From Clostridium sp. (GTDB taxonomy: Bacteria > Bacillota > Clostridia > Clostridiales > Clostridiaceae): 64,000 bases of DNA. The notes beneath the pieces were generated by a model. It worked only from the letters and a program-made list of their open reading frames with translations, was not told the origin of the DNA and did no database searches. The stretch covers positions 1 through 64,000 of the forward strand of contig NZ_JAENWM010000010.1 in NCBI RefSeq assembly GCF_016650035.1. The letters are read 5' to 3'. The position numbers were made by a program, and so were the translations under genes. Positions 1 to 64,000 of the stretch are shown piece after piece (the stretch's first letter is position 1; every line of letters begins with the position of its first letter).

Positions 1-165
1 ATCCTTTCATTAGTAACTATATTATTTGTATACTAATTTTATAATATTTAAGGCTAAAACAAAAAACAAAGAGTGTAAAATTATCCTATATATGTAATAA
101 TTAGCTTGTTTTTTAAAAATAAATAAAAAAGCTAGCGAATCTCAATTACATTAATTGGTTCTACT

Positions 166-233
166 AGCTTGACGGCTATGGGGTCTGACCTCTTACAGAG
201 ATTGGAAGTGAAACGGACAAGCTCTGTTGCTAA
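166..233 (+). repeat. Dispersed structured repeat, copy A
   Basis: GGTCTGACCTCTTACAGAGATTGGAAGTGAAACGGACAAGCTCTGTTGCTAA; ACAGAG (195-200) complementary to CTCTGT (222-227). Confidence 0.8.
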
Positions 234-331
234 TTTTCGGGGGGCATATTAAAAAAAATATAAAATAAGAAAACTTTTTTTGTATTCACGGGGTATATAC
301 TTATGTAAGCATTAATTAATCCGGATAAATT

Positions 332-901
332 ATGTTTGAGATAGGAGTTGTTAAATTGGATAAAAAGTTGCTTCAAGATATTCGAAATGGAGACACTGAT
401 GCCTTTGCAGAGTTATATAACAAATATGCAAACTTCGCATTGAGAGTTGCCATGGCTACTACAAGAAACAAAATGAGTGCTGCAGACGCTGTGCAGGAAT
501 CCTTTATAAGAATCTATAAAAATATAAATAGCTTTGACATAGATAAGCCTTTTGAACCTTGGCTATATACAATTCTAATCAATGAATGTAATAGAATCCT
601 TGGTAAGACTTCAAACTCAGTCCCTATAGATGATCTAATAGAAGACAATCTACAGATATCTATGGAAAATGATTATAAATTTGAAAAGTATGAAAACTTG
701 TATAAGGCAATTGAGACCCTTAATGATAATAATAGAATCCCAATAATTTTAAAATACTTAAAAGGCTTCAAAGAAACTGAAATAGCAGAAATCTTAGGCA
801 TCAATGTAAATACAATAAAGTCTAGACTCTTTAAAGGCAGACAGAAGCTTAAGAATGTGATAGAAATGCTTGAAGGAGGTAATGAAAATTATGGATCTTA
901 G
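332..901 (+). CDS. RNA polymerase sigma factor, ECF/sigma-70 family
   Basis: Region 2 and region 4-like sequence (AVQESFIRIYKNI..., EIAEILGINVNTIKSRLFKGRQKLK); true start may be the TTG near 356. Confidence 0.9.
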   Translation: MFEIGVVKLDKKLLQDIRNGDTDAFAELYNKYANFALRVAMATTRNKMSAADAVQESFIRIYKNINSFDIDKPFEPWLYTILINECNRILGKTSNSVPIDDLIEDNLQISMENDYKFEKYENLYKAIETLNDNNRIPIILKYLKGFKETEIAEILGINVNTIKSRLFKGRQKLKNVIEMLEGGNENYGS

Positions 902-1640
902 AGAAGATAAAAAAATAAGCGATGCACTTCTTGAAAATACAGAGGAAGTTACTGATTTAAAAGACATGGTATGGAATAACATTCAAAGAGAATTAAATTT
1001 AGATGCACTGAAGGAGGAAAATATGAAGCCAAAGAAAAGTAGGATATCTATAATCACTAAATATGGTAGCATGGCAGCAGCAGTGGCCATTATCTTATCC
1101 TTAAATACGCAGCTTGGTCAAGCGGCAGTAGGCAAAATTAAAGATTTGTTTGTTCCCAATAAGTCAATAACACAACAACTAGAAGGTACCCAGCAGCAGA
1201 GCAATGTGTCTCTAGAGGAAAGCCCAATGAAATACATTATTTATGTTGATGAAGAAATATATACAATGCAACATTTAGAAGGAATAGACAAAATCACGGC
1301 AAATACTAAAGCTGAAAATGCACCCGAAGTATTTATGGAAATTCAGCAGATAAAGGATAAAAAACCAGAAATCATAGCTTCAGAACTTCAGAAAGAACTT
1401 ACGGAAAAATATGGTAAGGTTTATAATAACGGAACTGTAAATAATCCTGTAAAAGGTATATTGATATATGCAAATAGCGGCTCAGAGTGGAACAGTCAAA
1501 TTGTAAAATACTATTTAGTTGATAATACTAAAGGAGGAACCTTTGTAATCAAGCAACAATTATTTCTTGAAGCTTTTGAAGGACACGGCGTAAGATTAGA
1601 TAATATGCTTAAGGACTTTAAGATAATAAGTGAGCAGTAA
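870..1640 (+). CDS. Anti-sigma factor-like membrane protein, cotranscribed with the sigma factor
   Basis: Overlaps the sigma gene; cytoplasmic N-terminus then a single TM segment (YGSMAAAVAIILSLNTQLG); real start probably 882 or 891. Confidence 0.7.
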   Translation: MKEVMKIMDLREDKKISDALLENTEEVTDLKDMVWNNIQRELNLDALKEENMKPKKSRISIITKYGSMAAAVAIILSLNTQLGQAAVGKIKDLFVPNKSITQQLEGTQQQSNVSLEESPMKYIIYVDEEIYTMQHLEGIDKITANTKAENAPEVFMEIQQIKDKKPEIIASELQKELTEKYGKVYNNGTVNNPVKGILIYANSGSEWNSQIVKYYLVDNTKGGTFVIKQQLFLEAFEGHGVRLDNMLKDFKIISEQ

Positions 1641-1723
1641 AATTAGCTAAATAAAAATTCCAGTCAAGATGTTTTTACATTTCTTGTCTGGAATTTGACT
1701 TTTCAATATTATGTCGTTCACAC

Positions 1724-1760
1724 TTTGTTCACGACCCCCGGCAGGCTGTGCGAGAACTAT
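1724..1760 (+). repeat. Second repeat family (TTGTTCACG-CCCCC), degenerate copy I
   Basis: TTTGTTCACGACCCCCGG shared with 12344 and 14114. Confidence 0.45.
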
Positions 1761-1847
1761 CTTTTTAACATAGTCCAGAATTATGCTACAAGCTTCAAAT
1801 TTTATTTCAATTAATCGTCTTAATTTAAAGCAAAAAAAGCACCTATC

Positions 1848-2723
1848 TTAGGCTGTTTTCATAATATTGGGATTGACTAAATATCCTAGAAAATTTTGAA
1901 CACCTAGGATATTTATGGCTCTTTTCAAATTGTAGTTAAAAAAGGCTATACTGACTTCACCAATCACTTTTTTGAATCCTCTTAAAAGTAAATAGTCGAA
2001 GTTCATACCTCTTTTTAATGTGCCAAATACATGCTCAATAATTGCTTGCCTTTGACTGTATTTAGCCTTGTTTTCTTTGGTCCTTTTATTAACAATATCA
2101 ACAATGTCTTCTTCTGTTTTTCTTGTTAGTATTCTTCCAGCTTTAGCTGTTGTACATTTATCCTTGCAGGTACAATTGGCGCAAGCCTTATGATTAGCAT
2201 AATTTCTTTGTTTTGCACCCTTTTTCTTAGTTATGCACACTAAAATCTCACCTTCAGGGCATCTATAAGTATTGTCTTGTAGATTATATATAAATTTATC
2301 ATTAAAATAAATAGAATCTCCAGTGCTATTAGAATACCTAGGCTTAGAAACATAACAAGTGATATTATTTTCTTCGCATTTTTTTAAATCATCTACTTCA
2401 AAATATCCTTTGTCTGCTAAAATTTCAATGTTTTCAACATTTAATTTTCTCATTGCTATAATTGCTGTATTATATAATTCACCTTGATCCGCTGAGTTGT
2501 TAGTAACATCGAATCCAGCTATTAACTTATTTTTTGAATCTACTGCTGCTTGAATATTATAGCCAATATCAGTTCCCTGATGGGCACCAAATTTAACTGT
2601 TTTAGCATCTGGATCTGTAAGATTAAGTTCGTTAATTTCATTTTCCTCTAACGTTTCCTCAAACTCGGTATATTCATTTAATTTAGTCTCAAAAGCAACA
2701 AAAACTGTTCCAGCTTTTGACAA
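1848..2723 (-). pseudogene. IS1182-family transposase, N-terminally truncated
   Basis: AHQGTDIGYNIQAAVDSKNKLIAGFDVTNNSADQGEL and ADKGYFEVDDLKKCEENNITCYVSKP are IS1182/DDE-like; begins abruptly inside dispersed repeat copy B. Confidence 0.85.
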
Positions 2724-2750
2724 GGGTCTGACCCCTTACACAATATGGAA
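2718..2750 (+). repeat. Dispersed structured repeat, copy B (truncated)
   Basis: TTGACAAGGGTCTGACCCCTTACACA then diverges where group II intron-derived sequence begins. Confidence 0.7.
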
Positions 2751-2754
2751 AAAG

Positions 2755-2982
2755 GTGAATCTAAAACTAAGAGGTCATTATAATTATTACGGTGTTAGTG
2801 ATAATTGGAATAATCTAGTGAAATATAAAAGGCAAATTGTAAAAAGTATGCTCTATTGGCTTCAAAAGAGAAGTCAGCGAACTAGCTTAAACTGGGATAA
2901 AATGAGTAAACTTTTAAAACATTATCCTTTAGAAAACCCTAAACCAAAATCTTTAGTTAATCTAAATCCTGCTTATGTGTAA
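2755..2982 (+). pseudogene. C-terminal fragment of group II intron-encoded reverse transcriptase/maturase
   Basis: KLRGHYNYYGVSDNWNNLVKYKRQIVKSMLYWLQKRSQRTSLNWDKMSKLL is the maturase C-terminal signature; N-terminal RT part absent. Confidence 0.8.
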
Positions 2983-2997
2983 AGAGGTTCATATGGG

Positions 2998-3075
2998 GAG
3001 CCGGATGCCTAAATTGGGCACGTCCGGTTCTGAAAGGGGCGGTATCTGTGAAGATTACCGTCTACTTACCCAAAT
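2998..3075 (+). ncRNA. Group II intron 3' end (domain V and VI)
   Basis: GAGCCGGATGCCTAAATTGGGCACGTCCGGTTC (2998-3030) is a domain V hairpin; followed by a DVI-like GGTATCTGTGAAGATTACC and CTACTTACC 3' end. Confidence 0.8.
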
Positions 3076-3125
3076 CGTTGCCGTACCCCAAGTACATTAA
3101 AATTATAGGTGAAAACCAGAAAATG

Positions 3126-3283
3126 TAGTATCTAACCGTGAAGAAGTTAGATGTCCTTCTTGTGGGAAGCTCTCTTCAAAAACACATTACCATTATAAAA
3201 AAAGTTTTCAGGATTTGCATATTCAAGGAAAAAAGTTAGAGCAAGTTGGATATGATCTTTTTTATATCTTGGATATTGATTAA
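3126..3283 (+). pseudogene. Transposase N-terminal fragment (ISL3-like zinc finger)
   Basis: Translation VSNREEVRCPSCGKLSSKTHYHYKKSFQDLHIQGKKLEQVGYDLFYILDID*. Confidence 0.4.
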
Positions 3284-3302
3284 AAGAAACAATCCACAAT
3301 TA

Positions 3303-3908
3303 TTATTTTTTAGTTTTATAATATATTAGATAATTAGATAACATACGTTTTGATTCATAAATAATATCAGACTCTCCTTCACAGACACACCAATTATAGA
3401 GTATTCCTCTTGAAATAATCAATATTTCCTTGGCTAAATCAATAGAAGAAATATTACTTTCAAGCTCACCATTTGATTGTGCACATTGAATTAAATAACA
3501 AAGACCATTAGGTAATCCTCTTTCCATAGATAAAAAGAATTTGTTACCATCTGTTATTTGTGCCTTATATAATTGTGTGGAACAATCAATTCCAATATCA
3601 AGTCCATACTGCATTTGCGAAGCAATATAATCTATAATTTTATTGTAATAAGAATTCGATTTTTTTAATGAAGTTGGGAGTACGGTTTCTGAAAAATAAA
3701 TATCACATATTGAATAAAGCTCAATAATGATCTCAGCTTTATTTTTGAAATGGTGATAAAAGTTGCCAACAGAAACACCTGCTTTTTCACAAATAGTAGT
3801 TATTTTAACATTATCATATCCATATTCTTTGATTAATTGGATTGAAATATTATATATTTTTTCTTTTGTCTCAATCGCTTGTTTTTTTCGGTTTGTAATT
3901 TCTTTCAC
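3303..3908 (-). CDS. TetR/AcrR family transcriptional regulator
   Basis: N-terminal HTH IKEYGYDNVKITTICEKAGVSVGNFYHHFKNKAEII; divergent from the OYE gene. Confidence 0.92.
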   Translation of the reverse strand: MKEITNRKKQAIETKEKIYNISIQLIKEYGYDNVKITTICEKAGVSVGNFYHHFKNKAEIIIELYSICDIYFSETVLPTSLKKSNSYYNKIIDYIASQMQYGLDIGIDCSTQLYKAQITDGNKFFLSMERGLPNGLCYLIQCAQSNGELESNISSIDLAKEILIISRGILYNWCVCEGESDIIYESKRMLSNYLIYYKTKK

Positions 3909-4043
3909 AATATCATTCCTTTTTTTTACTAAGTATTATTATATCATACTAAAATAAATTTGATTTTTATAAATTTAAGTGTTAAGATTTTAACAGAATC
4001 AATTCATCGAACTGATTCTGTTAAATATGAAGGAGGAATTTTT

Positions 4044-6026
4044 GTGAATAAATATCAAAAACTTTTTGAACCAATGACAATAGGCAAGCTGAAATTAAAA
4101 AATAGAATTTCCATGGCGCCAATGGGTTTAGTTTTTTATTCTGACCCAAATGGTGGGTTTAATGAAAATGCGCAAAACTATTATGTAGAACGTGCTAAAG
4201 GCGGTACGGGGTTAATTATTACTGGTATCTGTAACGTAGATTACAATGAAGTGGAAGAGTTGATAATGCCATGTCCAACATACAAACCTGCATTATTTTG
4301 TAGTTCTGTAGCATCTATGATTGAAAGAATTCATGCTTATGATTCTAAAATAATTTTACAGCTTACAGGTGGTTTAGGTCGTTCTGCAATTCCAGGACTT
4401 GTGAAAAAACACATAGCCCCATCTATTAATGAGAATCGTTTTGATCCAAGTATAATTCATAAGGAAATGACAACTGAAGAAATTCAAGTTTTAGTTAATA
4501 ATTTTATAAAATCTGCTTCAATTGCTAAAAAAGGCGGCTTTGATGGTGTTGAAATCCATGCAGTACATGAAGGTTACTTACTTGATCAATTTGCAATAAG
4601 CTTTTTCAATAAACGTACTGATGAGTACGGCGGAGATTTAAGGGCAAGATTAAAGATCGCAACGGATATTGTAAAAGGTGTGAAAAAAGCATGTGGTGAA
4701 GATTTTCCAGTATCTTTGCGTTTTAGTGTAAAATCCTTTATAAAAGCTCTTCGTCAGGGTATATTACCAGGAGAAGAAGCCCAGGAAAAAGGAAAAGATT
4801 TAGAAGAAGGTTTAGAAGCTGCAAAGATTTTAGTAGAAGCTGGGTATGATATTCTAAATGTTGATGCAGGAACTTATGATTCATGGTACTGGAATCACCC
4901 ACCAATGTACTTCGAAAAGGGAATGTATCGTGAATTTGGAAGAGCTGTGAAAAAGGTAGTTGATGTGCCTGTTATACTTGCAGGTAGATTAGATGATCCT
5001 GATATTGCAATGGATGCACTTAATGGTTGTTGCGATATAGTATCATATGGACGACCACTTCTTGCAGATCCTTATCTTCCAGAGAAAATTCGTACAGGCA
5101 ATTTTAAAGATATTCGTCCTTGTCTTTCTTGCCACGATGGATGCATGGGAAGAATTGCCACAGGGTCTCCATTGTCCTGCGCAGTTAATCCCGCTTGCGG
5201 AAGAGAAGCAAAATATGGGCTAGATAGCACTGATTCACCAAAGAAAGTATTAGTAATCGGTGGTGGACTTGCAGGTATGGAATGTGCACGTGCAGCTACA
5301 ATTCGTGGTCATAAAGTAACTATAGTTGAAAAATCCAGTAAACTAGGTGGAAATATTATTCCAGGTTCTGTTCCAGATTTCAAAACTGATGACAGAGAAT
5401 TAATTAAGTGGTACGAATACCAGTTAGAAAAACTTAGTATAAAGGTTATAAAGAATACACCAGTAGATAAAGCATATGTTGAAAATTTTGATGCCGAAGT
5501 AATTGTAGTTGCAACAGGTTCATCTCCAATTAGCATTAATTTTGGAAGCGAAAACAATGTATATACTGCAAATGATGTGTTATTAGATGTATCCAAAGCA
5601 GGCAATGAAATAGTTGTTGTTGGTGGAGGACTTGTAGGCTGTGAAGCTGCCTTATGGTTAGCACAGATGGGCAAGAAGGTAAGTGTTGTTGAGATGCAAA
5701 GTGATGTTTTAGGTGGACCTCATGGAATGCCTATGATGAATTATTCAATGTTAGTTGAGCTTCTAGCATTTCACAATGTAGATGTTTATAAAAATACAAA
5801 AGTAGAAAAAGTAAATAAAAATTCAGTAGTTATAAGTAACGCAGAAGGACAATCCCAAATTTCAGCTGATACTGTTATTACTGCTGTGGGTTACCGTCAA
5901 AAGAATGAATTGTACAATAGTCTTAATGATGGTGAAAAGGTACTTTATAACATAGGAGATTCTAGAAAAGTTAGTAATGTTATGAACGCAATTTGGAGTG
6001 GTTATGAACTCGGAAGAAGTATCTAG
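4044..6026 (+). CDS. NADH:flavin oxidoreductase (Old Yellow Enzyme/2,4-dienoyl-CoA reductase-like) with C-terminal FAD/NAD domain
   Basis: FEPMTIGKLKLKNRISMAPMG, HAVHEGYLLDQF, CLSCHDGCMGRI Fe-S Cys cluster, VLVIGGGLAGMECA; RBS AGGAGG before GTG at 4044. Confidence 0.93.
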   Translation: MNKYQKLFEPMTIGKLKLKNRISMAPMGLVFYSDPNGGFNENAQNYYVERAKGGTGLIITGICNVDYNEVEELIMPCPTYKPALFCSSVASMIERIHAYDSKIILQLTGGLGRSAIPGLVKKHIAPSINENRFDPSIIHKEMTTEEIQVLVNNFIKSASIAKKGGFDGVEIHAVHEGYLLDQFAISFFNKRTDEYGGDLRARLKIATDIVKGVKKACGEDFPVSLRFSVKSFIKALRQGILPGEEAQEKGKDLEEGLEAAKILVEAGYDILNVDAGTYDSWYWNHPPMYFEKGMYREFGRAVKKVVDVPVILAGRLDDPDIAMDALNGCCDIVSYGRPLLADPYLPEKIRTGNFKDIRPCLSCHDGCMGRIATGSPLSCAVNPACGREAKYGLDSTDSPKKVLVIGGGLAGMECARAATIRGHKVTIVEKSSKLGGNIIPGSVPDFKTDDRELIKWYEYQLEKLSIKVIKNTPVDKAYVENFDAEVIVVATGSSPISINFGSENNVYTANDVLLDVSKAGNEIVVVGGGLVGCEAALWLAQMGKKVSVVEMQSDVLGGPHGMPMMNYSMLVELLAFHNVDVYKNTKVEKVNKNSVVISNAEGQSQISADTVITAVGYRQKNELYNSLNDGEKVLYNIGDSRKVSNVMNAIWSGYELGRSI

Positions 6027-6071
6027 ATAATAAATAGAAACAAAAAAACTTGGCTACAGCCATTAATGGGA

Positions 6072-6114
6072 ACTACTCAAATATATAGAAGACTATATAT
6101 TTGAGTAGTTTTTT
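6072..6114 (+). terminator. Rho-independent terminator
   Basis: 17-bp perfect stem ACTACTCAAATATATAG-AAGA-CTATATATTTGAGTAGT followed by T run. Confidence 0.9.
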
Positions 6115-6313
6115 CGTCGAAATCTTAGCATTAGTATCAACAGTTTCTATTTTGATACCGACAATTAATGTATATGCTAATAGAAATCTTGTAATAACAA
6201 GATTAGGAGGAAATACTAGGTTTGAAACTGCAATAGAAATATCAAAAGAATATATAAAACAAGTAAAATCACCAGTAACTAGTTCTTCACGTGCATTAGG
6301 AATTGGAGAGTAA
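6101..6313 (+). pseudogene. N-terminal fragment of a cell wall-binding repeat 2 protein
   Basis: VYANRNLVITRLGGNTRFETAIEISKEY matches CWB2 repeat start; truncated after ~70 aa; ORF start lies in the terminator stem. Confidence 0.6.
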
Positions 6314-6924
6314 CCAATGGTAATTATCCATCATCTATGAAAGATACCGAACAGATATTCATTAATATACTCAAAACCAAAGTAAAATATACTGTTGTCG
6401 ACATCAATAAAAAAGAACTGGTATTGCCAAAGCCTTCAAAGAGGTACATAGGCATTTTAAAAGCCAAACAGAAAAAATACGGATAGCAACAAGTAATAAA
6501 CATTTATAGTATTTTATGAACTTGCAATGATTACAGGTATACATATGTTCACCTCTTTTATATATTTTTATGTTTCTTTCTTACTTTAGGAGAATCAACA
6601 ATTTTAGGGGGATTTAATAAGAAAATTAGGTTTGAAATGCAAACGAAAAGGTAGAAAAACACTAGCATTAATACTAAAGGACATTGAAATAACAGAAGAT
6701 GAATTGGTAAAAATGGTAAGTCAAAACTTGATGTTATTTAAATATATGTAAATAATATGCAAGATTAATTGTAGGTTTATTCACTGTACCTAAAATTCAC
6801 AATATTTATTAATTATTTTGAAAAAATTCTATTTTTGTCCATATCACAAATTCCATTTATAAAATAATGATAGCCATCATCATTTGGATTATATTTCAAT
6901 CCTTAGCTTGATGGCTATGGTTGG

Positions 6925-6975
6925 TACGATCCCGTAGTAAAATTTGGGAACGCAAGTGGGCAGGTTTTACTTTAT
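6925..6975 (+). repeat. Dispersed structured repeat, copy C0
   Basis: CGATCCCGTAGTAAAATTTGGGAACGCAAGTGGGCAGGTTTTACTTTA; GTAAAA (6937-6942) pairs perfectly with TTTTAC (6965-6970). Confidence 0.75.
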
Positions 6976-6983
6976 ACCAGTGT

Positions 6984-7042
6984 TTGACAAGGGTCTGATC
7001 CCTTATACGGATTTGAAGTGAAACGGACAAGCTGTGTTGCTA
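6984..7042 (+). repeat. Dispersed structured repeat, copy C1
   Basis: TTGACAAGGGTCTGATCCCTTATACGGATTTGAAGTGAAACGGACAAGCTGTGTTGCTAA; ATACGG (7005-7010) pairs with CTGTGT (7032-7037) using two G-U wobbles. Confidence 0.8.
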
Positions 7043-7084
7043 ACTTTAGTGGTGCATGGTTCTAATCAATTTCCTTTTTTTATG

Positions 7085-7143
7085 TTGCTGACACGACCCC
7101 GTTACAGAAATTGGTAACGCAGTGGACAAGTTCTGTTTGCTAA
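7085..7143 (+). repeat. Dispersed structured repeat, copy C2
   Basis: TTGCTGACACGACCCCGTTACAGAAATTGGTAACGCAGTGGACAAGTTCTGTTTGCTAA; ACAGAA (7104-7109) pairs with TTCTGT (7131-7136). Confidence 0.85.
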
Positions 7144-7146
7144 TTG

Positions 7147-7255
7147 ATGTTGACAGAAAAGTTGAATGGCGTCGTAGAAGAAATACTCTCGCAAATCTTC
7201 AATTGTTTGAAGGTCAAGAAAACGAAAGTAAAAATGCTATGCCTTTAGTGGGCTA
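7147..7255 (+). pseudogene. C-terminal fragment resembling a DUF262/GmrSD-type protein
   Basis: VDRKVEWRRRRNTLANLQLFEGQENESKNAMPLVG* resembles the NLQLLEG..N..K motif of the DUF262/DUF1524 C-terminus. Confidence 0.4.
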
Positions 7256-7427
7256 GTTTAAGATTCCGGTGAATAGTGATAATGTTAAATATCTGCCTTC
7301 TGATGTTTCTTATGAATTAGCTTATTTTGAGGAGTTCATGGAAAAAAGGTAGGAATTGATGAGCGATGAATTAAAAGCAATCCTATTGTAATTATGAACA
7401 ATCATGTACCATGAAGAATTATAGACA

Positions 7428-7796
7428 TTGAAGAAGGAGAAAATATACATGTATATAGGCTCGTTAGAAGAATGTCAGATTAGAAATAATGATATAAAGC
7501 TTGTGACTGCAGCTTTATATGAAGCAAAGGTCAAAGATGATGAAATTCTGCGGGTATTGATGAAGGTATGTAATGTTGATAAAGAGGAAGCAATGAATGC
7601 CTTTTTTAATGAGAAGTTTATGCTGTTTCCTTGTCGAGAATTATATCGATACTTAGTTTTGGAAAAAGGCTTTGATGACCATGATGCGGATGTGTTTATT
7701 CGTAATATTGCAAGGGCTGCGTTGGCAGGCAATGCGGAATTAAGTAAACTATTTCCTACAAAAATATTTAATACCCTTAATAAGGCTGGCGAATAG
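7428..7796 (+). CDS. Hypothetical protein (~114-122 aa)
   Basis: Open frame with GAAGAAGGAG RBS near 7430 and ATG at 7452; no family recognised. Confidence 0.65.
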   Translation: MKKEKIYMYIGSLEECQIRNNDIKLVTAALYEAKVKDDEILRVLMKVCNVDKEEAMNAFFNEKFMLFPCRELYRYLVLEKGFDDHDADVFIRNIARAALAGNAELSKLFPTKIFNTLNKAGE

Positions 7797-8062
7797 TTGT
7801 GGACTTGGTCCCGAGAACGCCGACATTAATAATGGCAATTCGAGCCACCCAGTATGGGGAAATATATCAATATAGGTGTGCGCTTTTTAGCGGAAATAGA
7901 TTTGAAATAAATTGGTGGATAGATTAAAATGATAGGTAAGGAAATGATTTTGTGAAATCTTAATTTATGCAGTCAGTGATTGTGTAAATAATTATTCACA
8001 GCGATTAGTAAGAGTGAACGAATCAATGAAAAACATATATTTATATGGATTAGCAAGATGAG

Positions 8063-9088
8063 GTGGTGTGGATAAATATGGATATAATGGAAAGCAAAAT
8101 AGTTTTATATTCGTCAGATGATGGGAAAATAAGTGTTAATGTAATTTTTATAGATGAAACTTTTTGGGCAACACAAAGAACAATTGCAGAACTTTTTAAT
8201 ACATCAACGGATAACATTGGATTACATTTAAAAAATATTTTTGAAGAAGAGGAATTAGATAGAGATTCAACTACCGTGAAAATCTCGGTAGTTCAAAAGG
8301 AAGGAAATAGGGATGTGAAAAGAGAAGTAGTCCATTATAATTTAGATGCGATAATAGCAGTAGGATATCGAGTAAATTCTAAGGAGGCAACTAAATTTAG
8401 AAAATGGTCAACACAAACTTTAAAAGATTATATTATTAAAGGGTTTGCAATAAATGATGATTTAATGAAAAATGGAAAATCCTTTGGTAAAGATTACTTT
8501 GATGAATTATTAGAAAAAATAAGAGAGATTAGAGCTAGCGAGCGCAGAGCTTATCAGAAAATTGCAGATATTTTTGAACAGTGCAGTTATGACTATAATA
8601 ATAGTAGTAGTGCGACTAAGACTTTTTATGCTTTTGTTCAAAATAAATTACATTATGCTATTACTGGGAAAACAGCAGCAGAACTTATTACTGAGAGAGT
8701 AAACTGTGAACTTCCTACAATGGGATTAACTAATTGGAAGAACTCTCCTGATGGTAAAATATTAAAGCGTGATATTGTAATCGCAAAGAATTATCTAAAT
8801 GAAAAAGAATTATCTAAGATGAATAGAATTGTTACTATGTTTATTGATTATGCTGAAATGCAATCTGAGGATGAAATTGTAATGAGTATGCAAGATTGGG
8901 TTGATGAAACAAATAGGTTCCTTCAAAACAATCGTAGAAAAATTTTACATGGAACAGGGCAAATCAGTCATGAAAATGCAGTGAAAAAGGCGACTAGCGA
9001 ATATGGGAAATTTAGGGTTAAACAAGATGAAAGATATATATCTGATTTCGATTTAGAAATGGAGAAATATTTAAAAGGTGAAAAATAA
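8063..9088 (+). CDS. rhuM: RhuM family (virulence RhuM) protein
   Basis: FWATQRTIAELFNTSTDNIGLHLKNIFEEEELD, VVHYNLDAIIAVGYRVNSKEATKFRKWSTQTLKDYIIKGF. Confidence 0.9.
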   Translation: MVWINMDIMESKIVLYSSDDGKISVNVIFIDETFWATQRTIAELFNTSTDNIGLHLKNIFEEEELDRDSTTVKISVVQKEGNRDVKREVVHYNLDAIIAVGYRVNSKEATKFRKWSTQTLKDYIIKGFAINDDLMKNGKSFGKDYFDELLEKIREIRASERRAYQKIADIFEQCSYDYNNSSSATKTFYAFVQNKLHYAITGKTAAELITERVNCELPTMGLTNWKNSPDGKILKRDIVIAKNYLNEKELSKMNRIVTMFIDYAEMQSEDEIVMSMQDWVDETNRFLQNNRRKILHGTGQISHENAVKKATSEYGKFRVKQDERYISDFDLEMEKYLKGEK

Positions 9089-9200
9089 TTTGCAAGAAAT
9101 TATATACAATTTATTAGGAGTTTTAGGGTATAAACTAATTAATCTTATAATTTAAGCAATTAACTAAATAGGCAGAGTTAAACTATAAGTATCTCACAGG

Positions 9201-9245
9201 CACCTTTCAAAAATTGGAAATGAATTTTTAAATTTTGTTGCTATT
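9201..9245 (+). repeat. Dispersed structured repeat, degenerate copy M
   Basis: CACCTTTCAAAAATTGGAAATGAATTTTTAAATTTTGTTGCTA aligns with copy A; CAAAA (9208-9212) pairs with TTTTG (9233-9237). Confidence 0.55.
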
Positions 9246-9438
9246 GCAATTAAAAATAAGATATATGTAACAAGAAAAGCTTATTTTATAGAGAAATCTA
9301 TGGGGTAGGCTTTTTTCTATATTAGATTTAAACACAAATTAGTATTTGCTGACATAAATGTTACACTATATAGAGGTAATTGGGAATTAATGTAGAAATA
9401 TAGTTTGTGGATACTTAAATAATTAAAGGAGTATATTT

Positions 9439-10707
9439 ATGGATGATTTGAGACTATCAAATATAAAAAATAGTATTAATCAGTTAAAGGTGATATATAA
9501 CAAGAATGAAGAATTATTAAAGCAAACTGGAGAAAAGTTTAATATATTTTCAATACTAAATATGGAGAGATTAGAAGTAAGAACACATTCTGCTTTTATA
9601 TATGAATTGTTAAACCCTAAGGGGAGTCATTATCAGGGATATGAATATTTGAAGTTATTTATAGAAATAGTGCTAAAAATTGAGGACTTTAATTTTAAAA
9701 ATGTATTTGTAGATAGAGAAAGAAATATTAAAGAATTAGGCAGAGTAGATTTAGTAATTGAGAATAAAGAAAAGTTAATTATAATTGAAATGAAAATTGA
9801 TGCTGGAGAACAAGAGGAGCAGGTAAAAAGATATTCTGATTATGGCAAGCGAACTTGCAAAGAATATAAGATTTACTATTTGACGCTCTTTGGAACTGAT
9901 GCAAGTAAGTATAGTACTGGGTCAGATGAGGATATAGAATACACTCGTATATCTTTTGCAAGTGATATATTGCACTGGTTAGATGCTTGTATAAGATCTT
10001 ATAATACTCCTTTTCTCACTAGTATAAGAGAATCTTTAAGGCAGTATAGCAAATTAGTAAAGAAAATTACAAACCAAGTTGATGGAGGAATAGCAATGGA
10101 TATTAAAGACTTTTTACTAAAGGATGGTAACCTTGAAATTATAGATGAAGTAACAAAGGCAATTCCATATGCAAAGGCCGAGGTAGAATTTAATTTTTGG
10201 TACAATTTATATGAGAAGTGTGACAAATATATTCAGGATTGGGGGTATGAATTTGTTGGGTATGAAAATTTTCCAACAAATAAAATGGCTTCAATTGATG
10301 ATATAGTCACGGCTAGGAAAAGTAAAGATGGAGAGTACTTTATTGATTATTTTATAGGCTATTATAAAAAGTTAGAAGTTCGTTTATTAATAGCTAATGC
10401 TAGGCATGATACTCGTATTTATGCTTCTCTTTCGATTGTAGATACTGAGGGAAATTATATTTCATATGAAGAGTATGATGAAGAGATACTTAAAATAATT
10501 ATATCACTAGGCTTTGATAAGTCAGGAAGTATTAAATATAGATACTTAGAATATGACTTGAATTTTCAAGATAGCTACATTTATAAATTGGTGGATAAAG
10601 GTTATATGGATAAGTCAGTTGAATCTATTGGAAATGAGGTTCTTGATATATTTAAAGCCATAAATAACTCAAGTAAGTTAAAAGGATTATTAAATAATAG
10701 AGGATGA
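9439..10707 (+). CDS. PD-(D/E)XK nuclease family protein (PDDEXK_4-like)
   Basis: FNIFSILNMERLEVRTHSAFIYELLNPKGSH; GRVDLVIENKEKLIIIEMKIDAGEQEEQVKRY (D..ExK). Confidence 0.85.
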   Translation: MDDLRLSNIKNSINQLKVIYNKNEELLKQTGEKFNIFSILNMERLEVRTHSAFIYELLNPKGSHYQGYEYLKLFIEIVLKIEDFNFKNVFVDRERNIKELGRVDLVIENKEKLIIIEMKIDAGEQEEQVKRYSDYGKRTCKEYKIYYLTLFGTDASKYSTGSDEDIEYTRISFASDILHWLDACIRSYNTPFLTSIRESLRQYSKLVKKITNQVDGGIAMDIKDFLLKDGNLEIIDEVTKAIPYAKAEVEFNFWYNLYEKCDKYIQDWGYEFVGYENFPTNKMASIDDIVTARKSKDGEYFIDYFIGYYKKLEVRLLIANARHDTRIYASLSIVDTEGNYISYEEYDEEILKIIISLGFDKSGSIKYRYLEYDLNFQDSYIYKLVDKGYMDKSVESIGNEVLDIFKAINNSSKLKGLLNNRG

Positions 10708-10722
10708 AAGAAGTGAGAGTGG

Positions 10723-11481
10723 ATGGAAATATTATTTGAAATGTTAACGAAGTTTTGGTACTTATGGATATTAGTTATTGCAGCTGGTGTATTAGAGGTT
10801 TTCATGCCTAAAATTAAAGGATTTCTTGGTGAAAAGTTAGTTGCTTTTAGCTTATCAGGTCTTGATAAAACAAGGTATAAGGTAATCAACAATATTATGT
10901 TGCAAGTGGGAAATAAAACAACACAAATAGATCATGTAATAGTATCTAATTATGGTATTTTTGTTATAGAAACTAAGAATTACAAGGGTTGGATTATTGG
11001 TGATGAATTTGATGATAATTGGAAGCAAGTAATTTATAAACGGAAAGAAAAACTTTATAATCCAATAAAACAGAATTATGGACATATACAATCATTGAAA
11101 GAGATTTTGAAGGAATTTGGAGGTGTAAATTATATTTCAATAGTAGCTTTTACAACAAGGGCAGAGTTAAAAGTAACATCTAAAACAGATGTTGTGTATA
11201 CCATCAATCTGGCTAAGACAATTAAAAAATATAATGCTGAGAATATAAGTGATTTAGTTAAAGAGAAAATATATATAAAATTACTTTCTTTAAATGTTGA
11301 TAGTAAAGAAACTAGAAAAACTCATGTAAAAGCAATTCACAGGACATTAGATGAAAAACAAATTAAAGTTAATAGTGATATCTGTCCTAAATGTGGAGGA
11401 AACTTAATTTTAAGATATGGTAAGTTTGGTAAATTTAAAGGGTGCAGTAATTTTCCTAAGTGTAGGTTTATTGAAAAATAA
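10723..11481 (+). CDS. NERD domain protein with C-terminal topoisomerase-type C4 zinc finger
   Basis: TQIDHVIVSNYGIFVIETKNYKGWI; CPKCGGNLILRYGKFGKFKGCSNFPKCRF. Confidence 0.9.
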   Translation: MEILFEMLTKFWYLWILVIAAGVLEVFMPKIKGFLGEKLVAFSLSGLDKTRYKVINNIMLQVGNKTTQIDHVIVSNYGIFVIETKNYKGWIIGDEFDDNWKQVIYKRKEKLYNPIKQNYGHIQSLKEILKEFGGVNYISIVAFTTRAELKVTSKTDVVYTINLAKTIKKYNAENISDLVKEKIYIKLLSLNVDSKETRKTHVKAIHRTLDEKQIKVNSDICPKCGGNLILRYGKFGKFKGCSNFPKCRFIEK

Positions 11482-11584
11482 CAGGAGAATTTGTTGATTG
11501 AGCTTTTGACATTTGAAATGGAGGTTGCGCCTAAGAATTTTCAATATTACACTTTAGGCACACTTTGATTACTTTTTTTAGGAG

Positions 11585-11640
11585 GCAGATTCGACCGCGT
11601 TACAGAAATTTGTAACGCAGTGGACAAGTTGTGTTTGCTA
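11585..11640 (+). repeat. Dispersed structured repeat, copy D
   Basis: TTCGACCGCGTTACAGAAATTTGTAACGCAGTGGACAAGTTGTGTTTGCTA; ACAGAA (11602-11607) vs TTGTGT (11629-11634), 5 of 6 pair. Confidence 0.8.
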
Positions 11641-11734
11641 ACAGTTACTTTAGTGGTTCTCAATGTGACCCACTTGCTAGAAAAAAGTTTCTTTTATAGA
11701 GGAATTTATGAGGTAGGCTTTCTTTATTTGATTT

Positions 11735-11850
11735 TAATAATGGATTAGTACTTATTTACAAAAATGTTACTCTATATAGAGGGAATTGGAAATTAATGTA
11801 GAAATATGGTTTATATAAGCCTAAATAATTGTAAAATGAAAAAGGAAATA
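11735..11850 (+). repeat. Duplicate of the leader of the 9439 nuclease gene (copy 2)
   Basis: GGATTAGTACTTATTTACAAAAATGTTACTCTATATAGAGGGAATTGGAAATTAATGTAGAAATATGG resembles 9340-9410. Confidence 0.75.
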
Positions 11851-11886
11851 AATGGGAGTGGATGAAAAGATACTTTTTCTAGTCGT

Positions 11887-11958
11887 GGTTACTTTAGTGG
11901 TACATGATTCTAATCAATTTCCTTTTTTTATGTTGCTGACACGACCCCGTTACCATGG
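11887..11958 (+). repeat. Dispersed structured repeat, copy E (truncated) with spacer
   Basis: ACTTTAGTGGTACATGATTCTAATCAATTTCCTTTTTTTATGTTGCTGACACGACCCCGTTAC near-identical to 7043-7104; truncated after GTTACC. Confidence 0.8.
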
Positions 11959-11975
11959 CTATCTCATCCATTTAA

Positions 11976-12200
11976 TCGCAAATTAGTATTTGCTGACATA
12001 AATGTTATTCTATATAGAGGAAATTGGTAATTGATGTAAAAATATAGGTTTAGGATACTTAAATAATTAAAGGAGTACATTTATGGATGATTTGAGACTA
12101 TCAAATATGAAAAATAATATCAATCAGTTAAAGGTGATATATAACAAGAACGAAGAATTATTAAAGGAAATTGGAGAAAAGTTTAATATATTTTAAATAC
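11976..12200 (+). pseudogene. Third copy of the leader plus truncated 5' end of the PDDEXK_4 nuclease gene
   Basis: 12072-12195 (ATGGATGATTTGAGACTATCAAATATGAAAAATAAT...GGAGAAAAGTTTAATATATTTTAA) duplicates 9429-9550 and then stops. Confidence 0.85.
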
Positions 12201-12211
12201 TTAGAAACAAA

Positions 12212-12285
12212 AACTGTTCCAGCTTTTGACAAGGGTCTGACCCCTTACACAGATTGGAAGTTAAACGGACAAGCTGTGTTGCTAA
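12212..12285 (+). repeat. Dispersed structured repeat, copy F
   Basis: CAGCTTTTGACAAGGGTCTGACCCCTTACACAGATTGGAAGTTAAACGGACAAGCTGTGTTGCTAA; ACACAG (12247-12252) pairs perfectly with CTGTGT (12274-12279). Confidence 0.85.
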
Positions 12286-12319
12286 AGCTACAACCATAAA
12301 AACTCCATTTTTTTCTACG
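12283..12319 (+). repeat. 37-nt fragment of the downstream reverse transcriptase gene
   Basis: TAAAGCTACAACCATAAAAACTCCATTTTTTTCTACG equals 15087-15124 inside the RT gene with one A deleted. Confidence 0.9.
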
Positions 12320-12343
12320 TAGCAAAACAAATTATGTTTACAA

Positions 12344-12390
12344 TTTGTTCACGTACCCCGGGGGTTTTTATGAGCAAAGCGAATTTGCTG
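12344..12390 (+). repeat. Second repeat family, copy J
   Basis: TTGTTCACGTACCCCGGGGGTTTTTATGAGCAAAGCGAATTTGCTG. Confidence 0.75.
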
Positions 12391-12482
12391 TGAATGTTTT
12401 TCCGAAAAAGTGTCAAGGGTTGAGTAGACATTATGAATATAGATATGTTACTTAAAAAAACACATAGAGGTGATTAGTAAGA

Positions 12483-13838
12483 ATGGTATATAACAGTTTT
12501 ATAAAATGTAGAGTATGTGAGAGTATAACTAGAGTTAGACTGCAGGTAGGATGGCAAGAACAACATCCAATTGTTATTGCTTGTGGAAAATGTGGTACTT
12601 CATTGTTGGGTAAAGTACATATAGGCCAAGTTGAGCCGGGATTGAAGTTTGAGTTTGATAATGCTGATATTTTAAGTAATGATGACAAGGCGGATTATCT
12701 CGTTGAATGTTCGGGCGAATTTCCTACAGTAAAACAGTATAATGGAGCGCAAGCACCAGAAATGGATATAACACCGTTTATCAGAAATCAAATGCGAATG
12801 GAGGAAGAAAATGGGTATGATAAGTTCGTAAATAGCGTATCAACATTAAATAAAACGGCTGAAAAGTGGACTGATTATAAAAGAGTGCTTGATTTATCCC
12901 AAAATGATAATAAAAGCTATTTGCTTCAGGAGATAAAGAAAATATTTTCAGAGGATGTATTTCCTTGTAGAAACGAATTTGAAATATTAAGGGCAATACA
13001 TATGATTGAAATTCATGGATTTATATCTCCACTTCGTAGAGATATTATTGATGATCTTACGATAAGTGACAGTGTATTGAAACTGGACATTGAACAGATC
13101 AGTGCACTGATAAAATATTTGAATTGTCACGATGGCTATAGTCTGAACGAACTTCAATCGCTGATTTACAAAATGCTAAATGAATTTATCGAAGTATATC
13201 CTTTCTTGATTCCGGCCTTTGCTACTCAGTTTTATAAAGAAAGTTTTGTAGACTTTGCAATTGAAGGATCAACAACAAGTACTTTTGATTCAGTAAAACA
13301 ATTTTATTTAGATGCATATGAAGCATTGGGAACACTAATGGTTTTACCGACGTCATTAAATAATATAAAATATCGTAGTAATTATGAATCAATCAAGGTA
13401 ATGGTAAACAAGGTAAAGTCTTTGGATGGCTTTATAGGTTTGACAAAAGCTAACAGGTTCCATTTCTGTAATGAAACAGAATCATATACGGAGAGTCTTC
13501 ATGTTATAGTTAATTCAAAATTGCGTAATGCAATAGGTCATAATGATGTTAGCTATGACACAATCACACAACAGATAACATATATTCCGAATCCAAAAGA
13601 TAGATCAAAGAAAGAGACTGCGTATCTGTTGGAATTTGAGAATGAAGCTGTGCGACTATTTCAGGCTATATTAGTTATATCGGAATATTTGTATAGGCTA
13701 AGAGAAGTTGATTTGATGAATCAAGGCAACATTCCAATTAATTCTAATACTCCAGTTAAAAGGCCTAAAAAGATTGGTAGAAATGATAAATGTTCATGCG
13801 GTAGTGGCTTGAAATATAAGTTTTGTCATGACAGATAG
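12483..13838 (+). CDS. Zinc-ribbon/SEC-C motif protein with HEPN-like RNAIGH motif
   Basis: N-term CRVCESITR...CGKCGTSLLG; C-term KKIGRNDKCSCGSGLKYKFCH (SEC-C); internal SKLRNAIGHNDVSYDTITQQI (Rx4H). Confidence 0.8.
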   Translation: MVYNSFIKCRVCESITRVRLQVGWQEQHPIVIACGKCGTSLLGKVHIGQVEPGLKFEFDNADILSNDDKADYLVECSGEFPTVKQYNGAQAPEMDITPFIRNQMRMEEENGYDKFVNSVSTLNKTAEKWTDYKRVLDLSQNDNKSYLLQEIKKIFSEDVFPCRNEFEILRAIHMIEIHGFISPLRRDIIDDLTISDSVLKLDIEQISALIKYLNCHDGYSLNELQSLIYKMLNEFIEVYPFLIPAFATQFYKESFVDFAIEGSTTSTFDSVKQFYLDAYEALGTLMVLPTSLNNIKYRSNYESIKVMVNKVKSLDGFIGLTKANRFHFCNETESYTESLHVIVNSKLRNAIGHNDVSYDTITQQITYIPNPKDRSKKETAYLLEFENEAVRLFQAILVISEYLYRLREVDLMNQGNIPINSNTPVKRPKKIGRNDKCSCGSGLKYKFCHDR

Positions 13839-14113
13839 TTCAGATGAATATTAAAGAAAAATAGACAAGAATTAAAAAATACCCTTCCGCCAAGGCCCCG
13901 ATAGGTTTTTAGGACATCATTATCACCGCCACAAGTCATGTAGAGTGCGTGGCGCGGATAGAGAAAAGTAATAGAAATTGATAGCCTCACAAAGCCAGTA
14001 ATAACTGTTTTTGCTAGCTTTGGGGAATTTTTTACGCATATATAACTATAACTACCACGAGAGTAGGTGTGTTTTCTTGTCCGTGGGAACGGGAATATCG
14101 CGTTAGCAAGCAA

Positions 14114-14159
14114 ATTGTTCACGTCCCCCGGGGGTTTTTATGAGCGGAGCGAATTTGAT
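14114..14159 (+). repeat. Second repeat family, copy K
   Basis: TTGTTCACGTCCCCCGGGGGTTTTTATGAGCGGAGCGAATTTGATA. Confidence 0.75.
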
Positions 14160-14562
14160 AAAAACACTATGTGTATTGAAATCGCCATTATCCATACAGT
14201 TGAACAAGTTATGTATAATAATGGGAACTTGAAAAAGTGAATATGAATACTTGCTTTAAGAGTTTCACAAATACCGTTAGTGAAAATAGCATATTAATTA
14301 ATATTTTAGTTAGATGCGCAGCTTGATAAAGTTCATGGCCTATAATATCGACACCATTCGGGTTACCCCTAGGAGTCTTTGCTAGGCCTTGGCTGAGATT
14401 GCTACGAGACCTTGTATGAGCTTGCTATTACACTTGATGGTGAGCCTATGTCCATTAGAGTAGAACTTATTTACTGTTTTTACCAAGTCACTGTTACCTT
14501 AGTGGGTCATGAAGTGGCCTGATTGCTAAGTTAAATCTGCAACCTGTATTTACTTTTTTTGT

Positions 14563-14621
14563 GGCTGACGCGACCCCGTTACATAAATTTGTAACTTAGT
14601 AGACAAGTTCTGTTTGCTACT
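14563..14621 (+). repeat. Dispersed structured repeat, copy G
   Basis: GGCTGACGCGACCCCGTTACATAAATTTGTAACTTAGTAGACAAGTTCTGTTTGCTA; ACATAA (14581-14586) vs TTCTGT (14608-14613), 5 of 6 pair. Confidence 0.8.
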
Positions 14622-14730
14622 ATATATACAATGATTTCATTTCTGATTTTTAACTTTGTGGATAAATGAAAATAACATGAAAAAATATTTATATTAATAA
14701 ACTTAAGAATAAAAAAGGTGGTGATTTAAT

Positions 14731-16848
14731 ACGGGAACGCAATATGATAAATTCATTTCAAAAGAAAATTTTATACTTGCTTATAAAAGATTGAAGACAG
14801 TTAAAAGAGACGAGTACAAAGAATTTTTTTACAAAGATTTTGAATGCTTCGAACTATTTTTTGAAAAAAATATCGATCAGCTTATTATTAATATTCGTGA
14901 GTATATATATATACCTCAAAATTGTGAAAAGTATTATATGCCAAAGAAGAAAAACTTGGCTCGTCCAATAAGTTTGCTGTGCCTAATTGATCAAATTGTA
15001 TATCAAGCGTTAGCCAATATTATAGCCGATATATTTTATCCGATAATGTTAAAATATTTTAATGCTAACACATTTGGAAATGTTTTTAAAGCTACAACCA
15101 ATAAAAACTCCATTTTTTTCTACGAGAGGTGGAAAACTCAATGGAAAAAATTTAACGATATAAAAAGAGCTTCTTACTATGTCGGTTACCATTATACAGC
15201 TGAATTTGACATTGCTTCTTTTTACGATACAATAGATCACAATATATTGTGCGAAATATTAAAAGAATATGGAATTCAGGATGATTTAATTGAAATGTTG
15301 AGATGGTGTCTTTCTCAGTGGACAGTGTCTCCAACTGCCAATTTTAAATTTAAAAAAAGCAATGGTATACCTCAAGGGCCTATAAGTTCCTCATTTATTT
15401 CGGAAATTTATTTGTTTAAAATTGATGAAGAACTTAGAAAACATAAAAACATAAAATATTTTAGATATGCAGATGATATTAATATAATGGCCAAATCGCA
15501 GATTGAGTGTCAAAAAATAGTTGTCTATTTAGATTTATTGGGTCGCGATTTATCTTTGATACCACAATCTGAAAAAATTGGTATTGTTTATATTGAAAAT
15601 ATAGACAAGCACATAAATACTGTATCTGCGAAATTTTCAAATATTGCTAAAGAATATCAAAAGAACAATAATAAATTAAAAACTAAAACTCATACAAAAC
15701 TAAAAAAACAACTTATAGATTGCATTAAAAATACCGATTTAAACAAAACCATTATCAGCTTTGCACTTTTTAAACTCGATAAAGATGATGATATAAAAAA
15801 TATTTTGTTGCAAAATCTTAATAAATTAGAATTATTTTATAAGGGTATTATTTATTATTTTGATAAGAATTACCCTTCGGATGATACCTTTATTAAATAT
15901 ATATCATCATACTTATTAGGGGATACGGTACTATATCAATACAATAAGTCATTGTTATTTAAAAGTTATAGAAGCTTAAAATTTGATGAAAAGGTATTTC
16001 ACTCTAACTATAAAAATGAGAAGAGATTTTGGATAGTAAAATATCAACTAATTAATTGGTTAAAAAATAATGAACAATTTGATTTAATAATGCAATTTGA
16101 TGAAAAAAACAATTACTACATACAGAGAGAAGTTAATTTTATAAAATATGAATCTTATAAAACTGACTATTCTAAACAAGTATTTTTAAAAAGCCTAATC
16201 TGCAGTAATGATGTTATGACTTCTTTACATGGTCTTAATATGTGGTATAAAGAATTTTCTCATAAACCAATAATTGATAATTGCAATGACTATATAAAAA
16301 AAATAATTAATGATGAAGAATATGATTATTTACAGTACATAATGGTTACTGAGTTTAATGTAGAAGTACCAGATAATTTTTTAGTTCTATGCAAAGAAAC
16401 ACAAATAGTATACAAAGAAATAAAAGATGATTTGAGAATTTACATAAATAAAAAGAATATTAATCCTAATGAGTCTTTAATGGCATTAGATTTATTTCAT
16501 AATATTTTATTTGATATAATTTCAAAGGATAAAGAGTATACAACAGGCGATTTTGGATCTGTATTAGATCAAATGGCAAGTGAATTTCCTATTGCTTATC
16601 ATTCATTTAAAGCTGTTCATGAAATTAGAAACCAAAAGACATTAGCACATTATAAAGATAAAAATGGTAAGCCAAGACTTAAAATATGTCAATCTGAGTT
16701 TGATAATTTCATACAAAGCATAAAATTACATGAGGCTTATGATGAAATTTTTATACACTATGGAGAAATATTAGCAGAGGCAGTCAAAGATAGTGGTGGT
16801 TTAATAGCAGCGCAACAAGTTGCAATAAGTCAAGATAAAGAGGAGTAA
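14731..16848 (+). CDS. Abi/UG-type reverse transcriptase with C-terminal HEPN-like domain (AbiA-like architecture)
   Basis: LARPISLLCLIDQIVYQALANIIAD, TAEFDIASFYDTIDHNIL, GIPQGPISSSFISEIYL, KYFRYADDINIMA (YADD); C-term HEIRNQKTLAHYKDKNGKPRL (Rx6H). First canonical start is TTG 14791, but coding similarity runs back to ACG 14731 after a GGTGGTGA RBS. Confidence 0.85.
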   Translation, partial: TGTQYDKFISKENFILAYKRLKTVKRDEYKEFFYKDFECFELFFEKNIDQLIINIREYIYIPQNCEKYYMPKKKNLARPISLLCLIDQIVYQALANIIADIFYPIMLKYFNANTFGNVFKATTNKNSIFFYERWKTQWKKFNDIKRASYYVGYHYTAEFDIASFYDTIDHNILCEILKEYGIQDDLIEMLRWCLSQWTVSPTANFKFKKSNGIPQGPISSSFISEIYLFKIDEELRKHKNIKYFRYADDINIMAKSQIECQKIVVYLDLLGRDLSLIPQSEKIGIVYIENIDKHINTVSAKFSNIAKEYQKNNNKLKTKTHTKLKKQLIDCIKNTDLNKTIISFALFKLDKDDDIKNILLQNLNKLELFYKGIIYYFDKNYPSDDTFIKYISSYLLGDTVLYQYNKSLLFKSYRSLKFDEKVFHSNYKNEKRFWIVKYQLINWLKNNEQFDLIMQFDEKNNYYIQREVNFIKYESYKTDYSKQVFLKSLICSNDVMTSLHGLNMWYKEFSHKPIIDNCNDYIKKIINDEEYDYLQYIMVTEFNVEVPDNFLVLCKETQIVYKEIKDDLRIYINKKNINPNESLMALDLFHNILFDIISKDKEYTTGDFGSVLDQMASEFPIAYHSFKAVHEIRNQKTLAHYKDKNGKPRLKICQSEFDNFIQSIKLHEAYDEIFIHYGEILAEAVKDSGGLIAAQQVAISQDKEE

Positions 16849-16889
16849 TATAATAATTAATATTGTAATATAAGGATGAGATAAGAATA

Positions 16890-16980
16890 ATAATTATCGA
16901 GATTTACATCTGTGGTAATAAGTAAAAAGGAAATTATCCTTAAATCTCGAATACTTCATATAATAACAAGTATACATGGG
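16890..16980 (+). ncRNA. Candidate structured leader, copy 1
   Basis: 10-bp perfect stem TCGAGATTTA (16897-16906)/TAAATCTCGA (16941-16950), then ATACTT...AAGTAT hairpin (16951-16973); homologous to 23990-24070. Confidence 0.6.
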
Positions 16981-16998
16981 CGTATAAGCCACCATGTT

Positions 16999-17035
16999 AA
17001 AATACTCGGATGGACTATACCCGAGTATTTTAAAG
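16999..17035 (+). terminator. Hairpin, possible terminator/attenuator
   Basis: AAAATACTCGG...CCGAGTATTTT 11-bp perfect inverted repeat; only a short T tract. Confidence 0.5.
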
Positions 17036-17108
17036 AGGTTTGAAAAAGGTTAATACAGTAACTTTTAATTGTAAAGTGAAAAGTTTTATAAGTAAAGGGG
17101 TAGTGGTT

Positions 17109-18026
17109 ATGTTTTTATATAAAATAGATGGTAATAACTTAGAAGAAATAAAGGAAAAGACTTTTTCAAAAGAGGTGGAGCTTCATAAGTTATGTGAAAA
17201 TAATTTAGAGGATATATTTGGGTTAAAGTTTGTTAGGAGAGAGTTCACTTTTAACAATTTTAGGCTTGATACTTTAGCATTCAATGAGAACAGTAAATCA
17301 TTTGTTATCATTGAATATAAAAATACTAGTAACTTTAGTGTTATAGATCAAGGCTATTCTTATCTTTCTTTAATGCTTAATAATAAGGCTGATTTTATAC
17401 TTGAGTATAATGAAAATTGTAATAGTACATTAAAGAGAGATGATGTGGATTGGTCACAATCAAGGGTTATATTTGTATCACCAGCCTTTAATAATTATCA
17501 AAAGGAAGCTATTAATTTTAAAGATTTACCTTTTGAGTTATGGGAAGTAAAGAGATTTACTAATGATACAATGTATTTTAATCTAATTAAATCATCCAAA
17601 AGTAGTGAGTCTATAAAGACCATAGCTACAAGTGGTAGTGAAGCTGATATTGTAAATACAGAAGTTAAAGTATATACAGAAGAACAGCACTTAAATAACT
17701 CTAGTGAGGAAATTGTTGAATTATATGATAAATTAAAAGATTTTATACTAACATTAGATGACACTATTGATATAAAAGCTAAAAAATTAGAAGTAGGTTT
17801 TATGTATAACAAGAAAGTCATGTTAGATATACATTTGCAAAAGAAAGCCTTGAAAATCTGGTTAAATACAAAGGTAGGAACGTTAGATGATCCTAGAAAT
17901 ATCGCAAGAGATGTTTCGAATACAGGACACTGGGGAAATGGTGATTATCAGATACAAATAAGTAATGACGAAGATATTGAGTATATATTTAGTTTGATTA
18001 AGCAGTTATATAAATCGAAGAAGTGA
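17109..18026 (+). CDS. PD-(D/E)XK-type nuclease with C-terminal DUF5655-like domain
   Basis: FRLDTLAFNENSKSFVIIEYKNTSNFSVIDQGYSYLSLM (D..ExK); C-term MLDIHLQKKALKIWLNTKVGTLDDPRNIARDVSNTGHWGNGDYQI; ATG 17109 preferred over TTG 17040. Confidence 0.8.
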   Translation: MFLYKIDGNNLEEIKEKTFSKEVELHKLCENNLEDIFGLKFVRREFTFNNFRLDTLAFNENSKSFVIIEYKNTSNFSVIDQGYSYLSLMLNNKADFILEYNENCNSTLKRDDVDWSQSRVIFVSPAFNNYQKEAINFKDLPFELWEVKRFTNDTMYFNLIKSSKSSESIKTIATSGSEADIVNTEVKVYTEEQHLNNSSEEIVELYDKLKDFILTLDDTIDIKAKKLEVGFMYNKKVMLDIHLQKKALKIWLNTKVGTLDDPRNIARDVSNTGHWGNGDYQIQISNDEDIEYIFSLIKQLYKSKK

Positions 18027-18130
18027 TAAGATCAGACTTAGGGGTTAGAGTATGTGTATAAGTGATGAAAATTTATAGTTTAGAGATATAAATTAAACTT
18101 TACTAAATAAAATTAGGTGCATATTAAATT

Positions 18131-21043
18131 ATGGGGGATATTATGAATTCAATACTAGATAAAATAAATATTAAAGAAGATCATCAACTTAGTATTGATG
18201 ATGTTAAACATAAAGAAATAGAAAACACTGAATTCCTAGTCAATAACAAGCTAATAGTGAATTCAGAAAAAGGTAATCTATTAGATGAGCTTAAGAGATG
18301 CTTAAGTGACTGTGAGAAGTTTTATTTTAGTGTGGCATTTATTAATTTTAGCGGACTTCAGCTTTTATTGGATAGCTTTAAAGAACTTGAAGAAAAAGGT
18401 GTGAAAGGCAAGATACTAACATCCACATACCTTAATTTTACTGAACCAAAGGCTCTTGAAAGAATAAATAAGTTTAATAATATTGATTTAAAGATTTTTG
18501 TGGCTACTAATGAGAAAGGCTTTCATACTAAAGCATACATTTTTGAATATAAAGATGAATACAAAATAATTATAGGATCATCTAATATAACTCAAAGAGC
18601 TTTAAAGAGTAATGTAGAGTGGAATGTTAAAGTTATTTCTAAGAAAAACGATAGTTTTACCCGTGAGGTTTTGGAAGAGTATTTAAGTTTATGGGAAGTA
18701 ACTTCTATTGTAGATGATGACTTTATTAATAGTTATAGTAATTTTCTAAAGGAGATTAAAAAAACTGGGGAAAGCAAAAACTTAGACTTTAGTAATTATC
18801 AATTAATTAAGCCTAACCATATGCAAAAGAAAGCTATGGATAATTTGAGTAGATTAAGAGCTTCTGGTGAGATTAAAGCCTTGGTTATTGCTGCTACAGG
18901 TACAGGCAAAACATATATGTCAGCCTTTGATGCTGTGAGCTATAAACCTGAGAAGCTGCTTTTCTTGGTTCATAGGGAAGAAATATTAAGGAGTGCAGAG
19001 GAAACCTTTAAGAAATTAGTGAAGAATAAAAATAAAACTACAGGACTTTTAACTGGCACAAGTAAAGATTTGAACGCGGATTATCTGTTTTCAACTATAC
19101 AATCAATGAATAATAATCTTGAAAATTTCAAGCCAGATGAGTTTGAATATATAATCGTAGATGAGGCTCATCATGCTTCTAGCCCTTCTTATGCAAAAGT
19201 TATGGAGTATTTTAAACCAAGATTTTTACTTGGTATGACAGCAACACCAGAAAGATGTGATGGAGGTAATATATTCGATATATTTGATAATAATGTGGCT
19301 TTAGAATTAAGACTTAGGGAAGCCTTAGAGCTAGGACTAGTTATTCCATTCCACTATTTTGGTATATCTGATATTGAGGGTATTGACTTAAGTGATGTGA
19401 ATGTTCAGGATACAAATGAAATAGCTAAAAGATTAAAGGTTAATGAGAGAGTTGACTTTATTGTGGATAAGATGGAGTTTTACGGCTACGATGGAGAGAA
19501 ACGTAAAGGGGTAGGCTTCTGTGCAAGTATTGATCATGCTGAGTATATGGCAGCTGAATTTAATAAAAGAGGGATAAAAAGTATATGCTTAACAGGAGTA
19601 AATTCAGCAGATGAAAGAATATATTATATAAAGAAACTAGAATCAGATGAGGATGAATTAGAAGTTATATTTACTGTGGATATTTTTAATGAAGGTGTGG
19701 ATATACCAGCTATTAACTTAGTTTTAATGCTTAGACCAACTAATTCACCTATAATATTCATACAACAACTGGGTAGAGGACTTAGAAATCATAAAGAAAA
19801 ATCTTTTTTAACTGTATTAGATTTTATAGGAAATCATAAAAAAGTGTTTTTGATAGCAATAGCATTAAATGGTTCAAGATATTATGATAAAGATAGTTTG
19901 AAAGTAGCTGTGGCCACTCAGTTTGGGAATATACCTGGATGTACTAATATTCAAATGGATAGAATTGCTCAGGAAAGAATATTAGAGCAGTTAACTGACG
20001 AAAATTTTAATTCTATGAAATATTTAAAGGAAGAATATTTAGAATTTAAGATGATGAATAGTGGAAAAACTCCATATTTTCTTATGGATTATATAAAGTA
20101 TGAGGGAGCTCCAAATCCTTTGAAATTTTTAAATAAGGAAAAAACTTATATTGGGTTTGTGGCTAAAATGGAGAATGATGAAGCTTTAAAAAAATTATTA
20201 GAAGATGAAGCTTTTCTTAAAATCCTTAAAGAACTTTCAGCTAAGTTACCTATAAAAAGAGTATATGAATTTAGTGTAATTAAATATTTACTAATCCATG
20301 AAGATATAAGCTTTAAGCAAGCTAAAAATGAAATATTAAAGTATATTGAGGATGTAGATGATAATAGTATTATTCATGCTTTTCAGTGTTTGAATCAAAA
20401 CTACTATGATTCAGCTCAAGTTAAAAATAATATTAAATGCTTTGAACTTAATGAGGAAGTCTTAAGCCGTACATGGGCTTTTAAAACGGTAATATATAAT
20501 GAGAAATATAGAATGTACATTGAAGATGTTATAAATTATGCGCTTATAAGATATGAGAAAGAATTTGAAAGTAAGTATTATGGAGTGCCATTTTTTAAGT
20601 TATATGAACAATACCAAATGGTAGATGCAGCACTACTTTCAAATTATACTAAAATTCATAGCTCCTTCAGGGGGATCGGACTTATAGCAAATGGAAAAGA
20701 ATATTTTCTTTTTGTAGATTTACATAAAGAAGAAGATATTAAGGAAAGTATAAATTATAAAGATAAATTTAAAGATAGTAAATATTTTCAATGGCAAAGT
20801 CCCAATAGTACATCTCAAAGTTCAGAAAGAGGTAAAAACATTATTTTCAATAAACAAAGAGGGATTAACCTACATGTTTTTGTAAGGAAGTATAAGCAAA
20901 TTGATGGAGCTTCCGAGCCTTATATTTACATAGGTAAAGGTGATGTAACAGAATATGAAGGTGAAAAGCCGATAACTGTTCTAATGGAATTAGAACATGA
21001 AATGCCAGCGAATCTATATACAGAATTCACAAAAAAGGTATAG
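18131..21043 (+). CDS. PLD-domain/DEAD-DEAH helicase/DUF3427 protein
   Basis: PLD HTKAYIFEYKDEYKIIIGSSNITQRAL; Walker A AATGTGKT; DEAHH; QQLGRGLRNH; C-term FQWQSPNSTSQSSERGKNI...NLHVFVRKYK. Confidence 0.92.
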   Translation: MGDIMNSILDKINIKEDHQLSIDDVKHKEIENTEFLVNNKLIVNSEKGNLLDELKRCLSDCEKFYFSVAFINFSGLQLLLDSFKELEEKGVKGKILTSTYLNFTEPKALERINKFNNIDLKIFVATNEKGFHTKAYIFEYKDEYKIIIGSSNITQRALKSNVEWNVKVISKKNDSFTREVLEEYLSLWEVTSIVDDDFINSYSNFLKEIKKTGESKNLDFSNYQLIKPNHMQKKAMDNLSRLRASGEIKALVIAATGTGKTYMSAFDAVSYKPEKLLFLVHREEILRSAEETFKKLVKNKNKTTGLLTGTSKDLNADYLFSTIQSMNNNLENFKPDEFEYIIVDEAHHASSPSYAKVMEYFKPRFLLGMTATPERCDGGNIFDIFDNNVALELRLREALELGLVIPFHYFGISDIEGIDLSDVNVQDTNEIAKRLKVNERVDFIVDKMEFYGYDGEKRKGVGFCASIDHAEYMAAEFNKRGIKSICLTGVNSADERIYYIKKLESDEDELEVIFTVDIFNEGVDIPAINLVLMLRPTNSPIIFIQQLGRGLRNHKEKSFLTVLDFIGNHKKVFLIAIALNGSRYYDKDSLKVAVATQFGNIPGCTNIQMDRIAQERILEQLTDENFNSMKYLKEEYLEFKMMNSGKTPYFLMDYIKYEGAPNPLKFLNKEKTYIGFVAKMENDEALKKLLEDEAFLKILKELSAKLPIKRVYEFSVIKYLLIHEDISFKQAKNEILKYIEDVDDNSIIHAFQCLNQNYYDSAQVKNNIKCFELNEEVLSRTWAFKTVIYNEKYRMYIEDVINYALIRYEKEFESKYYGVPFFKLYEQYQMVDAALLSNYTKIHSSFRGIGLIANGKEYFLFVDLHKEEDIKESINYKDKFKDSKYFQWQSPNSTSQSSERGKNIIFNKQRGINLHVFVRKYKQIDGASEPYIYIGKGDVTEYEGEKPITVLMELEHEMPANLYTEFTKKV

Positions 21044-21062
21044 CAATTTTGCTATACCTTTT
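21031..21062 (+). terminator. Bidirectional terminator between helicase and NUDIX genes
   Basis: A run, GGTATAGCAA-TT-TTGCTATACC, T run. Confidence 0.85.
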
Positions 21063-21077
21063 CTGATAAAAGCTGGT

Positions 21078-21458
21078 TTACAGCTTGAATATCTGCGGAG
21101 CCCATTTTAGGGAAAGTAAATTCTCTCTATGTAACCATATTAATTTTGAATGCTCGCTTATGGTAGGAGTACCAGCAACTAAGCGGCACTTAACAGTAAA
21201 TAAATTCACTATAAACTTATCATATTCGTAAGTATTATCATTAAAGCGATCAATAAATTCAACTTCGCAAGCTAGTTCTTCTTTTATTTCTCTTTCAATA
21301 GCTTCTTTTAAAGTTTCACTACTTTCTATTTTACCACCAGGGAATTCCCACATATTTGGAATGGACATTGTTGGAGCGCGAAGAGCACATAAGATTTCAT
21401 TATTTTCATTTTCGATAATGGCTCCTACAACTTTTATTAATTTCTTCATATAAAACAC
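21078..21458 (-). CDS. NUDIX hydrolase (MutT/CTP pyrophosphohydrolase-like)
   Basis: Nudix box GGKIESSETLKEAIEREIKEELACEVEF. Confidence 0.92.
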   Translation of the reverse strand: MFYMKKLIKVVGAIIENENNEILCALRAPTMSIPNMWEFPGGKIESSETLKEAIEREIKEELACEVEFIDRFNDNTYEYDKFIVNLFTVKCRLVAGTPTISEHSKLIWLHRENLLSLKWAPQIFKL

Positions 21459-21659
21459 CTCTAGGTAATTTTAGCATAAAAGGTGTGAATGCAAAAGTGA
21501 TGGGTTATTAAGTACGTTAGGTTTTGAGAGAGGTTAAGGGGAAATATAGAGGGATCAACATAAATCATATATACTAATTTAAAAAACATTTCATAAAAAA
21601 AGACTAAGAGCAAATATACATTATGGTGACTATGGCTTGGGGAACATTGTAAAAGTCAC

Positions 21660-21848
21660 TAACTTGGTTCAAAAGATATAATGCGAAGCAGTTTATAAAA
21701 ATTATGGAAATAGCACCGATAAAAGAATTTGATATGAAGTTGTTTTTTAGGCTTATTGAAAAAGTGGCTGTGTTTGAGCGCAGAAGATTATAGTAACTTT
21801 GATTGTAGAGAGTGAGGTTGAAGTTATAATCGAATGGTATAAAGTGAG
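21660..21848 (+). pseudogene. C-terminal remnant of a large serine recombinase
   Basis: MEIAPIKEFDMKLFFRLIEKVAVFE... then VTLIVESEVEVIIEWYK in a shifted frame. Confidence 0.45.
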
Positions 21849-21916
21849 CCGGACGGTTTGGATTTTCACTTGGCTACCTTTTTCAATTACTTACAAACAC
21901 CTTCTATCAAATGAAA

Positions 21917-22936
21917 TCAATGTAAGCTTAGTGTTAATGGAGTGAGCGATTTAGGGCTGAAAAAGTGATTTCTACATACTTCTTTTTCTTTTCCAAAGCC
22001 TAGAGTATCCTTTAATTTAAGGGAATCATCTAACTTAGACAGTGGTAAAAAATATAAATTTAATTTTGGGAAAAGAGATTGAATAAATGTATAGTTATTT
22101 TTACAATACTGAGAAATAGCATAATATTTTTGGTCATCACTACAAATTATATTGTATAAATTTTGATTAATGGTGTTCCCACATACGTTTAATGCATGTA
22201 ATCTTCTAAAGGCATCTGCATAATTGTTAGAGAATTCAATTTCAAATGCAGCAATTGGACTTATAGCTACATACCAAATCACATCAATTCTATCTATGAC
22301 TTTACTTGATGCAATAGTCACTAAATCAGCAGGTTGACGATTTTTAGCAATGAGTAAATTAGTATTAAGTTTTTTCAATTTCTTTTTGTCATTTATAGCT
22401 ATGGTTACTTCGTATCCAAGACTTTCTCCTAAATTTAGTATATAGCTTTGAATTATTTCGTGACGAGTCTTACTAGGCAAATTGCTGATATAATATTTTT
22501 TTCTTATAATTTCGTCTACTGTAGCAAGTTCAAATTGTATTTTAATTGTTTCAGGATATTTATTACCAAATCTAACAATCCCATCTCCTTCATAATAGCC
22601 TAGAACTCTATTTCTATCCTTGTTATAACCTTTAACTTTATTGGTATATACCATGCTTTGATAAAGCTCATCATGTATGCAATCTAGTTGGGGGTTGTAA
22701 AGAACAAAGGGTTTACCGGCTGCTTCAGATAATCCAACTAAAATATATTTACTCTCAGAATTACTAATGTTTGATACTTTACTAAATGAGAAATCAGTAA
22801 AATTATTTTCGTCAAAAGTCCTTATATAGTCAAAGCTTGTAACAATAGTATAATCTATTAAAGTCTTTTTTAGTTCTTTATGGTTTTCCATAGTTATTAG
22901 CACCTCGTTAATTAATATTTTAATTATTTTAACCAA
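21917..22936 (-). CDS. Putative type II restriction endonuclease, divergent partner of the methyltransferase
   Basis: Divergent from the DNA methyltransferase; IDRIDVIWYVAISPIAAFEIEFSNNYADAFRRLHAL resembles an atypical D...ExE nuclease core. Confidence 0.6.
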   Translation of the reverse strand: MVKIIKILINEVLITMENHKELKKTLIDYTIVTSFDYIRTFDENNFTDFSFSKVSNISNSESKYILVGLSEAAGKPFVLYNPQLDCIHDELYQSMVYTNKVKGYNKDRNRVLGYYEGDGIVRFGNKYPETIKIQFELATVDEIIRKKYYISNLPSKTRHEIIQSYILNLGESLGYEVTIAINDKKKLKKLNTNLLIAKNRQPADLVTIASSKVIDRIDVIWYVAISPIAAFEIEFSNNYADAFRRLHALNVCGNTINQNLYNIICSDDQKYYAISQYCKNNYTFIQSLFPKLNLYFLPLSKLDDSLKLKDTLGFGKEKEVCRNHFFSPKSLTPLTLSLH

Positions 22937-23002
22937 AAAAGTATTTTTTATTATTCTTAATGAATATATATAGGATATAGCATTTTATATGGGTGATTAT
23001 CA

Positions 23003-23794
23003 ATGAATCAAATTAAAATTAACAATACAGACTGCTTAAGTGGATTGAAAAACGTTCAAGACATGTCAATAGACTTGGTTATTACTTCACCACCATATGA
23101 AAATTTGAGAGAATATAATGGATATATTTTTAACTATGATTATTTTAAAGAGGTTGCTAATGAACTACTTAGGTGTTTAAAAGTTGGTGCAGTAATAATA
23201 TGGGTTGTTGCAGATAAGACTTCTAATGGCTCAGAGTCTGGGGAATCATTTAGACAAGCTTTATATTTTAAAGAGATTGGATTTAAAATATGGGATACAA
23301 TGATTTTTGCAAAATATAATCCTGCTCCTAAAAATCACAGAAGATATGAACAAGAATTTGAGTACATGTTTGTTTTTGCAAAAGGAAAACCTAAGTGTTT
23401 TAATCCTATAATGATTCCATGTAAATTTAGTGGACAAAAAAGAACTGGAACTTATAGACAAGATAAAAAGGGACAACTTAAAAAACTTAATACTACGGGA
23501 AAGGTTAAGAGTATGAAAGTGAAAGGTAATATATGGTATTATGTCGTAGGTAAACATTGTACTGAAAATTTATTAGCACATAAACATCAAGCTATTTTTC
23601 CAGATAAGTTGGCAGAAGATCATATTATAACATGGTCAAATGAAGGGGATTTGGTTTTAGATCCTTTTATGGGAAGTGGAACCGTTGGTAGAGTATGTAA
23701 AAATATGAAGAGGCTATTTATTGGCTTTGAAATAAGTAAAGATTACTGTGAAAGTGCACAGCAAATGATTAGTGCCATTTCTCTTACAAACTAG
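23003..23794 (+). CDS. DNA methyltransferase, beta-type N4mC/N6mA
   Basis: DLVITSPPYENLREY (motif IV) N-terminal, LVLDPFMGSGTVGRV (motif I) C-terminal. Confidence 0.93.
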   Translation: MNQIKINNTDCLSGLKNVQDMSIDLVITSPPYENLREYNGYIFNYDYFKEVANELLRCLKVGAVIIWVVADKTSNGSESGESFRQALYFKEIGFKIWDTMIFAKYNPAPKNHRRYEQEFEYMFVFAKGKPKCFNPIMIPCKFSGQKRTGTYRQDKKGQLKKLNTTGKVKSMKVKGNIWYYVVGKHCTENLLAHKHQAIFPDKLAEDHIITWSNEGDLVLDPFMGSGTVGRVCKNMKRLFIGFEISKDYCESAQQMISAISLTN

Positions 23795-23910
23795 ACACTT
23801 TAAAGTTGGTTGCAAAGAGAATGCTTCAAGTCAACTCTTATGATTTCTCAATAATTGGCAGTATAATTTGTGGTTTATATTATTACCTCGGAAGTCATAG
23901 CAATAGAACG

Positions 23911-23945
23911 GCCATATACTTTATCACAGTATATGGCCTGTTTTA
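23911..23945 (+). terminator. Terminator after methyltransferase
   Basis: GGCCATATAC...GTATATGGCC stem then TGTTTTATT. Confidence 0.85.
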
Positions 23946-23989
23946 TTGCTAACTAAGCTTTTTAACGTGGGGGAACATTAATAATATTT

Positions 23990-24070
23990 ACACTTGCGGT
24001 CACAGGTAAGGAGGGAATCCACCCCTAAATCTAGAATACTCCATATAATAACAATTAAATTGGAGGTATA
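23990..24070 (+). ncRNA. Candidate structured leader, copy 2
   Basis: ATTTACACTTGCGGTCACAGGTAAGGAGGGAATCCACCCCTAAATCTAGAATACTCCATATAATAACAA aligns with 16900-16968; ATACTCC can pair with RBS GGAGGTAT (24062-24069). Confidence 0.6.
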
Positions 24071-24076
24071 ATTCCC

Positions 24077-27000
24077 ATGGTAAAAGAAGGAATATACGAG
24101 CAAATTATATATGATGATCTTAAAAACCAATTAATAAAATTAGATTCAGACAAATATATTTTCCAAAAGCAACCCATTGATGTAGAAGAGGCTAGAACTC
24201 AATTATCAAGCTATGTTTCTTCCGTGGTAAAGAAATGCCTAAGGTTTATCAGAGAAAATAATAAGCAAAACGATAAGGAAGCATTGATTTCACAAATAAA
24301 AGCCTGCAATGAGCTCATTCAAGGCTTAAGTACACTTGCAGAGGATAAAAATATTGAAGGTTTCAAAATTGATGAGGAGGGCGAAATCCTTACAGCATTA
24401 TATTCAAAGATAAACAATATAAGAGGAGTCAAGGAAGGTAAAGCAATTAGGCCTGTAACTCCACTTTCTCAAAGTTCCCTCTTTACTGGTACTACTCAGG
24501 AACCTAATATGATGGGGGAGATAAAGAAGGAGATATTGTGTAGTGATTCTGTGGACATGCTTGTTTCCTTCATTAAATGGAGTGGACTTAGATGTATCTT
24601 TGATGAGCTTAAGGAATTTACTGATAATGATGACCATAAGCTTAGGATAATTACAACTTCCTATATGGGAGCAACAGATTACAAGGCTATAGAAGAGCTG
24701 AGTAAGTTGAAAAATACAGAGATTATGATTTCATATGATACAGATAGAACAAGGCTTCATGCAAAGGCTTATCTTTTTCAAAGAGAGACGGGATTTACTA
24801 CAGCATATATTGGCTCATCAAACCTGTCGAATGCAGCTTTAACCTCAGGTCTTGAATGGAATATAAAAGTATCAGAAAAGGATTCCTTTGATATTATAAA
24901 GAAATTTCAGGCTACGTTTGAAGGCTATTGGAATGATGATGGGTTTACCTCCTTTAATGGTCAGAGTGAAGAGGATAAAAGAAGGCTTAAAAGCTCATTA
25001 AATAAGGAGGGGAAAACTGATAATAGTGTAAATTTTATGTTTGATATAAAGCCTTATTATTATCAGAAGGAAATTTTGGAGAAACTGAAGGCTGAGAGAA
25101 CTTTATTTAATAGATACAAAAATCTCATTGTTGCAGCTACAGGAGTAGGAAAGACTGTAATAGCGGGGTTTGATTATAAGGATTTCACAAAGGCACATAG
25201 GAAAGATAAGAATAGGCTTTTGTTTATTGCTCACAGGGAGGAAATATTAAAGCAAAGCAGAGATACATTTAGGGCTATTTTAAAGGACAATAATTTCGGG
25301 GATTTATTTGTAGGTGGCAATGTTCCAGATTCATTAGATCACTTATTCATGAGCATACAAAGTTTTAATTCAACTAAACTCAATGAAAAAACTGAAGCTG
25401 ATTTTTATGACTTTATTATAGTGGATGAATTCCATCATGCTGAAGCACCTTCTTATCAAAAGCTACTAGATTATTATGAGCCTAAAATATTACTTGGATT
25501 AACTGCTACTCCTGAAAGAATGGATGGCAAAAATGTGTTGGAGCATTTCGATGATAGAATAGCCGCAGAAATGAGACTTCCCGAAGCTATAGATAGAAAG
25601 CTTCTGAGCCCATTTCAGTATTTTGCAGTTTCTGATTCTATTGATCTTTCTATACTTAAATGGACAAGAGGAGGCTATGACAAACAAGAATTAGAAAATG
25701 TATATACAAGTAATGATATTAGGGTAAACGGCGTAATAACAAGTCTTAATAAATATGTTACAGATATTGAGGAAGTTATAGGGCTTGGTTTTTGCGTAAG
25801 TGTTTTGCATGCTAAGTATATGGCTAATAAATTTAATGAGAGTGGAATACCTTCCATGGCAGTGCTAGGTGAAAGCAGCCCAGAGGATAGAAGTAGTGCT
25901 AAGAAGAAACTGGTAAGTGGAGAGGTTAAATTTTTATTTACTGTTGACTTATATAATGAAGGTATAGATATTCCTGAAATTAATACAGTGCTATTTTTAA
26001 GACCTACAGAGAGTTTAACAGTTTTTCTGCAGCAGCTAGGAAGAGGACTCAGACTTAGTGAAGATAAAGAATGTTTAACGGTCTTGGATTTTGTAGGCCA
26101 AGCGCATAGGAGTTATGATTTTGAGCAGAAATTCAAAGCTTTAATGGGAAGAGCAAAGCACTCAGTAGAACACAGTATAATTAATGGCTTTTTAAACCTG
26201 CCTAAGGGTTGTTATATACACCTAGAAAAGCAGGCTAAGGAATATATACTAAGAAATATAAAGGATGCAAGGGTTACCAAAGCTAATTTGATAAGCAAAT
26301 TAAAATATTTCGAAGGTGATACAGGCAAAGAACCTACCTTAAGTAATTTTTTAGAGCATTATAATTATACATTGAACGATGTGTATGGCAAAGGTGGAAA
26401 TAGAAGCTTTAGCAGAATGAAGGTTGAGGCCGGAATAATGCATGACTTTAAAAATAAAGATGAAGAAGTAATGACAAAGAGATTAAAAAATTTATTCCAT
26501 ATTAATTCACGAAAGCTTATTGAGTTTACAACGAATATATTAACCTGTGGTAGGATAATGCAAGGCTCTGAGTTTAATAAAGAAGAGAAATTAATGCTTG
26601 GAATGATATACTACAGTTTTTATTTAGAAGCACCATAAAAGCTTGGGTTTAATTCCTTTGAGAAGATTTTGGCTACTCTCTATGAGAATAATAAAGCAAT
26701 GATTGAAGAGGCATTTGAGATATTACAGTATAATTATTTGCATATTGATTTTGTTGATAAGTCTGTGGATTTAGGATCTATCTGTCCTATTGATTTGTAT
26801 TGCACATTTTCCACGGATCAAATCATGGCAGCGTTAGGATATTTTGATGAAAGTATAAAGCCAGCCTTTAGAGAAGGAGTAAAGCATTTTAAAGAAAAAA
26901 AGCTTGATGCTTTTTTCATAACATTAAATAAATCAGAGAAAGATTATTCGCCTTCTACACTGTATGAGGATTATGCTATCAATGAAAGGCTATTTCATTG

Positions 27001-27253
27001 GCAAAGTCAGAGCCGGACTACAGCGGTAAGTGATATGGGTCAGAGGTACATTAACCATGTGAATACTGGGAATAAGATAGTTTTGTTTGTACGTGAAAAT
27101 AAGAAAAAGGATGGATTAGTTGCAGCATATACTTACCTTGGAGAGGGAGAGTATGTTCGTCATAGCGGAAACAGTCCTATAAGTTTTGTGTGGAGACTTA
27201 AGGAAGACATACCTGCGCGACTTATGAGGGTGGCTAACAAGAGTATAGTTTAG
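24077..27253 (+). pseudogene. PLD-domain/DEAD-DEAH helicase/DUF3427 protein interrupted by an in-frame ochre codon
   Basis: 24077-26638 (HAKAYLFQ..YIGSSNLSNAAL; AATGVGKT; DEFHH) and 26669-27253 (DUF3427 C-term FHWQSQSRTTAVS...NKIVLFVREN) share a frame, separated by TAA 26636-26638. Confidence 0.85.
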
Positions 27254-27357
27254 TGGGTTTAATCACTTTCATTATATACAATAATATAAACTTTCGAGTA
27301 GAGAAGCTGATGTTTGGCCATAATTATAAATAAGTTATAGTTATGGAGGAGTTTATT

Positions 27358-27783
27358 TTGAAAACTTTTGGAGAGAGATTTAAGAGTGTAAGGTTGTCTA
27401 AAAATATGACTCAAAAACAGTTAGCAGATGAATTTAATGGGCAATACGGCTATGCATTTACAAAAACAACTATTAGCCAATATGAAAATAACAAGAGAAT
27501 ACCAGAGATGAATGCTATTAGAAATTTTGTAGAATACTTTAATGTTTCATTAGACTATTTACTCTGCAATGATATACATGTTATTAAGGAATTAGACCAG
27601 GAATATTATATGCATAATGATTCTCAATTTGTTGAATTAGAAAAAATAGCAACTTTAATAAAAAGTTTAGCTGAAGAAAAGAAAATACTTCACAATAATA
27701 AAGGATTAAATGATGAACAAAGAAAAATAATATCAAATGGCATTGATATTATTTGTGGATTAGTAAAAAGAGAAACAGAATAG
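27358..27783 (+). CDS. XRE-family HTH transcriptional regulator
   Basis: FGERFKSVRLSKNMTQKQLADEF...TKTTISQYENNKRIPEMNAIRNFVEYFNVSLDYLL; RBS GGAGGAG then TTG 27358. Confidence 0.9.
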   Translation: MKTFGERFKSVRLSKNMTQKQLADEFNGQYGYAFTKTTISQYENNKRIPEMNAIRNFVEYFNVSLDYLLCNDIHVIKELDQEYYMHNDSQFVELEKIATLIKSLAEEKKILHNNKGLNDEQRKIISNGIDIICGLVKRETE

Positions 27784-27790
27784 ATATGAT

Positions 27791-27831
27791 AAAATAGTAC
27801 ACATTTGATCTGTGGACAAGTGTGCTATTTT
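27791..27831 (+). terminator. Terminator after XRE gene
   Basis: AAAATAGTACAC..TTTG...CAAGTGTGCTATTTT imperfect stem. Confidence 0.65.
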
Positions 27832-27864
27832 GTCATAACAGTGTGGACGAAAATAGTCCGAATA

Positions 27865-29220
27865 TTAGTTATTATTGTCTATAGGATTTTCTAAATAGAT
27901 TTTTAAATTTTCATAAGTCCCAAAATGGTCATTAATCCAGTGATAGCTAGGGAGGTTGTTTTTAATGCGAAGCTCATCTATATTAGGAAAGCGGCCGTGC
28001 ATGGTTTTAAATTTTGTTATGGAGTCAAGCCTTAATTTGACTTTGGTGGTTATTGATAAATTCTTCAATTTCAAATAATCAAGTCCAAGGGAGTTAACGC
28101 AATCTTCAATTCCACCCCAATATTTAAAATAAACTTTTTGAGTATATGTTGTATTAGGAGGAGCTATCTCTCGCCATAATGGTAATCGTCCAAGTTTATT
28201 AATAAGATTTAATAAATCTTCCTTAGCTACTTTTTCATTAAAAGATAAATTAGCTAAAGTATTTATATCTAACCCAGCTGCTTTTAATGCGTTATTAAAT
28301 GTCCCAAACAATATAGTTATGGTTGTTGAAGAGGGGTAGTCTGGATTACCTACAAAGTCTCTAGTATAAGGACTTCTATTATTTTTTGTGTGAAACTCTT
28401 TTAACTTTTTAATCACATAGTTTTTTTTATGTTCTGTGTATATATCTTTTAAGTTTTTATATACTAAATGAAGATTCTTAATGTCATAACATAATTTATG
28501 ATAACCTAGTGCAGATAATCTCATAATTATTTCATCAGCAAAAACATATTTTAAATTTGGAAGGTTTAAGCCAGGTCTATTATTTTTGTTTAAGCACCAA
28601 TATTCTACTGAGGCACCTTGATCAGTAGCTTTTTTATATTGTTTTTCTTTGTGTTTGCAAGCGTAGTTGGAAGTGGCTGCATCGATTACTTTATGCTTAA
28701 GAGGAATATAAATATCTGGTTTGAAATCTAAACCAAATCCACAATACTGAAATAGACAGTCACCCTCTAGAATTGAAGCTGATATTTCAACAAGATACTG
28801 CCATGCAGACCAAAAGTCTTTAAAATCTAAAGGAGATACACCTGCTAATTTTAAAATGTCATTCCAGCAAGATACTTTAGTGCCGGGTTTATAATAAATA
28901 AAGTGCCTATAATACGTTTTGAAATGGGGATAGTTATCAGAATTATCAAAGTCAGCAGTCGTAGGTGCTCGTTTGAATTCATTGAAAAAATCTTTTATTA
29001 TTTGTAATAATTGTTCATCGCTTATAGTTGAATATTGCATAGATTTATAAGGAAGCATCACTCTACCTTCTTTAGAAGCCTTTCTTTCTTTATATCTTCT
29101 GTTAAGATATTTATTGCATTCCTTGCAGTATTTTTGGTGTCCATCTTTCGAGGACTTATTTAAATTAAACTCTGGTAAACTCTTAGTTTCTCTGTAGTAT
29201 TTGCATTGCTTATGATCCAT
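27865..29220 (-). CDS. Homing endonuclease-associated (HNH) repeat protein with N-terminal zinc motif
   Basis: CKYYRETKSLPEFNLNKSSKDGHQKYCKECN; at least four F/L..N.RxP...F/I...W/F..L repeats around KPDIYIPLKHKVIDAATSNY. Confidence 0.75.
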   Translation of the reverse strand: MDHKQCKYYRETKSLPEFNLNKSSKDGHQKYCKECNKYLNRRYKERKASKEGRVMLPYKSMQYSTISDEQLLQIIKDFFNEFKRAPTTADFDNSDNYPHFKTYYRHFIYYKPGTKVSCWNDILKLAGVSPLDFKDFWSAWQYLVEISASILEGDCLFQYCGFGLDFKPDIYIPLKHKVIDAATSNYACKHKEKQYKKATDQGASVEYWCLNKNNRPGLNLPNLKYVFADEIIMRLSALGYHKLCYDIKNLHLVYKNLKDIYTEHKKNYVIKKLKEFHTKNNRSPYTRDFVGNPDYPSSTTITILFGTFNNALKAAGLDINTLANLSFNEKVAKEDLLNLINKLGRLPLWREIAPPNTTYTQKVYFKYWGGIEDCVNSLGLDYLKLKNLSITTKVKLRLDSITKFKTMHGRFPNIDELRIKNNLPSYHWINDHFGTYENLKIYLENPIDNNN

Positions 29221-29320
29221 TTTAACACCAATCCTTTTTAATTATTACTTCAAGATTAGTATTTGTAATTAGCAACTTAATATACTCAAATATAGTACCT
29301 AATAATAAAAGTTTACTTTT

Positions 29321-29749
29321 GTGTTAACAAGCGGCATAAATTTTTATGGCAAAATTAAAGAAGTTAAAAGGTATAAACGTTGTATGTGTAGTGAGATTCC
29401 AGTTGGAAGAGGTAATGAGGAAGACGAGTATTTAAGGTTTGAATTAGAAGAATTAATTCAAATTAATAATATTAAACCAGTGGAGTATGGTACGCAGCTT
29501 ATTACATACACCACACTTTATTTACTTGAAAATGCAGAGAATATCCATGAGCTTAAACTTAAAAATAGGGATGAAATTGAACTTTACAAGATTTTGAAGA
29601 GAATATCAAAAGATAGGGGACTGAAACTTCTGAGAAAAACGGATTGCTATGTTCTAGATGGGAGAGTAATTGAGATGCTTTTGCATGGGGATGTTAGAGT
29701 TGATGGAAGGATAGTTCGGTTTGGGAAGCTTGAGAGTGAATGGGTGTAA
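29321..29749 (+). CDS. Hypothetical protein
   Basis: 142-aa open frame; 5' part duplicated at 34768-34815. Confidence 0.55.
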   Translation: MLTSGINFYGKIKEVKRYKRCMCSEIPVGRGNEEDEYLRFELEELIQINNIKPVEYGTQLITYTTLYLLENAENIHELKLKNRDEIELYKILKRISKDRGLKLLRKTDCYVLDGRVIEMLLHGDVRVDGRIVRFGKLESEWV

Positions 29750-29989
29750 AAACAACTGGTGTTAGCAAAAGAATTTGGCAAAGAATTTTTTTACACTCTA
29801 ATTTACAAGAAATAATTAATTCAAAGTTGACACACTGCGTCAAGAATTAAGTTGGACTCACTATAGACTGATAATGTATTATATGTAAAAGGCTTACTCT
29901 AAAGGGTAATCCTAATTTTATTATATCTACATATTAAATCTGTAGAGACACATAATAGATATAATTATTTAAAGTGTGAGGTGTAGTGA

Positions 29990-30730
29990 ATGCCAAATAT
30001 AAAGTCTGCAATAATCAGATTAATTCCTAAAAAGTTACTCTTAATAATGCTTTTTTCAATAATTCTAAACTGCAGTGTAATTATTGGAGAAGTAGTAGAA
30101 GCAGCAGTAATTGATATTGAAAGTAGTTTACCAAAAGTATCTAAAGAGGAAGTAATAAAACTAATAAATACACATGGAACTAAAGGACCTTATTATTTCG
30201 AGGGCCTTTCCTATAAGGTAGCTAACATTGATAAAGATAATGATTTTGAGATTGTTGCAAAAATTGATGGAGGGGTTCATGTAGGCTATTTCTTTATATT
30301 TGATAAGAATAACCAAGGTAAATATTCTCTTGTAGCAGAAAAAGATTGGAAAGTAGAAAAATTGGACTTGGAGTACTGGCACAATCTTAATGGAGAAAAT
30401 AAAGCTTATGAAATGACAACTCGTTCCGGTGGATCAGGTATGGATGTTTTTCATGGTCATGTATGGTATTTGAAAGATAGAAAGTTTGTTGAGGCATGGA
30501 TGGGAACGTTAAAGGAAAGAACGGCCTTTCAAGATATTCTCAGTTTACAGATTGGAGGTTATCAAATTAATAGCGATGATTTAAGACTATATGCGTGGAC
30601 AACGAAATATGGTACCAAAATAAGCACAAATACACTAATGACAAAGCCGACAACTATTGTATCAATATTCAAATTCGATGGTGTTAAGTATGTCTTGCAA
30701 AGTCAAGATACTTGTGACCATAGTAATTAA
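29990..30730 (+). CDS. Secreted/lipid-anchored hypothetical protein
   Basis: N-terminal signal-like KKLLLIMLFSIILNCSVIIGEVVEAAV; RBS GTGAGG. Confidence 0.65.
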   Translation: MPNIKSAIIRLIPKKLLLIMLFSIILNCSVIIGEVVEAAVIDIESSLPKVSKEEVIKLINTHGTKGPYYFEGLSYKVANIDKDNDFEIVAKIDGGVHVGYFFIFDKNNQGKYSLVAEKDWKVEKLDLEYWHNLNGENKAYEMTTRSGGSGMDVFHGHVWYLKDRKFVEAWMGTLKERTAFQDILSLQIGGYQINSDDLRLYAWTTKYGTKISTNTLMTKPTTIVSIFKFDGVKYVLQSQDTCDHSN

Positions 30731-30811
30731 ATTAGAGTAAGGCGATGACAGTAGTCATCGACTTAATCAGTATGGGAATTGTATAATTGAAATATATTGT
30801 TATGGTACGGT

Positions 30812-30840
30812 ATACCCTTCTATACGGAAGGGTATTATTT
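30812..30840 (+). terminator. Terminator
   Basis: ATACCCTTC-TATACG-GAAGGGTAT then TATTATTTC. Confidence 0.75.
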
Positions 30841-30958
30841 CGCTTAATTTGGTATAATAATACTAAGTATAGCTGACTAGAAGTTTCCTGCAGTTTATTA
30901 GAAATTTCAACAGTTGTGACTCAATTTAACAATTTTAGACAATGAAAGGGGATAAATT

Positions 30959-31185
30959 ATGAAGTTAATTACACTGGGAAGTGGACTATAGCAAACGAAG
31001 GTAGCAAAGATCACAGTTCCTTTGAGGAGATCAACAATATGCTAAGCAAGTATAAAATACAAAAGCTTGAACTTATCCACATAAATCCAAATTGGAATGT
31101 AGATAAATTTGAGGAATTATCTTCTTCTTTTGCGCATAACCCCAATATAGTAGTTGTAGAAGATGAAATGATATTTGAGATATAA
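30959..31185 (+). pseudogene. Remnant of an MBL-fold-like hydrolase with internal deletion
   Basis: MKLITLGSGL* N-terminus followed in another frame by KWTIANEGSKDHSSFEEINNMLSKYKIQKLELIHINPNW...VVVEDEMIFEI*. Confidence 0.4.
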
Positions 31186-31188
31186 TAA

Positions 31189-31219
31189 AAAACAACTGAT
31201 TATATTAACCAGTTGTTTT
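31189..31219 (+). terminator. Terminator
   Basis: AAAACAACTG...CAGTTGTTTT. Confidence 0.75.
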
Positions 31220-31426
31220 AAGGAGTTATATTAAATTTATATTTAATTAAAGGGGGACTCTAATTAAGAAAAATCAATTACCTTCTATGTATGTATAATA
31301 ACAATTATATATGTCATTATAGTGACAAAGTTAAAAAGTAATTGTAAATTTAGAGGTTGTTTTTAATATTAGGACATGGAAATAATCAAATAAAGGATAC
31401 CTACCTACGCAGTGACCCGCTTGCGA

Positions 31427-32260
31427 CTATACTGTATGCATTTGAATAAATTTAGCTACGGCATCTTCATAATTGAAATCTATAATTGCTGTAGCTAAAT
31501 CCTTCAATTCCTTGTATGCATTTTTCACTGCGTATTTTTCATCTGCTATTTCAAATAAGGGTATATCATTCAAATTATCTCCAAAACAGATAAGCTTGTC
31601 TACTTTTAGGTATTCTTTTAACAATTTAGCAGCATGTTGTTTATTTGCGTTACTATTGTTTATTTCAAGCCAGAAAAATCCCTTGGAGTATATTTCCTCA
31701 GTATAATGACAGCAGGCATCTATTGTTTTGCTAAATAAATCATACGCTTCATCTAAAATCCCCGTTTTTTCTATAGCAAATACATTTATAACTTTATGAT
31801 CGTCTAATTCAAAAAAATCATCTACTTTAGTAAGTCTTTTATCTCCGGCCTTTTTTCTTGTATTTATGTATATTTCCTGCCCTTCATTAAAGATACCTCT
31901 ATAATAAATTTTCTTATCCCCATTAAGATCTATGGCAGATATTAATGGGGAAATATTATTAGTATAATAATTCTTTAAGACAAAATTAACAGTATCATTA
32001 GGTAAATAATTTTCCGCAATATTTTCACCCGATACAGGATCGTATATAAAAGCTCCATTATTTAAAATCATAGGCAATCTTAAATTCAATGGCTCTAATA
32101 TTTTTTTTGAAGCTTCATAGGATCTAGCGGTAGCAATTGTAAAATTAACTCCCTTTTCTATTAACTCATTTATTATTTTAACTGATGTTTCACTTATGAC
32201 TTGTTCACAATTTAATAAAGTTCCATCTAAATCGGAAATATATAGGTTCAAACATTTCAC
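31427..32260 (-). CDS. Cof-type HAD-IIB family hydrolase
   Basis: YISDLDGTLLNCEQVISE; CFGDNLNDIPLFEIADEKYAVKNA. Confidence 0.93.
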   Translation of the reverse strand: MKCLNLYISDLDGTLLNCEQVISETSVKIINELIEKGVNFTIATARSYEASKKILEPLNLRLPMILNNGAFIYDPVSGENIAENYLPNDTVNFVLKNYYTNNISPLISAIDLNGDKKIYYRGIFNEGQEIYINTRKKAGDKRLTKVDDFFELDDHKVINVFAIEKTGILDEAYDLFSKTIDACCHYTEEIYSKGFFWLEINNSNANKQHAAKLLKEYLKVDKLICFGDNLNDIPLFEIADEKYAVKNAYKELKDLATAIIDFNYEDAVAKFIQMHTV

Positions 32261-32509
32261 TCCCTACAAATTTTTTTAAATTTCTAAATATAAAGCATCT
32301 ATAAATAAGTTTAGCATAAAATGGGTGAATGTAAAAGGTAATGCGACATTCTATGGAAACAAGATAAATTTGCATTATTTCCACCAATTTTACAATACTA
32401 TATAATAAATAGTGTAGAATAAAATGTAATTTTCTGATAAAATAAAGATAAGTAATACTGAATAAAATAGTAGATAATAGTCAAAGTTAAATATTGAGGA
32501 TGTGATACA

Positions 32510-33432
32510 ATGACTAAGAAAAAAGTGAAATCAATAGATGATAATTTCATCATGTCTCCAAAATATGACTTTGTATTTAAGTATATATTTGGAAATGAAA
32601 AACATAAAGACTTACTAATAGCACTATTAAGTGATGTGTTAGGTGTTCCAGAAGAAGAATTTGAGGGAATAGAAATAATAAATAGTGAACTACTAAAGGA
32701 CTTTAAGGAAGATAAAAAAGGGATACTGGATGTACGAGTAAAAACAAAAACAGGAAAACAAATAGATGTTGAGATACAAATATTACCAACAGATTATATG
32801 GCGGAACGTACCATTTTCTACTGGAGCAAGATGTATACAAGTCAGATAAAACCAGGGGATCTTACGATAAGCTAAAGAAATGTGTAACTATAAATATAGT
32901 AGACTTCAAGTGTACACCACTAAAAAAACTGTATTCCAGTTACCATTTGACAGAAGATAAAACAGGTTATAGGTTGACGGATATAATTGAGGTACACTTC
33001 TTGGAGATCGCAAAACTATTTGATGAAGACATTGAGAAAGATGAAAATGATCCAATAGTTCAGTGGATGGAATTCTTAGATGCAAAATCGAAGGGAGAGA
33101 TGGAGATGTTAGCAGAAAAAAATAAGGACATAAAGAAAGCTTATGGCTTATTGCAAATAATAAGCAAGGATGAAAAGGCTAGAATGTTATATGAAGCTAG
33201 GCAGGCAGAAATCAGCGACCAACTTACTAGGATAAAATCAGCAGAGGAAAAAGGGATAGAAAAAGGAATAGAAAAAGGAATAGAAAAAGGAATAGAAAAA
33301 GGAGCAACTGAGAAAGCGATAAAGGTAGCAGAGAAAATGATAATAAAAGGCCTTTCTATGGATGATATAGCTGAAATAACAGAGCTTACAGTAGAAAGGT
33401 TAATTGAAATAAAGCATAATATGGTGCATTAA
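32510..33432 (+). pseudogene. Rpn family recombination-promoting nuclease/putative transposase, frameshifted
   Basis: 32510-32875 (FIMSPKYDFVFKYIFGNEKHKDLLIALLSDVL...VEIQI) continues in another frame as YDKLKKCVTINIVDFKCTPLKKLYSSYHLTEDKTGYRLTD into 32947-33432. Confidence 0.85.
33253..33300 (+). repeat. 12-bp coding tandem repeat (GIEK)4
   Basis: GGGATAGAAAAA followed by GGAATAGAAAAA x3. Confidence 0.9.
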
Positions 33433-33540
33433 AACCATAGTGAGCATAATTAAAGAAAAATATCCACCGCCTGGGTAAGTTGAATTTTATCCAGGCGGTT
33501 TTTTATTATAATTTAAATTATCGATATAGAGGTGATACGG

Positions 33541-33695
33541 TGTTAAAAGTTGTTTTTGACTATGCGCAGGAAAACAATATTAGCTTCCTAATACCATCCA
33601 GAGAAATATATATAAAGGGACCTGGGATGATATTTAGAGGTAATCCGAGTAACTATATTACGGAAATTATTATTCCATTTAAACAGGAGGCGTAA
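33541..33695 (+). pseudogene. C-terminal fragment of a GyrI-like effector-binding domain
   Basis: FLIPSREIYIKGPGMIFRGNPSNYITEIIIPFKQEA*. Confidence 0.6.
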
Positions 33696-33698
33696 ATC

Positions 33699-34328
33699 AT
33701 GATTGCAGAGAAGATAGACTATAAGAAAAAATATAAGGATTTGTATTTGCCAAAGCAAAAACCAATGGTGGTTGATGTACCTGCTATGACATTTATCATG
33801 GTTAATGGAAGTGGTAACCCTAATAACGAAGATGGAGAATATCATAAGGCGGTGGAGCTACTATATGGGTTGGCTTATACAATAAAGATGAGTAAGAGGA
33901 ATGGTTGTGAGCCAGAAGGATTGTGGTGGTTAGAAGATGATAATATGGATTTCACACTAAAGGACAAATATTGTTGGAATTCAATGATAAGGCAACCAGA
34001 ATTTGTGACTAAAGAGGTGTTCGAATGGGCATGTGAAAAACTTAAAAGGAAAAAACCGAAAATTGATACTTCAAAGGCATATTTCGAGACTTTTAGTGAG
34101 GGATTATGTGTTCAAATAATGCACATTGGACCATTTGATGATGAACCAAAATCAGTTAAACTGATTGAAAGTTATTTAAGCGAGAATAATTTTAAAGATG
34201 CAATTTCAACTGCTTACCCCGATGGAAGAATACGTAGGCATCATGAAATTTATTTGTCAGATCCAAGAAAAACATCACCTGAAAAGATGAAAACGGTCTT
34301 AAGGCATCCGGTTGTTAGGGTGGATTAA
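33699..34328 (+). CDS. GyrI-like small-molecule-binding domain protein
   Basis: KIDYKKKYKDLYLPKQKPMVVDVPAMTFIMVNGSGNPNNEDGEYHKAVELLYGLAYTIKMS. Confidence 0.85.
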   Translation: MIAEKIDYKKKYKDLYLPKQKPMVVDVPAMTFIMVNGSGNPNNEDGEYHKAVELLYGLAYTIKMSKRNGCEPEGLWWLEDDNMDFTLKDKYCWNSMIRQPEFVTKEVFEWACEKLKRKKPKIDTSKAYFETFSEGLCVQIMHIGPFDDEPKSVKLIESYLSENNFKDAISTAYPDGRIRRHHEIYLSDPRKTSPEKMKTVLRHPVVRVD

Positions 34329-34767
34329 GTACATTTTGTAGCCTGTTTTATCTATTGTATACTTATGAAGTTATACTATTAATAAAATACAAAAGGAGAG
34401 TTCAATTTTATGAACTTCCCTTTCAAAATATATCATATTTAATTTTAAATTAAGTAGAGCATAGCCATTATTTTTTAATTAAAGTATTCATCTGTGTCTT
34501 TTACATATATTAAAGACCTCTTACTTATAAAATCGTACTATCCTCTATAAACTGTGGAAATTCAATTTGAACCATTGGACTATCCCCTTTCTATTAGCAA
34601 TTATTTTAGTTAATCTAATGAAAGTTAATAAATGTGTGGAATTACTTCCACTCTTCTTGTTTTGATTTAAATTTTCTTTCTTTGTTTATGAACTTATAAT
34701 AACATAATAATATGTGTTTGTAAAGACTTATTTTCAATTAATAAAAATTATCGATTAATATATAATT

Positions 34768-34815
34768 AAAAGATATAAACGATGTATCTCTAGTGAGATT
34801 CCAGTTAAAAGAGGG
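34768..34815 (+). repeat. Duplicated 5' fragment of the 29321 ORF
   Basis: AAAAGATATAAACGATGTATCTCTAGTGAGATTCCAGTTAAAAGAGGGAATG vs 29360-29415 AAAAGGTATAAACGTTGTATGTGTAGTGAGATTCCAGTTGGAAGAGGTAATG. Confidence 0.85.
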
Positions 34816-34886
34816 AATGCAATGGACAACTTATACTTAATATTGTAAAATTGGAAGTAGTAATTACAATATGGGGTGAGAGGTTT

Positions 34887-37136
34887 ATGATAAACATTAA
34901 AAGGTTTGAAGAAATATTCAATATGGAAAATACTACTGAGAGATACAAAAGAATCTTATCTGAGATTCAGCCTGTTTTGGATGGCATTATGCATGATTTT
35001 GTTAATAACTATAGTGAACAGGATAGTTCATTAGTGAATTATGAGCTGAAAACTTATGAAGATACTCTAAGAAATACTGATAACGATTCTATAGATACTA
35101 ATTATGCTGAGGGAGATACATTTATAGGGAAAAGGGATTTTTCTGTTCTAATGAAAAAATTTGATAACGATGTAGAACTTTTCATATTAGGACTTACATG
35201 CTATGGAGAAAGTAGAGTAGTTCGAATAGGTATGGAAATAGAGTTTGATTATTTATGGCAAGTATTAAGATCAAATGATCTTGACGGAAGTGTAAATAAC
35301 CTGAGTGAAGATATTAAAATATTTTTAATAGAAGCTCCATTTGAGGAAATACCTAAAGAGAAACTTGTGGAAACTATTAAGAAAACATCAAAATCTAGAA
35401 AGAGGTCTCCGATCTTTATTGGACTTGAGATATCTTTTGAAACTATAGACGATGAGGTTGAATTAGTTAATAGTCTATGGAAAGTATGGTGTGAACTTGA
35501 GAAATTAAGAAAATTCAGTTTGGACAATTCAGTTGTACAGAGCAAGTCTTCAGGTGTATTAAACCTAATAAAAGGCTATAGTGAAGATTTAAAAATAAGT
35601 CTTTATGAACATGAATATGAGGTTAAGTTTGGTGAAACTCAAAAACGTAATTCGCGAGCGGGGTACTATCAAAAGTACATGCTAAATGAAAATGGACAGA
35701 TGGTCACTAGCGGAGTTATAAATTATTATAAAAGGAATAGTGCACAATCAACATATGAGATGTTAAGTGTGTATGTAAATGGTCTTGAACAAATATATAC
35801 AAGTCCAAGAGTACTGTTTGAGAAAGATAAAGTGAAATGGTTTATAAAGAAAAGTTTTGCAAAACATGACCAGGACAATGCAATTCTTTTAACAAAAGCA
35901 ATGGAGAGGCTTAGAACCCATGGTTTTGAAGTTAGAGACAATAAGTACTATATTGCAACCTTTGATAATTCCACCATGAATTTTACAGAAAATATTCGTC
36001 AGGTTAAGGAACGTCTTCTAAAAGCAGCATTAATATTTGCCGATACTAGTAAAGTAATAACTCTGCCCAAAGAAACTATTATTGAAGCAGGTGTAGATAT
36101 AGCTGATGATAATGATGACGGTACAGAAGGTGAGGAGGCCGAATATATAGGTAATTTTGATTTGACTGAAATTATAAAGGTTTTTGAAGAGAGTAAATTT
36201 ATTTTTACCGTGGATACTATTAGGGATTTTCATCTAAACCTCACATCACTCGGCGATAAACATTTTGTAATATTAAATGGTATATCCGGTACGGGTAAAA
36301 CTCAGATATGCAGTATTTATGCAAATGCTGTATATGGACTAGCATATGAAGAGCAGAATCCGTATTTAAAAGTAATACCTGTAAGGCCAGACTGGATGGA
36401 TTCTACCGCGCTATTTGGTTACTATAGTGCGCTTCAAAAGAGATATGTCATGACTGAGTTTTTAAAATGTATACTTAATGCATTAGAGGAAAGAGATAAG
36501 CCTCATTTTATAGTACTGGATGAGATGAATCTTGCAAGAGTAGAGTATTACTTAAGTGATTATTTAAGTGCAGTGGAATCAAGAAAACCAATAAGGTTAC
36601 ATAGTGAAAATAATATTGAAAATATTCCAGAGGAAGTTGTAATACCTCCTAATATATATATTATTGGTACTGTAAATGTAGATGAAACAACTTATACTAT
36701 TTCAGATAAAGTTTTGGATAGGGCATTTGTTATGACATTATCAGATGTTAATTTAGAAAATTATTGGGAATCCAAGGAGCAATCTATAAGGGATAAATTT
36801 GAGAGTGAATATATTATATTATCAGAACTACATAGTATATTAAAGCCTTATAATTTACATTTTGGATATCGTTCTATGGATGAAATGATAAGTAAAATAA
36901 GCGCAAATGCAAATTTGAAAAGTAATCTTCAAATGGAGAGGAAAAGTATGCTGGATAGAGTAATTTGTGAAAAAGTTTTTCCTAAGATAAGGGGAGATGA
37001 AAGTATAGAAAATCTAATTAGTAGATTACTACAGTGGGCTAATAAACACTTTAGTGAAGGTTCAGAGGTTGAAAAACATCTATTAAGAATGGAAGGAGAA
37101 CTTGAACGCTATGGAACAGCTCAGTTCTGGAGATAG
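34887..37136 (+). CDS. mcrB: McrB-like AAA GTPase/ATPase
   Basis: LNGISGTGKTQICSIYANAVYG; VLDEMNLARVEYYLSDYLSAVESRK; NIYIIGTVNVDETTYTISDKVLDRAF. Confidence 0.85.
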   Translation: MINIKRFEEIFNMENTTERYKRILSEIQPVLDGIMHDFVNNYSEQDSSLVNYELKTYEDTLRNTDNDSIDTNYAEGDTFIGKRDFSVLMKKFDNDVELFILGLTCYGESRVVRIGMEIEFDYLWQVLRSNDLDGSVNNLSEDIKIFLIEAPFEEIPKEKLVETIKKTSKSRKRSPIFIGLEISFETIDDEVELVNSLWKVWCELEKLRKFSLDNSVVQSKSSGVLNLIKGYSEDLKISLYEHEYEVKFGETQKRNSRAGYYQKYMLNENGQMVTSGVINYYKRNSAQSTYEMLSVYVNGLEQIYTSPRVLFEKDKVKWFIKKSFAKHDQDNAILLTKAMERLRTHGFEVRDNKYYIATFDNSTMNFTENIRQVKERLLKAALIFADTSKVITLPKETIIEAGVDIADDNDDGTEGEEAEYIGNFDLTEIIKVFEESKFIFTVDTIRDFHLNLTSLGDKHFVILNGISGTGKTQICSIYANAVYGLAYEEQNPYLKVIPVRPDWMDSTALFGYYSALQKRYVMTEFLKCILNALEERDKPHFIVLDEMNLARVEYYLSDYLSAVESRKPIRLHSENNIENIPEEVVIPPNIYIIGTVNVDETTYTISDKVLDRAFVMTLSDVNLENYWESKEQSIRDKFESEYIILSELHSILKPYNLHFGYRSMDEMISKISANANLKSNLQMERKSMLDRVICEKVFPKIRGDESIENLISRLLQWANKHFSEGSEVEKHLLRMEGELERYGTAQFWR

Positions 37137-38622
37137 ATATAGCATGCAAATATTTGATGAAGTGGAAAAGGGTTGGGTGAAAATTGAGGAAGCTTATTTA
37201 GAGGAAGCCAAAATGTATTCTTGGAGAATAAATAATGAAAAATTAATATATATTACAATGCAAGGAATGCCACTATCGATGATTAAAAGCTGTGGCAGTG
37301 GCCATAATTTCAATGGCTTTTCTGGTACTATACAGACTCCTTTTGCCTCAGGAATAATTGACTTTAACATAAATATAGATGGTAGTACTCAAAAAGTAAA
37401 ATCCTTTGTATATCCGGACAGTAGAAAGATTACATTAAAGCAGTATGAAAATATGATTTATGATATATTGGAGGAAGCAAATGTTTGTTTAAAGTATTCA
37501 GGCCTTGGAATGTCTATTGATACCCATGGAGCGCAAAGAAAAATTTCCTTTGCACAATGGAATTATATACAAAGAAGCATGGCGAAGCTTAAGAGGATAT
37601 TTAGTAAAATAGAAGAGGCTCCACTTAAAATGCTTATAAAGAATGAATTATTAACTGATTTAGAAAGAGTTAAAAAAATTGGTATAAAAACTGAAAACTG
37701 GATAGAGAAAAATGGACCTAGATTTGGTGGAACTGAAAATAAGTTGCCAAATTACATAAAGGTTATTAGCTCAGAAGAAACCTACGATATATATGAAAAT
37801 AAGGTTATAAAATTTCAACTTATGGAACTCCAAATGATGCTCCGAAAGTATTGCAGAGTGGAGTATGAAAAGATTAAATTAAAAGCAAGGCAATATTTAG
37901 ATTTAGTCAACTATTGGCTTGCAAATTCTTATTTGGCTAAGGTACAACCCTATAAAGGAAAGGTTGCCATATCTCAGGTATTTAGAAAGCATCCGGTTTA
38001 TAGATTATGGTATAACTGGTTTCATGAGTTATATAATCATAAAAAGTGGAAGGCGGGGTTAAAGACGAATTTCCCGCTAAAGGATACTTTTCAAATATAT
38101 GAAATATGGGCATTTATGCAGGTAATTAAAATTTGCAGGGAATTAGATGTTTTAGAAGATACTTCTGGCATTTATTTAAAAAATGTGGATGGCATATTAT
38201 TGGAGCTCTGTGAGCATAATGAAAGCAAGATTGTGCTTAAAAATGGAGGCTTAATATATTATCAAAAATCTTTTCAACGTAACTCAAAACCTTACTATAC
38301 TTATACTCAGAGAATGATACCGGATATTATACTGGAGTTTAATGGAGAACTGCTTGTGTTAGATCCAAAGTATAGGGTAGATGCTAATTTAGGAGTTGCG
38401 CTTGCTGAAATGCACAAGTATAGGGATGGAATATTAAGAAAAGGTGATGATTGCAGAGTAGTAAGGGAAACTTATATATTAGCACCGATAAAAGGAGAGC
38501 AGTCAAAGAAATTATTTGAGAAGGAATATCATAAAAGATATGATATGGGTGCTTTTGTTTTTAAGCCTGGCGGTGAGATACAAGAATTTAAAGATTTTCT
38601 TCGTAAAAAGTTATTGTTGTAA
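37111..38622 (+). CDS. McrC-like protein (DUF2357 plus PD-(D/E)XK)
   Basis: Overlaps the McrB gene; PDIILEFNGELLVLDPKYRVD nuclease motif. Confidence 0.85.
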   Translation: MEQLSSGDRYSMQIFDEVEKGWVKIEEAYLEEAKMYSWRINNEKLIYITMQGMPLSMIKSCGSGHNFNGFSGTIQTPFASGIIDFNINIDGSTQKVKSFVYPDSRKITLKQYENMIYDILEEANVCLKYSGLGMSIDTHGAQRKISFAQWNYIQRSMAKLKRIFSKIEEAPLKMLIKNELLTDLERVKKIGIKTENWIEKNGPRFGGTENKLPNYIKVISSEETYDIYENKVIKFQLMELQMMLRKYCRVEYEKIKLKARQYLDLVNYWLANSYLAKVQPYKGKVAISQVFRKHPVYRLWYNWFHELYNHKKWKAGLKTNFPLKDTFQIYEIWAFMQVIKICRELDVLEDTSGIYLKNVDGILLELCEHNESKIVLKNGGLIYYQKSFQRNSKPYYTYTQRMIPDIILEFNGELLVLDPKYRVDANLGVALAEMHKYRDGILRKGDDCRVVRETYILAPIKGEQSKKLFEKEYHKRYDMGAFVFKPGGEIQEFKDFLRKKLLL

Positions 38623-38669
38623 AAATATGGTGAAGAGCTTGTTCAGGATGAATTCGTGAAGATATTTAT

Positions 38670-38802
38670 AACAGGGGGTTTGATGCTTTTGATTTAGAAA
38701 ATTGCAATCCAAGAACACCAGAAACGTAAGTATATGCCTGATTTCTCACTAGAAATGAATAGATCAGCATCTGAATATCTTAGGAAGTTTAGAGAAGAGT
38801 AA
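38670..38802 (+). pseudogene. Internally deleted nitroreductase remnant
   Basis: FDAFDLENCNPRTPE joined to RKYMPDFSLEMNRSASEYLRKFREE*; matches both ends of 53886-54461. Confidence 0.85.
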
Positions 38803-38827
38803 TATATTTCTCCTTTTATACTTAGTT

Positions 38828-39715
38828 TTATATTTTCTTAATAATTGCAATTATTAAAGAAAGAAGTAGAAGAATTGCCCCAATTAAACCACCCAAAAGA
38901 ATTTTCTCTTGTAGAATAAAATAAGCCATAAGTAATGTAAATAGAGGTTCTCCAAGTAATATAATTCCTACACTTTCTGAACTAGCAACCTTTTGTGCCT
39001 TAGTTTGTAAAAGTAATGAAATGCCTGTGGAAAAAATACCAATAAATAAAATCGGTACAAAATTCGGATAAAGTTGTGGAAGGTTGAATCCTTCAAAATA
39101 AGCTCCTATAGAACTTGCAATTGTAACTACTGATAATTGAACAAAGGTTAAAACAAAGGCATCCCTATCGTTTCCAAAACGATCTAATAGTATAATATAT
39201 AGGGTATAGGTGATTGCAACGCCAAGGGCAAGTCCATCACCTATATTAAAGCCACTTCCATTTAGTCCTGAAATAAGTCTAAGTCCAACTAAGGAAAGAA
39301 TGACGCTAATTACTGTATACTTAGAAGGAGTCTTTTTTCTGATTGCGGTTTCTATGATCGGAATAAAAAGCACAGGGAGTGCTACTAAAAATCCGGATTT
39401 TGAAGCGGTGGTGTATTTCAAGCATATAACACTTAAGGAATAAGCGATAAAAGTAAGTATACCTAAAAAGGAACCGATTTTTATATCTTCCATTTGAATC
39501 TTTTTAACCTTATCGAAAGAAGTCATTAAAATAAATGCTGTGGCTAGAAAAAATCGGGCCATCATAAAATGGAAGGCTGGTAATTCAGTTATATATAATT
39601 TAATAAGAATGGTGCTCGTTGCCCAACCTAGGGCTACAAATAAAAGTTGAAGATGTGCGATTGTCTTTTTTGAAATCCTATTTCTAATTATTATTTCTTT
39701 CATCAAACTAAACAC
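38828..39715 (-). CDS. EamA/DMT family transporter
   Basis: About ten hydrophobic segments; FVALGWATSTILIKLYI; duplicated-domain architecture. Confidence 0.9.
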   Translation of the reverse strand: MFSLMKEIIIRNRISKKTIAHLQLLFVALGWATSTILIKLYITELPAFHFMMARFFLATAFILMTSFDKVKKIQMEDIKIGSFLGILTFIAYSLSVICLKYTTASKSGFLVALPVLFIPIIETAIRKKTPSKYTVISVILSLVGLRLISGLNGSGFNIGDGLALGVAITYTLYIILLDRFGNDRDAFVLTFVQLSVVTIASSIGAYFEGFNLPQLYPNFVPILFIGIFSTGISLLLQTKAQKVASSESVGIILLGEPLFTLLMAYFILQEKILLGGLIGAILLLLSLIIAIIKKI

Positions 39716-39974
39716 CTACCTATAAAATTATAATTGATAAATTTATTTTTCATATTTACAATTTCATTATAACATCAAATCTTGGAATTCATAATGACAT
39801 TTCACTCAGTGATAATGTGGGATATAACCCTACATTTATTCATTTATTAACAATAAGGTACAATTACAGTTTGAATTTAATATATATAACGAGAGATATA
39901 AACATAGGTTTAAGGTGAATAATATGATAGTATAACATTAATAAATATGATTCAGGCTTATTGGAGGTAACGAT

Positions 39975-40394
39975 ATGAAAGAAAATAAAAAACTACAATT
40001 TAACAAACGTTCAAAAAAGAACACACAAAATTCAATGCTTAATAAGATAGTGGAAGTATCACAAAAGGCGGGAATAAATGTAGTTTATACAGGGCTATTA
40101 TTATTCTATGTTTTACAAAAACCGTTTGTTCCAAAATGGGCAAAGGCAACAATAACTAGTGCTTTGGGTTATTTTATTTTTCCAGCAGATGTAATTCCAG
40201 ACTTTACTCCAGCTATTGGATATTCAGATGATTTGGGCGTATTAGCATTAGCGATAGTAGCTGTAGCTATGTTTATTGATGATAAAGTTAAGAAGAAATC
40301 GAAAGCAAAGCTAAAAAGCTGGTTTGGAGAATATGAAGAAAGTGTATTGAAAGATATAGACAATAGGATTCATGAAAATCAGAAAGTCCACTAA
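39975..40394 (+). CDS. YkvA/DUF1232 family membrane protein
   Basis: WAKATITSALGYFIFPADVIPDFTPAIGYSDDLGVLALAIVAV. Confidence 0.9.
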   Translation: MKENKKLQFNKRSKKNTQNSMLNKIVEVSQKAGINVVYTGLLLFYVLQKPFVPKWAKATITSALGYFIFPADVIPDFTPAIGYSDDLGVLALAIVAVAMFIDDKVKKKSKAKLKSWFGEYEESVLKDIDNRIHENQKVH

Positions 40395-40699
40395 TTTCAA
40401 TAACTTGGAGTAAGTGAAGAAAAAATATACATTTAATATGTGGATAAGTATGATAGTTTATCATTGTATTGGGGATAAATTAGGATCTAATCCAGCAAGC
40501 ATTCAACAAATATGCTGTTAATTGTTCAGGAAGAAAAGATTATTTTGAAATCATGAATGATGTAAAAAAGTTAGTATTAAAGGGGAGCATTTTAGTAACT
40601 TGGGATTATCTATTGATTATTTAGTATTATTCATATATAATAGCTATATCAGAATACCTAACGGGGGTATACGGATGTAGCGTTTTTATTCTTATTTTA

Positions 40700-40795
40700 T
40701 ATAGGTTACTATAACTTAGGTGAAGGTTGTTCAAAGTGTCTTGCTTGTGTGGAAAAATGTCCAACAGGAAGTTTGAAATATACATTTAAAAAGTA
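40700..40795 (+). pseudogene. 4Fe-4S ferredoxin-type C-terminal fragment
   Basis: YYNLGEGCSKCLACVEKCPTGSLKYTFKK*. Confidence 0.6.
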
Positions 40796-40825
40796 ATGTA
40801 AAATTAAAAATAGGGGAGTAACGCA

Positions 40826-41416
40826 ATGATAGAAATAAGTGCAAGAATATTTGATTTGTTTATGAAGCCCTTTGAGAAAATTGCTTTAAGTAAAAGGAGA
40901 AGAGAATTGATACCTCGCGTTAAAGGGAATGTATTAGAAATTGGTGCAGGAACTGGAGTGAACTTTGATTACTATATTACGGAGAATGTATCAAAATTAA
41001 CTATTGTGGAACTAAAGCTAAATGGGCTAATAACTAAGAAACCACTTAATTCACAGATGGATATTCATTATGTGGTAGGAAATGTTGAAAAGTTACCTTT
41101 TCCAGATGAAACTTTTGATAGCGTGGTTTCAACTTTAATTTATTGTTCCGTTGATAATCCCAAAAAGGCTCTTAGTGAAGTATATAGGGTACTTAAGCCA
41201 GGTGGTAAAATGTATTTTATCGAACATGTTCTACCTGAAGAAAAACATTGTAAGCATTTAGTGAATTCTCTTAATGACACATGGAAGTGTATAGGAAAGT
41301 GCAATGTAAATAGAGAAACTTATAACACTATAAAAAAAGCAAAATTTAGAGTGGAAAGTTATGAACAGTTTGGTAAGGGAGTTTTTATATTTATTAAAGG
41401 CATAGGAGTTAAGTAA
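40826..41416 (+). CDS. Class I SAM-dependent methyltransferase
   Basis: VLEIGAGTGVNFDYY; EKLPFPDETFDSVVSTLIYCSVDNPKKALSEVYRVLKPGGKMYFIEH. Confidence 0.93.
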   Translation: MIEISARIFDLFMKPFEKIALSKRRRELIPRVKGNVLEIGAGTGVNFDYYITENVSKLTIVELKLNGLITKKPLNSQMDIHYVVGNVEKLPFPDETFDSVVSTLIYCSVDNPKKALSEVYRVLKPGGKMYFIEHVLPEEKHCKHLVNSLNDTWKCIGKCNVNRETYNTIKKAKFRVESYEQFGKGVFIFIKGIGVK

Positions 41417-41523
41417 AGATTTATTAGCAGCAATAATACTGATATATATATTCTTTAAAGAAAAAAAATTAGTAAAACCTCATGGATAGCTTCACGTAAT
41501 CCATGGGGTTTCCTAATTAAAAA

Positions 41524-42642
41524 TTATTTGTAATATGCAAACACATCCTCTATTGAATTTATCGCGAAATTTTGTGGAAGCGGAAGAACTTTTAAATCTT
41601 TCCCCACAAATTTACCATCTACATAATATTCAACACCATAAAAGGTCTCAAACCACATAAGGATTTTATCAATAAATGGAGTTTTAACTTCTAACAATTC
41701 GCAAAAACTCTTAATAATGCATAGTCCATATGGAAAATCTTCTAGAAAGTATCTTGAATTAAAATCTGGAATATACCCTTTTTCTGTTTTTATAAGTGGG
41801 GACTGTATATTCTTAAGTGCAGGCTTATTGCTAATTTGAGCAGTCATCTGCTGTGGTGAATTCGCTCCGAAATACTCCTTTACAAAACCAACCTTATTCA
41901 AATCAATAGTTCCTAACGTGCGACACAAGTTCTGCACCTCTTCATCAGTAGCTATTAGAATTGTTGAACATTCATCCGTCCACTCGTTATAAAATTGTAT
42001 CATATTTTCCCAATATAATCCTTTTTTATAATGGTTAAAGATTCCATAAAGTCTTGCTGTATGAAGAATTGGATTGGCTGGTGCAAGCGCAACTTGCAGA
42101 AAATTTTCTAGTGGATTGCACTTCACGTTAATTATGTATTCCAATGCCTTGCATACTTCTGATGTATTACAAGCGGGAATAGCACCTATAAAAAGTTCAT
42201 CTTTCTTACCCAAGTCATATACAGATTTTCCGTACTCCTTTAGTCTAGAAATACCATGAACCCTCTGAAATCCGAATATTGTACAGCCGTTTTCAATAAG
42301 TTCCTTGCAATAAAATTCTCCACCACCGTTACCTGGCATCATGCCAATCCAAACTTCTTTTTTAAGAAAAGGTTTTATTATTTCAATGGTTTTGCTAAAT
42401 ATATAAGATGGAAGTGTGGATATAATGATGTCAGCATCTCTTATTACTTCCTCTGGGTTACTAGATATCACATCCACCCTTCCAGTGTATTTAATTGTTC
42501 CATCATTATCACAAACATCAATAATATGGGTCCACTCATCTGGTCTGGAAGTCAATAATCGAACAGAAAGATCCTTATTCCTTCCGATGTCTCCTATTAA
42601 AAGTGTACCTATATTTCCACCACCTAAAATACATATATTCAT
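41524..42642 (-). CDS. NAD/NADP octopine/nopaline (opine) dehydrogenase family protein
   Basis: ICILGGGNIGTLLIGDIG; ALAPANPILHTARLYGIF. Confidence 0.85.
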   Translation of the reverse strand: MNICILGGGNIGTLLIGDIGRNKDLSVRLLTSRPDEWTHIIDVCDNDGTIKYTGRVDVISSNPEEVIRDADIIISTLPSYIFSKTIEIIKPFLKKEVWIGMMPGNGGGEFYCKELIENGCTIFGFQRVHGISRLKEYGKSVYDLGKKDELFIGAIPACNTSEVCKALEYIINVKCNPLENFLQVALAPANPILHTARLYGIFNHYKKGLYWENMIQFYNEWTDECSTILIATDEEVQNLCRTLGTIDLNKVGFVKEYFGANSPQQMTAQISNKPALKNIQSPLIKTEKGYIPDFNSRYFLEDFPYGLCIIKSFCELLEVKTPFIDKILMWFETFYGVEYYVDGKFVGKDLKVLPLPQNFAINSIEDVFAYYK

Positions 42643-42886
42643 TTTTTGTCCTCCTAAACATAGTTGTTTTTTTATATTTTATTTTCCCTTCAATATGTTA
42701 TTAAAAGCTAAATCCGTATTATCCAAAACACCATTTACAGCTATAAATTGAGGGCTATTTTTTGAATCGTGTTACTATTATATCATATAAGTTCAAATAA
42801 CCACATTATAACCCAAATATAAATATTCATAGGAAATAGCTCCGGTTTTCTCTATTTAACTTAGCATTGCTTTGAAATGAATATAC

Positions 42887-43366
42887 TTAAGCAGTATTTT
42901 TAAGTAAACTAAAGTTAAATGTTTTGCTTGGTGCAGTGCATACCACCATATTATTTGCTGATTTCTCAGAAATTGAAGCAAATATAGTATGTTTATAACC
43001 TGGCATGATAAGATCAAAATGTATTTCGTCAGAAATAATTAAGACATTATTTCTCAAACAAATTTCTCCTATTTTCTCCAGTTCCTCTCTACTCCATACT
43101 CTTCCAGTCGGGTTATGAGGGCTACAGAATAGTAATATTTTATTGTTTGGATTCTGTGTTTTCTTTTCCAAATCTTCATAATCTATTTCATAAGTTGAAC
43201 CATCGTTTATTAGTGGATTTTTAACCAGCTTCCTATTATTTTTTTCTATTGAATGATAGAGCGGATAATAAACTGGAGTCATAATTATAATCCCATCTCC
43301 TGGATTTGAAAAAGCTTTAATTGTTGAAAAAAAGCACTTACTACGCCAGCTGAACCAACAATCCAT
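42887..43366 (-). pseudogene. Class I/II PLP aminotransferase (MalY/PatB-like) fragment
   Basis: NPGDGIIIMTPVYYPLYHSI; LLFCSPHNPTGRVWSREELEKIGEICLRNNVLIISDEIHFDLIMPG; lacks both ends. Confidence 0.85.
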
Positions 43367-43584
43367 TCACGATTTATTTTGCTGGAGTGTGCATTTGATA
43401 AATATTTTACGGGGATAGACATTCTGGTGGGTACTTACCTAGAATATAAAGTATTGGTATGGAAGAACATATATAATTTATGATATAATTATAGAAGAAG
43501 AGTCTATTCATGGATATAGGGTATGATATCATTGTAATATAAGTTTTGTATTAAATAATAATCATAAAAAGGGGAAATGAAATC

Positions 43585-43824
43585 TTGAAAAATGATAAAT
43601 TAAAAGGCCACATCATAGAAATTGTTGATAATCAAATGAGGGATAATAATCCTGAATGTACAACTGAAGTTTTTGAAAAATTAGTAGCTAGTGGATATTT
43701 AGAAGATATGGCAAAGAAAATGATTGGAGCAGTTCTAGTAGAGGAATTACATTATGTTTTGAAAAATGAGGAGTTATTTAATGAACAAAGATATAGGGGA
43801 AAATTATATGAGTTGCTAAAATAA
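43585..43824 (+). CDS. Small hypothetical protein
   Basis: 79 aa; its leader is shared with the nitroreductase at 52984. Confidence 0.55.
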   Translation: MKNDKLKGHIIEIVDNQMRDNNPECTTEVFEKLVASGYLEDMAKKMIGAVLVEELHYVLKNEELFNEQRYRGKLYELLK

Positions 43825-44001
43825 ATTAAGAAATTATAAAAAAAATTCGATAGAAAAAAAGCACTCATTAAATAAATGCTTTTTAATTAATTATTTATGA
43901 TATAAAAGAGGTCACCGTAAATTTAACTGGAGAACCGCGATTAGGTGCAGTTTAGCGGTATTACAATGCCTAAACTCAATAATAACTTAAAAGGAGCAAT
44001 T

Positions 44002-44841
44002 ATGGAATTTCAAAAATCAGTTATTGAACTTATAAAGATGAGGACGTCAAGTAGATCATATGATCAAAGAAATATTGATAGTATAACCCTTAAAAAGCTA
44101 AAGGATTATATTACAAAAATTAATGAAGAAACAAAATTAAGGGTTAGGTTTATATTTATACAAAGTAATGATAATGATGGTGGGAAAGCAAAAAAATTAG
44201 GAACATATGGGATTATATCAGGTGCTAATTCATTTATTATTGGAATATTAGATAAAGAAGAAAAAGATGCACTTGAATTTGGGTATTTATTTGAAAAAAT
44301 TGTGATTTTTGCAACGGATTTGGGACTTCAAACATGTTGGCTCGGTGGAACTTTTAATAAGGGGAATTTTGAACAAAATATGAGTTTACTTGATAATGAA
44401 TTCATACCAATTGTTTCTCCAGTAGGAATAAAAAAAGAAAAGCCTAGAGTTTTTGAATCCGCTATGAGAGCAGTTATTGGTGCTAATAAACGAAAACCAT
44501 GGAGTGAATTGTTTTTTGAAGCAGATAGTTTACTACCACTAAAAGAAGATAGTGAGGGACCATATGCTGTTCCATTAGAGATGGTAAGACTTGGACCATC
44601 TGCTTCAAACAAACAGCCTTGGAGAGTTGTAAAGGATAAGAATGCATATCACTTTTTACTTTGCAGAACAAAAGGCTATGGAGTAACTGGTTACGATATG
44701 CAAAAAAATGATATTGGCATAGCCAAATGCCATTTTGAGTTATCTGCAAATGAACTTGGGTTAAAGGGCACGTGGCAAGAAATAAAAAATATAAATACAC
44801 CAAATGGATGGGAGTATATTTGTACCTGGTCTAATGTATAA
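44002..44841 (+). CDS. Nitroreductase family protein (putative TM nitroreductase type), paralog 1
   Basis: IKMRTSSRSYDQRNID; LGLQTCWLGGTFNKGNF; RLGPSASNKQPWRVV. Confidence 0.88.
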   Translation: MEFQKSVIELIKMRTSSRSYDQRNIDSITLKKLKDYITKINEETKLRVRFIFIQSNDNDGGKAKKLGTYGIISGANSFIIGILDKEEKDALEFGYLFEKIVIFATDLGLQTCWLGGTFNKGNFEQNMSLLDNEFIPIVSPVGIKKEKPRVFESAMRAVIGANKRKPWSELFFEADSLLPLKEDSEGPYAVPLEMVRLGPSASNKQPWRVVKDKNAYHFLLCRTKGYGVTGYDMQKNDIGIAKCHFELSANELGLKGTWQEIKNINTPNGWEYICTWSNV

Positions 44842-44931
44842 TAATATAAACGAATACATAATCGGAAGAGAATAGTGATGAAAAAATAATGTAAAATGCT
44901 GAATAGTCTTATCATAAAATTTGGGCTGTGA

Positions 44932-47184
44932 CTAAATTGAAACCTGAATTATGCTTTTTTTAGGTTTGCCTACATAATATCCTTGAGCATAATCAATACC
45001 AATTTCACTAATAGTATTTAATATTTGCTCACTTTCAACAAACTCAGCAATAGTCTCCATTTTAAAAGCTTTAGACATACTCAGTATTGATTGAACAAGG
45101 TAGAAATTTTCTTTTTTATCATTTATATCTCGAATAAACGAACCATCAATTTTTATATAATTAGCAGGAATTTGTTTTAAATATTGTATAGATGAAAATG
45201 CAGTTCCAAAGTCATCTATAGAGAATTTTATACCTAGTTTTTTATAGGTATGCATTATAGAAGCTAGATTATCCAGGTTTTTAATACTTTGAGTTTCGGT
45301 TATTTCTAGCACGATATTTTTAGCTTTTATATTGTGAATCTTCATTATATCTATTACTTTAATTAAATAATCATCATTGTTTAACATCTTACCAGAAATG
45401 TTAAATGAAAATTCAATAGTGTCATCAGGATCCGCAATGTTTTTATAGGCTAAAGCTTTTTCTAGTACTATTAAATCAACGGTCTCAATTAAATTATTTT
45501 CTTCAGCTATTTGTATGAAAGGAAAAGGGGATAGATATTCATCTCCACTGTTAATTCTCATAAGAACTTCATACTTGGAAACATTATCTTTTCTAATATT
45601 GTAAATAGGTTGAAAAAATGGAATGATTCTATCTTCATCGATAGCTTTTAGTAGCGTTGTTTTCTTTTTAGTCTTTTCTTCATTTATTTTAAGCATATCA
45701 TCAAAATTATCAAAGGAAAGGAAAGCTTTATTATCTGAATTTTTCAAATCATTAAGTGTATCTTTTGATAAATGTAGAGAATTTTCAACATCTCTTAATT
45801 GATTTTTATTGAATTTTATTAAACCCATGAAAGTATTAATGCTAATTGTAAAATCTTCAATTTTTATGATTGTTTTGCTTAAGAGTTCGTGATGTTCTTT
45901 GGCTATACTTAATGCATAATTCCAATCTTGAGTTTCAAATAAAAACATAAAATCAGCTGATTTATAATGCACCAGGGTTCCGTAATCTGACAAATGGTGT
46001 CTTAATATTAATGTAAACTCTTTTAATATTTTATCACCAACAGCATTGCCATAAGTTGTATTAATAGATGAGAATTCATTAATATCTATATATAAAATAA
46101 ATTTTTCTTTATTGCTTTTAGATTTCTTATTTAAAATATCTATTAATTTATTTTTGTTATAAGAGTCTGTAAGAATATCATTGTAATTAGAAGTACTCAA
46201 TATAAAGTATACATATGAAATAAGTATTATTGAAAGGATAAATCCAGTAAGTAAAAGCTTAAATAAATAGTTATTAAAATTTTTATTCATAATATCATAA
46301 TCTATTAAACTAATAATTCGCCAATTTAAATCTGGTATTTTGGTAAAGTAACCATGAACGTTAACTCCTAGTATGTTAATATAATCAATTTGTCCAAATT
46401 CATTTCCTGAGAGGTGTTTAGTCCATAAATCCTTGTAACTATTAATAATCTTTTGTTCATTTACATTATATGTGGCTAAATACTCAGCCTGTGGATTTGA
46501 CATTGAAAAACCTAAGAGATTTTTTTCATGATTAAGAATTACATTTCCATATTGATCAGTAATATTTGTATTAGTATACCCGTTATTTGTAATAACGTTA
46601 TAAGTATTATAAAAATCATCCAGGAATAGATCTGTTGCAATTACTCCTATTAAATTATCATCTTTTTTTATAGCATAACTTACTGTAATAACAGGTTTTC
46701 CTGTAGCAACGTCATCATAGACTTTTGATATTATAGATGAATTTGTAGCAATAGCTTGGGTATACCAAATTCTAGTCCTTAAGTCAATTTTTCTGTCTTC
46801 AATAGTTACGTTACCCTTATAGTTAATCTCAACGCCAGTTTTATTATCAACAAAATAAATGCTGTGAAGTGTCGAAGATTTATTAATAATTCTATTAAAG
46901 GTGCTGGTTATTTTAGTGGATACTTCAGGGTTTAATACATCCTTTGACTCAGAAATGGAAGGTAAAAGTAAATTACCTGTTGTTTCTGTTAGATTTTTGA
47001 TGGAATTAATCGCTGATTTAAAAAAAAGTGAATAATCATTTGAGTTTTTTTTTAGCGTAACATCTATTTCTGAAATGTATATTTGTTTATGATTTTCATA
47101 TAAATAAAATATACAGGAATATAGCAAAAGTAAGATAAAAAAACTAGGAATAATATATTTAAATTTTTTATGTTTGATAAACAA
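44932..47184 (-). CDS. Cache sensor-GGDEF(degenerate)-EAL cyclic-di-GMP protein
   Basis: N-terminal TM and Cache-like region; KSADF in place of GGDEF; EVLMRI, EITETQ, IDDFGTAFSSIQYL, KIDGSFI, AEFVES. Confidence 0.88.
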   Translation of the reverse strand: MFIKHKKFKYIIPSFFILLLLYSCIFYLYENHKQIYISEIDVTLKKNSNDYSLFFKSAINSIKNLTETTGNLLLPSISESKDVLNPEVSTKITSTFNRIINKSSTLHSIYFVDNKTGVEINYKGNVTIEDRKIDLRTRIWYTQAIATNSSIISKVYDDVATGKPVITVSYAIKKDDNLIGVIATDLFLDDFYNTYNVITNNGYTNTNITDQYGNVILNHEKNLLGFSMSNPQAEYLATYNVNEQKIINSYKDLWTKHLSGNEFGQIDYINILGVNVHGYFTKIPDLNWRIISLIDYDIMNKNFNNYLFKLLLTGFILSIILISYVYFILSTSNYNDILTDSYNKNKLIDILNKKSKSNKEKFILYIDINEFSSINTTYGNAVGDKILKEFTLILRHHLSDYGTLVHYKSADFMFLFETQDWNYALSIAKEHHELLSKTIIKIEDFTISINTFMGLIKFNKNQLRDVENSLHLSKDTLNDLKNSDNKAFLSFDNFDDMLKINEEKTKKKTTLLKAIDEDRIIPFFQPIYNIRKDNVSKYEVLMRINSGDEYLSPFPFIQIAEENNLIETVDLIVLEKALAYKNIADPDDTIEFSFNISGKMLNNDDYLIKVIDIMKIHNIKAKNIVLEITETQSIKNLDNLASIMHTYKKLGIKFSIDDFGTAFSSIQYLKQIPANYIKIDGSFIRDINDKKENFYLVQSILSMSKAFKMETIAEFVESEQILNTISEIGIDYAQGYYVGKPKKSIIQVSI

Positions 47185-47290
47185 TCATCCTTGATATATT
47201 TTAAATTAACAATAGAATGCTGTAATAACTCATTTGTAACATGCTCTAATTGTTGTAATATACACATTTAGATAATATCATAATAATTAA

Positions 47291-47345
47291 CGAACTTCAA
47301 TAAAAATTAACAAACTTCAACAAACTTCAACAAACTTCAACAAAT
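47291..47345 (+). repeat. Short tandem repeat CAAACTTCAA x3 plus degenerate CGAACTTCAA
   Basis: 47311-47340 three perfect 10-mers. Confidence 0.85.
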
Positions 47346-47553
47346 ATCCCTGTTAAATTATAAATAATGAGTTTAATTTTACATAAAAACTATTCCGGTT
47401 TTTTCTTGCTAATGAGTAGAAATAAGTTATGTAGTGCGGCGAGCAACAGATAAGTAATCAGGAGAAATTGGACCTTCTGTGGGATCACATAGTGGACCAG
47501 GCGCATTAGCCGTATTTTTTATAAGTAAATCACAAACTCTTTAAAATTAGAAA

Positions 47554-47600
47554 AGAGGATGTCTCAAAATGATTAATTTAATCATTTTGAGACATCCTCT
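47554..47600. terminator. Bidirectional terminator, 23-bp stem
   Basis: AGAGGATGTCTCAAAATGATTAA/TTAATCATTTTGAGACATCCTCT. Confidence 0.85.
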
Positions 47601-47613
47601 CTAAAGCATACAA

Positions 47614-48558
47614 TTATCTTTCTTCTCTAAAATAAGGATTAGAAAGTCCAGCGGGTGGTGAATTTTTGCTGGATTTCTTCCTAGATACTATTACTAGAAT
47701 AATTATTGTAGTTACATAAGGTATCAAAGCGATAAGGTATTGAGATACAGGGAAATTTGGTATGCCTTGTAACCTAAAACCAATGATATCAAGCCCTCCA
47801 AAAAGGTATGCTCCTAAAATTGCTCTATGAGGCTTCCAAGTCGCAAAGATTACCAAAGCCACCGCTATCCACCCTCTACCTGCTGTTACATTTTCTTGCC
47901 AAGCTGGCACATAAACAAGAGATAGATATGCTCCTCCAAGACCACAAAGAGCACCACCTATTAAAGTATTAACATATTTATATAAATTAACATTTATACT
48001 AGCTGCATCCGCTGCTGCTGGATTTTCTCCAACTGCCATGGTGTTTAATCCCTTAGTAGTTTTATACAAATATAAAAATAAAAGTACAGTTACAATATAT
48101 CCAAAATAAACAAATTTGTCATGATTAAAAAATACATCTCCAATAATAGGTATATCTCCGATTAATGGAATTCTTACAGGTACGAAAAATGCTTTAACTT
48201 TATCAGGGGTTACTTGTCCAATCAAGTTTTTACCTATCATACTCGAAAATCCGGTTCCGAATATTGTAAGTGTAAGGCCACATACAACTTGATTAGCCCT
48301 AAGACTTATAGTTAAAAATGCATAAATCAATGCACTAAATGCACCAGCAATTGCTGCAGCTATCATTGCTATGATTGGATCTCCTGTACTTAGTCCAGCC
48401 ATAAATCCAATGACAGAACCAACAAGCATCATGCCTTCTACACCAAGATTAAGATTTCCAACTTTTTCAGTTAATATTTCACCTAATGTAGCAAAAAGTA
48501 GAGGTGTACCAGCTACAACCGCAGCTGCCAAAAATGATATTATACTATCCATTTTCAT
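47614..48558 (-). CDS. BMP-type nucleoside ABC transporter permease
   Basis: GTPLLFATLGEILTEKVGNLNLGVEGMMLVG; GGLDIIGFRLQG. Confidence 0.93.
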   Translation of the reverse strand: MKMDSIISFLAAAVVAGTPLLFATLGEILTEKVGNLNLGVEGMMLVGSVIGFMAGLSTGDPIIAMIAAAIAGAFSALIYAFLTISLRANQVVCGLTLTIFGTGFSSMIGKNLIGQVTPDKVKAFFVPVRIPLIGDIPIIGDVFFNHDKFVYFGYIVTVLLFLYLYKTTKGLNTMAVGENPAAADAASINVNLYKYVNTLIGGALCGLGGAYLSLVYVPAWQENVTAGRGWIAVALVIFATWKPHRAILGAYLFGGLDIIGFRLQGIPNFPVSQYLIALIPYVTTIIILVIVSRKKSSKNSPPAGLSNPYFREER

Positions 48559-49696
48559 TCTCCTCCTTTATGGTGCCATCATCTTTTTTAACTTGCTCCA
48601 CATTAACCTCAAAAGTATTATCCTTCGGTATATTAATTTCACTTACATAACATTGTTCTTTAAAACTTACCTTATATCTAGTGAAGTATTCGCTGCCTAA
48701 TACGAAAAATAGTATAACCGCTTGAATTAGTTGTGCAGCTGCTTCTGGTATTCCAAAGGCTGTTTGAATATATGAGGCGCCCTCTAAAAGAGCTGCAAAA
48801 AGTATAGATACTATTACAATAACGGGTGCACTGAGTGCAGATAGCCAAGCTATAATTATAGCTGTAAATCCAGCTCCACCTGCAACTTGTAGAGTTAAAG
48901 TTCTACTAACTGCTGAAGCTTGAATTACACCTGCGATTCCACATAGGGCACCACTTAAAAATATAGCTACATACATGGTGTTTTTAACTTTGATACCTGA
49001 ATATATAGCTGTTTTTTCACTTTCCCCAAGCACCGATATTTCATATCCTTTTTTGGTATATTTCATAAAAATGTACACTATAATCACAAGGATTATTGCA
49101 ATTACCCATCCCATATGTATACCGAAAAACTGTGGAAGAGTTGCATTTAGAGAAAAATTTGGTATTTTTGGAAAACCCATTGCGTTTTTATCTTTCCAAG
49201 GTCCATATTGCAAATAAGTAATAAGTTTTATGGCAATGTAGTTTAGCATTAAGGTTACAATGGTTTCATTAGTCTTCCATTTTCCCTTAAGAACTGCTGC
49301 AATTAATGCCCACAAGCCACCACCTAAAACCCCTGCAGCAAACATTATTAGTAATAGTGGAATTTGAGGCATCTGTGGAAATTTCAAAGCAAAATAACTA
49401 GCAAAAAGTGCGCCCATTAATATTTGTCCCTCTCCACCAATGTTCCAAAATTGCATTTTGAAGGCTATAGAAATACCAAGTGAAGCAATAATTAAGGGTA
49501 TTGCTTTAATAAGTGTTTGCTTGATAGTATATTCTGATCCAAAACTCCCTTTTATAATTGCTGCATACACATCTATTGGATTAAGTTTAATTACTAGTAG
49601 AAATATAGCTAGTACTAAAAGTGATAGGAGGATTGCAATAGTTCTTATTTTAAAACTATCAGTTTTACTGATTTGTGCTCTTTTAACAAATCTCAT
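48545..49696 (-). CDS. BMP-type nucleoside ABC transporter permease
   Basis: IAFKMQFWNIGGEGQILMGALFASYFAL; NETIVTLMLNYIAI. Confidence 0.93.
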   Translation of the reverse strand: MRFVKRAQISKTDSFKIRTIAILLSLLVLAIFLLVIKLNPIDVYAAIIKGSFGSEYTIKQTLIKAIPLIIASLGISIAFKMQFWNIGGEGQILMGALFASYFALKFPQMPQIPLLLIMFAAGVLGGGLWALIAAVLKGKWKTNETIVTLMLNYIAIKLITYLQYGPWKDKNAMGFPKIPNFSLNATLPQFFGIHMGWVIAIILVIIVYIFMKYTKKGYEISVLGESEKTAIYSGIKVKNTMYVAIFLSGALCGIAGVIQASAVSRTLTLQVAGGAGFTAIIIAWLSALSAPVIVIVSILFAALLEGASYIQTAFGIPEAAAQLIQAVILFFVLGSEYFTRYKVSFKEQCYVSEINIPKDNTFEVNVEQVKKDDGTIKEENENG

Positions 49697-51223
49697 CTAT
49701 ATTGCCCCCTCATCTACCGAATTTCCTACCATCATCATGCCAATTTTTTCTCTTGAAGTAAGTTTTGCATCGACAATCCCAGTAACTTCTCCATGACAAA
49801 GAACCATAATCTTATCACATAATTGCATTAATACGTCTAGGTCTTCTCCAATGAACAATATAGCTGTACCCTTTTCCTTTTCTTTACTTATAAGATCGTA
49901 AATTGTATAACATGTATTAACATCTAGTCCTCTAACTGCATAAGCCATAATAAGAATTTTCGGATACATGCTAAGTTCTCTTCCAACTAATATTTTTTGA
50001 ATATTTCCACCGGATAAATATTTTATTGGATGATATATGTCTGGTGTTTTAATTTCAAATTGATCCACCATTTTTTTTGCCTTTTCAATCACTGGTTTCC
50101 TATCTATAAATATCCCTTTTTGTTTATGATAATCCTTTAGCAAAAGGTTATCCACCATGCCCATAGATGCAACCAGTCCCATTCCTAATCTATCCTCTGG
50201 TATAAAGCTCATGCTTATACCTTTATTTATAATATCCCTTGGTGATTTTCCAACTAGGTTTTCACCATCAAGTACTATCTCACCACCGAAAATCTTCTGA
50301 ATTCCTGCAATAGCTTCACATAATTCCTTTTGACCACTTCCAGCTATTCCAGCTATTCCAAGAACTTCGCCTTCTCTCAAATAAAAACTAATACTTTTAA
50401 TTACCTCTGCCTTTTCAGCATTTAACACTCTCAAATCCTTTACTGCTAGTACTATTTCTCCTGCCTCTCTATCTACTCTATTTATAGATAAATCTGCTTT
50501 TCGTCCCATCATAAGTTCTGTTAAAAGTTTCGGAGTGGTATTTGATTTTTCCACTGTTTTAACAGCTTCACCTTTTCTTAAAACTGTAATCTTATCACAT
50601 ATTTCCATTACTTCGTCCATTTTATGACTTATAAATATAATTGCGCATCCTTGTTCTTTCATTTTTAACATTATTTTAAATAATTTGTCAATCTCACTAT
50701 CTGTAAACACTGTGGTAGGTTCATCTAACACTAAAATATTAGCACCTCTATAGAGTACCTTAAGTATTTCAAGGTTTTGCCTCTCGCCTACTGCCATATC
50801 GCAAACATATTTATTTATATTCACCTCTAATTGAAACTTTTCACATATATCATTGATCTTTTTTACTTCTAATTTATTATTAAAAAATATGCCACTGCTT
50901 TGGCCTAGTAATATGTTTTGCTTTGCTGTCATTTCCTCTACTAATTTAAAATGTTGATATATCATTCCAACTCCAGCCTTTATAGCATCTTTTGGAGACG
51001 TGAAATGCATATTCTTTCCATGAATAGAAATAGTACCACAATCCGGTGTGTATACTCCAGATAACATATTCATCAGAGTACTTTTACCTGCTCCATTTTC
51101 ACCTAGTAATGCATGGATTTCCCCTCCATGTACAGTTAAATTCATATTTCTATTAGCAATAACTTTTCCGAAGGTTTTACTGATGTTCTCTATAGATACA
51201 TAAGGGATTTTATCCATATTCAT
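49697..51223 (-). CDS. Sugar/nucleoside-type ABC transporter ATP-binding protein (two ABC domains)
   Basis: GENGAGKSTLMNMLSG; ILVLDEPTTVFTDSE; GIAGSGQKELCEAIAGI. Confidence 0.94.
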   Translation of the reverse strand: MNMDKIPYVSIENISKTFGKVIANRNMNLTVHGGEIHALLGENGAGKSTLMNMLSGVYTPDCGTISIHGKNMHFTSPKDAIKAGVGMIYQHFKLVEEMTAKQNILLGQSSGIFFNNKLEVKKINDICEKFQLEVNINKYVCDMAVGERQNLEILKVLYRGANILVLDEPTTVFTDSEIDKLFKIMLKMKEQGCAIIFISHKMDEVMEICDKITVLRKGEAVKTVEKSNTTPKLLTELMMGRKADLSINRVDREAGEIVLAVKDLRVLNAEKAEVIKSISFYLREGEVLGIAGIAGSGQKELCEAIAGIQKIFGGEIVLDGENLVGKSPRDIINKGISMSFIPEDRLGMGLVASMGMVDNLLLKDYHKQKGIFIDRKPVIEKAKKMVDQFEIKTPDIYHPIKYLSGGNIQKILVGRELSMYPKILIMAYAVRGLDVNTCYTIYDLISKEKEKGTAILFIGEDLDVLMQLCDKIMVLCHGEVTGIVDAKLTSREKIGMMMVGNSVDEGAI

Positions 51224-51264
51224 ATTCCCTGCCCTTCATATTTTTTAGTCTTCTGGATACATAA

Positions 51265-51313
51265 AATATGAAATATAGTAAGTATAAATTTCATACTTAC
51301 TATATTTCATATT
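51265..51313 (-). terminator. 21-bp perfect inverted repeat between bmp lipoprotein and ATPase genes (attenuator/RNA processing hairpin)
   Basis: AATATGAAATATAGTAAGTAT (51265-51285)/ATACTTACTATATTTCATATT (51293-51313). Confidence 0.75.
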
Positions 51314-51353
51314 CTTATAGGTTAATAATATATGTTTTGATACTGATATTATT

Positions 51354-52475
51354 CTACTTTGCTATTTGTCCTTCTACTCCCTCAACAAACCAATCCATTT
51401 GTAGCATTTCTGAATCTGTCATCTCTATATCTTTTTCAACTTTAACTTTTCCATCTTGACCCATTAAAGGTCCTACAAATATTTTGTTTTCCCCTGATAA
51501 AATTGCTTCCTCTGCTTTATCTACTGCCGCTTGTGCGCCTTCTGGTGCATTAGCTGTTAATGGTGCAAGTTTAACTATTCCGTCATCTAAACCACCCCAA
51601 TAACTTGATGATTTCCAAGTTCCATCTTGAATAGCTTTTACTTGAGAAACATAATATGGTGTCCAATCCCAAATTGGTGATGTCATATAAGCTTTAGGTG
51701 CTTTAGCTTCCATAATTGTATTGTAGCCAATAGCAAACACCCCTGCTTCTTCAGCAGCTTGTAGTGGACCTGCTGTATCTTGATGTTGAGAAAGTACGTC
51801 TACGCCGTCGGCGATTAGTGCTTTTCCTGCTTCTTTTTCTGTAGCTGGGTCATACCAAGTATTAGTCCATCTTACTTTTACTATTGCTTTTGGATTTACA
51901 GATTGTACTCCTAAAGTAAAGGCATTTATACCTCTTATAACTTCTGGAATTGCGAAAGCTGCTACATATCCTATTGTGTTAGTTTTAGTCTTCATTCCTG
52001 CAACTATACCTGAAAGGTATCTTGCTTGGTACATACGGCCAAAATAGTTTGACATATTTTCTGAACTTTTGTATCCAGATGCATGTAGATATTTAACATC
52101 AGGATGCTTTAATGCTGATGCTTCCATGCCATCCATGAATCCAAAACTTGTTCCTACAATAACGTTAGCTCCTTGATTAATCATATCTTCGCATACGTTT
52201 TCTACTTCTGCTAAATCTTCTTTTACTGATTCTCTAAGCATTGTTGTTACACCTAATTCTGTTTCTAGTTCTTTTCTAGATACGTCATGAGCGTAAGTCC
52301 ATCCCTCGTCACCTACAGGTCCTACATATAGAAACCCAATGGATAATGGTTTATCTTCAGTAACAGGTGTTTCGGTTGCTGGTGTTTCCGTTTTTGAATC
52401 ACTAGAACAGCCTACCAACACTAAAGACATAACTAGTGTAAGTGAAATAAATAAACTTCCTAATTTTTTTTTCAT
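51354..52475 (-). CDS. BMP family (BmpA/Med) substrate-binding lipoprotein
   Basis: Lipobox LVLVGCSS; IGFLYVGPVGDEGWTYAHD. Confidence 0.93.
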   Translation of the reverse strand: MKKKLGSLFISLTLVMSLVLVGCSSDSKTETPATETPVTEDKPLSIGFLYVGPVGDEGWTYAHDVSRKELETELGVTTMLRESVKEDLAEVENVCEDMINQGANVIVGTSFGFMDGMEASALKHPDVKYLHASGYKSSENMSNYFGRMYQARYLSGIVAGMKTKTNTIGYVAAFAIPEVIRGINAFTLGVQSVNPKAIVKVRWTNTWYDPATEKEAGKALIADGVDVLSQHQDTAGPLQAAEEAGVFAIGYNTIMEAKAPKAYMTSPIWDWTPYYVSQVKAIQDGTWKSSSYWGGLDDGIVKLAPLTANAPEGAQAAVDKAEEAILSGENKIFVGPLMGQDGKVKVEKDIEMTDSEMLQMDWFVEGVEGQIAK

Positions 52476-52983
52476 TAATAATTCCCCCTCTAATCAATTC
52501 GATTGTTAATAATACTTACTAGATTTTATTATATCTAAAGTTTCGCCTAAACACCCTCCTTTTCAATTAAAGTTCCTCCATTTTAAAATTATTTTTCGAT
52601 TTTCACCTTTTAGTAATGTTACATCATTTCTCATATAAAATCAATCTATTTTTGTGAATAATCATACAATTGCGAGTTTTGATTTTTCAATATTGAAGTT
52701 ATTCATTTTGAAAAGGCATCCTGGTTTTTAAATTTCCAATTATAAACCCAATTGAAAGCAAGAAATCGAAACAAAGCTAAAAAGCCTATCCCTTAGATTC
52801 CTCTATGAAATAAACTTTCGATGTTGCATTTATTTAATTATTCAATATGTGTCCTTATTATTAAGATATGAAGCAAGTTAATATTGGTGATATAAGCATA
52901 TAAAAGGAAGGAATGTATTAATATTTTTTATTAGTTATGGTATCATTAATATATAAGTTTTGTATTAAATAATAATCAAATAA

Positions 52984-53865
52984 ATGGGAAATGAAATCTT
53001 GATAAATGATAACTTAAAAGCAGCAAGTATGGAATTTCAAAAGTCAGTTATTGAACTTATAAAGATGAGGACATCAAGCAGATCATTTAATCAAAAAAAT
53101 ATTGATAGTATAACCCTTAAAAAACTAAAGGATTATATTACAAAAATCAATGAAGAAACAAAATTAAGGGTTAGGTTTATATTTATACAAAGTAATGATA
53201 ATGATGGTGGAAAAGCGAAAAAATTAGGGACATATGGTATTATATCACGTGCTAATTCATATATTATTGGAATATTAGATAAAGAAGAAAAAGATGCACT
53301 TGAATTTGGGTATTTATTCGAAAAAATTGTGCTTTTCGCAACGGATTTGGGACTTCAAACATGTTGGCTGGGTGGAACTTTTAATAAGAGTAATTTTGAA
53401 CAAAATATGAGTTTACTTGATAATGAATTCATACCCATTGTTTCTCCTGTAGGAATAAAAAAAGAAAAGCCTAGAGTTTTTGAATCGGATATGAGAGCAA
53501 TTATTGGTGCTAATAAACGAAAGCCGTGGAGTGAATTGTTTTTTGAAGCAGATGGTTTAGTGCCAATTAATGAAGACAGCGAGGGGGAATATGCTGTTCC
53601 TTTAGAGATGGTAAGACTTGGACCTTCTGCTTCAAACAAACAACCTTGGAGAATTATAAAGGATAAGGATGCGTATCACTTTTTCCTTTCCAGAACAAAA
53701 GGATATGGAGTAACTGGTTACGAGATGCAAAAAAACGACATTGGAATAGCCAAATGCCACTTTGAGTTATCTGCAAATGAACTTGGGTTAAAAGGCAAGT
53801 GGCAAGAAGTGAAAAATATAAATATACCAAATGAATGGGAATACATTTGTACTTGGTCTAAATAA
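52984..53865 (+). CDS. Nitroreductase family protein, paralog 2
   Basis: Nearly identical protein to 44002-44841; likely internal ATG at 53029. Confidence 0.88.
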   Translation: MGNEILINDNLKAASMEFQKSVIELIKMRTSSRSFNQKNIDSITLKKLKDYITKINEETKLRVRFIFIQSNDNDGGKAKKLGTYGIISRANSYIIGILDKEEKDALEFGYLFEKIVLFATDLGLQTCWLGGTFNKSNFEQNMSLLDNEFIPIVSPVGIKKEKPRVFESDMRAIIGANKRKPWSELFFEADGLVPINEDSEGEYAVPLEMVRLGPSASNKQPWRIIKDKDAYHFFLSRTKGYGVTGYEMQKNDIGIAKCHFELSANELGLKGKWQEVKNINIPNEWEYICTWSK

Positions 53866-53885
53866 TATTTTAACTAAATTATACT

Positions 53886-54461
53886 ATGGGGTTATTATAT
53901 GAATGTGATAATCAGTCTTTTATTGCAAAAGCTCCTTTAGTGCTTATATTCCTTGCAGATTATCAAAGATGGTATGATGCTTTTGAATTAGAGAATTGCA
54001 ATCCAAGAACACCAGGGGAGGGTGACATCCTTCTTGCCTGTGCTGATGCAATAATAGCTGCTCAAAACACAGTAGTAGCTGCGGAATCTTTAGGAATTGG
54101 TTCATGTTACATTGGTGATATCATTGAGAATTGTGAAACTATTAGAGCGTTATTAGATCTTCCGGATTATGTGGTGCCTGCTGCTATGGTGGTTTATGGT
54201 TATCCCGTTCAGGCTCAAAAGAATAGGAAAAAACCTGTGCGTTTTGAAGAGAAGTATATTGTATATGAAAATAAATATCGAAGACTAACTAAGGAAGAGC
54301 ATATAGAAATGCAAAGCATAAGAAATGAGAAGGCAGAAATTCCAAATAGAGATATCAGCGAAGATATTAAAGCTTTATGCAACCGTAAGTATATGTCTGA
54401 TTTCTCACTAGAAATGAATAGATCAGCATCTGAATATCTTAGGAAGTTTAGAGAAGAGTAA
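53886..54461 (+). pseudogene. Nitroreductase family protein, N-terminally deleted paralog
   Basis: Same protein as 60393-61145 but lacking about 60 N-terminal residues (MGLLYECDNQSFIAKAP...). Confidence 0.8.
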
Positions 54462-54504
54462 TATATTTAAATATAACACTGAGAATAAAGGGAGATGGGT
54501 TAAA

Positions 54505-55497
54505 ATGAAGACAATACGATGGGGAATCATTGGATGTGGTAACGTTACCGAGGTTAAGAGTGGACCTGGATTTCAAAAATCAAAACATTCACAATTAGTA
54601 GCTGTAATGCGCCGTAATGGAGAGCTTGCTAAGGATTATGCACTGCGTCACAATGTACCTAAGTGGTATGATAATGCTGAAGAATTGATAAATGACCCTG
54701 ATGTGGATGCAGTTTACATAGCTACGCCCCCTGCATTTCATAAGGAGTATACAATTAAATGTGCACAAGCAGGAAAGCCGGTCTATGTTGAAAAGCCAAT
54801 GGCACTTAATTTTGAGGAATGTAATGCAATGATACAGGCCTGTGAGAATGCCGGAGTACCATTATTTGTTGCATATTACAGAAGGGCTTTGGACCGCTTC
54901 AACAAGGTTAAGGAACTAGTTGATTCCGGACAAATTGGAGAAATTCGATTTGTTTCAATTACATTGTATAGGACACCTATCCAAGTTGACTCGAATTCTG
55001 GCAAAATGCCATGGAGAGTTAACCCTGAAATTTCAGGCGGAGGGGAATTTCACGATCTTGCTTCACATACCCTGGATGTTTTAGATTATATTTTGGGACC
55101 CATCGAGGAAGCAACTGGTTATGCGGACAATCAAGCTAAATTGTATGAGGCAGAAGATATTGTTACAGCGTCATTGTCATTCGCTTCAGGAGTCAAGGGG
55201 GTAGGGGTATGGAGCTTTACAAGCTTTTCTGACTATGATATGAATGAGATTGTGGGAAGTAAAGGAAAAGTATCATTTTCAACTTTTGGAGAAGAGCCGA
55301 TTTTACTGACAACAATGGAGGGTATTACGGAAGTAGACATCAAAAAACCATTGCATATTCAACAGCAATTGATACAAAGTGTCGTAAATGACCTTAATGG
55401 CTTGGAAGTAAGCCCAAGTAAAGGGATTAGTGCCGCAAGAACCAATTGGGTTATGGATGAAATTTTAAAAAATTATAGAGTTAGCAGCAAAGATTGA
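54505..55497 (+). CDS. Gfo/Idh/MocA family oxidoreductase
   Basis: RWGIIGCGNVTEVKSGPGF; VYIATPPAFHKEY; KPVYVEKPMALNFEEC. Confidence 0.94.
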   Translation: MKTIRWGIIGCGNVTEVKSGPGFQKSKHSQLVAVMRRNGELAKDYALRHNVPKWYDNAEELINDPDVDAVYIATPPAFHKEYTIKCAQAGKPVYVEKPMALNFEECNAMIQACENAGVPLFVAYYRRALDRFNKVKELVDSGQIGEIRFVSITLYRTPIQVDSNSGKMPWRVNPEISGGGEFHDLASHTLDVLDYILGPIEEATGYADNQAKLYEAEDIVTASLSFASGVKGVGVWSFTSFSDYDMNEIVGSKGKVSFSTFGEEPILLTTMEGITEVDIKKPLHIQQQLIQSVVNDLNGLEVSPSKGISAARTNWVMDEILKNYRVSSKD

Positions 55498-55529
55498 AAG
55501 ATATAGACATTAAGCTTAATGAAGAAAAA

Positions 55530-55560
55530 GGTATAGCAAAATTTTGCTATACCTTTTTTC
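55530..55560. terminator. Bidirectional terminator
   Basis: GGTATAGCAAAA/TTTTGCTATACC; same core stem as 21037-21058. Confidence 0.85.
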
Positions 55561-56965
55561 TATATAATCTTAAAAAGGTTAAAATCGCCCCAATCATGCA
55601 AATAGCAGCTGCAGTTATATATACAGTTTTCATGCCGTAAATAAATGCATCATTACGTCCTACTACATAATCAGTTACATGATGACCAATTTTATAACTC
55701 ATCCTGTTATACAACAGGGTAGTAGATAAAGCTATTCCACATACCATTCCTAAGTTTCTTACGAGTCCATTTATACTTCCTGCAACGCCTAGCTTGTCCC
55801 TTGGTACTGTGGACATTATAAGGGAATTATTAGGAGATTGAAATAAACCATTACCTATAGACATAGCTGCTATAAAAAATATCATACTTATTACTGAAGA
55901 CTTCTCATTTAAAGTTGACATTAATAGTAGCCCAAAACTTGTAAACACAAGCCCTATAAATGTTAGAATTTCAGAACCTATTTTATCAGACAAATGTCCA
56001 CTAATTGGTGACACTATAGACAAAATTAAGGGAAAAATCATAAGTATTAATCCTGTGAATGCAGGTGAAAACTTCATCACATTCTGAAGGTAAAAAGGTT
56101 GAATAATAATAGAACAAAATATAGCTAAAAATGATATAAATCCACAAAATATGCTGAGTGAAAATAATTTGTTTTCAAAAATTTGTAGTTGCAATAATGG
56201 ATTTTCAATCCTTTTTTCTACTACAATAAATAAAGCAAAGGAAATAATAGATATTAAAAAGCCAAGTAAAATTATTGGCTGGGTAAAACCAACCTGCTGT
56301 CCTTTACCTAGAGCTGCAAATAAAGGAACTATAGCAAACATAAAAAGTAATGCTCCGACTCCGTCCATTTTTCCCTCTACTTTCTTGTGTCCTTTAGGAA
56401 GTAACTTAAAAGCATAAAATAAAGTTATTATACCTATTGGTATATTTATTAAAAATATGTATTTCCAACTGATGGTGTCTACTATAAATCCTCCTAATGC
56501 TGGTCCTACCAAGGCGCCTAGAGCCACGAAGGTTCCTGTAATTCCTAGCGCTTTACCTCTTTCATTTGCTGGAAATGTTTCTGTGATAATTCCCTGACTG
56601 TTTGCCATAACAGCTGCAGCGCCTATTGCTTGTATTACTCTAGCTAAAATCAAACTTGAAAATGAGTTTGTTATTCCACAAAACAAAGAACCTAGCGTAA
56701 ATAAAGCTAATCCAAATTTAAATATCTTTGTCTTACCGACCATATCCCCAAGTCTTCCAAAAATCAATATAGTTGCCGAAATTATAATTAAATAACTTGT
56801 CACTACCAATTGAATACCACCTGATGTTACATTCAAAGATTTAGCCATTACAGGTAATGCCACGTTTACAATGCTACTATCTAGGGTAGCCATAAAAGTT
56901 ACCATTACTACTATAAATAAAACTACCCATCTACTATTATTACTACTATTATTTGATGAATCCAT
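55547..56965 (-). CDS. DHA2/EmrB-QacA family MFS multidrug transporter
   Basis: VTFMATLDSSIVNVALPVMAKSLN; about 14 hydrophobic segments. Confidence 0.92.
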   Translation of the reverse strand: MDSSNNSSNNSRWVVLFIVVMVTFMATLDSSIVNVALPVMAKSLNVTSGGIQLVVTSYLIIISATILIFGRLGDMVGKTKIFKFGLALFTLGSLFCGITNSFSSLILARVIQAIGAAAVMANSQGIITETFPANERGKALGITGTFVALGALVGPALGGFIVDTISWKYIFLINIPIGIITLFYAFKLLPKGHKKVEGKMDGVGALLFMFAIVPLFAALGKGQQVGFTQPIILLGFLISIISFALFIVVEKRIENPLLQLQIFENKLFSLSIFCGFISFLAIFCSIIIQPFYLQNVMKFSPAFTGLILMIFPLILSIVSPISGHLSDKIGSEILTFIGLVFTSFGLLLMSTLNEKSSVISMIFFIAAMSIGNGLFQSPNNSLIMSTVPRDKLGVAGSINGLVRNLGMVCGIALSTTLLYNRMSYKIGHHVTDYVVGRNDAFIYGMKTVYITAAAICMIGAILTFLRLYRKKV

Positions 56966-57057
56966 ATATGTTCTCCTTTTATATTTATTCTTGTAATTGG
57001 TCTTGTACCATTTTTTTCGTTTCGCAATATTATATCATAAGCAAATTCACTTCGCTA

Positions 57058-57103
57058 ATAAAATAAGCCATAAGTAATGTAAATAGAGGTTCTCCAAGTA
57101 ATA
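57058..57103. repeat. 46-bp duplicated fragment of the EamA transporter gene
   Basis: ATAAAATAAGCCATAAGTAATGTAAATAGAGGTTCTCCAAGTAATA identical to 38916-38961. Confidence 0.9.
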
Positions 57104-57210
57104 GGAGATTTTACAGGCGATGGTGTGGCAAAATAATATAAAAACCGACTATCTATTAAAGAAAGTCGGCAAGTTAATAACAAGTTATTAATAAAGGGAG
57201 ATTATGAACT

Positions 57211-59586
57211 TCATTTTTCTTCTAAAATGATTTTATTATATTTTTGTAATTTTGCTATTATACGCTCCTTAATAGTATCCATGATGGAAGTACTCACATT
57301 TTTATGAAAGTCGAAATCGTACAGAATATCGATGCAATCTTCTAAAGTTTTAACTGCGTAAATGTGAAACAAGTTATTGTCAATGGCATCTAATATTTTT
57401 ATGTTTAATATTAAATCATTAACATTACTATAGGGAATGATTACTCCGTGAGTTCCATCTAAACCATATAAATTGCATATGTCAAAGAAACCTTCAATCT
57501 TTTCATTTACACCACCAATAGGTTGAATTTCACCCTTTTGATTTATAGAACCTGTAATTGCAAGACTTTGTTTTATTTTGAAATCAGAAAGACTGGACAA
57601 TAATGCAATAAGTTCAGCACCAGAGGCACTATCTCCTTCAATTCCAGAATATAATTGTTCAAATACAATACTGGCATTGAATGAAAGTGGAATAGTTTGT
57701 CCTAATAATTCTCCCACAAAACCAGATAGAATGAGAATTCCTTTACTATGAATACTACCGCTCATATTTGCTTCTCTTTCAATATTAATAATACCTTTTT
57801 TGCCAGCATAGGTGGCTACGGTAATTTTGTGTTGTTGTCCAACGGTACAATCTCCTGTATCTATTACAGATAAGCCATTAATTTGACCTACTCTAGTGCC
57901 TTTTAAATCAACTATATATATCCTGTTTTTATACATTTCCAAGATTTTTTTCTTATAAAGATTGTGCATATTTTGGAATTCTTCAATGGAATCTAAAATA
58001 TGAGATTCATCTATCAAATTAATTCCTTGCTTTCGCGCTAGCACTGAGGCTAAATCTATAATTTCAAGAACTTTGTTCATTGAAGCAGTTAAATAGGCTC
58101 TATTTTCAGCTAATCTAGTTGCATAACGTAAAATCTCAATAACTCCATTTCTTGTAATGTGTAGAAGAGAATTTTCAGTAATATAGTGAGCTAGGAAACC
58201 TAATATCTTTTGTAAGTTTTCTTTTTCATTTTCTATTTGATGGTCAAACTCAGCTTTGATTCTAAATAATTCGTTAAAATCGTCATCGTTGTTTAAAATA
58301 GAATAAGACATATTTGTTCCAATAAGGATAATTTTAACTTGCAAAGGAATATCCTCAGGACTTAAGTTAATGATAGGATATAATTCTAAATTAGATTTAG
58401 CATTTTCTACTATAATGGAATCAGATTTTAAACATCTTTTTAATACTTTCCAAGAAATAGGATTAGAAAAAAACTGCTTAGCATCCATAATTAGAAAACC
58501 ACCATTTGCAAGATGTAAGCTCCCTGAGCGGATCATAGTAAAATCGGTAACGATACTACCTAAATCATTTTTATATTCTATCTTACCAAATATATTATTA
58601 TACTCAGGAGAAGCTTCTAAAATAACAGGAGCACCTTTTCCTTTTCTATTGGTTACAAGTACATTTACTTCATATCTTTTAAAGAAATTTTTGTCTGGAA
58701 TTTTATTGATCTGTTTATCTTCATCTTCATCCATATAATTTAAAAACATATATATATTTTCCAAAAGATCCAATCGAAGTAGATTTAAAAAATGATCTAC
58801 TTTATCATTAGGACCATATTTATTCTTAAGCATATTGATTTTATTATCTATGAGACTTGCTGTAACAGCATCCTCTAGAGCTTTTAATTCAGTATCAAAT
58901 TCTTTGCTTGAAGCTTGCATCTTATTTAGTACTTCATAGGAAACTAATTTAAGTTTATTTAAACCCTCATTTAGGATGTCTTTTTCTGATTCGGAAAGTT
59001 TGTTGTAGACTTCTGAATCCATATCTTTACCATCTATTAAGGGAATGAAAACAAAATTTTCCTCTGGATTTGTTTCAACTCTAAAATGTAATGGCACAGC
59101 AGTATCATACAACTCCTTAGAAAAATGAATGCTAAGCTTTTCATATTTTTCAATAATATTAGCCTTCCGTTGTTCATAACTTTTATCATTAAAAAGGGTA
59201 GGTGATTCTTTGAAAATGGAAGCAATAAATTCCTCAAACTCTTTCTTAAATTCAGTTGCGGTTTCTGTTAAAAGAGGAATCGCTAAAGGTTTGATTTCTT
59301 CTTCAAAATTATAGACATAACACCAATCTCTAGGAGCTGGAAGGTCTTTTGCATATTCTTCTACTTTTTTTATGATATAGCTTGTCTTGCCAGTACCACT
59401 TTCACCAGAAACAAAAATATTATATCCTTTCTTATCCATTGCTAGTCCTATATTTATGGATTTAATAGCTTGTTTTTGACCTATAATATTTTCATAAGGC
59501 AGAATTTCCATGGTAGTTGAGAACATAGGAAGGTTATCAAAAGATAACTGTAGGTCTTTTCTTTTTAATTGTATATAACTTGTCAC
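57211..59586 (-). CDS. Lon-like AAA ATPase/S16 protease
   Basis: GESGTGKTSYI; catalytic Ser EGDSASGAELIALLS and Lys GGVNEKIEGFFD. Confidence 0.92.
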   Translation of the reverse strand: MTSYIQLKRKDLQLSFDNLPMFSTTMEILPYENIIGQKQAIKSINIGLAMDKKGYNIFVSGESGTGKTSYIIKKVEEYAKDLPAPRDWCYVYNFEEEIKPLAIPLLTETATEFKKEFEEFIASIFKESPTLFNDKSYEQRKANIIEKYEKLSIHFSKELYDTAVPLHFRVETNPEENFVFIPLIDGKDMDSEVYNKLSESEKDILNEGLNKLKLVSYEVLNKMQASSKEFDTELKALEDAVTASLIDNKINMLKNKYGPNDKVDHFLNLLRLDLLENIYMFLNYMDEDEDKQINKIPDKNFFKRYEVNVLVTNRKGKGAPVILEASPEYNNIFGKIEYKNDLGSIVTDFTMIRSGSLHLANGGFLIMDAKQFFSNPISWKVLKRCLKSDSIIVENAKSNLELYPIINLSPEDIPLQVKIILIGTNMSYSILNNDDDFNELFRIKAEFDHQIENEKENLQKILGFLAHYITENSLLHITRNGVIEILRYATRLAENRAYLTASMNKVLEIIDLASVLARKQGINLIDESHILDSIEEFQNMHNLYKKKILEMYKNRIYIVDLKGTRVGQINGLSVIDTGDCTVGQQHKITVATYAGKKGIINIEREANMSGSIHSKGILILSGFVGELLGQTIPLSFNASIVFEQLYSGIEGDSASGAELIALLSSLSDFKIKQSLAITGSINQKGEIQPIGGVNEKIEGFFDICNLYGLDGTHGVIIPYSNVNDLILNIKILDAIDNNLFHIYAVKTLEDCIDILYDFDFHKNVSTSIMDTIKERIIAKLQKYNKIILEEK

Positions 59587-59827
59587 TATAACACCTCCTA
59601 AATTTATGTTGGATAAAGTAAAAAATAGAAAAATTCAGAATATTTAAATTAATTATATCATAATTTGTCGATAATTCAACTGATACTATAGTGCCAAGTT
59701 GTCTATTAGGGTAGAATAAAGCGAGGCAAGTATAAAATATATGTTGATTTCCATATAAGCACGTGTTACAATCACCTGAGATATTAGCAATAAAAACAAT
59801 ACGAAAATTTAAATGATTTATATAGTT

Positions 59828-59914
59828 TTCTAGGGTTCCGCAGTTTATGACTGGACTGGTCCAAGAGAGGACGCACAGTTAATGTGTACACGGAAGGATA
59901 AAAGCCTGGGAGAT
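59828..59914 (+). ncRNA. Guanidine-I riboswitch (ykkC RNA)
   Basis: CTAGGGTTCCG ... GACTGGTCCAAGAG ... ACACGGAAGGATAAAAGCCTGGGAGA matches the conserved ykkC core. Confidence 0.93.
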
Positions 59915-59945
59915 ATTTTAAATAATATTTCTTTGGCTTTTTTTT
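59901..59945 (+). terminator. Riboswitch expression-platform terminator
   Basis: AAGCC...AGATATT/AATATTTCT...GGCTTTTTTTT overlapping the 3' end of the aptamer. Confidence 0.85.
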
Positions 59946-60030
59946 ATTGAAATCTTGCCATAAATATTATTATTAGTTAAATGATTACTATTAGTTAAAC
60001 GATTATAAAAATACATGAAACTCGGAGGTA

Positions 60031-60357
60031 ATGAATATGGAATGGTTATATTTAGTAGTAGCAGGGGTTTTTGAGGTGGAATGGGCAATTGGATTAAAAT
60101 ATTCAAAAGGGTTTACAAAACTAATGCCTAGTTTATTTACTATAGTAGGGATGGTAGCAAGTTTCTATTTTTTATCATTATCTTTAAAAAAACTTCCACT
60201 AGGAACTGCATATGCAATTTGGACAGGCATAGGAACTGTTGGGACTGTAATTTTAGGTGCTGTTTTGTTTAAGGAATCATTTGATATTATGCGTGTAATT
60301 TGTATTGCATTGATAGTTAGTGGAATTGTTGGGTTAAAATTAATACCAATACATTAA
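60031..60357 (+). CDS. gdx: SMR family transporter, probable guanidinium exporter
   Basis: MEWLYLVVAGVFEVEWAIGLKYSKGF; GTAYAIWTGIGTVGTVILGAVLFKESFD; directly downstream of guanidine-I riboswitch. Confidence 0.92.
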   Translation: MNMEWLYLVVAGVFEVEWAIGLKYSKGFTKLMPSLFTIVGMVASFYFLSLSLKKLPLGTAYAIWTGIGTVGTVILGAVLFKESFDIMRVICIALIVSGIVGLKLIPIH

Positions 60358-60392
60358 GCTGAAAGATTGAGATTATACTAGGGGGTTATTAT

Positions 60393-61145
60393 ATGAACGA
60401 GATTTTAAAACAAATAAAAGATAGAAAATCCATGAGGGTGTTTGAAAATAAGCCTATTGTAGCTGAATTAAAAAAGGAAATACTAAATGCAGCATTTGAG
60501 GCTCCAACAGCGGGTGCAATGATGCTTTATAGCATACTTGATATTACTGATGAAAAATTAAAGAAGCAATTATCAGTAGAATGTGATAATCAGGCATTTA
60601 TTGCAAAAGCTCCTTTAGTGCTTATATTCCTTGCAGATTATCAAAGATGGTATGATGCTTTTGATATGCAAAATTGCAATCCAAGAACGCCAGGGGAGGG
60701 TGATATCCTTCTTGCCTCTGCTGACGCAATAATAGCTGCTCAAAATACAGTAGTAGCTGCAGAATCTTTTGGAATTGGCTCATGTTACATTGGTGATATC
60801 ATTGAGAATTGTGAAATTATTAGAGGGTTATTAGATCTTCCGGATTACGTTATACCTGCTGCTATGGTGGTTTATGGTTATCCTGTTCAGGCTCAAAAGA
60901 ATAGGAAAAAGCCCGCGCGTTTTGAAGAGAAGTATATAGTGCATGAAAATAAATATCGCAGACTAACTAAGGAAGAGCATATAGAAATGCAAAGAATAAA
61001 AAATGTGAAGGCGGAATTTTTAAATAAAAATATTAGCGAAGATATTAGAGCTCTATGTAGTCGTAAGTATATGTCTGATTTCTCACTAGAAATGAATAGA
61101 TCGGCATCTGAATATCTTAGCAAGTTTAGAGAAACCAAGGAGTGA
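60393..61145 (+). CDS. Nitroreductase family protein (full length)
   Basis: MNEILKQIKDRKSMRVFENKPI; FEAPTAGAMMLYSI; ADAIIAAQNTVVAAESFGIGSCYIGDI. Confidence 0.9.
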   Translation: MNEILKQIKDRKSMRVFENKPIVAELKKEILNAAFEAPTAGAMMLYSILDITDEKLKKQLSVECDNQAFIAKAPLVLIFLADYQRWYDAFDMQNCNPRTPGEGDILLASADAIIAAQNTVVAAESFGIGSCYIGDIIENCEIIRGLLDLPDYVIPAAMVVYGYPVQAQKNRKKPARFEEKYIVHENKYRRLTKEEHIEMQRIKNVKAEFLNKNISEDIRALCSRKYMSDFSLEMNRSASEYLSKFRETKE

Positions 61146-61320
61146 GACAAGGCGAATCAATGACCATAGCCTTATATCTATGGTCTAATATGTTAGGGTA
61201 AAGTTTGATTCTTTACAATTATGTTATATAATGGTGGCATTGATTTTTAAAAGTATCTGTCGGCTATACCCGTATTTATGCTTTAAGATCACAAGATTTG
61301 TAACTAGAGATATCAGGTAT

Positions 61321-62334
61321 TTATAAGTTACAAATCTCATTCCATACCGTTTCATCAGCAACAATGCCATTTTCAAGGCTATCCTCGCGCGTTTTTACAG
61401 TACGTTGCCCAGGATAATAAACTTTTCCATCATCTTCAATAGGCTCTGCGGTGCTCAGATGATTAATAGTACTTTCTAGGATATTATTGATTTCTTCTTC
61501 GGTTACAAAAGTATGTGGATTAATAGTTATAAAAATTTGAGAGCACCCACCACAACCTCCTTTTCCTACATTATCAAGTTCACTGGTTGGCATACCATTT
61601 GAAAGAATTGCACCTACCATATCAAGTAAGATAGCAAGCCCAGAACCTTTCCAGTACCCTATTGGCAGAACTCTCATTGATTCTTCAATAGAATCAGGAT
61701 CTGTTGTTAGGTTCCCTGCACTGTCAAAGCCACCAACATATGGAAGCTGTTCCCCTTTTAAGCTTGTTATTTGTAGCTTCCCATAAGAATATTGTGCCAT
61801 TGCCATATCCAGTACAATATTACCTGCTTTTCTAGGAATTCCAATACATAATGGATTATTACCAACACAAGGAACTTTTGAGCCCCATGCTGGCATACAT
61901 GACTCTGTATTCGTCCAACATATTGATAAAAAACCATCATTTGCTGCATCCCATGCATATGTACCACCACGCATCCAGTGAGTTGTATTTCTGAGCGTAA
62001 CAATCCCAATGTTATTCTCTTTAGCAAGCTCAATTGCTCTGTTCATAGCAAATTTTGCATTTAGGATTCCTATCCCCATATTACCATCATAGTTCTCCAT
62101 ACAACCACAACTTTTAACTAAAGTTGGAGTAGCTTTGATATCAACCCATCCTTTATTAACATAGTCTATAAATTTTGATACTCTATTAAGTCCGTGGGAA
62201 TAAACACCATCTCTGCTGGATTCTGTGTGAACTTTAGCGCAAATTTGTGCCTGTTCTTCTGTTAAACCTGCTTTTATCATCACACGTTTAATTTCTGCAT
62301 ACATCTGCTCAAATGGAATTCTCATAATCTTCAC
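61321..62334 (-). CDS. Ldh family (malate/L-lactate/ureidoglycolate dehydrogenase) oxidoreductase
   Basis: SSRDGVYSHGLNRVSKFIDYV; NTTHWMRGGTYAWDAANDGF. Confidence 0.92.
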   Translation of the reverse strand: MKIMRIPFEQMYAEIKRVMIKAGLTEEQAQICAKVHTESSRDGVYSHGLNRVSKFIDYVNKGWVDIKATPTLVKSCGCMENYDGNMGIGILNAKFAMNRAIELAKENNIGIVTLRNTTHWMRGGTYAWDAANDGFLSICWTNTESCMPAWGSKVPCVGNNPLCIGIPRKAGNIVLDMAMAQYSYGKLQITSLKGEQLPYVGGFDSAGNLTTDPDSIEESMRVLPIGYWKGSGLAILLDMVGAILSNGMPTSELDNVGKGGCGGCSQIFITINPHTFVTEEEINNILESTINHLSTAEPIEDDGKVYYPGQRTVKTREDSLENGIVADETVWNEICNL

Positions 62335-62827
62335 CTCTCCTTTATTCTAATTTTATTGTAGCATTCTATACAATTTATTTCCATAATCAATAAATATATC
62401 TATTGACATTAATGCTACGGAAATGTGTATAATAATCTTGTAAGGAGATGACCTTCTGTGTAGTGATTTAATCTGCTAACAGTCGGACCCTCTATAATAT
62501 CGTATAAATAATAGCAACTGATTCTGTGATTTTTGGGCATACTAATATTGGAACATAAAATTTGATTCATTCACTCCTATTAAAAAGTCTGTGTTAAGCC
62601 CTAACATAATGTGGCATTTTGCATACATTCCTAAAATGGAATGTTATCATGGGATTGTTAGGTTTATGAAGATATTTCTTGTATGGCTGGAATTGAAATT
62701 GTTGGTTTTTGATTTGGATTTAGTTAGGGATTTTATTAGTTAACAAAACTAACTTTAAAATATGGGCAATATAAGATATAATATGTATAATACGTTAATT
62801 CTTCAAAAAATATTAAGAGGTGATTTT

Positions 62828-64000
62828 ATGACAATGAAAAAAAAGTTTGTTTTGTATTCTGTAATTATAATTCTCATTATATGCTTATTTTCTTTAGGTA
62901 GTATAGTTCAATTTGTTATTAGTATTGAATGGTTTAAGGAAGTGGGATATCTTTCAGTGTACTTTACAAAGATACTAACAATGCTTAAGATGATGGTTCC
63001 TGTTTTCATCCTTACCTATATTGGTATATGGTTATACTATAGGAGCATCAAAAAAAGCATCCTACATTTGCAAAAAGTGGTTGAGGTAAATTCTATGAAA
63101 GAGTCTACCCAAAATAAAATTTTTATAGCTTGTAATTTACTTGTTTCATTTGTATTTTCTTTTGCTTTTGCATCTGCATATTGGGATATGTTTCTTAAAT
63201 TCATAAATGCAGTTAGTTTTAATATAAAAGACCCTATTTATAATATGGATGTATCTTTTTATATTTTTAAACTTCCTTTAATTGAATCTATATATAGCTT
63301 TATAATAACACTACTAGTATTTTTAGTTATTATTAAAGGAGTAATTTTCATTGCATTTAAATCAAAAGATATTTTCAATGCAGGGAGAATACAAAATGGT
63401 TTGGTAGATCCAAAAGAATTTGGGAAGGAACTTATTAAATTTGGAGGTAAGCAGATTGCAATAATATCTTCACTTATAGCACTTTTCCTATCACTTGGAT
63501 TTGTAGTAAAGATATTCAATTTAGCATATAGCCCTAGGGGAGTTGCTTATGGGGCAAGTTACACGGATATTCATGTAACATTACTTTTTTATAAAATATT
63601 GATTGTAGCTTGTATCATTGCTTCAGTAGTAATATTTATTAGTGTTTTAAGATCAAAGGTTAAACCTATAATAATTTCAATTGCTGGTATAGTTTTGATA
63701 AGCTTTGTACAAGTAATATCAGGAGCTGTAGTTCAAAGCAGTATTGTAAGTCCGAACGAAAAGCAATTTGAAAGACCATATATTCAAAATAATATTGATT
63801 TAACAAGGAAGGCTTTTAATTTAGAGGATATCACTACAAAAGCTTTTGCCGTAAAGAACGATTTGAAAAAAGAGGATATTTCAAATAATCAAAAGACAGT
63901 AGATAACATTAGGATAAATTCAACTGGGCAGGCGCTTGAATTTTATAATCAAGTTCAAATATTAAGATATTACTATAATTTTAGTGATATAGACGTAGAT
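62828..64000 (+). CDS. UPF0182 family membrane protein, runs off window
   Basis: MTMKKKFVLYSVIIIL...EWFKEVGYLSVYFTKILTMLKM...NMDVSFYIFKLPLIESIYSF; no stop before 64000. Confidence 0.9.
   Translation, partial: MTMKKKFVLYSVIIILIICLFSLGSIVQFVISIEWFKEVGYLSVYFTKILTMLKMMVPVFILTYIGIWLYYRSIKKSILHLQKVVEVNSMKESTQNKIFIACNLLVSFVFSFAFASAYWDMFLKFINAVSFNIKDPIYNMDVSFYIFKLPLIESIYSFIITLLVFLVIIKGVIFIAFKSKDIFNAGRIQNGLVDPKEFGKELIKFGGKQIAIISSLIALFLSLGFVVKIFNLAYSPRGVAYGASYTDIHVTLLFYKILIVACIIASVVIFISVLRSKVKPIIISIAGIVLISFVQVISGAVVQSSIVSPNEKQFERPYIQNNIDLTRKAFNLEDITTKAFAVKNDLKKEDISNNQKTVDNIRINSTGQALEFYNQVQILRYYYNFSDIDVD

Follow-up and report, generated by a model that had tools for sequence, protein, structure and literature searches.

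A UG19-family reverse transcriptase with a HEPN-like C-terminal domain among candidate defence genes of a Clostridium genome

What does a stand-alone reverse transcriptase (RT) with a long C-terminal tail do amid the candidate defence genes of a Clostridium contig? The window analysed here, a stretch of 64,000 nucleotides, carries such a gene on its + strand (14731-16848). An earlier note, made from the letters of the window, had read it as a UG/Abi-type defence RT of AbiA-like architecture. The identity of the enzyme, the nature of its tail and the company that it keeps in other genomes are taken here in turn.

A member of the UG19 family

The gene has an intact frame, open from 14725 to 16848 with its stop at 16846-16848 and with 705 codons counted from 14731, and it encodes an RT domain followed by a helical domain and a HEPN-like domain. 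A Pfam scan of the protein returns RVT_1 (residues 71-287, 14941-15591, E 4.6e-20) as its sole match, with no maturase domain. The motif A aspartate D160 (15208-15210) and the Y and both D of the YADD box (residues 246-249, 15466-15477) do not vary among the 31 aligned relatives, and the catalytic aspartates D160, D248 and D249 are all intact in the window protein. The best PADLOC model is RT_UG19 (E 3e-157), matched over profile positions 2-559 of 562 and nearly the full protein; RT_UG21 comes second (E 5.7e-53) with a match that ends at residue 444. The UG19 profile also matches every one of the 31 aligned relatives and is the best model for all ten that were scanned singly. Judged by sequence, the window gene is a new member of the UG19 family, and the proposal of a UG/Abi-type defence RT is borne out by this score and by the intact catalytic core. 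The enzyme likewise stands alone, as had been suggested: it has the YADD box and lacks a maturase domain, the gene is accompanied by no group II intron RNA, and the protein is placed outside the group II intron RTs, the UG19 profile being far better.

The likeness to AbiA holds for the layout (RT, helical domain, HEPN) and fails for membership. Assignment to AbiA was rejected on the UG19 score and on the absence of any AbiA model from the 25 best PADLOC matches of the window protein, whereas a true lactococcal AbiA (L097) matches the AbiA profile at 8.5e-189 and no UG19 model. BLASTP of the window RT against this AbiA gives no significant alignment of the RT domain, hhalign of the same AbiA against the window-family profile reaches no more than 52% probability over the RT core, and the Pfam family HEPN_AbiA_CTD (PF18732) has no match anywhere in this genome. 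The protein is therefore UG19 and not AbiA.

An AlphaFold2 model built on the 31-row alignment (pLDDT 84.8, pTM 0.77) predicts the RT, a long all-helical domain and a terminal helical bundle. The middle domain (residues ~291-555, 15601-16395) appears HEAT/alphaRep-like from the model, from Foldseek and from weak Pfam HEAT_2 matches in four relatives, and none of its columns is conserved in 90% of the rows. The window protein thus has the fusion of an RT to an alphaRep/HEAT-like helical domain that is a feature of Class 1 UG RTs. In Foldseek searches the RT part is matched best by group II RTs, and the matches over most of the length are UG15/DRT4, AbiK, AbiA, Abi-P2 and DRT6. Among tyrosines outside the RT domain none stands out as a primer, except for the Y402 column at 84%.

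The C-terminal domain

The long C-terminal extension bears the expected R-x4-6-H pattern in the form R633-NQKTLA-H640 (16627-16650), which is the only Rx4H or Rx6H in the whole protein. Because shuffled tails of the same composition contain one or the other by chance in 20% of cases, the motif of a single sequence proves little. Conservation tells more: not one of the 31 aligned relatives departs from R633 and H640, and the spacing between them is six in 24 and four in seven. Most of these relatives were gathered using search patterns from the RT core alone, which kept the tail out of the selection. The 31-row alignment has 30 invariant columns, 27 of them in the RT core; P620, R633 and H640 make up the rest.

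Does the tail also fold as a HEPN domain? AlphaFold2 predicts a helical bundle at residues ~558-687 (16402-16791), with a pLDDT of 86.5 when the tail is folded alone, in which R633 lies near the end of the helix 620-636 and H640 in the following loop. Foldseek with the tail alone repeatedly finds HEPN toxins of MNT/HEPN systems (7ae6, 7ae8, 7ae2, 7ae9, 8yuf) at TM 0.39-0.52 and weak E-values of 0.8-6; FAT domains and helical bundles of other kinds are among the matches too. Searches of the tail with HEPN sequence profiles give no PDB hit and no credible Pfam hit, and hhalign against the AbiA-type HEPN scores 2.6%, though the two R/H motifs are paired in that alignment. The HEPN fold put forward in the earlier note is weakly supported: a helical bundle is predicted, and HEPN toxins recur with the best TM-scores (0.42-0.52) at E 0.8-6. 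Since a fold that is weak alone comes together with an invariant and correctly spaced R/H pair, a HEPN-like domain is the best assignment for the tail, given the alignment and the models.

Distribution and gene neighbourhoods

Single-protein scans of genome and viral contigs returned nothing, and a search with a three-sequence alignment reached 80 loci in genome contigs and no locus in viral contigs; plasmid and phage records hold no full-length relative. Christensenella hongkongensis (L005) has the closest relative, with 51% identity over the whole length. The 31 aligned relatives come from 12 phyla, and in the tree, which spans these, the window protein adjoins Christensenella and then G612 and Anaerosalibacter with support of 99-100%. 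None of 207 other genomes from its family, among them 16 of the same genus, carries the gene. UG19 is rare more widely, with one positive genome in 391 from the class (E 1e-60) and four in 399 drawn from the phylum (E 1e-50), this genome included in both counts. One relative (L024:7974-8918 and onward) has its UG19 RT split into two frames of 314 and 382 aa, the second of which retains an R-x6-H.

The flanking genes had been described as candidate defence genes, which PADLOC and Pfam confirm. Upstream of the RT lie RhuM (PDC-S05), a PD-DExK protein (PDC-S26), a NERD nuclease and a SEC-C protein (12483-13838, + strand). This last, just upstream of the RT, is probably a second HEPN protein: it matches Pfam SEC-C above the cut-off and the HEPN family pEK499_p136 below it (E 0.018), and has an R-x4-H of its own (KLRNAIGHND). 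Downstream on the + strand follow a DUF5655 protein (17040-18026; PADLOC candidate PDC-S18, Pfam) and a PLD nuclease-helicase-DUF3427 protein resembling type IV restriction enzymes (18131-21043; PADLOC mREase_IV 4.8e-167, Pfam), then a second PLD-helicase gene of the type IV restriction kind, a Nudix gene, a DNA methylase and a PDC-M26A gene. The second PLD-helicase (mREase_IV, 24077-27253) is broken into two parts (24077-26638 and 26669-27253), for which a frameshift or stop may be responsible, and the AAA McrB-like PDC-M26A gene (within 34851-38622) overlaps a partner that looks McrC-like.

At 11970-12201 there is a decayed duplicate, 92% identical to 9326-9557 around the start of the PD-DExK gene. 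The adjacent stretch 12203-12387 is a patchwork of 43-67 nt pieces joined with short overlaps, which match 2694-2750, 6977-7043, 14111-14157 and 15081-15124 (93%, within the RT gene); from its sequence it looks like template-switching filler DNA. A match resembling group II intron domain V (Intron_gpII, 2996-3070) is the sole such hit in the window, 11.7 kb from the RT gene and with no recognised intron RT alongside, and a Guanidine-I riboswitch is found at 59819-59914.

What surrounds the gene in other hosts? In three loci it follows type I restriction genes: HsdM and HsdS with the RT 7 nt on (L010); HsdS overlapping the RT by 7 nt, with a Fic-like gene over the RT end and then HsdR (L015); and HsdM followed by an HsdS that overlaps the RT by 3 nt (L035). 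Elsewhere the gene order is BrxC, PglX, RT in a BREX setting (L028), DrmA and DrmB with the RT 51 nt on in DISARM (L006), pAgo, SIR2, RT (L021), a NERD-UvrD helicase and then the RT (L011), and a DrmMI-like methylase separated from the RT by one gene (L022). In two related loci Fic-like genes (L008:5017-5684 and L015:10032-10693) overlap the end of the RT by 6 nt. All-against-all BLAST of the neighbours found no recurring partner gene. Frames of 193-222 aa after the RT were considered as a conserved partner and rejected, BLAST and inspection finding them mostly unrelated (Fic-like, membrane and others). From these individual loci, and with no single partner recurring, UG19 appears to be a stand-alone module that is often placed in restriction-type operons.

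Polymerase assembly or ribonuclease

How might such a protein act? On balance, sequence, structural models and analogy make it probable that the window encodes a horizontally acquired, single-gene, protein-primed and probably untemplated UG19 anti-phage polymerase whose subunits are paired through their HEPN domains. Upon infection the RT would prime synthesis on one of its own side chains and make DNA with no nucleic-acid template, and pairing of two or more subunits by the HEPN domains would yield the active polymerase; all three steps are modelled on the architecture common to Abi/Class 1 enzymes. Untemplated, protein-primed DNA synthesis is described for the Class 1 UG RTs AbiK, AbiA and DRT3b (PMC11077055, PMC12632851, PMC13174585), and in AbiA the HEPN domain mediates dimerisation and its deletion abolishes synthesis (PMC11077055). 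The R/H site, since it is kept across 12 phyla, probably has a catalytic or regulatory job in addition; RNA cleavage would be the default guess in this least certain step. In many hosts the gene would act as a module inside an operon of the restriction type, probably providing a second line of defence. A literature search found no assay of any UG19 member.

Alternatively, the HEPN domain may be a killing arm. Either the DNA product of the RT or the failure of neighbouring restriction would release an RNase, and cleavage of tRNA or mRNA would then halt the cell, in the manner of PrrC beside type I restriction enzymes. In favour of this stand the R and H, which all 31 relatives keep with canonical spacing, and the genomic company: UG19 follows HsdS in type I operons of three loci (L010, L015, L035) and occurs in BREX, DISARM and pAgo-SIR2 operons, the RT end is overlapped by a Fic-like gene both in L008 and in L015, and RhuM lies upstream in the window. 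HEPN RNases such as PrrC and RloC are often found in restriction-modification operons, where RhuM and Fic genes can accompany them (PMC3710099). AbiA, however, argues the other way. It keeps the R/H pair, yet defence is unimpaired in R581A/H588A mutants, RNase activity went undetected and cultures showed no abortive infection (PMC11077055). The pair is also conserved in the AbiA relatives L096 and L097, so that conservation is no guarantee of a role that such tests would detect. By analogy, a polymerase with HEPN-mediated assembly is the most likely reading and an RNase effector a possible one, with about one third of the weight. More ambitious, and distinctly unlikely, is the proposal that UG19 would be a second RT-HEPN lineage apart from AbiA, serving as a fail-safe in restriction-type operons in which a DNA signal from the RT would turn on the HEPN RNase once restriction has been blocked or overwhelmed.

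The start codon

Is the window copy still expressed? An ACG occupies the start-codon position (14731-14733), and a Shine-Dalgarno-like AGGTGG (14716-14721, + strand) lies 9 nt before it. In the Christensenella relative an identical AGGTGG precedes an ATG at the matching place, and the N-termini correspond (MGKQYDDF against (M)GTQYDKF in the window). A start at 14731, as in the earlier note, is supported in its position by the Shine-Dalgarno and by the relative's ATG, but the codon is ACG and not ATG, GTG or TTG. The next standard start in the frame is a TTG at 14791, which would cost 20 residues, with no ATG, GTG or TTG before codon 21. Since Christensenella has ATG and AGGTGG at this place, translation very probably began at 14731 originally, and in this assembly the natural start seems to have been turned into ACG. 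ACG is capable of weak translation initiation. The codon may thus serve weakly as a start, or may reflect a recent loss or an error of sequencing, and the copy may be poorly expressed or unexpressed.

Could the window copy, with its start codon lost, be a gene in decay? The ACG where the closest relative has ATG, a first standard start at codon 21 and the decayed gene copies upstream of the RT all fit with decay, whereas the remaining frame and all catalytic residues are intact, the Shine-Dalgarno is retained, and the ACG may initiate weakly or the base may be an assembly error. Decay seems an unlikely account.

Template RNA and introns

A dedicated non-coding RNA, copied by UG19 as in DRT2, DRT9 and DRT10, is very improbable. 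Room for one is offered by the 890 nt intergenic gap upstream of the window gene (13839-14730), but this gap is largely a mosaic of short repeats dispersed through the genome, with more than 20 partial matches there and no Rfam match, and an upstream RNA was rejected on these grounds. In L008 and L015 frames overlap the RT on both sides, so that a template RNA has no space beside the gene, an argument that concerns flanking RNA and not RNA within the coding sequence or elsewhere. The weakest reading, a group II intron or retron RT with no defence role, is strongly disfavoured and deserves next to no weight: an RVT_1 domain and a weak match to the maturase model of group II introns (99.9 bits, where the cut-off is 300) are set against a far better UG19 profile, the absence of a maturase domain and of intron or retron RNA at the gene, and the presence of the helical and HEPN-like domains.

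Comparison with known systems

Within its own family (PADLOC RT_UG19, PDLC03756) the window protein shows no essential difference: the match is full-length, the RT, helical and C-terminal regions are the same and R/H is retained, the copy differing in its ACG start and in a YADD where most UG19 have YVDD. PADLOC names no HEPN domain for RT_UG19. A description of one was not found in the literature either, the main UG/Abi classification (NAR 2022, gkac467) lying outside this search, and the domain may already be annotated there. The second-best profile, RT_UG21, has 503 positions and leaves the HEPN-like tail outside its match. AbiK, Abi-P2, DRT4 (UG15) and DRT6 likewise combine an RT with a helical domain and match by Foldseek over most of the length; AbiK and Abi-P2, unlike the window protein, have no HEPN domain (PMC11077055). 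Class 2 DRTs (DRT2/9/10) carry a conserved cis-encoded ncRNA, from which UG19 differs in the overlapping neighbours of L008 and L015 and the lack of an Rfam hit. The anticodon nucleases PrrC and RloC are likewise HEPN proteins embedded in restriction operons, but have an ABC ATPase instead of an RT, so that the analogy is one of position alone.

The repeated placement of UG19 in restriction, BREX and DISARM operons invites the question of whether its RTs are second-line modules of restriction systems. The closest parallel in architecture remains AbiA of Lactococcus (PDB 8oz7), for which the HEPN domain was called a distinguishing feature among Abi polymerases (PMC11077055). It shares the order RT, helical domain, HEPN and has an R-x6-H near its C-terminus, and a lactococcal plasmid copy of AbiA lies near a LlaJI restriction gene; AbiA is a separate family by profile, its RT cannot be aligned by BLASTP and its HEPN family leaves the window domain unmatched. 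The AbiA study found its R/H pair dispensable, and a separate, phylogenetically broad RT-HEPN family with a strictly invariant pair would permit a direct test of what HEPN does in defence polymerases.

Follow-up and report, generated by a model that had tools for sequence, protein, structure and literature searches.

A conserved region upstream of two restriction loci in a Clostridium genome is most likely a promoter shared through descent and promoter capture

SauUSI-type type IV restriction enzymes combine a PLD nuclease, an SF2 helicase and a C-terminal DUF3427 domain; the searched text of the SauUSI paper contains the word "promoter" 0 times (PMC7913695). For defence islands more generally, the WYL-domain regulators BrxR and CapW have been described (PMC9122601, PMC9122588). 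The 64,000-nucleotide stretch of Clostridium sp. DNA analysed here (the window; contig NZ_JAENWM010000010.1) carries a gene with the SauUSI domain order, which we call hel2 (24077..26638, + strand; Pfam), and which matches the SauUSI structure PDB 7clg with an E-value of 2e-83. It differs from the described enzymes in being split by an in-frame stop at 26636-26638, with the DUF3427 part following in the same frame at 26669..27253 (+ strand; Pfam). The ortholog in genome G012 is broken at other places; most orthologs form one frame of about 1055-1090 aa, and unbroken ones exist in other genera.

A second locus lies to the left of hel2 on the same strand. It consists of a DUF5655 protein of 305 aa (17109..18026; Pfam; PADLOC PDC-S18), 94-95% identical in the congeneric genomes G003 and G010 (C. 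psychrophilum), and of hel1 (18131..21043; Pfam; PADLOC mREase_IV), a SauUSI-like gene with PLD, helicase and DUF3427 domains. The pair of hel1 and a convergent nudix gene (21078-21458) is conserved over many Bacillota, and since the nudix gene adjoins hel1 in most of 31 Bacillota loci (L088-L118), a functional pair is suggested. DUF5655 stands directly 3' of hsdS in G054 (L132, 1-2421), so it may serve type I restriction loci as an accessory gene. Neither G013 nor C. psychrophilum has the stretch from the nudix gene to an HTH gene (~21500-27271), and its content differs in G012, so that hel2 and the region in front of it sit in a variable insertion site. Within this stretch, broken reading frames at 21700-21870 resemble a candidate end of a serine recombinase. 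Elsewhere in the window, Rfam reports a Guanidine-I riboswitch at 59819-59914 (RF00442) and a group II intron match at 2996-3070 (RF00029).

A preliminary description of this DNA had proposed two homologous structured leaders, one in front of each locus. We find that the two copies are a real, homologous shared upstream region. Local alignment of 16902-17003 with 23986-24086 gave a score of 70, compared with a mean of 20.7 (sd 2.5) and a maximum of 32 over 1000 dinucleotide shuffles. Copy 1 (16890..16969, + strand; supported by alignment and shuffles) precedes DUF5655 and hel1, and copy 2 (23984..24055, + strand; left edge set by homology to G012) precedes hel2; the assignment of both copies to defence genes held up against Pfam and PADLOC. 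Our first profile, R1, matches them at 16902-16969 (E 3.9e-20) and 23986-24055, scores that reflect the inclusion of both copies in the model by construction. The extents first given were right as to the presence of both copies, but copy 2 really occupies 23985-24054, about 6 bases to the left, and the 3' end had been drawn too short. The homology continues about 33 bases further, up to ATGTTAAAA in copy 1 and ATGGTAAAA in copy 2, the latter being the hel2 start codon; a five-sequence profile likewise gives extents of ~16891-17002 and ~23976-24085. The added 33 bases span GTATAAGCC to ATGTTAAAA, their equivalent in copy 2 comprises the ribosome region and the hel2 start codon, and a TATAAT box in the conserved 3' part had been missed. 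The start-up region is common to the two defence genes because their fronts go back to a single ancestral gene front.

Profile searches, built on three copies and then on five (R1 and R2), covered several hundred further genomes in sets widening from family through order and class to phylum, under strict filters and on large sets, in which weak matches can be lost. Beyond the window copies, convincing relatives occur in three genomes, all in the genus: G012, where the relative precedes hel2, and G003 and G010, where it precedes DUF5655 and hel1. The first profile found G003 (E 1.9e-10) and G010 (E 6.0e-7) independently; all three relatives are in the later alignment, and their second-model scores are therefore by construction. 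Across the four taxonomic sets neither profile found anything convincing outside these five genus copies, and no convincing relative precedes unrelated genes, a check raised with the original proposal. Matches in G277, G600, G610 and G927 were rejected, having E-values of 2e-4 to 8e-4 per genome over ~400 genomes each and lying beside or inside unrelated genes, and an R1 match in G015 (E 0.0013) was set aside for its different context. A 20-base pattern with 2 mismatches was too noisy over the family. In the viral collection the long pattern had no match and a 16-base pattern gave 18 chance-level matches; plasmid and phage DNA yielded nothing notable. The element is missing from hel2 orthologs of other genera, which share 47-79% identity across the N-terminal 161 residues.

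Copy 2 offers the clearest view of what the region may do. A bidirectional terminator hairpin (23910..23938; 11 pairs, found on both strands) stands upstream, and only about 140 bases separate its end at 23938 from the hel2 ATG at 24077, half of them occupied by copy 2. Because copy 2 sits between this strong terminator and the ATG, hel2's own promoter, if any, must lie there. A perfect TATAAT, the candidate -10 box, is found at 24044..24049 (+ strand), -33 from the ATG and thus suitably spaced, and the hel2 ribosome site, GGAGG, is read from the sequence at 24062..24066 (+ strand). A -35 hexamer or extended -10 beside the TATAAT was not found (best 1/6 in copy 2), and a consensus promoter scan did not report the TATAAT of the element. 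We also examined the fronts of 27 hel2 orthologs outside the genus together with copy 2. Promoter-like sites lie upstream of the start, mostly at -37 to -61, with a mean score of 7.59 against 6.56 (sd 0.13) for shuffles, none of 300 scoring as high; these shuffles were mononucleotide, so composition is controlled and dinucleotides are not. In orthologs with unrelated upstream DNA the promoter-like site is often TGATAAAAT.

Copy 1 has a matching candidate -10 box, TATAAT, at 16959..16964 (+ strand), and the sequence around it is conserved unevenly. A 31-bp core, AAAGGaAATTATCCTTAAATCTCGAATACTT (16926..16956, + strand), is 90% identical to the window in G003 and 97% in G010; in the same two genomes the left flank and the element's 5' half reach 54-78%, and 16970 to 17036 reaches 63-81%. 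The region of the TATAAT box is 92% identical in G003, where the hexamer is intact, and largely deleted in G010, which has lost the hexamer and retained the core. The element in G010 thus cannot be the promoter as proposed. G003 and G010 both retain another TATAAT some 40 bases to the left; from it, copy 1 would be a transcribed leader. With a -35 missing and the -10 lost in G010, the promoter reading fits copy 2 best and is less certain for copy 1.

Downstream of its conserved part, copy 1 appears to preserve traces of how it arose. A short ORF at 16994..17036 (+ strand; MLKYSDGLYPSILK...) reads as a remnant of a hel2-type gene start, by DNA alignment to 17003 and by peptide likeness beyond. 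Past ATGTTAAAA copy 1 continues as MLKYSDGLYPSILKRFEKG and then a stop, resembling MLKEGVYEQIINR and similar hel2 starts; its codons give MLK-YS-DGLYPSI, where hel2 orthologs have MLKEGVYEQI, and G012 copy 2 has GTATAAGCCACATGTTAAAA where copy 1 has GTATAAGCCACCATGTTAAAA. After MLK, between 0 and 149 of 2000 shuffles aligned equally well to hel2 N-termini, depending on the ortholog. Further on, 17043..17097 (+ strand) looks like a decayed hsdS 3' tail before DUF5655: aligned to the hsdS stop region that precedes DUF5655 in G054 (L132; Pfam Methylase_S) it scores 34, against a maximum of 33 over 1000 shuffles, and aligned to a similar tail in G002 (L138) it scores 31. Read in this way, the simplest account appears to be a deletion that brought the start of a hel2-type gene up against the tail of an hsdS gene; an intact ancestor of copy 1 was not seen. 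Such a deletion would have taken nearly all of the hel2-type gene and most of the neighbouring hsdS, leaving the old promoter and first codons before DUF5655 and hel1, a case of promoter capture inside a defence island.

We therefore regard it as probable that the two copies share a common ancestor and that each represents the promoter, with its upstream regulatory region, of a hel2-type type IV restriction gene, copy 1 having been formed by deletion. Copy 2 would still drive hel2, with RNA polymerase at the TATAAT at 24044-24049, a transcript starting near 24055 and a short leader bearing GGAGG and ATG; the conserved core that precedes the -10 box may serve as a protein site in place of the missing -35. 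Against this stands the shortness of the hel2-codon remnant in copy 1, with statistics that shift with the ortholog chosen.

Being better conserved than its neighbours, the core seems still to have some role, perhaps protein binding, although it amounts to 31 bases across three genomes. In a tentative alternative, possible though not favoured, a transcription factor of the defence island, whether activator or repressor, would use the core as its operator and act on both operons together. The unusual conservation of the core next to the -10 box in the copy-1 relatives fits such a site, as does the lack of a -35, which recalls activator-dependent promoters, and BrxR and CapW provide precedents. 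However, no clear palindrome is retained across all five sequences, and the element is not accompanied by a regulator gene. As a partner, the HTH gene at 27343 was rejected for lack of specificity, being present also in G013, which is without the element. The broader proposal of a genus-restricted control element, operator or RNA, that uses the 31-bp core to switch on two restriction modules together, unrelated defence genes having come under one control through promoter capture, we consider unlikely.

The preliminary description had instead emphasized folding, and control of both operons by a cis-acting RNA leader, whether a riboswitch, an attenuator or a protein-binding leader, that is transcribed from a promoter further left is distinctly improbable on our evidence. 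The fold of copy 1 does exceed shuffles in stability (z -2.15; -4.04 when the hairpin after it is included), pairing holds in 90% of cells for an inner AAGG/CCTT hairpin, and both the possible upstream TATAAT in G003 and G010 and the retention of the core where the near TATAAT is lost would suit a leader. Yet for copy 2 shuffles fold equally well (z -0.05), none of 13 pairs is altered on both sides in the five sequences, and covariation over these pairs is not above shuffles; with five sequences the structure test is weak evidence either way. The outer 10-bp stem said to be kept is present in copy 1, but copy 2 has only its inner 5 bp and the relatives break parts of it, pairs 13-64 and 15-62 (nine tested) being broken in three and four of the five sequences. 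RNAalifold returns a consensus of a 5-bp hairpin without the outer stem. A 13-bp terminator-like hairpin after copy 1 (16997..17033, + strand) belongs to this genome only, at -15.1 kcal/mol here against -3.7 in G003 and -1.5 in G010. Neither copy matches Rfam at gathering or loose thresholds, where only chance matches at E 6-9 appear, which bears out the remark that no known riboswitch was recognised. A folded leader is not supported, the five sequences lending the stem no support, and the shared region has the look of an ordinary promoter, not of a novel folded RNA switch.

A reading in which the defence genes belong to a mobile cassette, with the element as its end or attachment site, is very unlikely: between-genome homology does end at its left edge (16889 for G010, 23984 for G012) and the nudix-to-HTH content differs among genomes, but a search of 12000-30000 with filters off gave two matches only, both at gene fronts, with none at either cassette's right end, the orientation is constant and always directly upstream of a gene, the homology enters the coding start, and G003 and G010 share further sequence on the left. 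On that side copy 1 adjoins a UG19 defence-type reverse transcriptase (14791-16848; PADLOC E 9e-149); a link of the element to this gene was rejected, because in G003 and G010 it stands beside different left neighbours.

If true, the promoter reading would provide a clear small case of defence-island rewiring, in which a deletion places an existing promoter before new defence genes. It also carries a warning that the homologous fronts of two genes can pass for a structured RNA family as long as few relatives have been compared. We conclude that the region is most likely a promoter with a conserved core, which reached both loci through descent and promoter capture. Compared with BrxR and CapW promoters, it shares the arrangement of a common upstream site before defence operons and differs in having no WYL regulator alongside (ten proteins scanned) and no conserved inverted repeat. 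Compared with a housekeeping sigma-A promoter with its 5' untranslated region, copy 2 is alike in having a TATAAT, a short leader, and a GGAGG and an ATG with the customary spacing, whereas the element stands apart through its lack of a recognisable -35 or extended -10 and its unusually long conserved upstream stretch.
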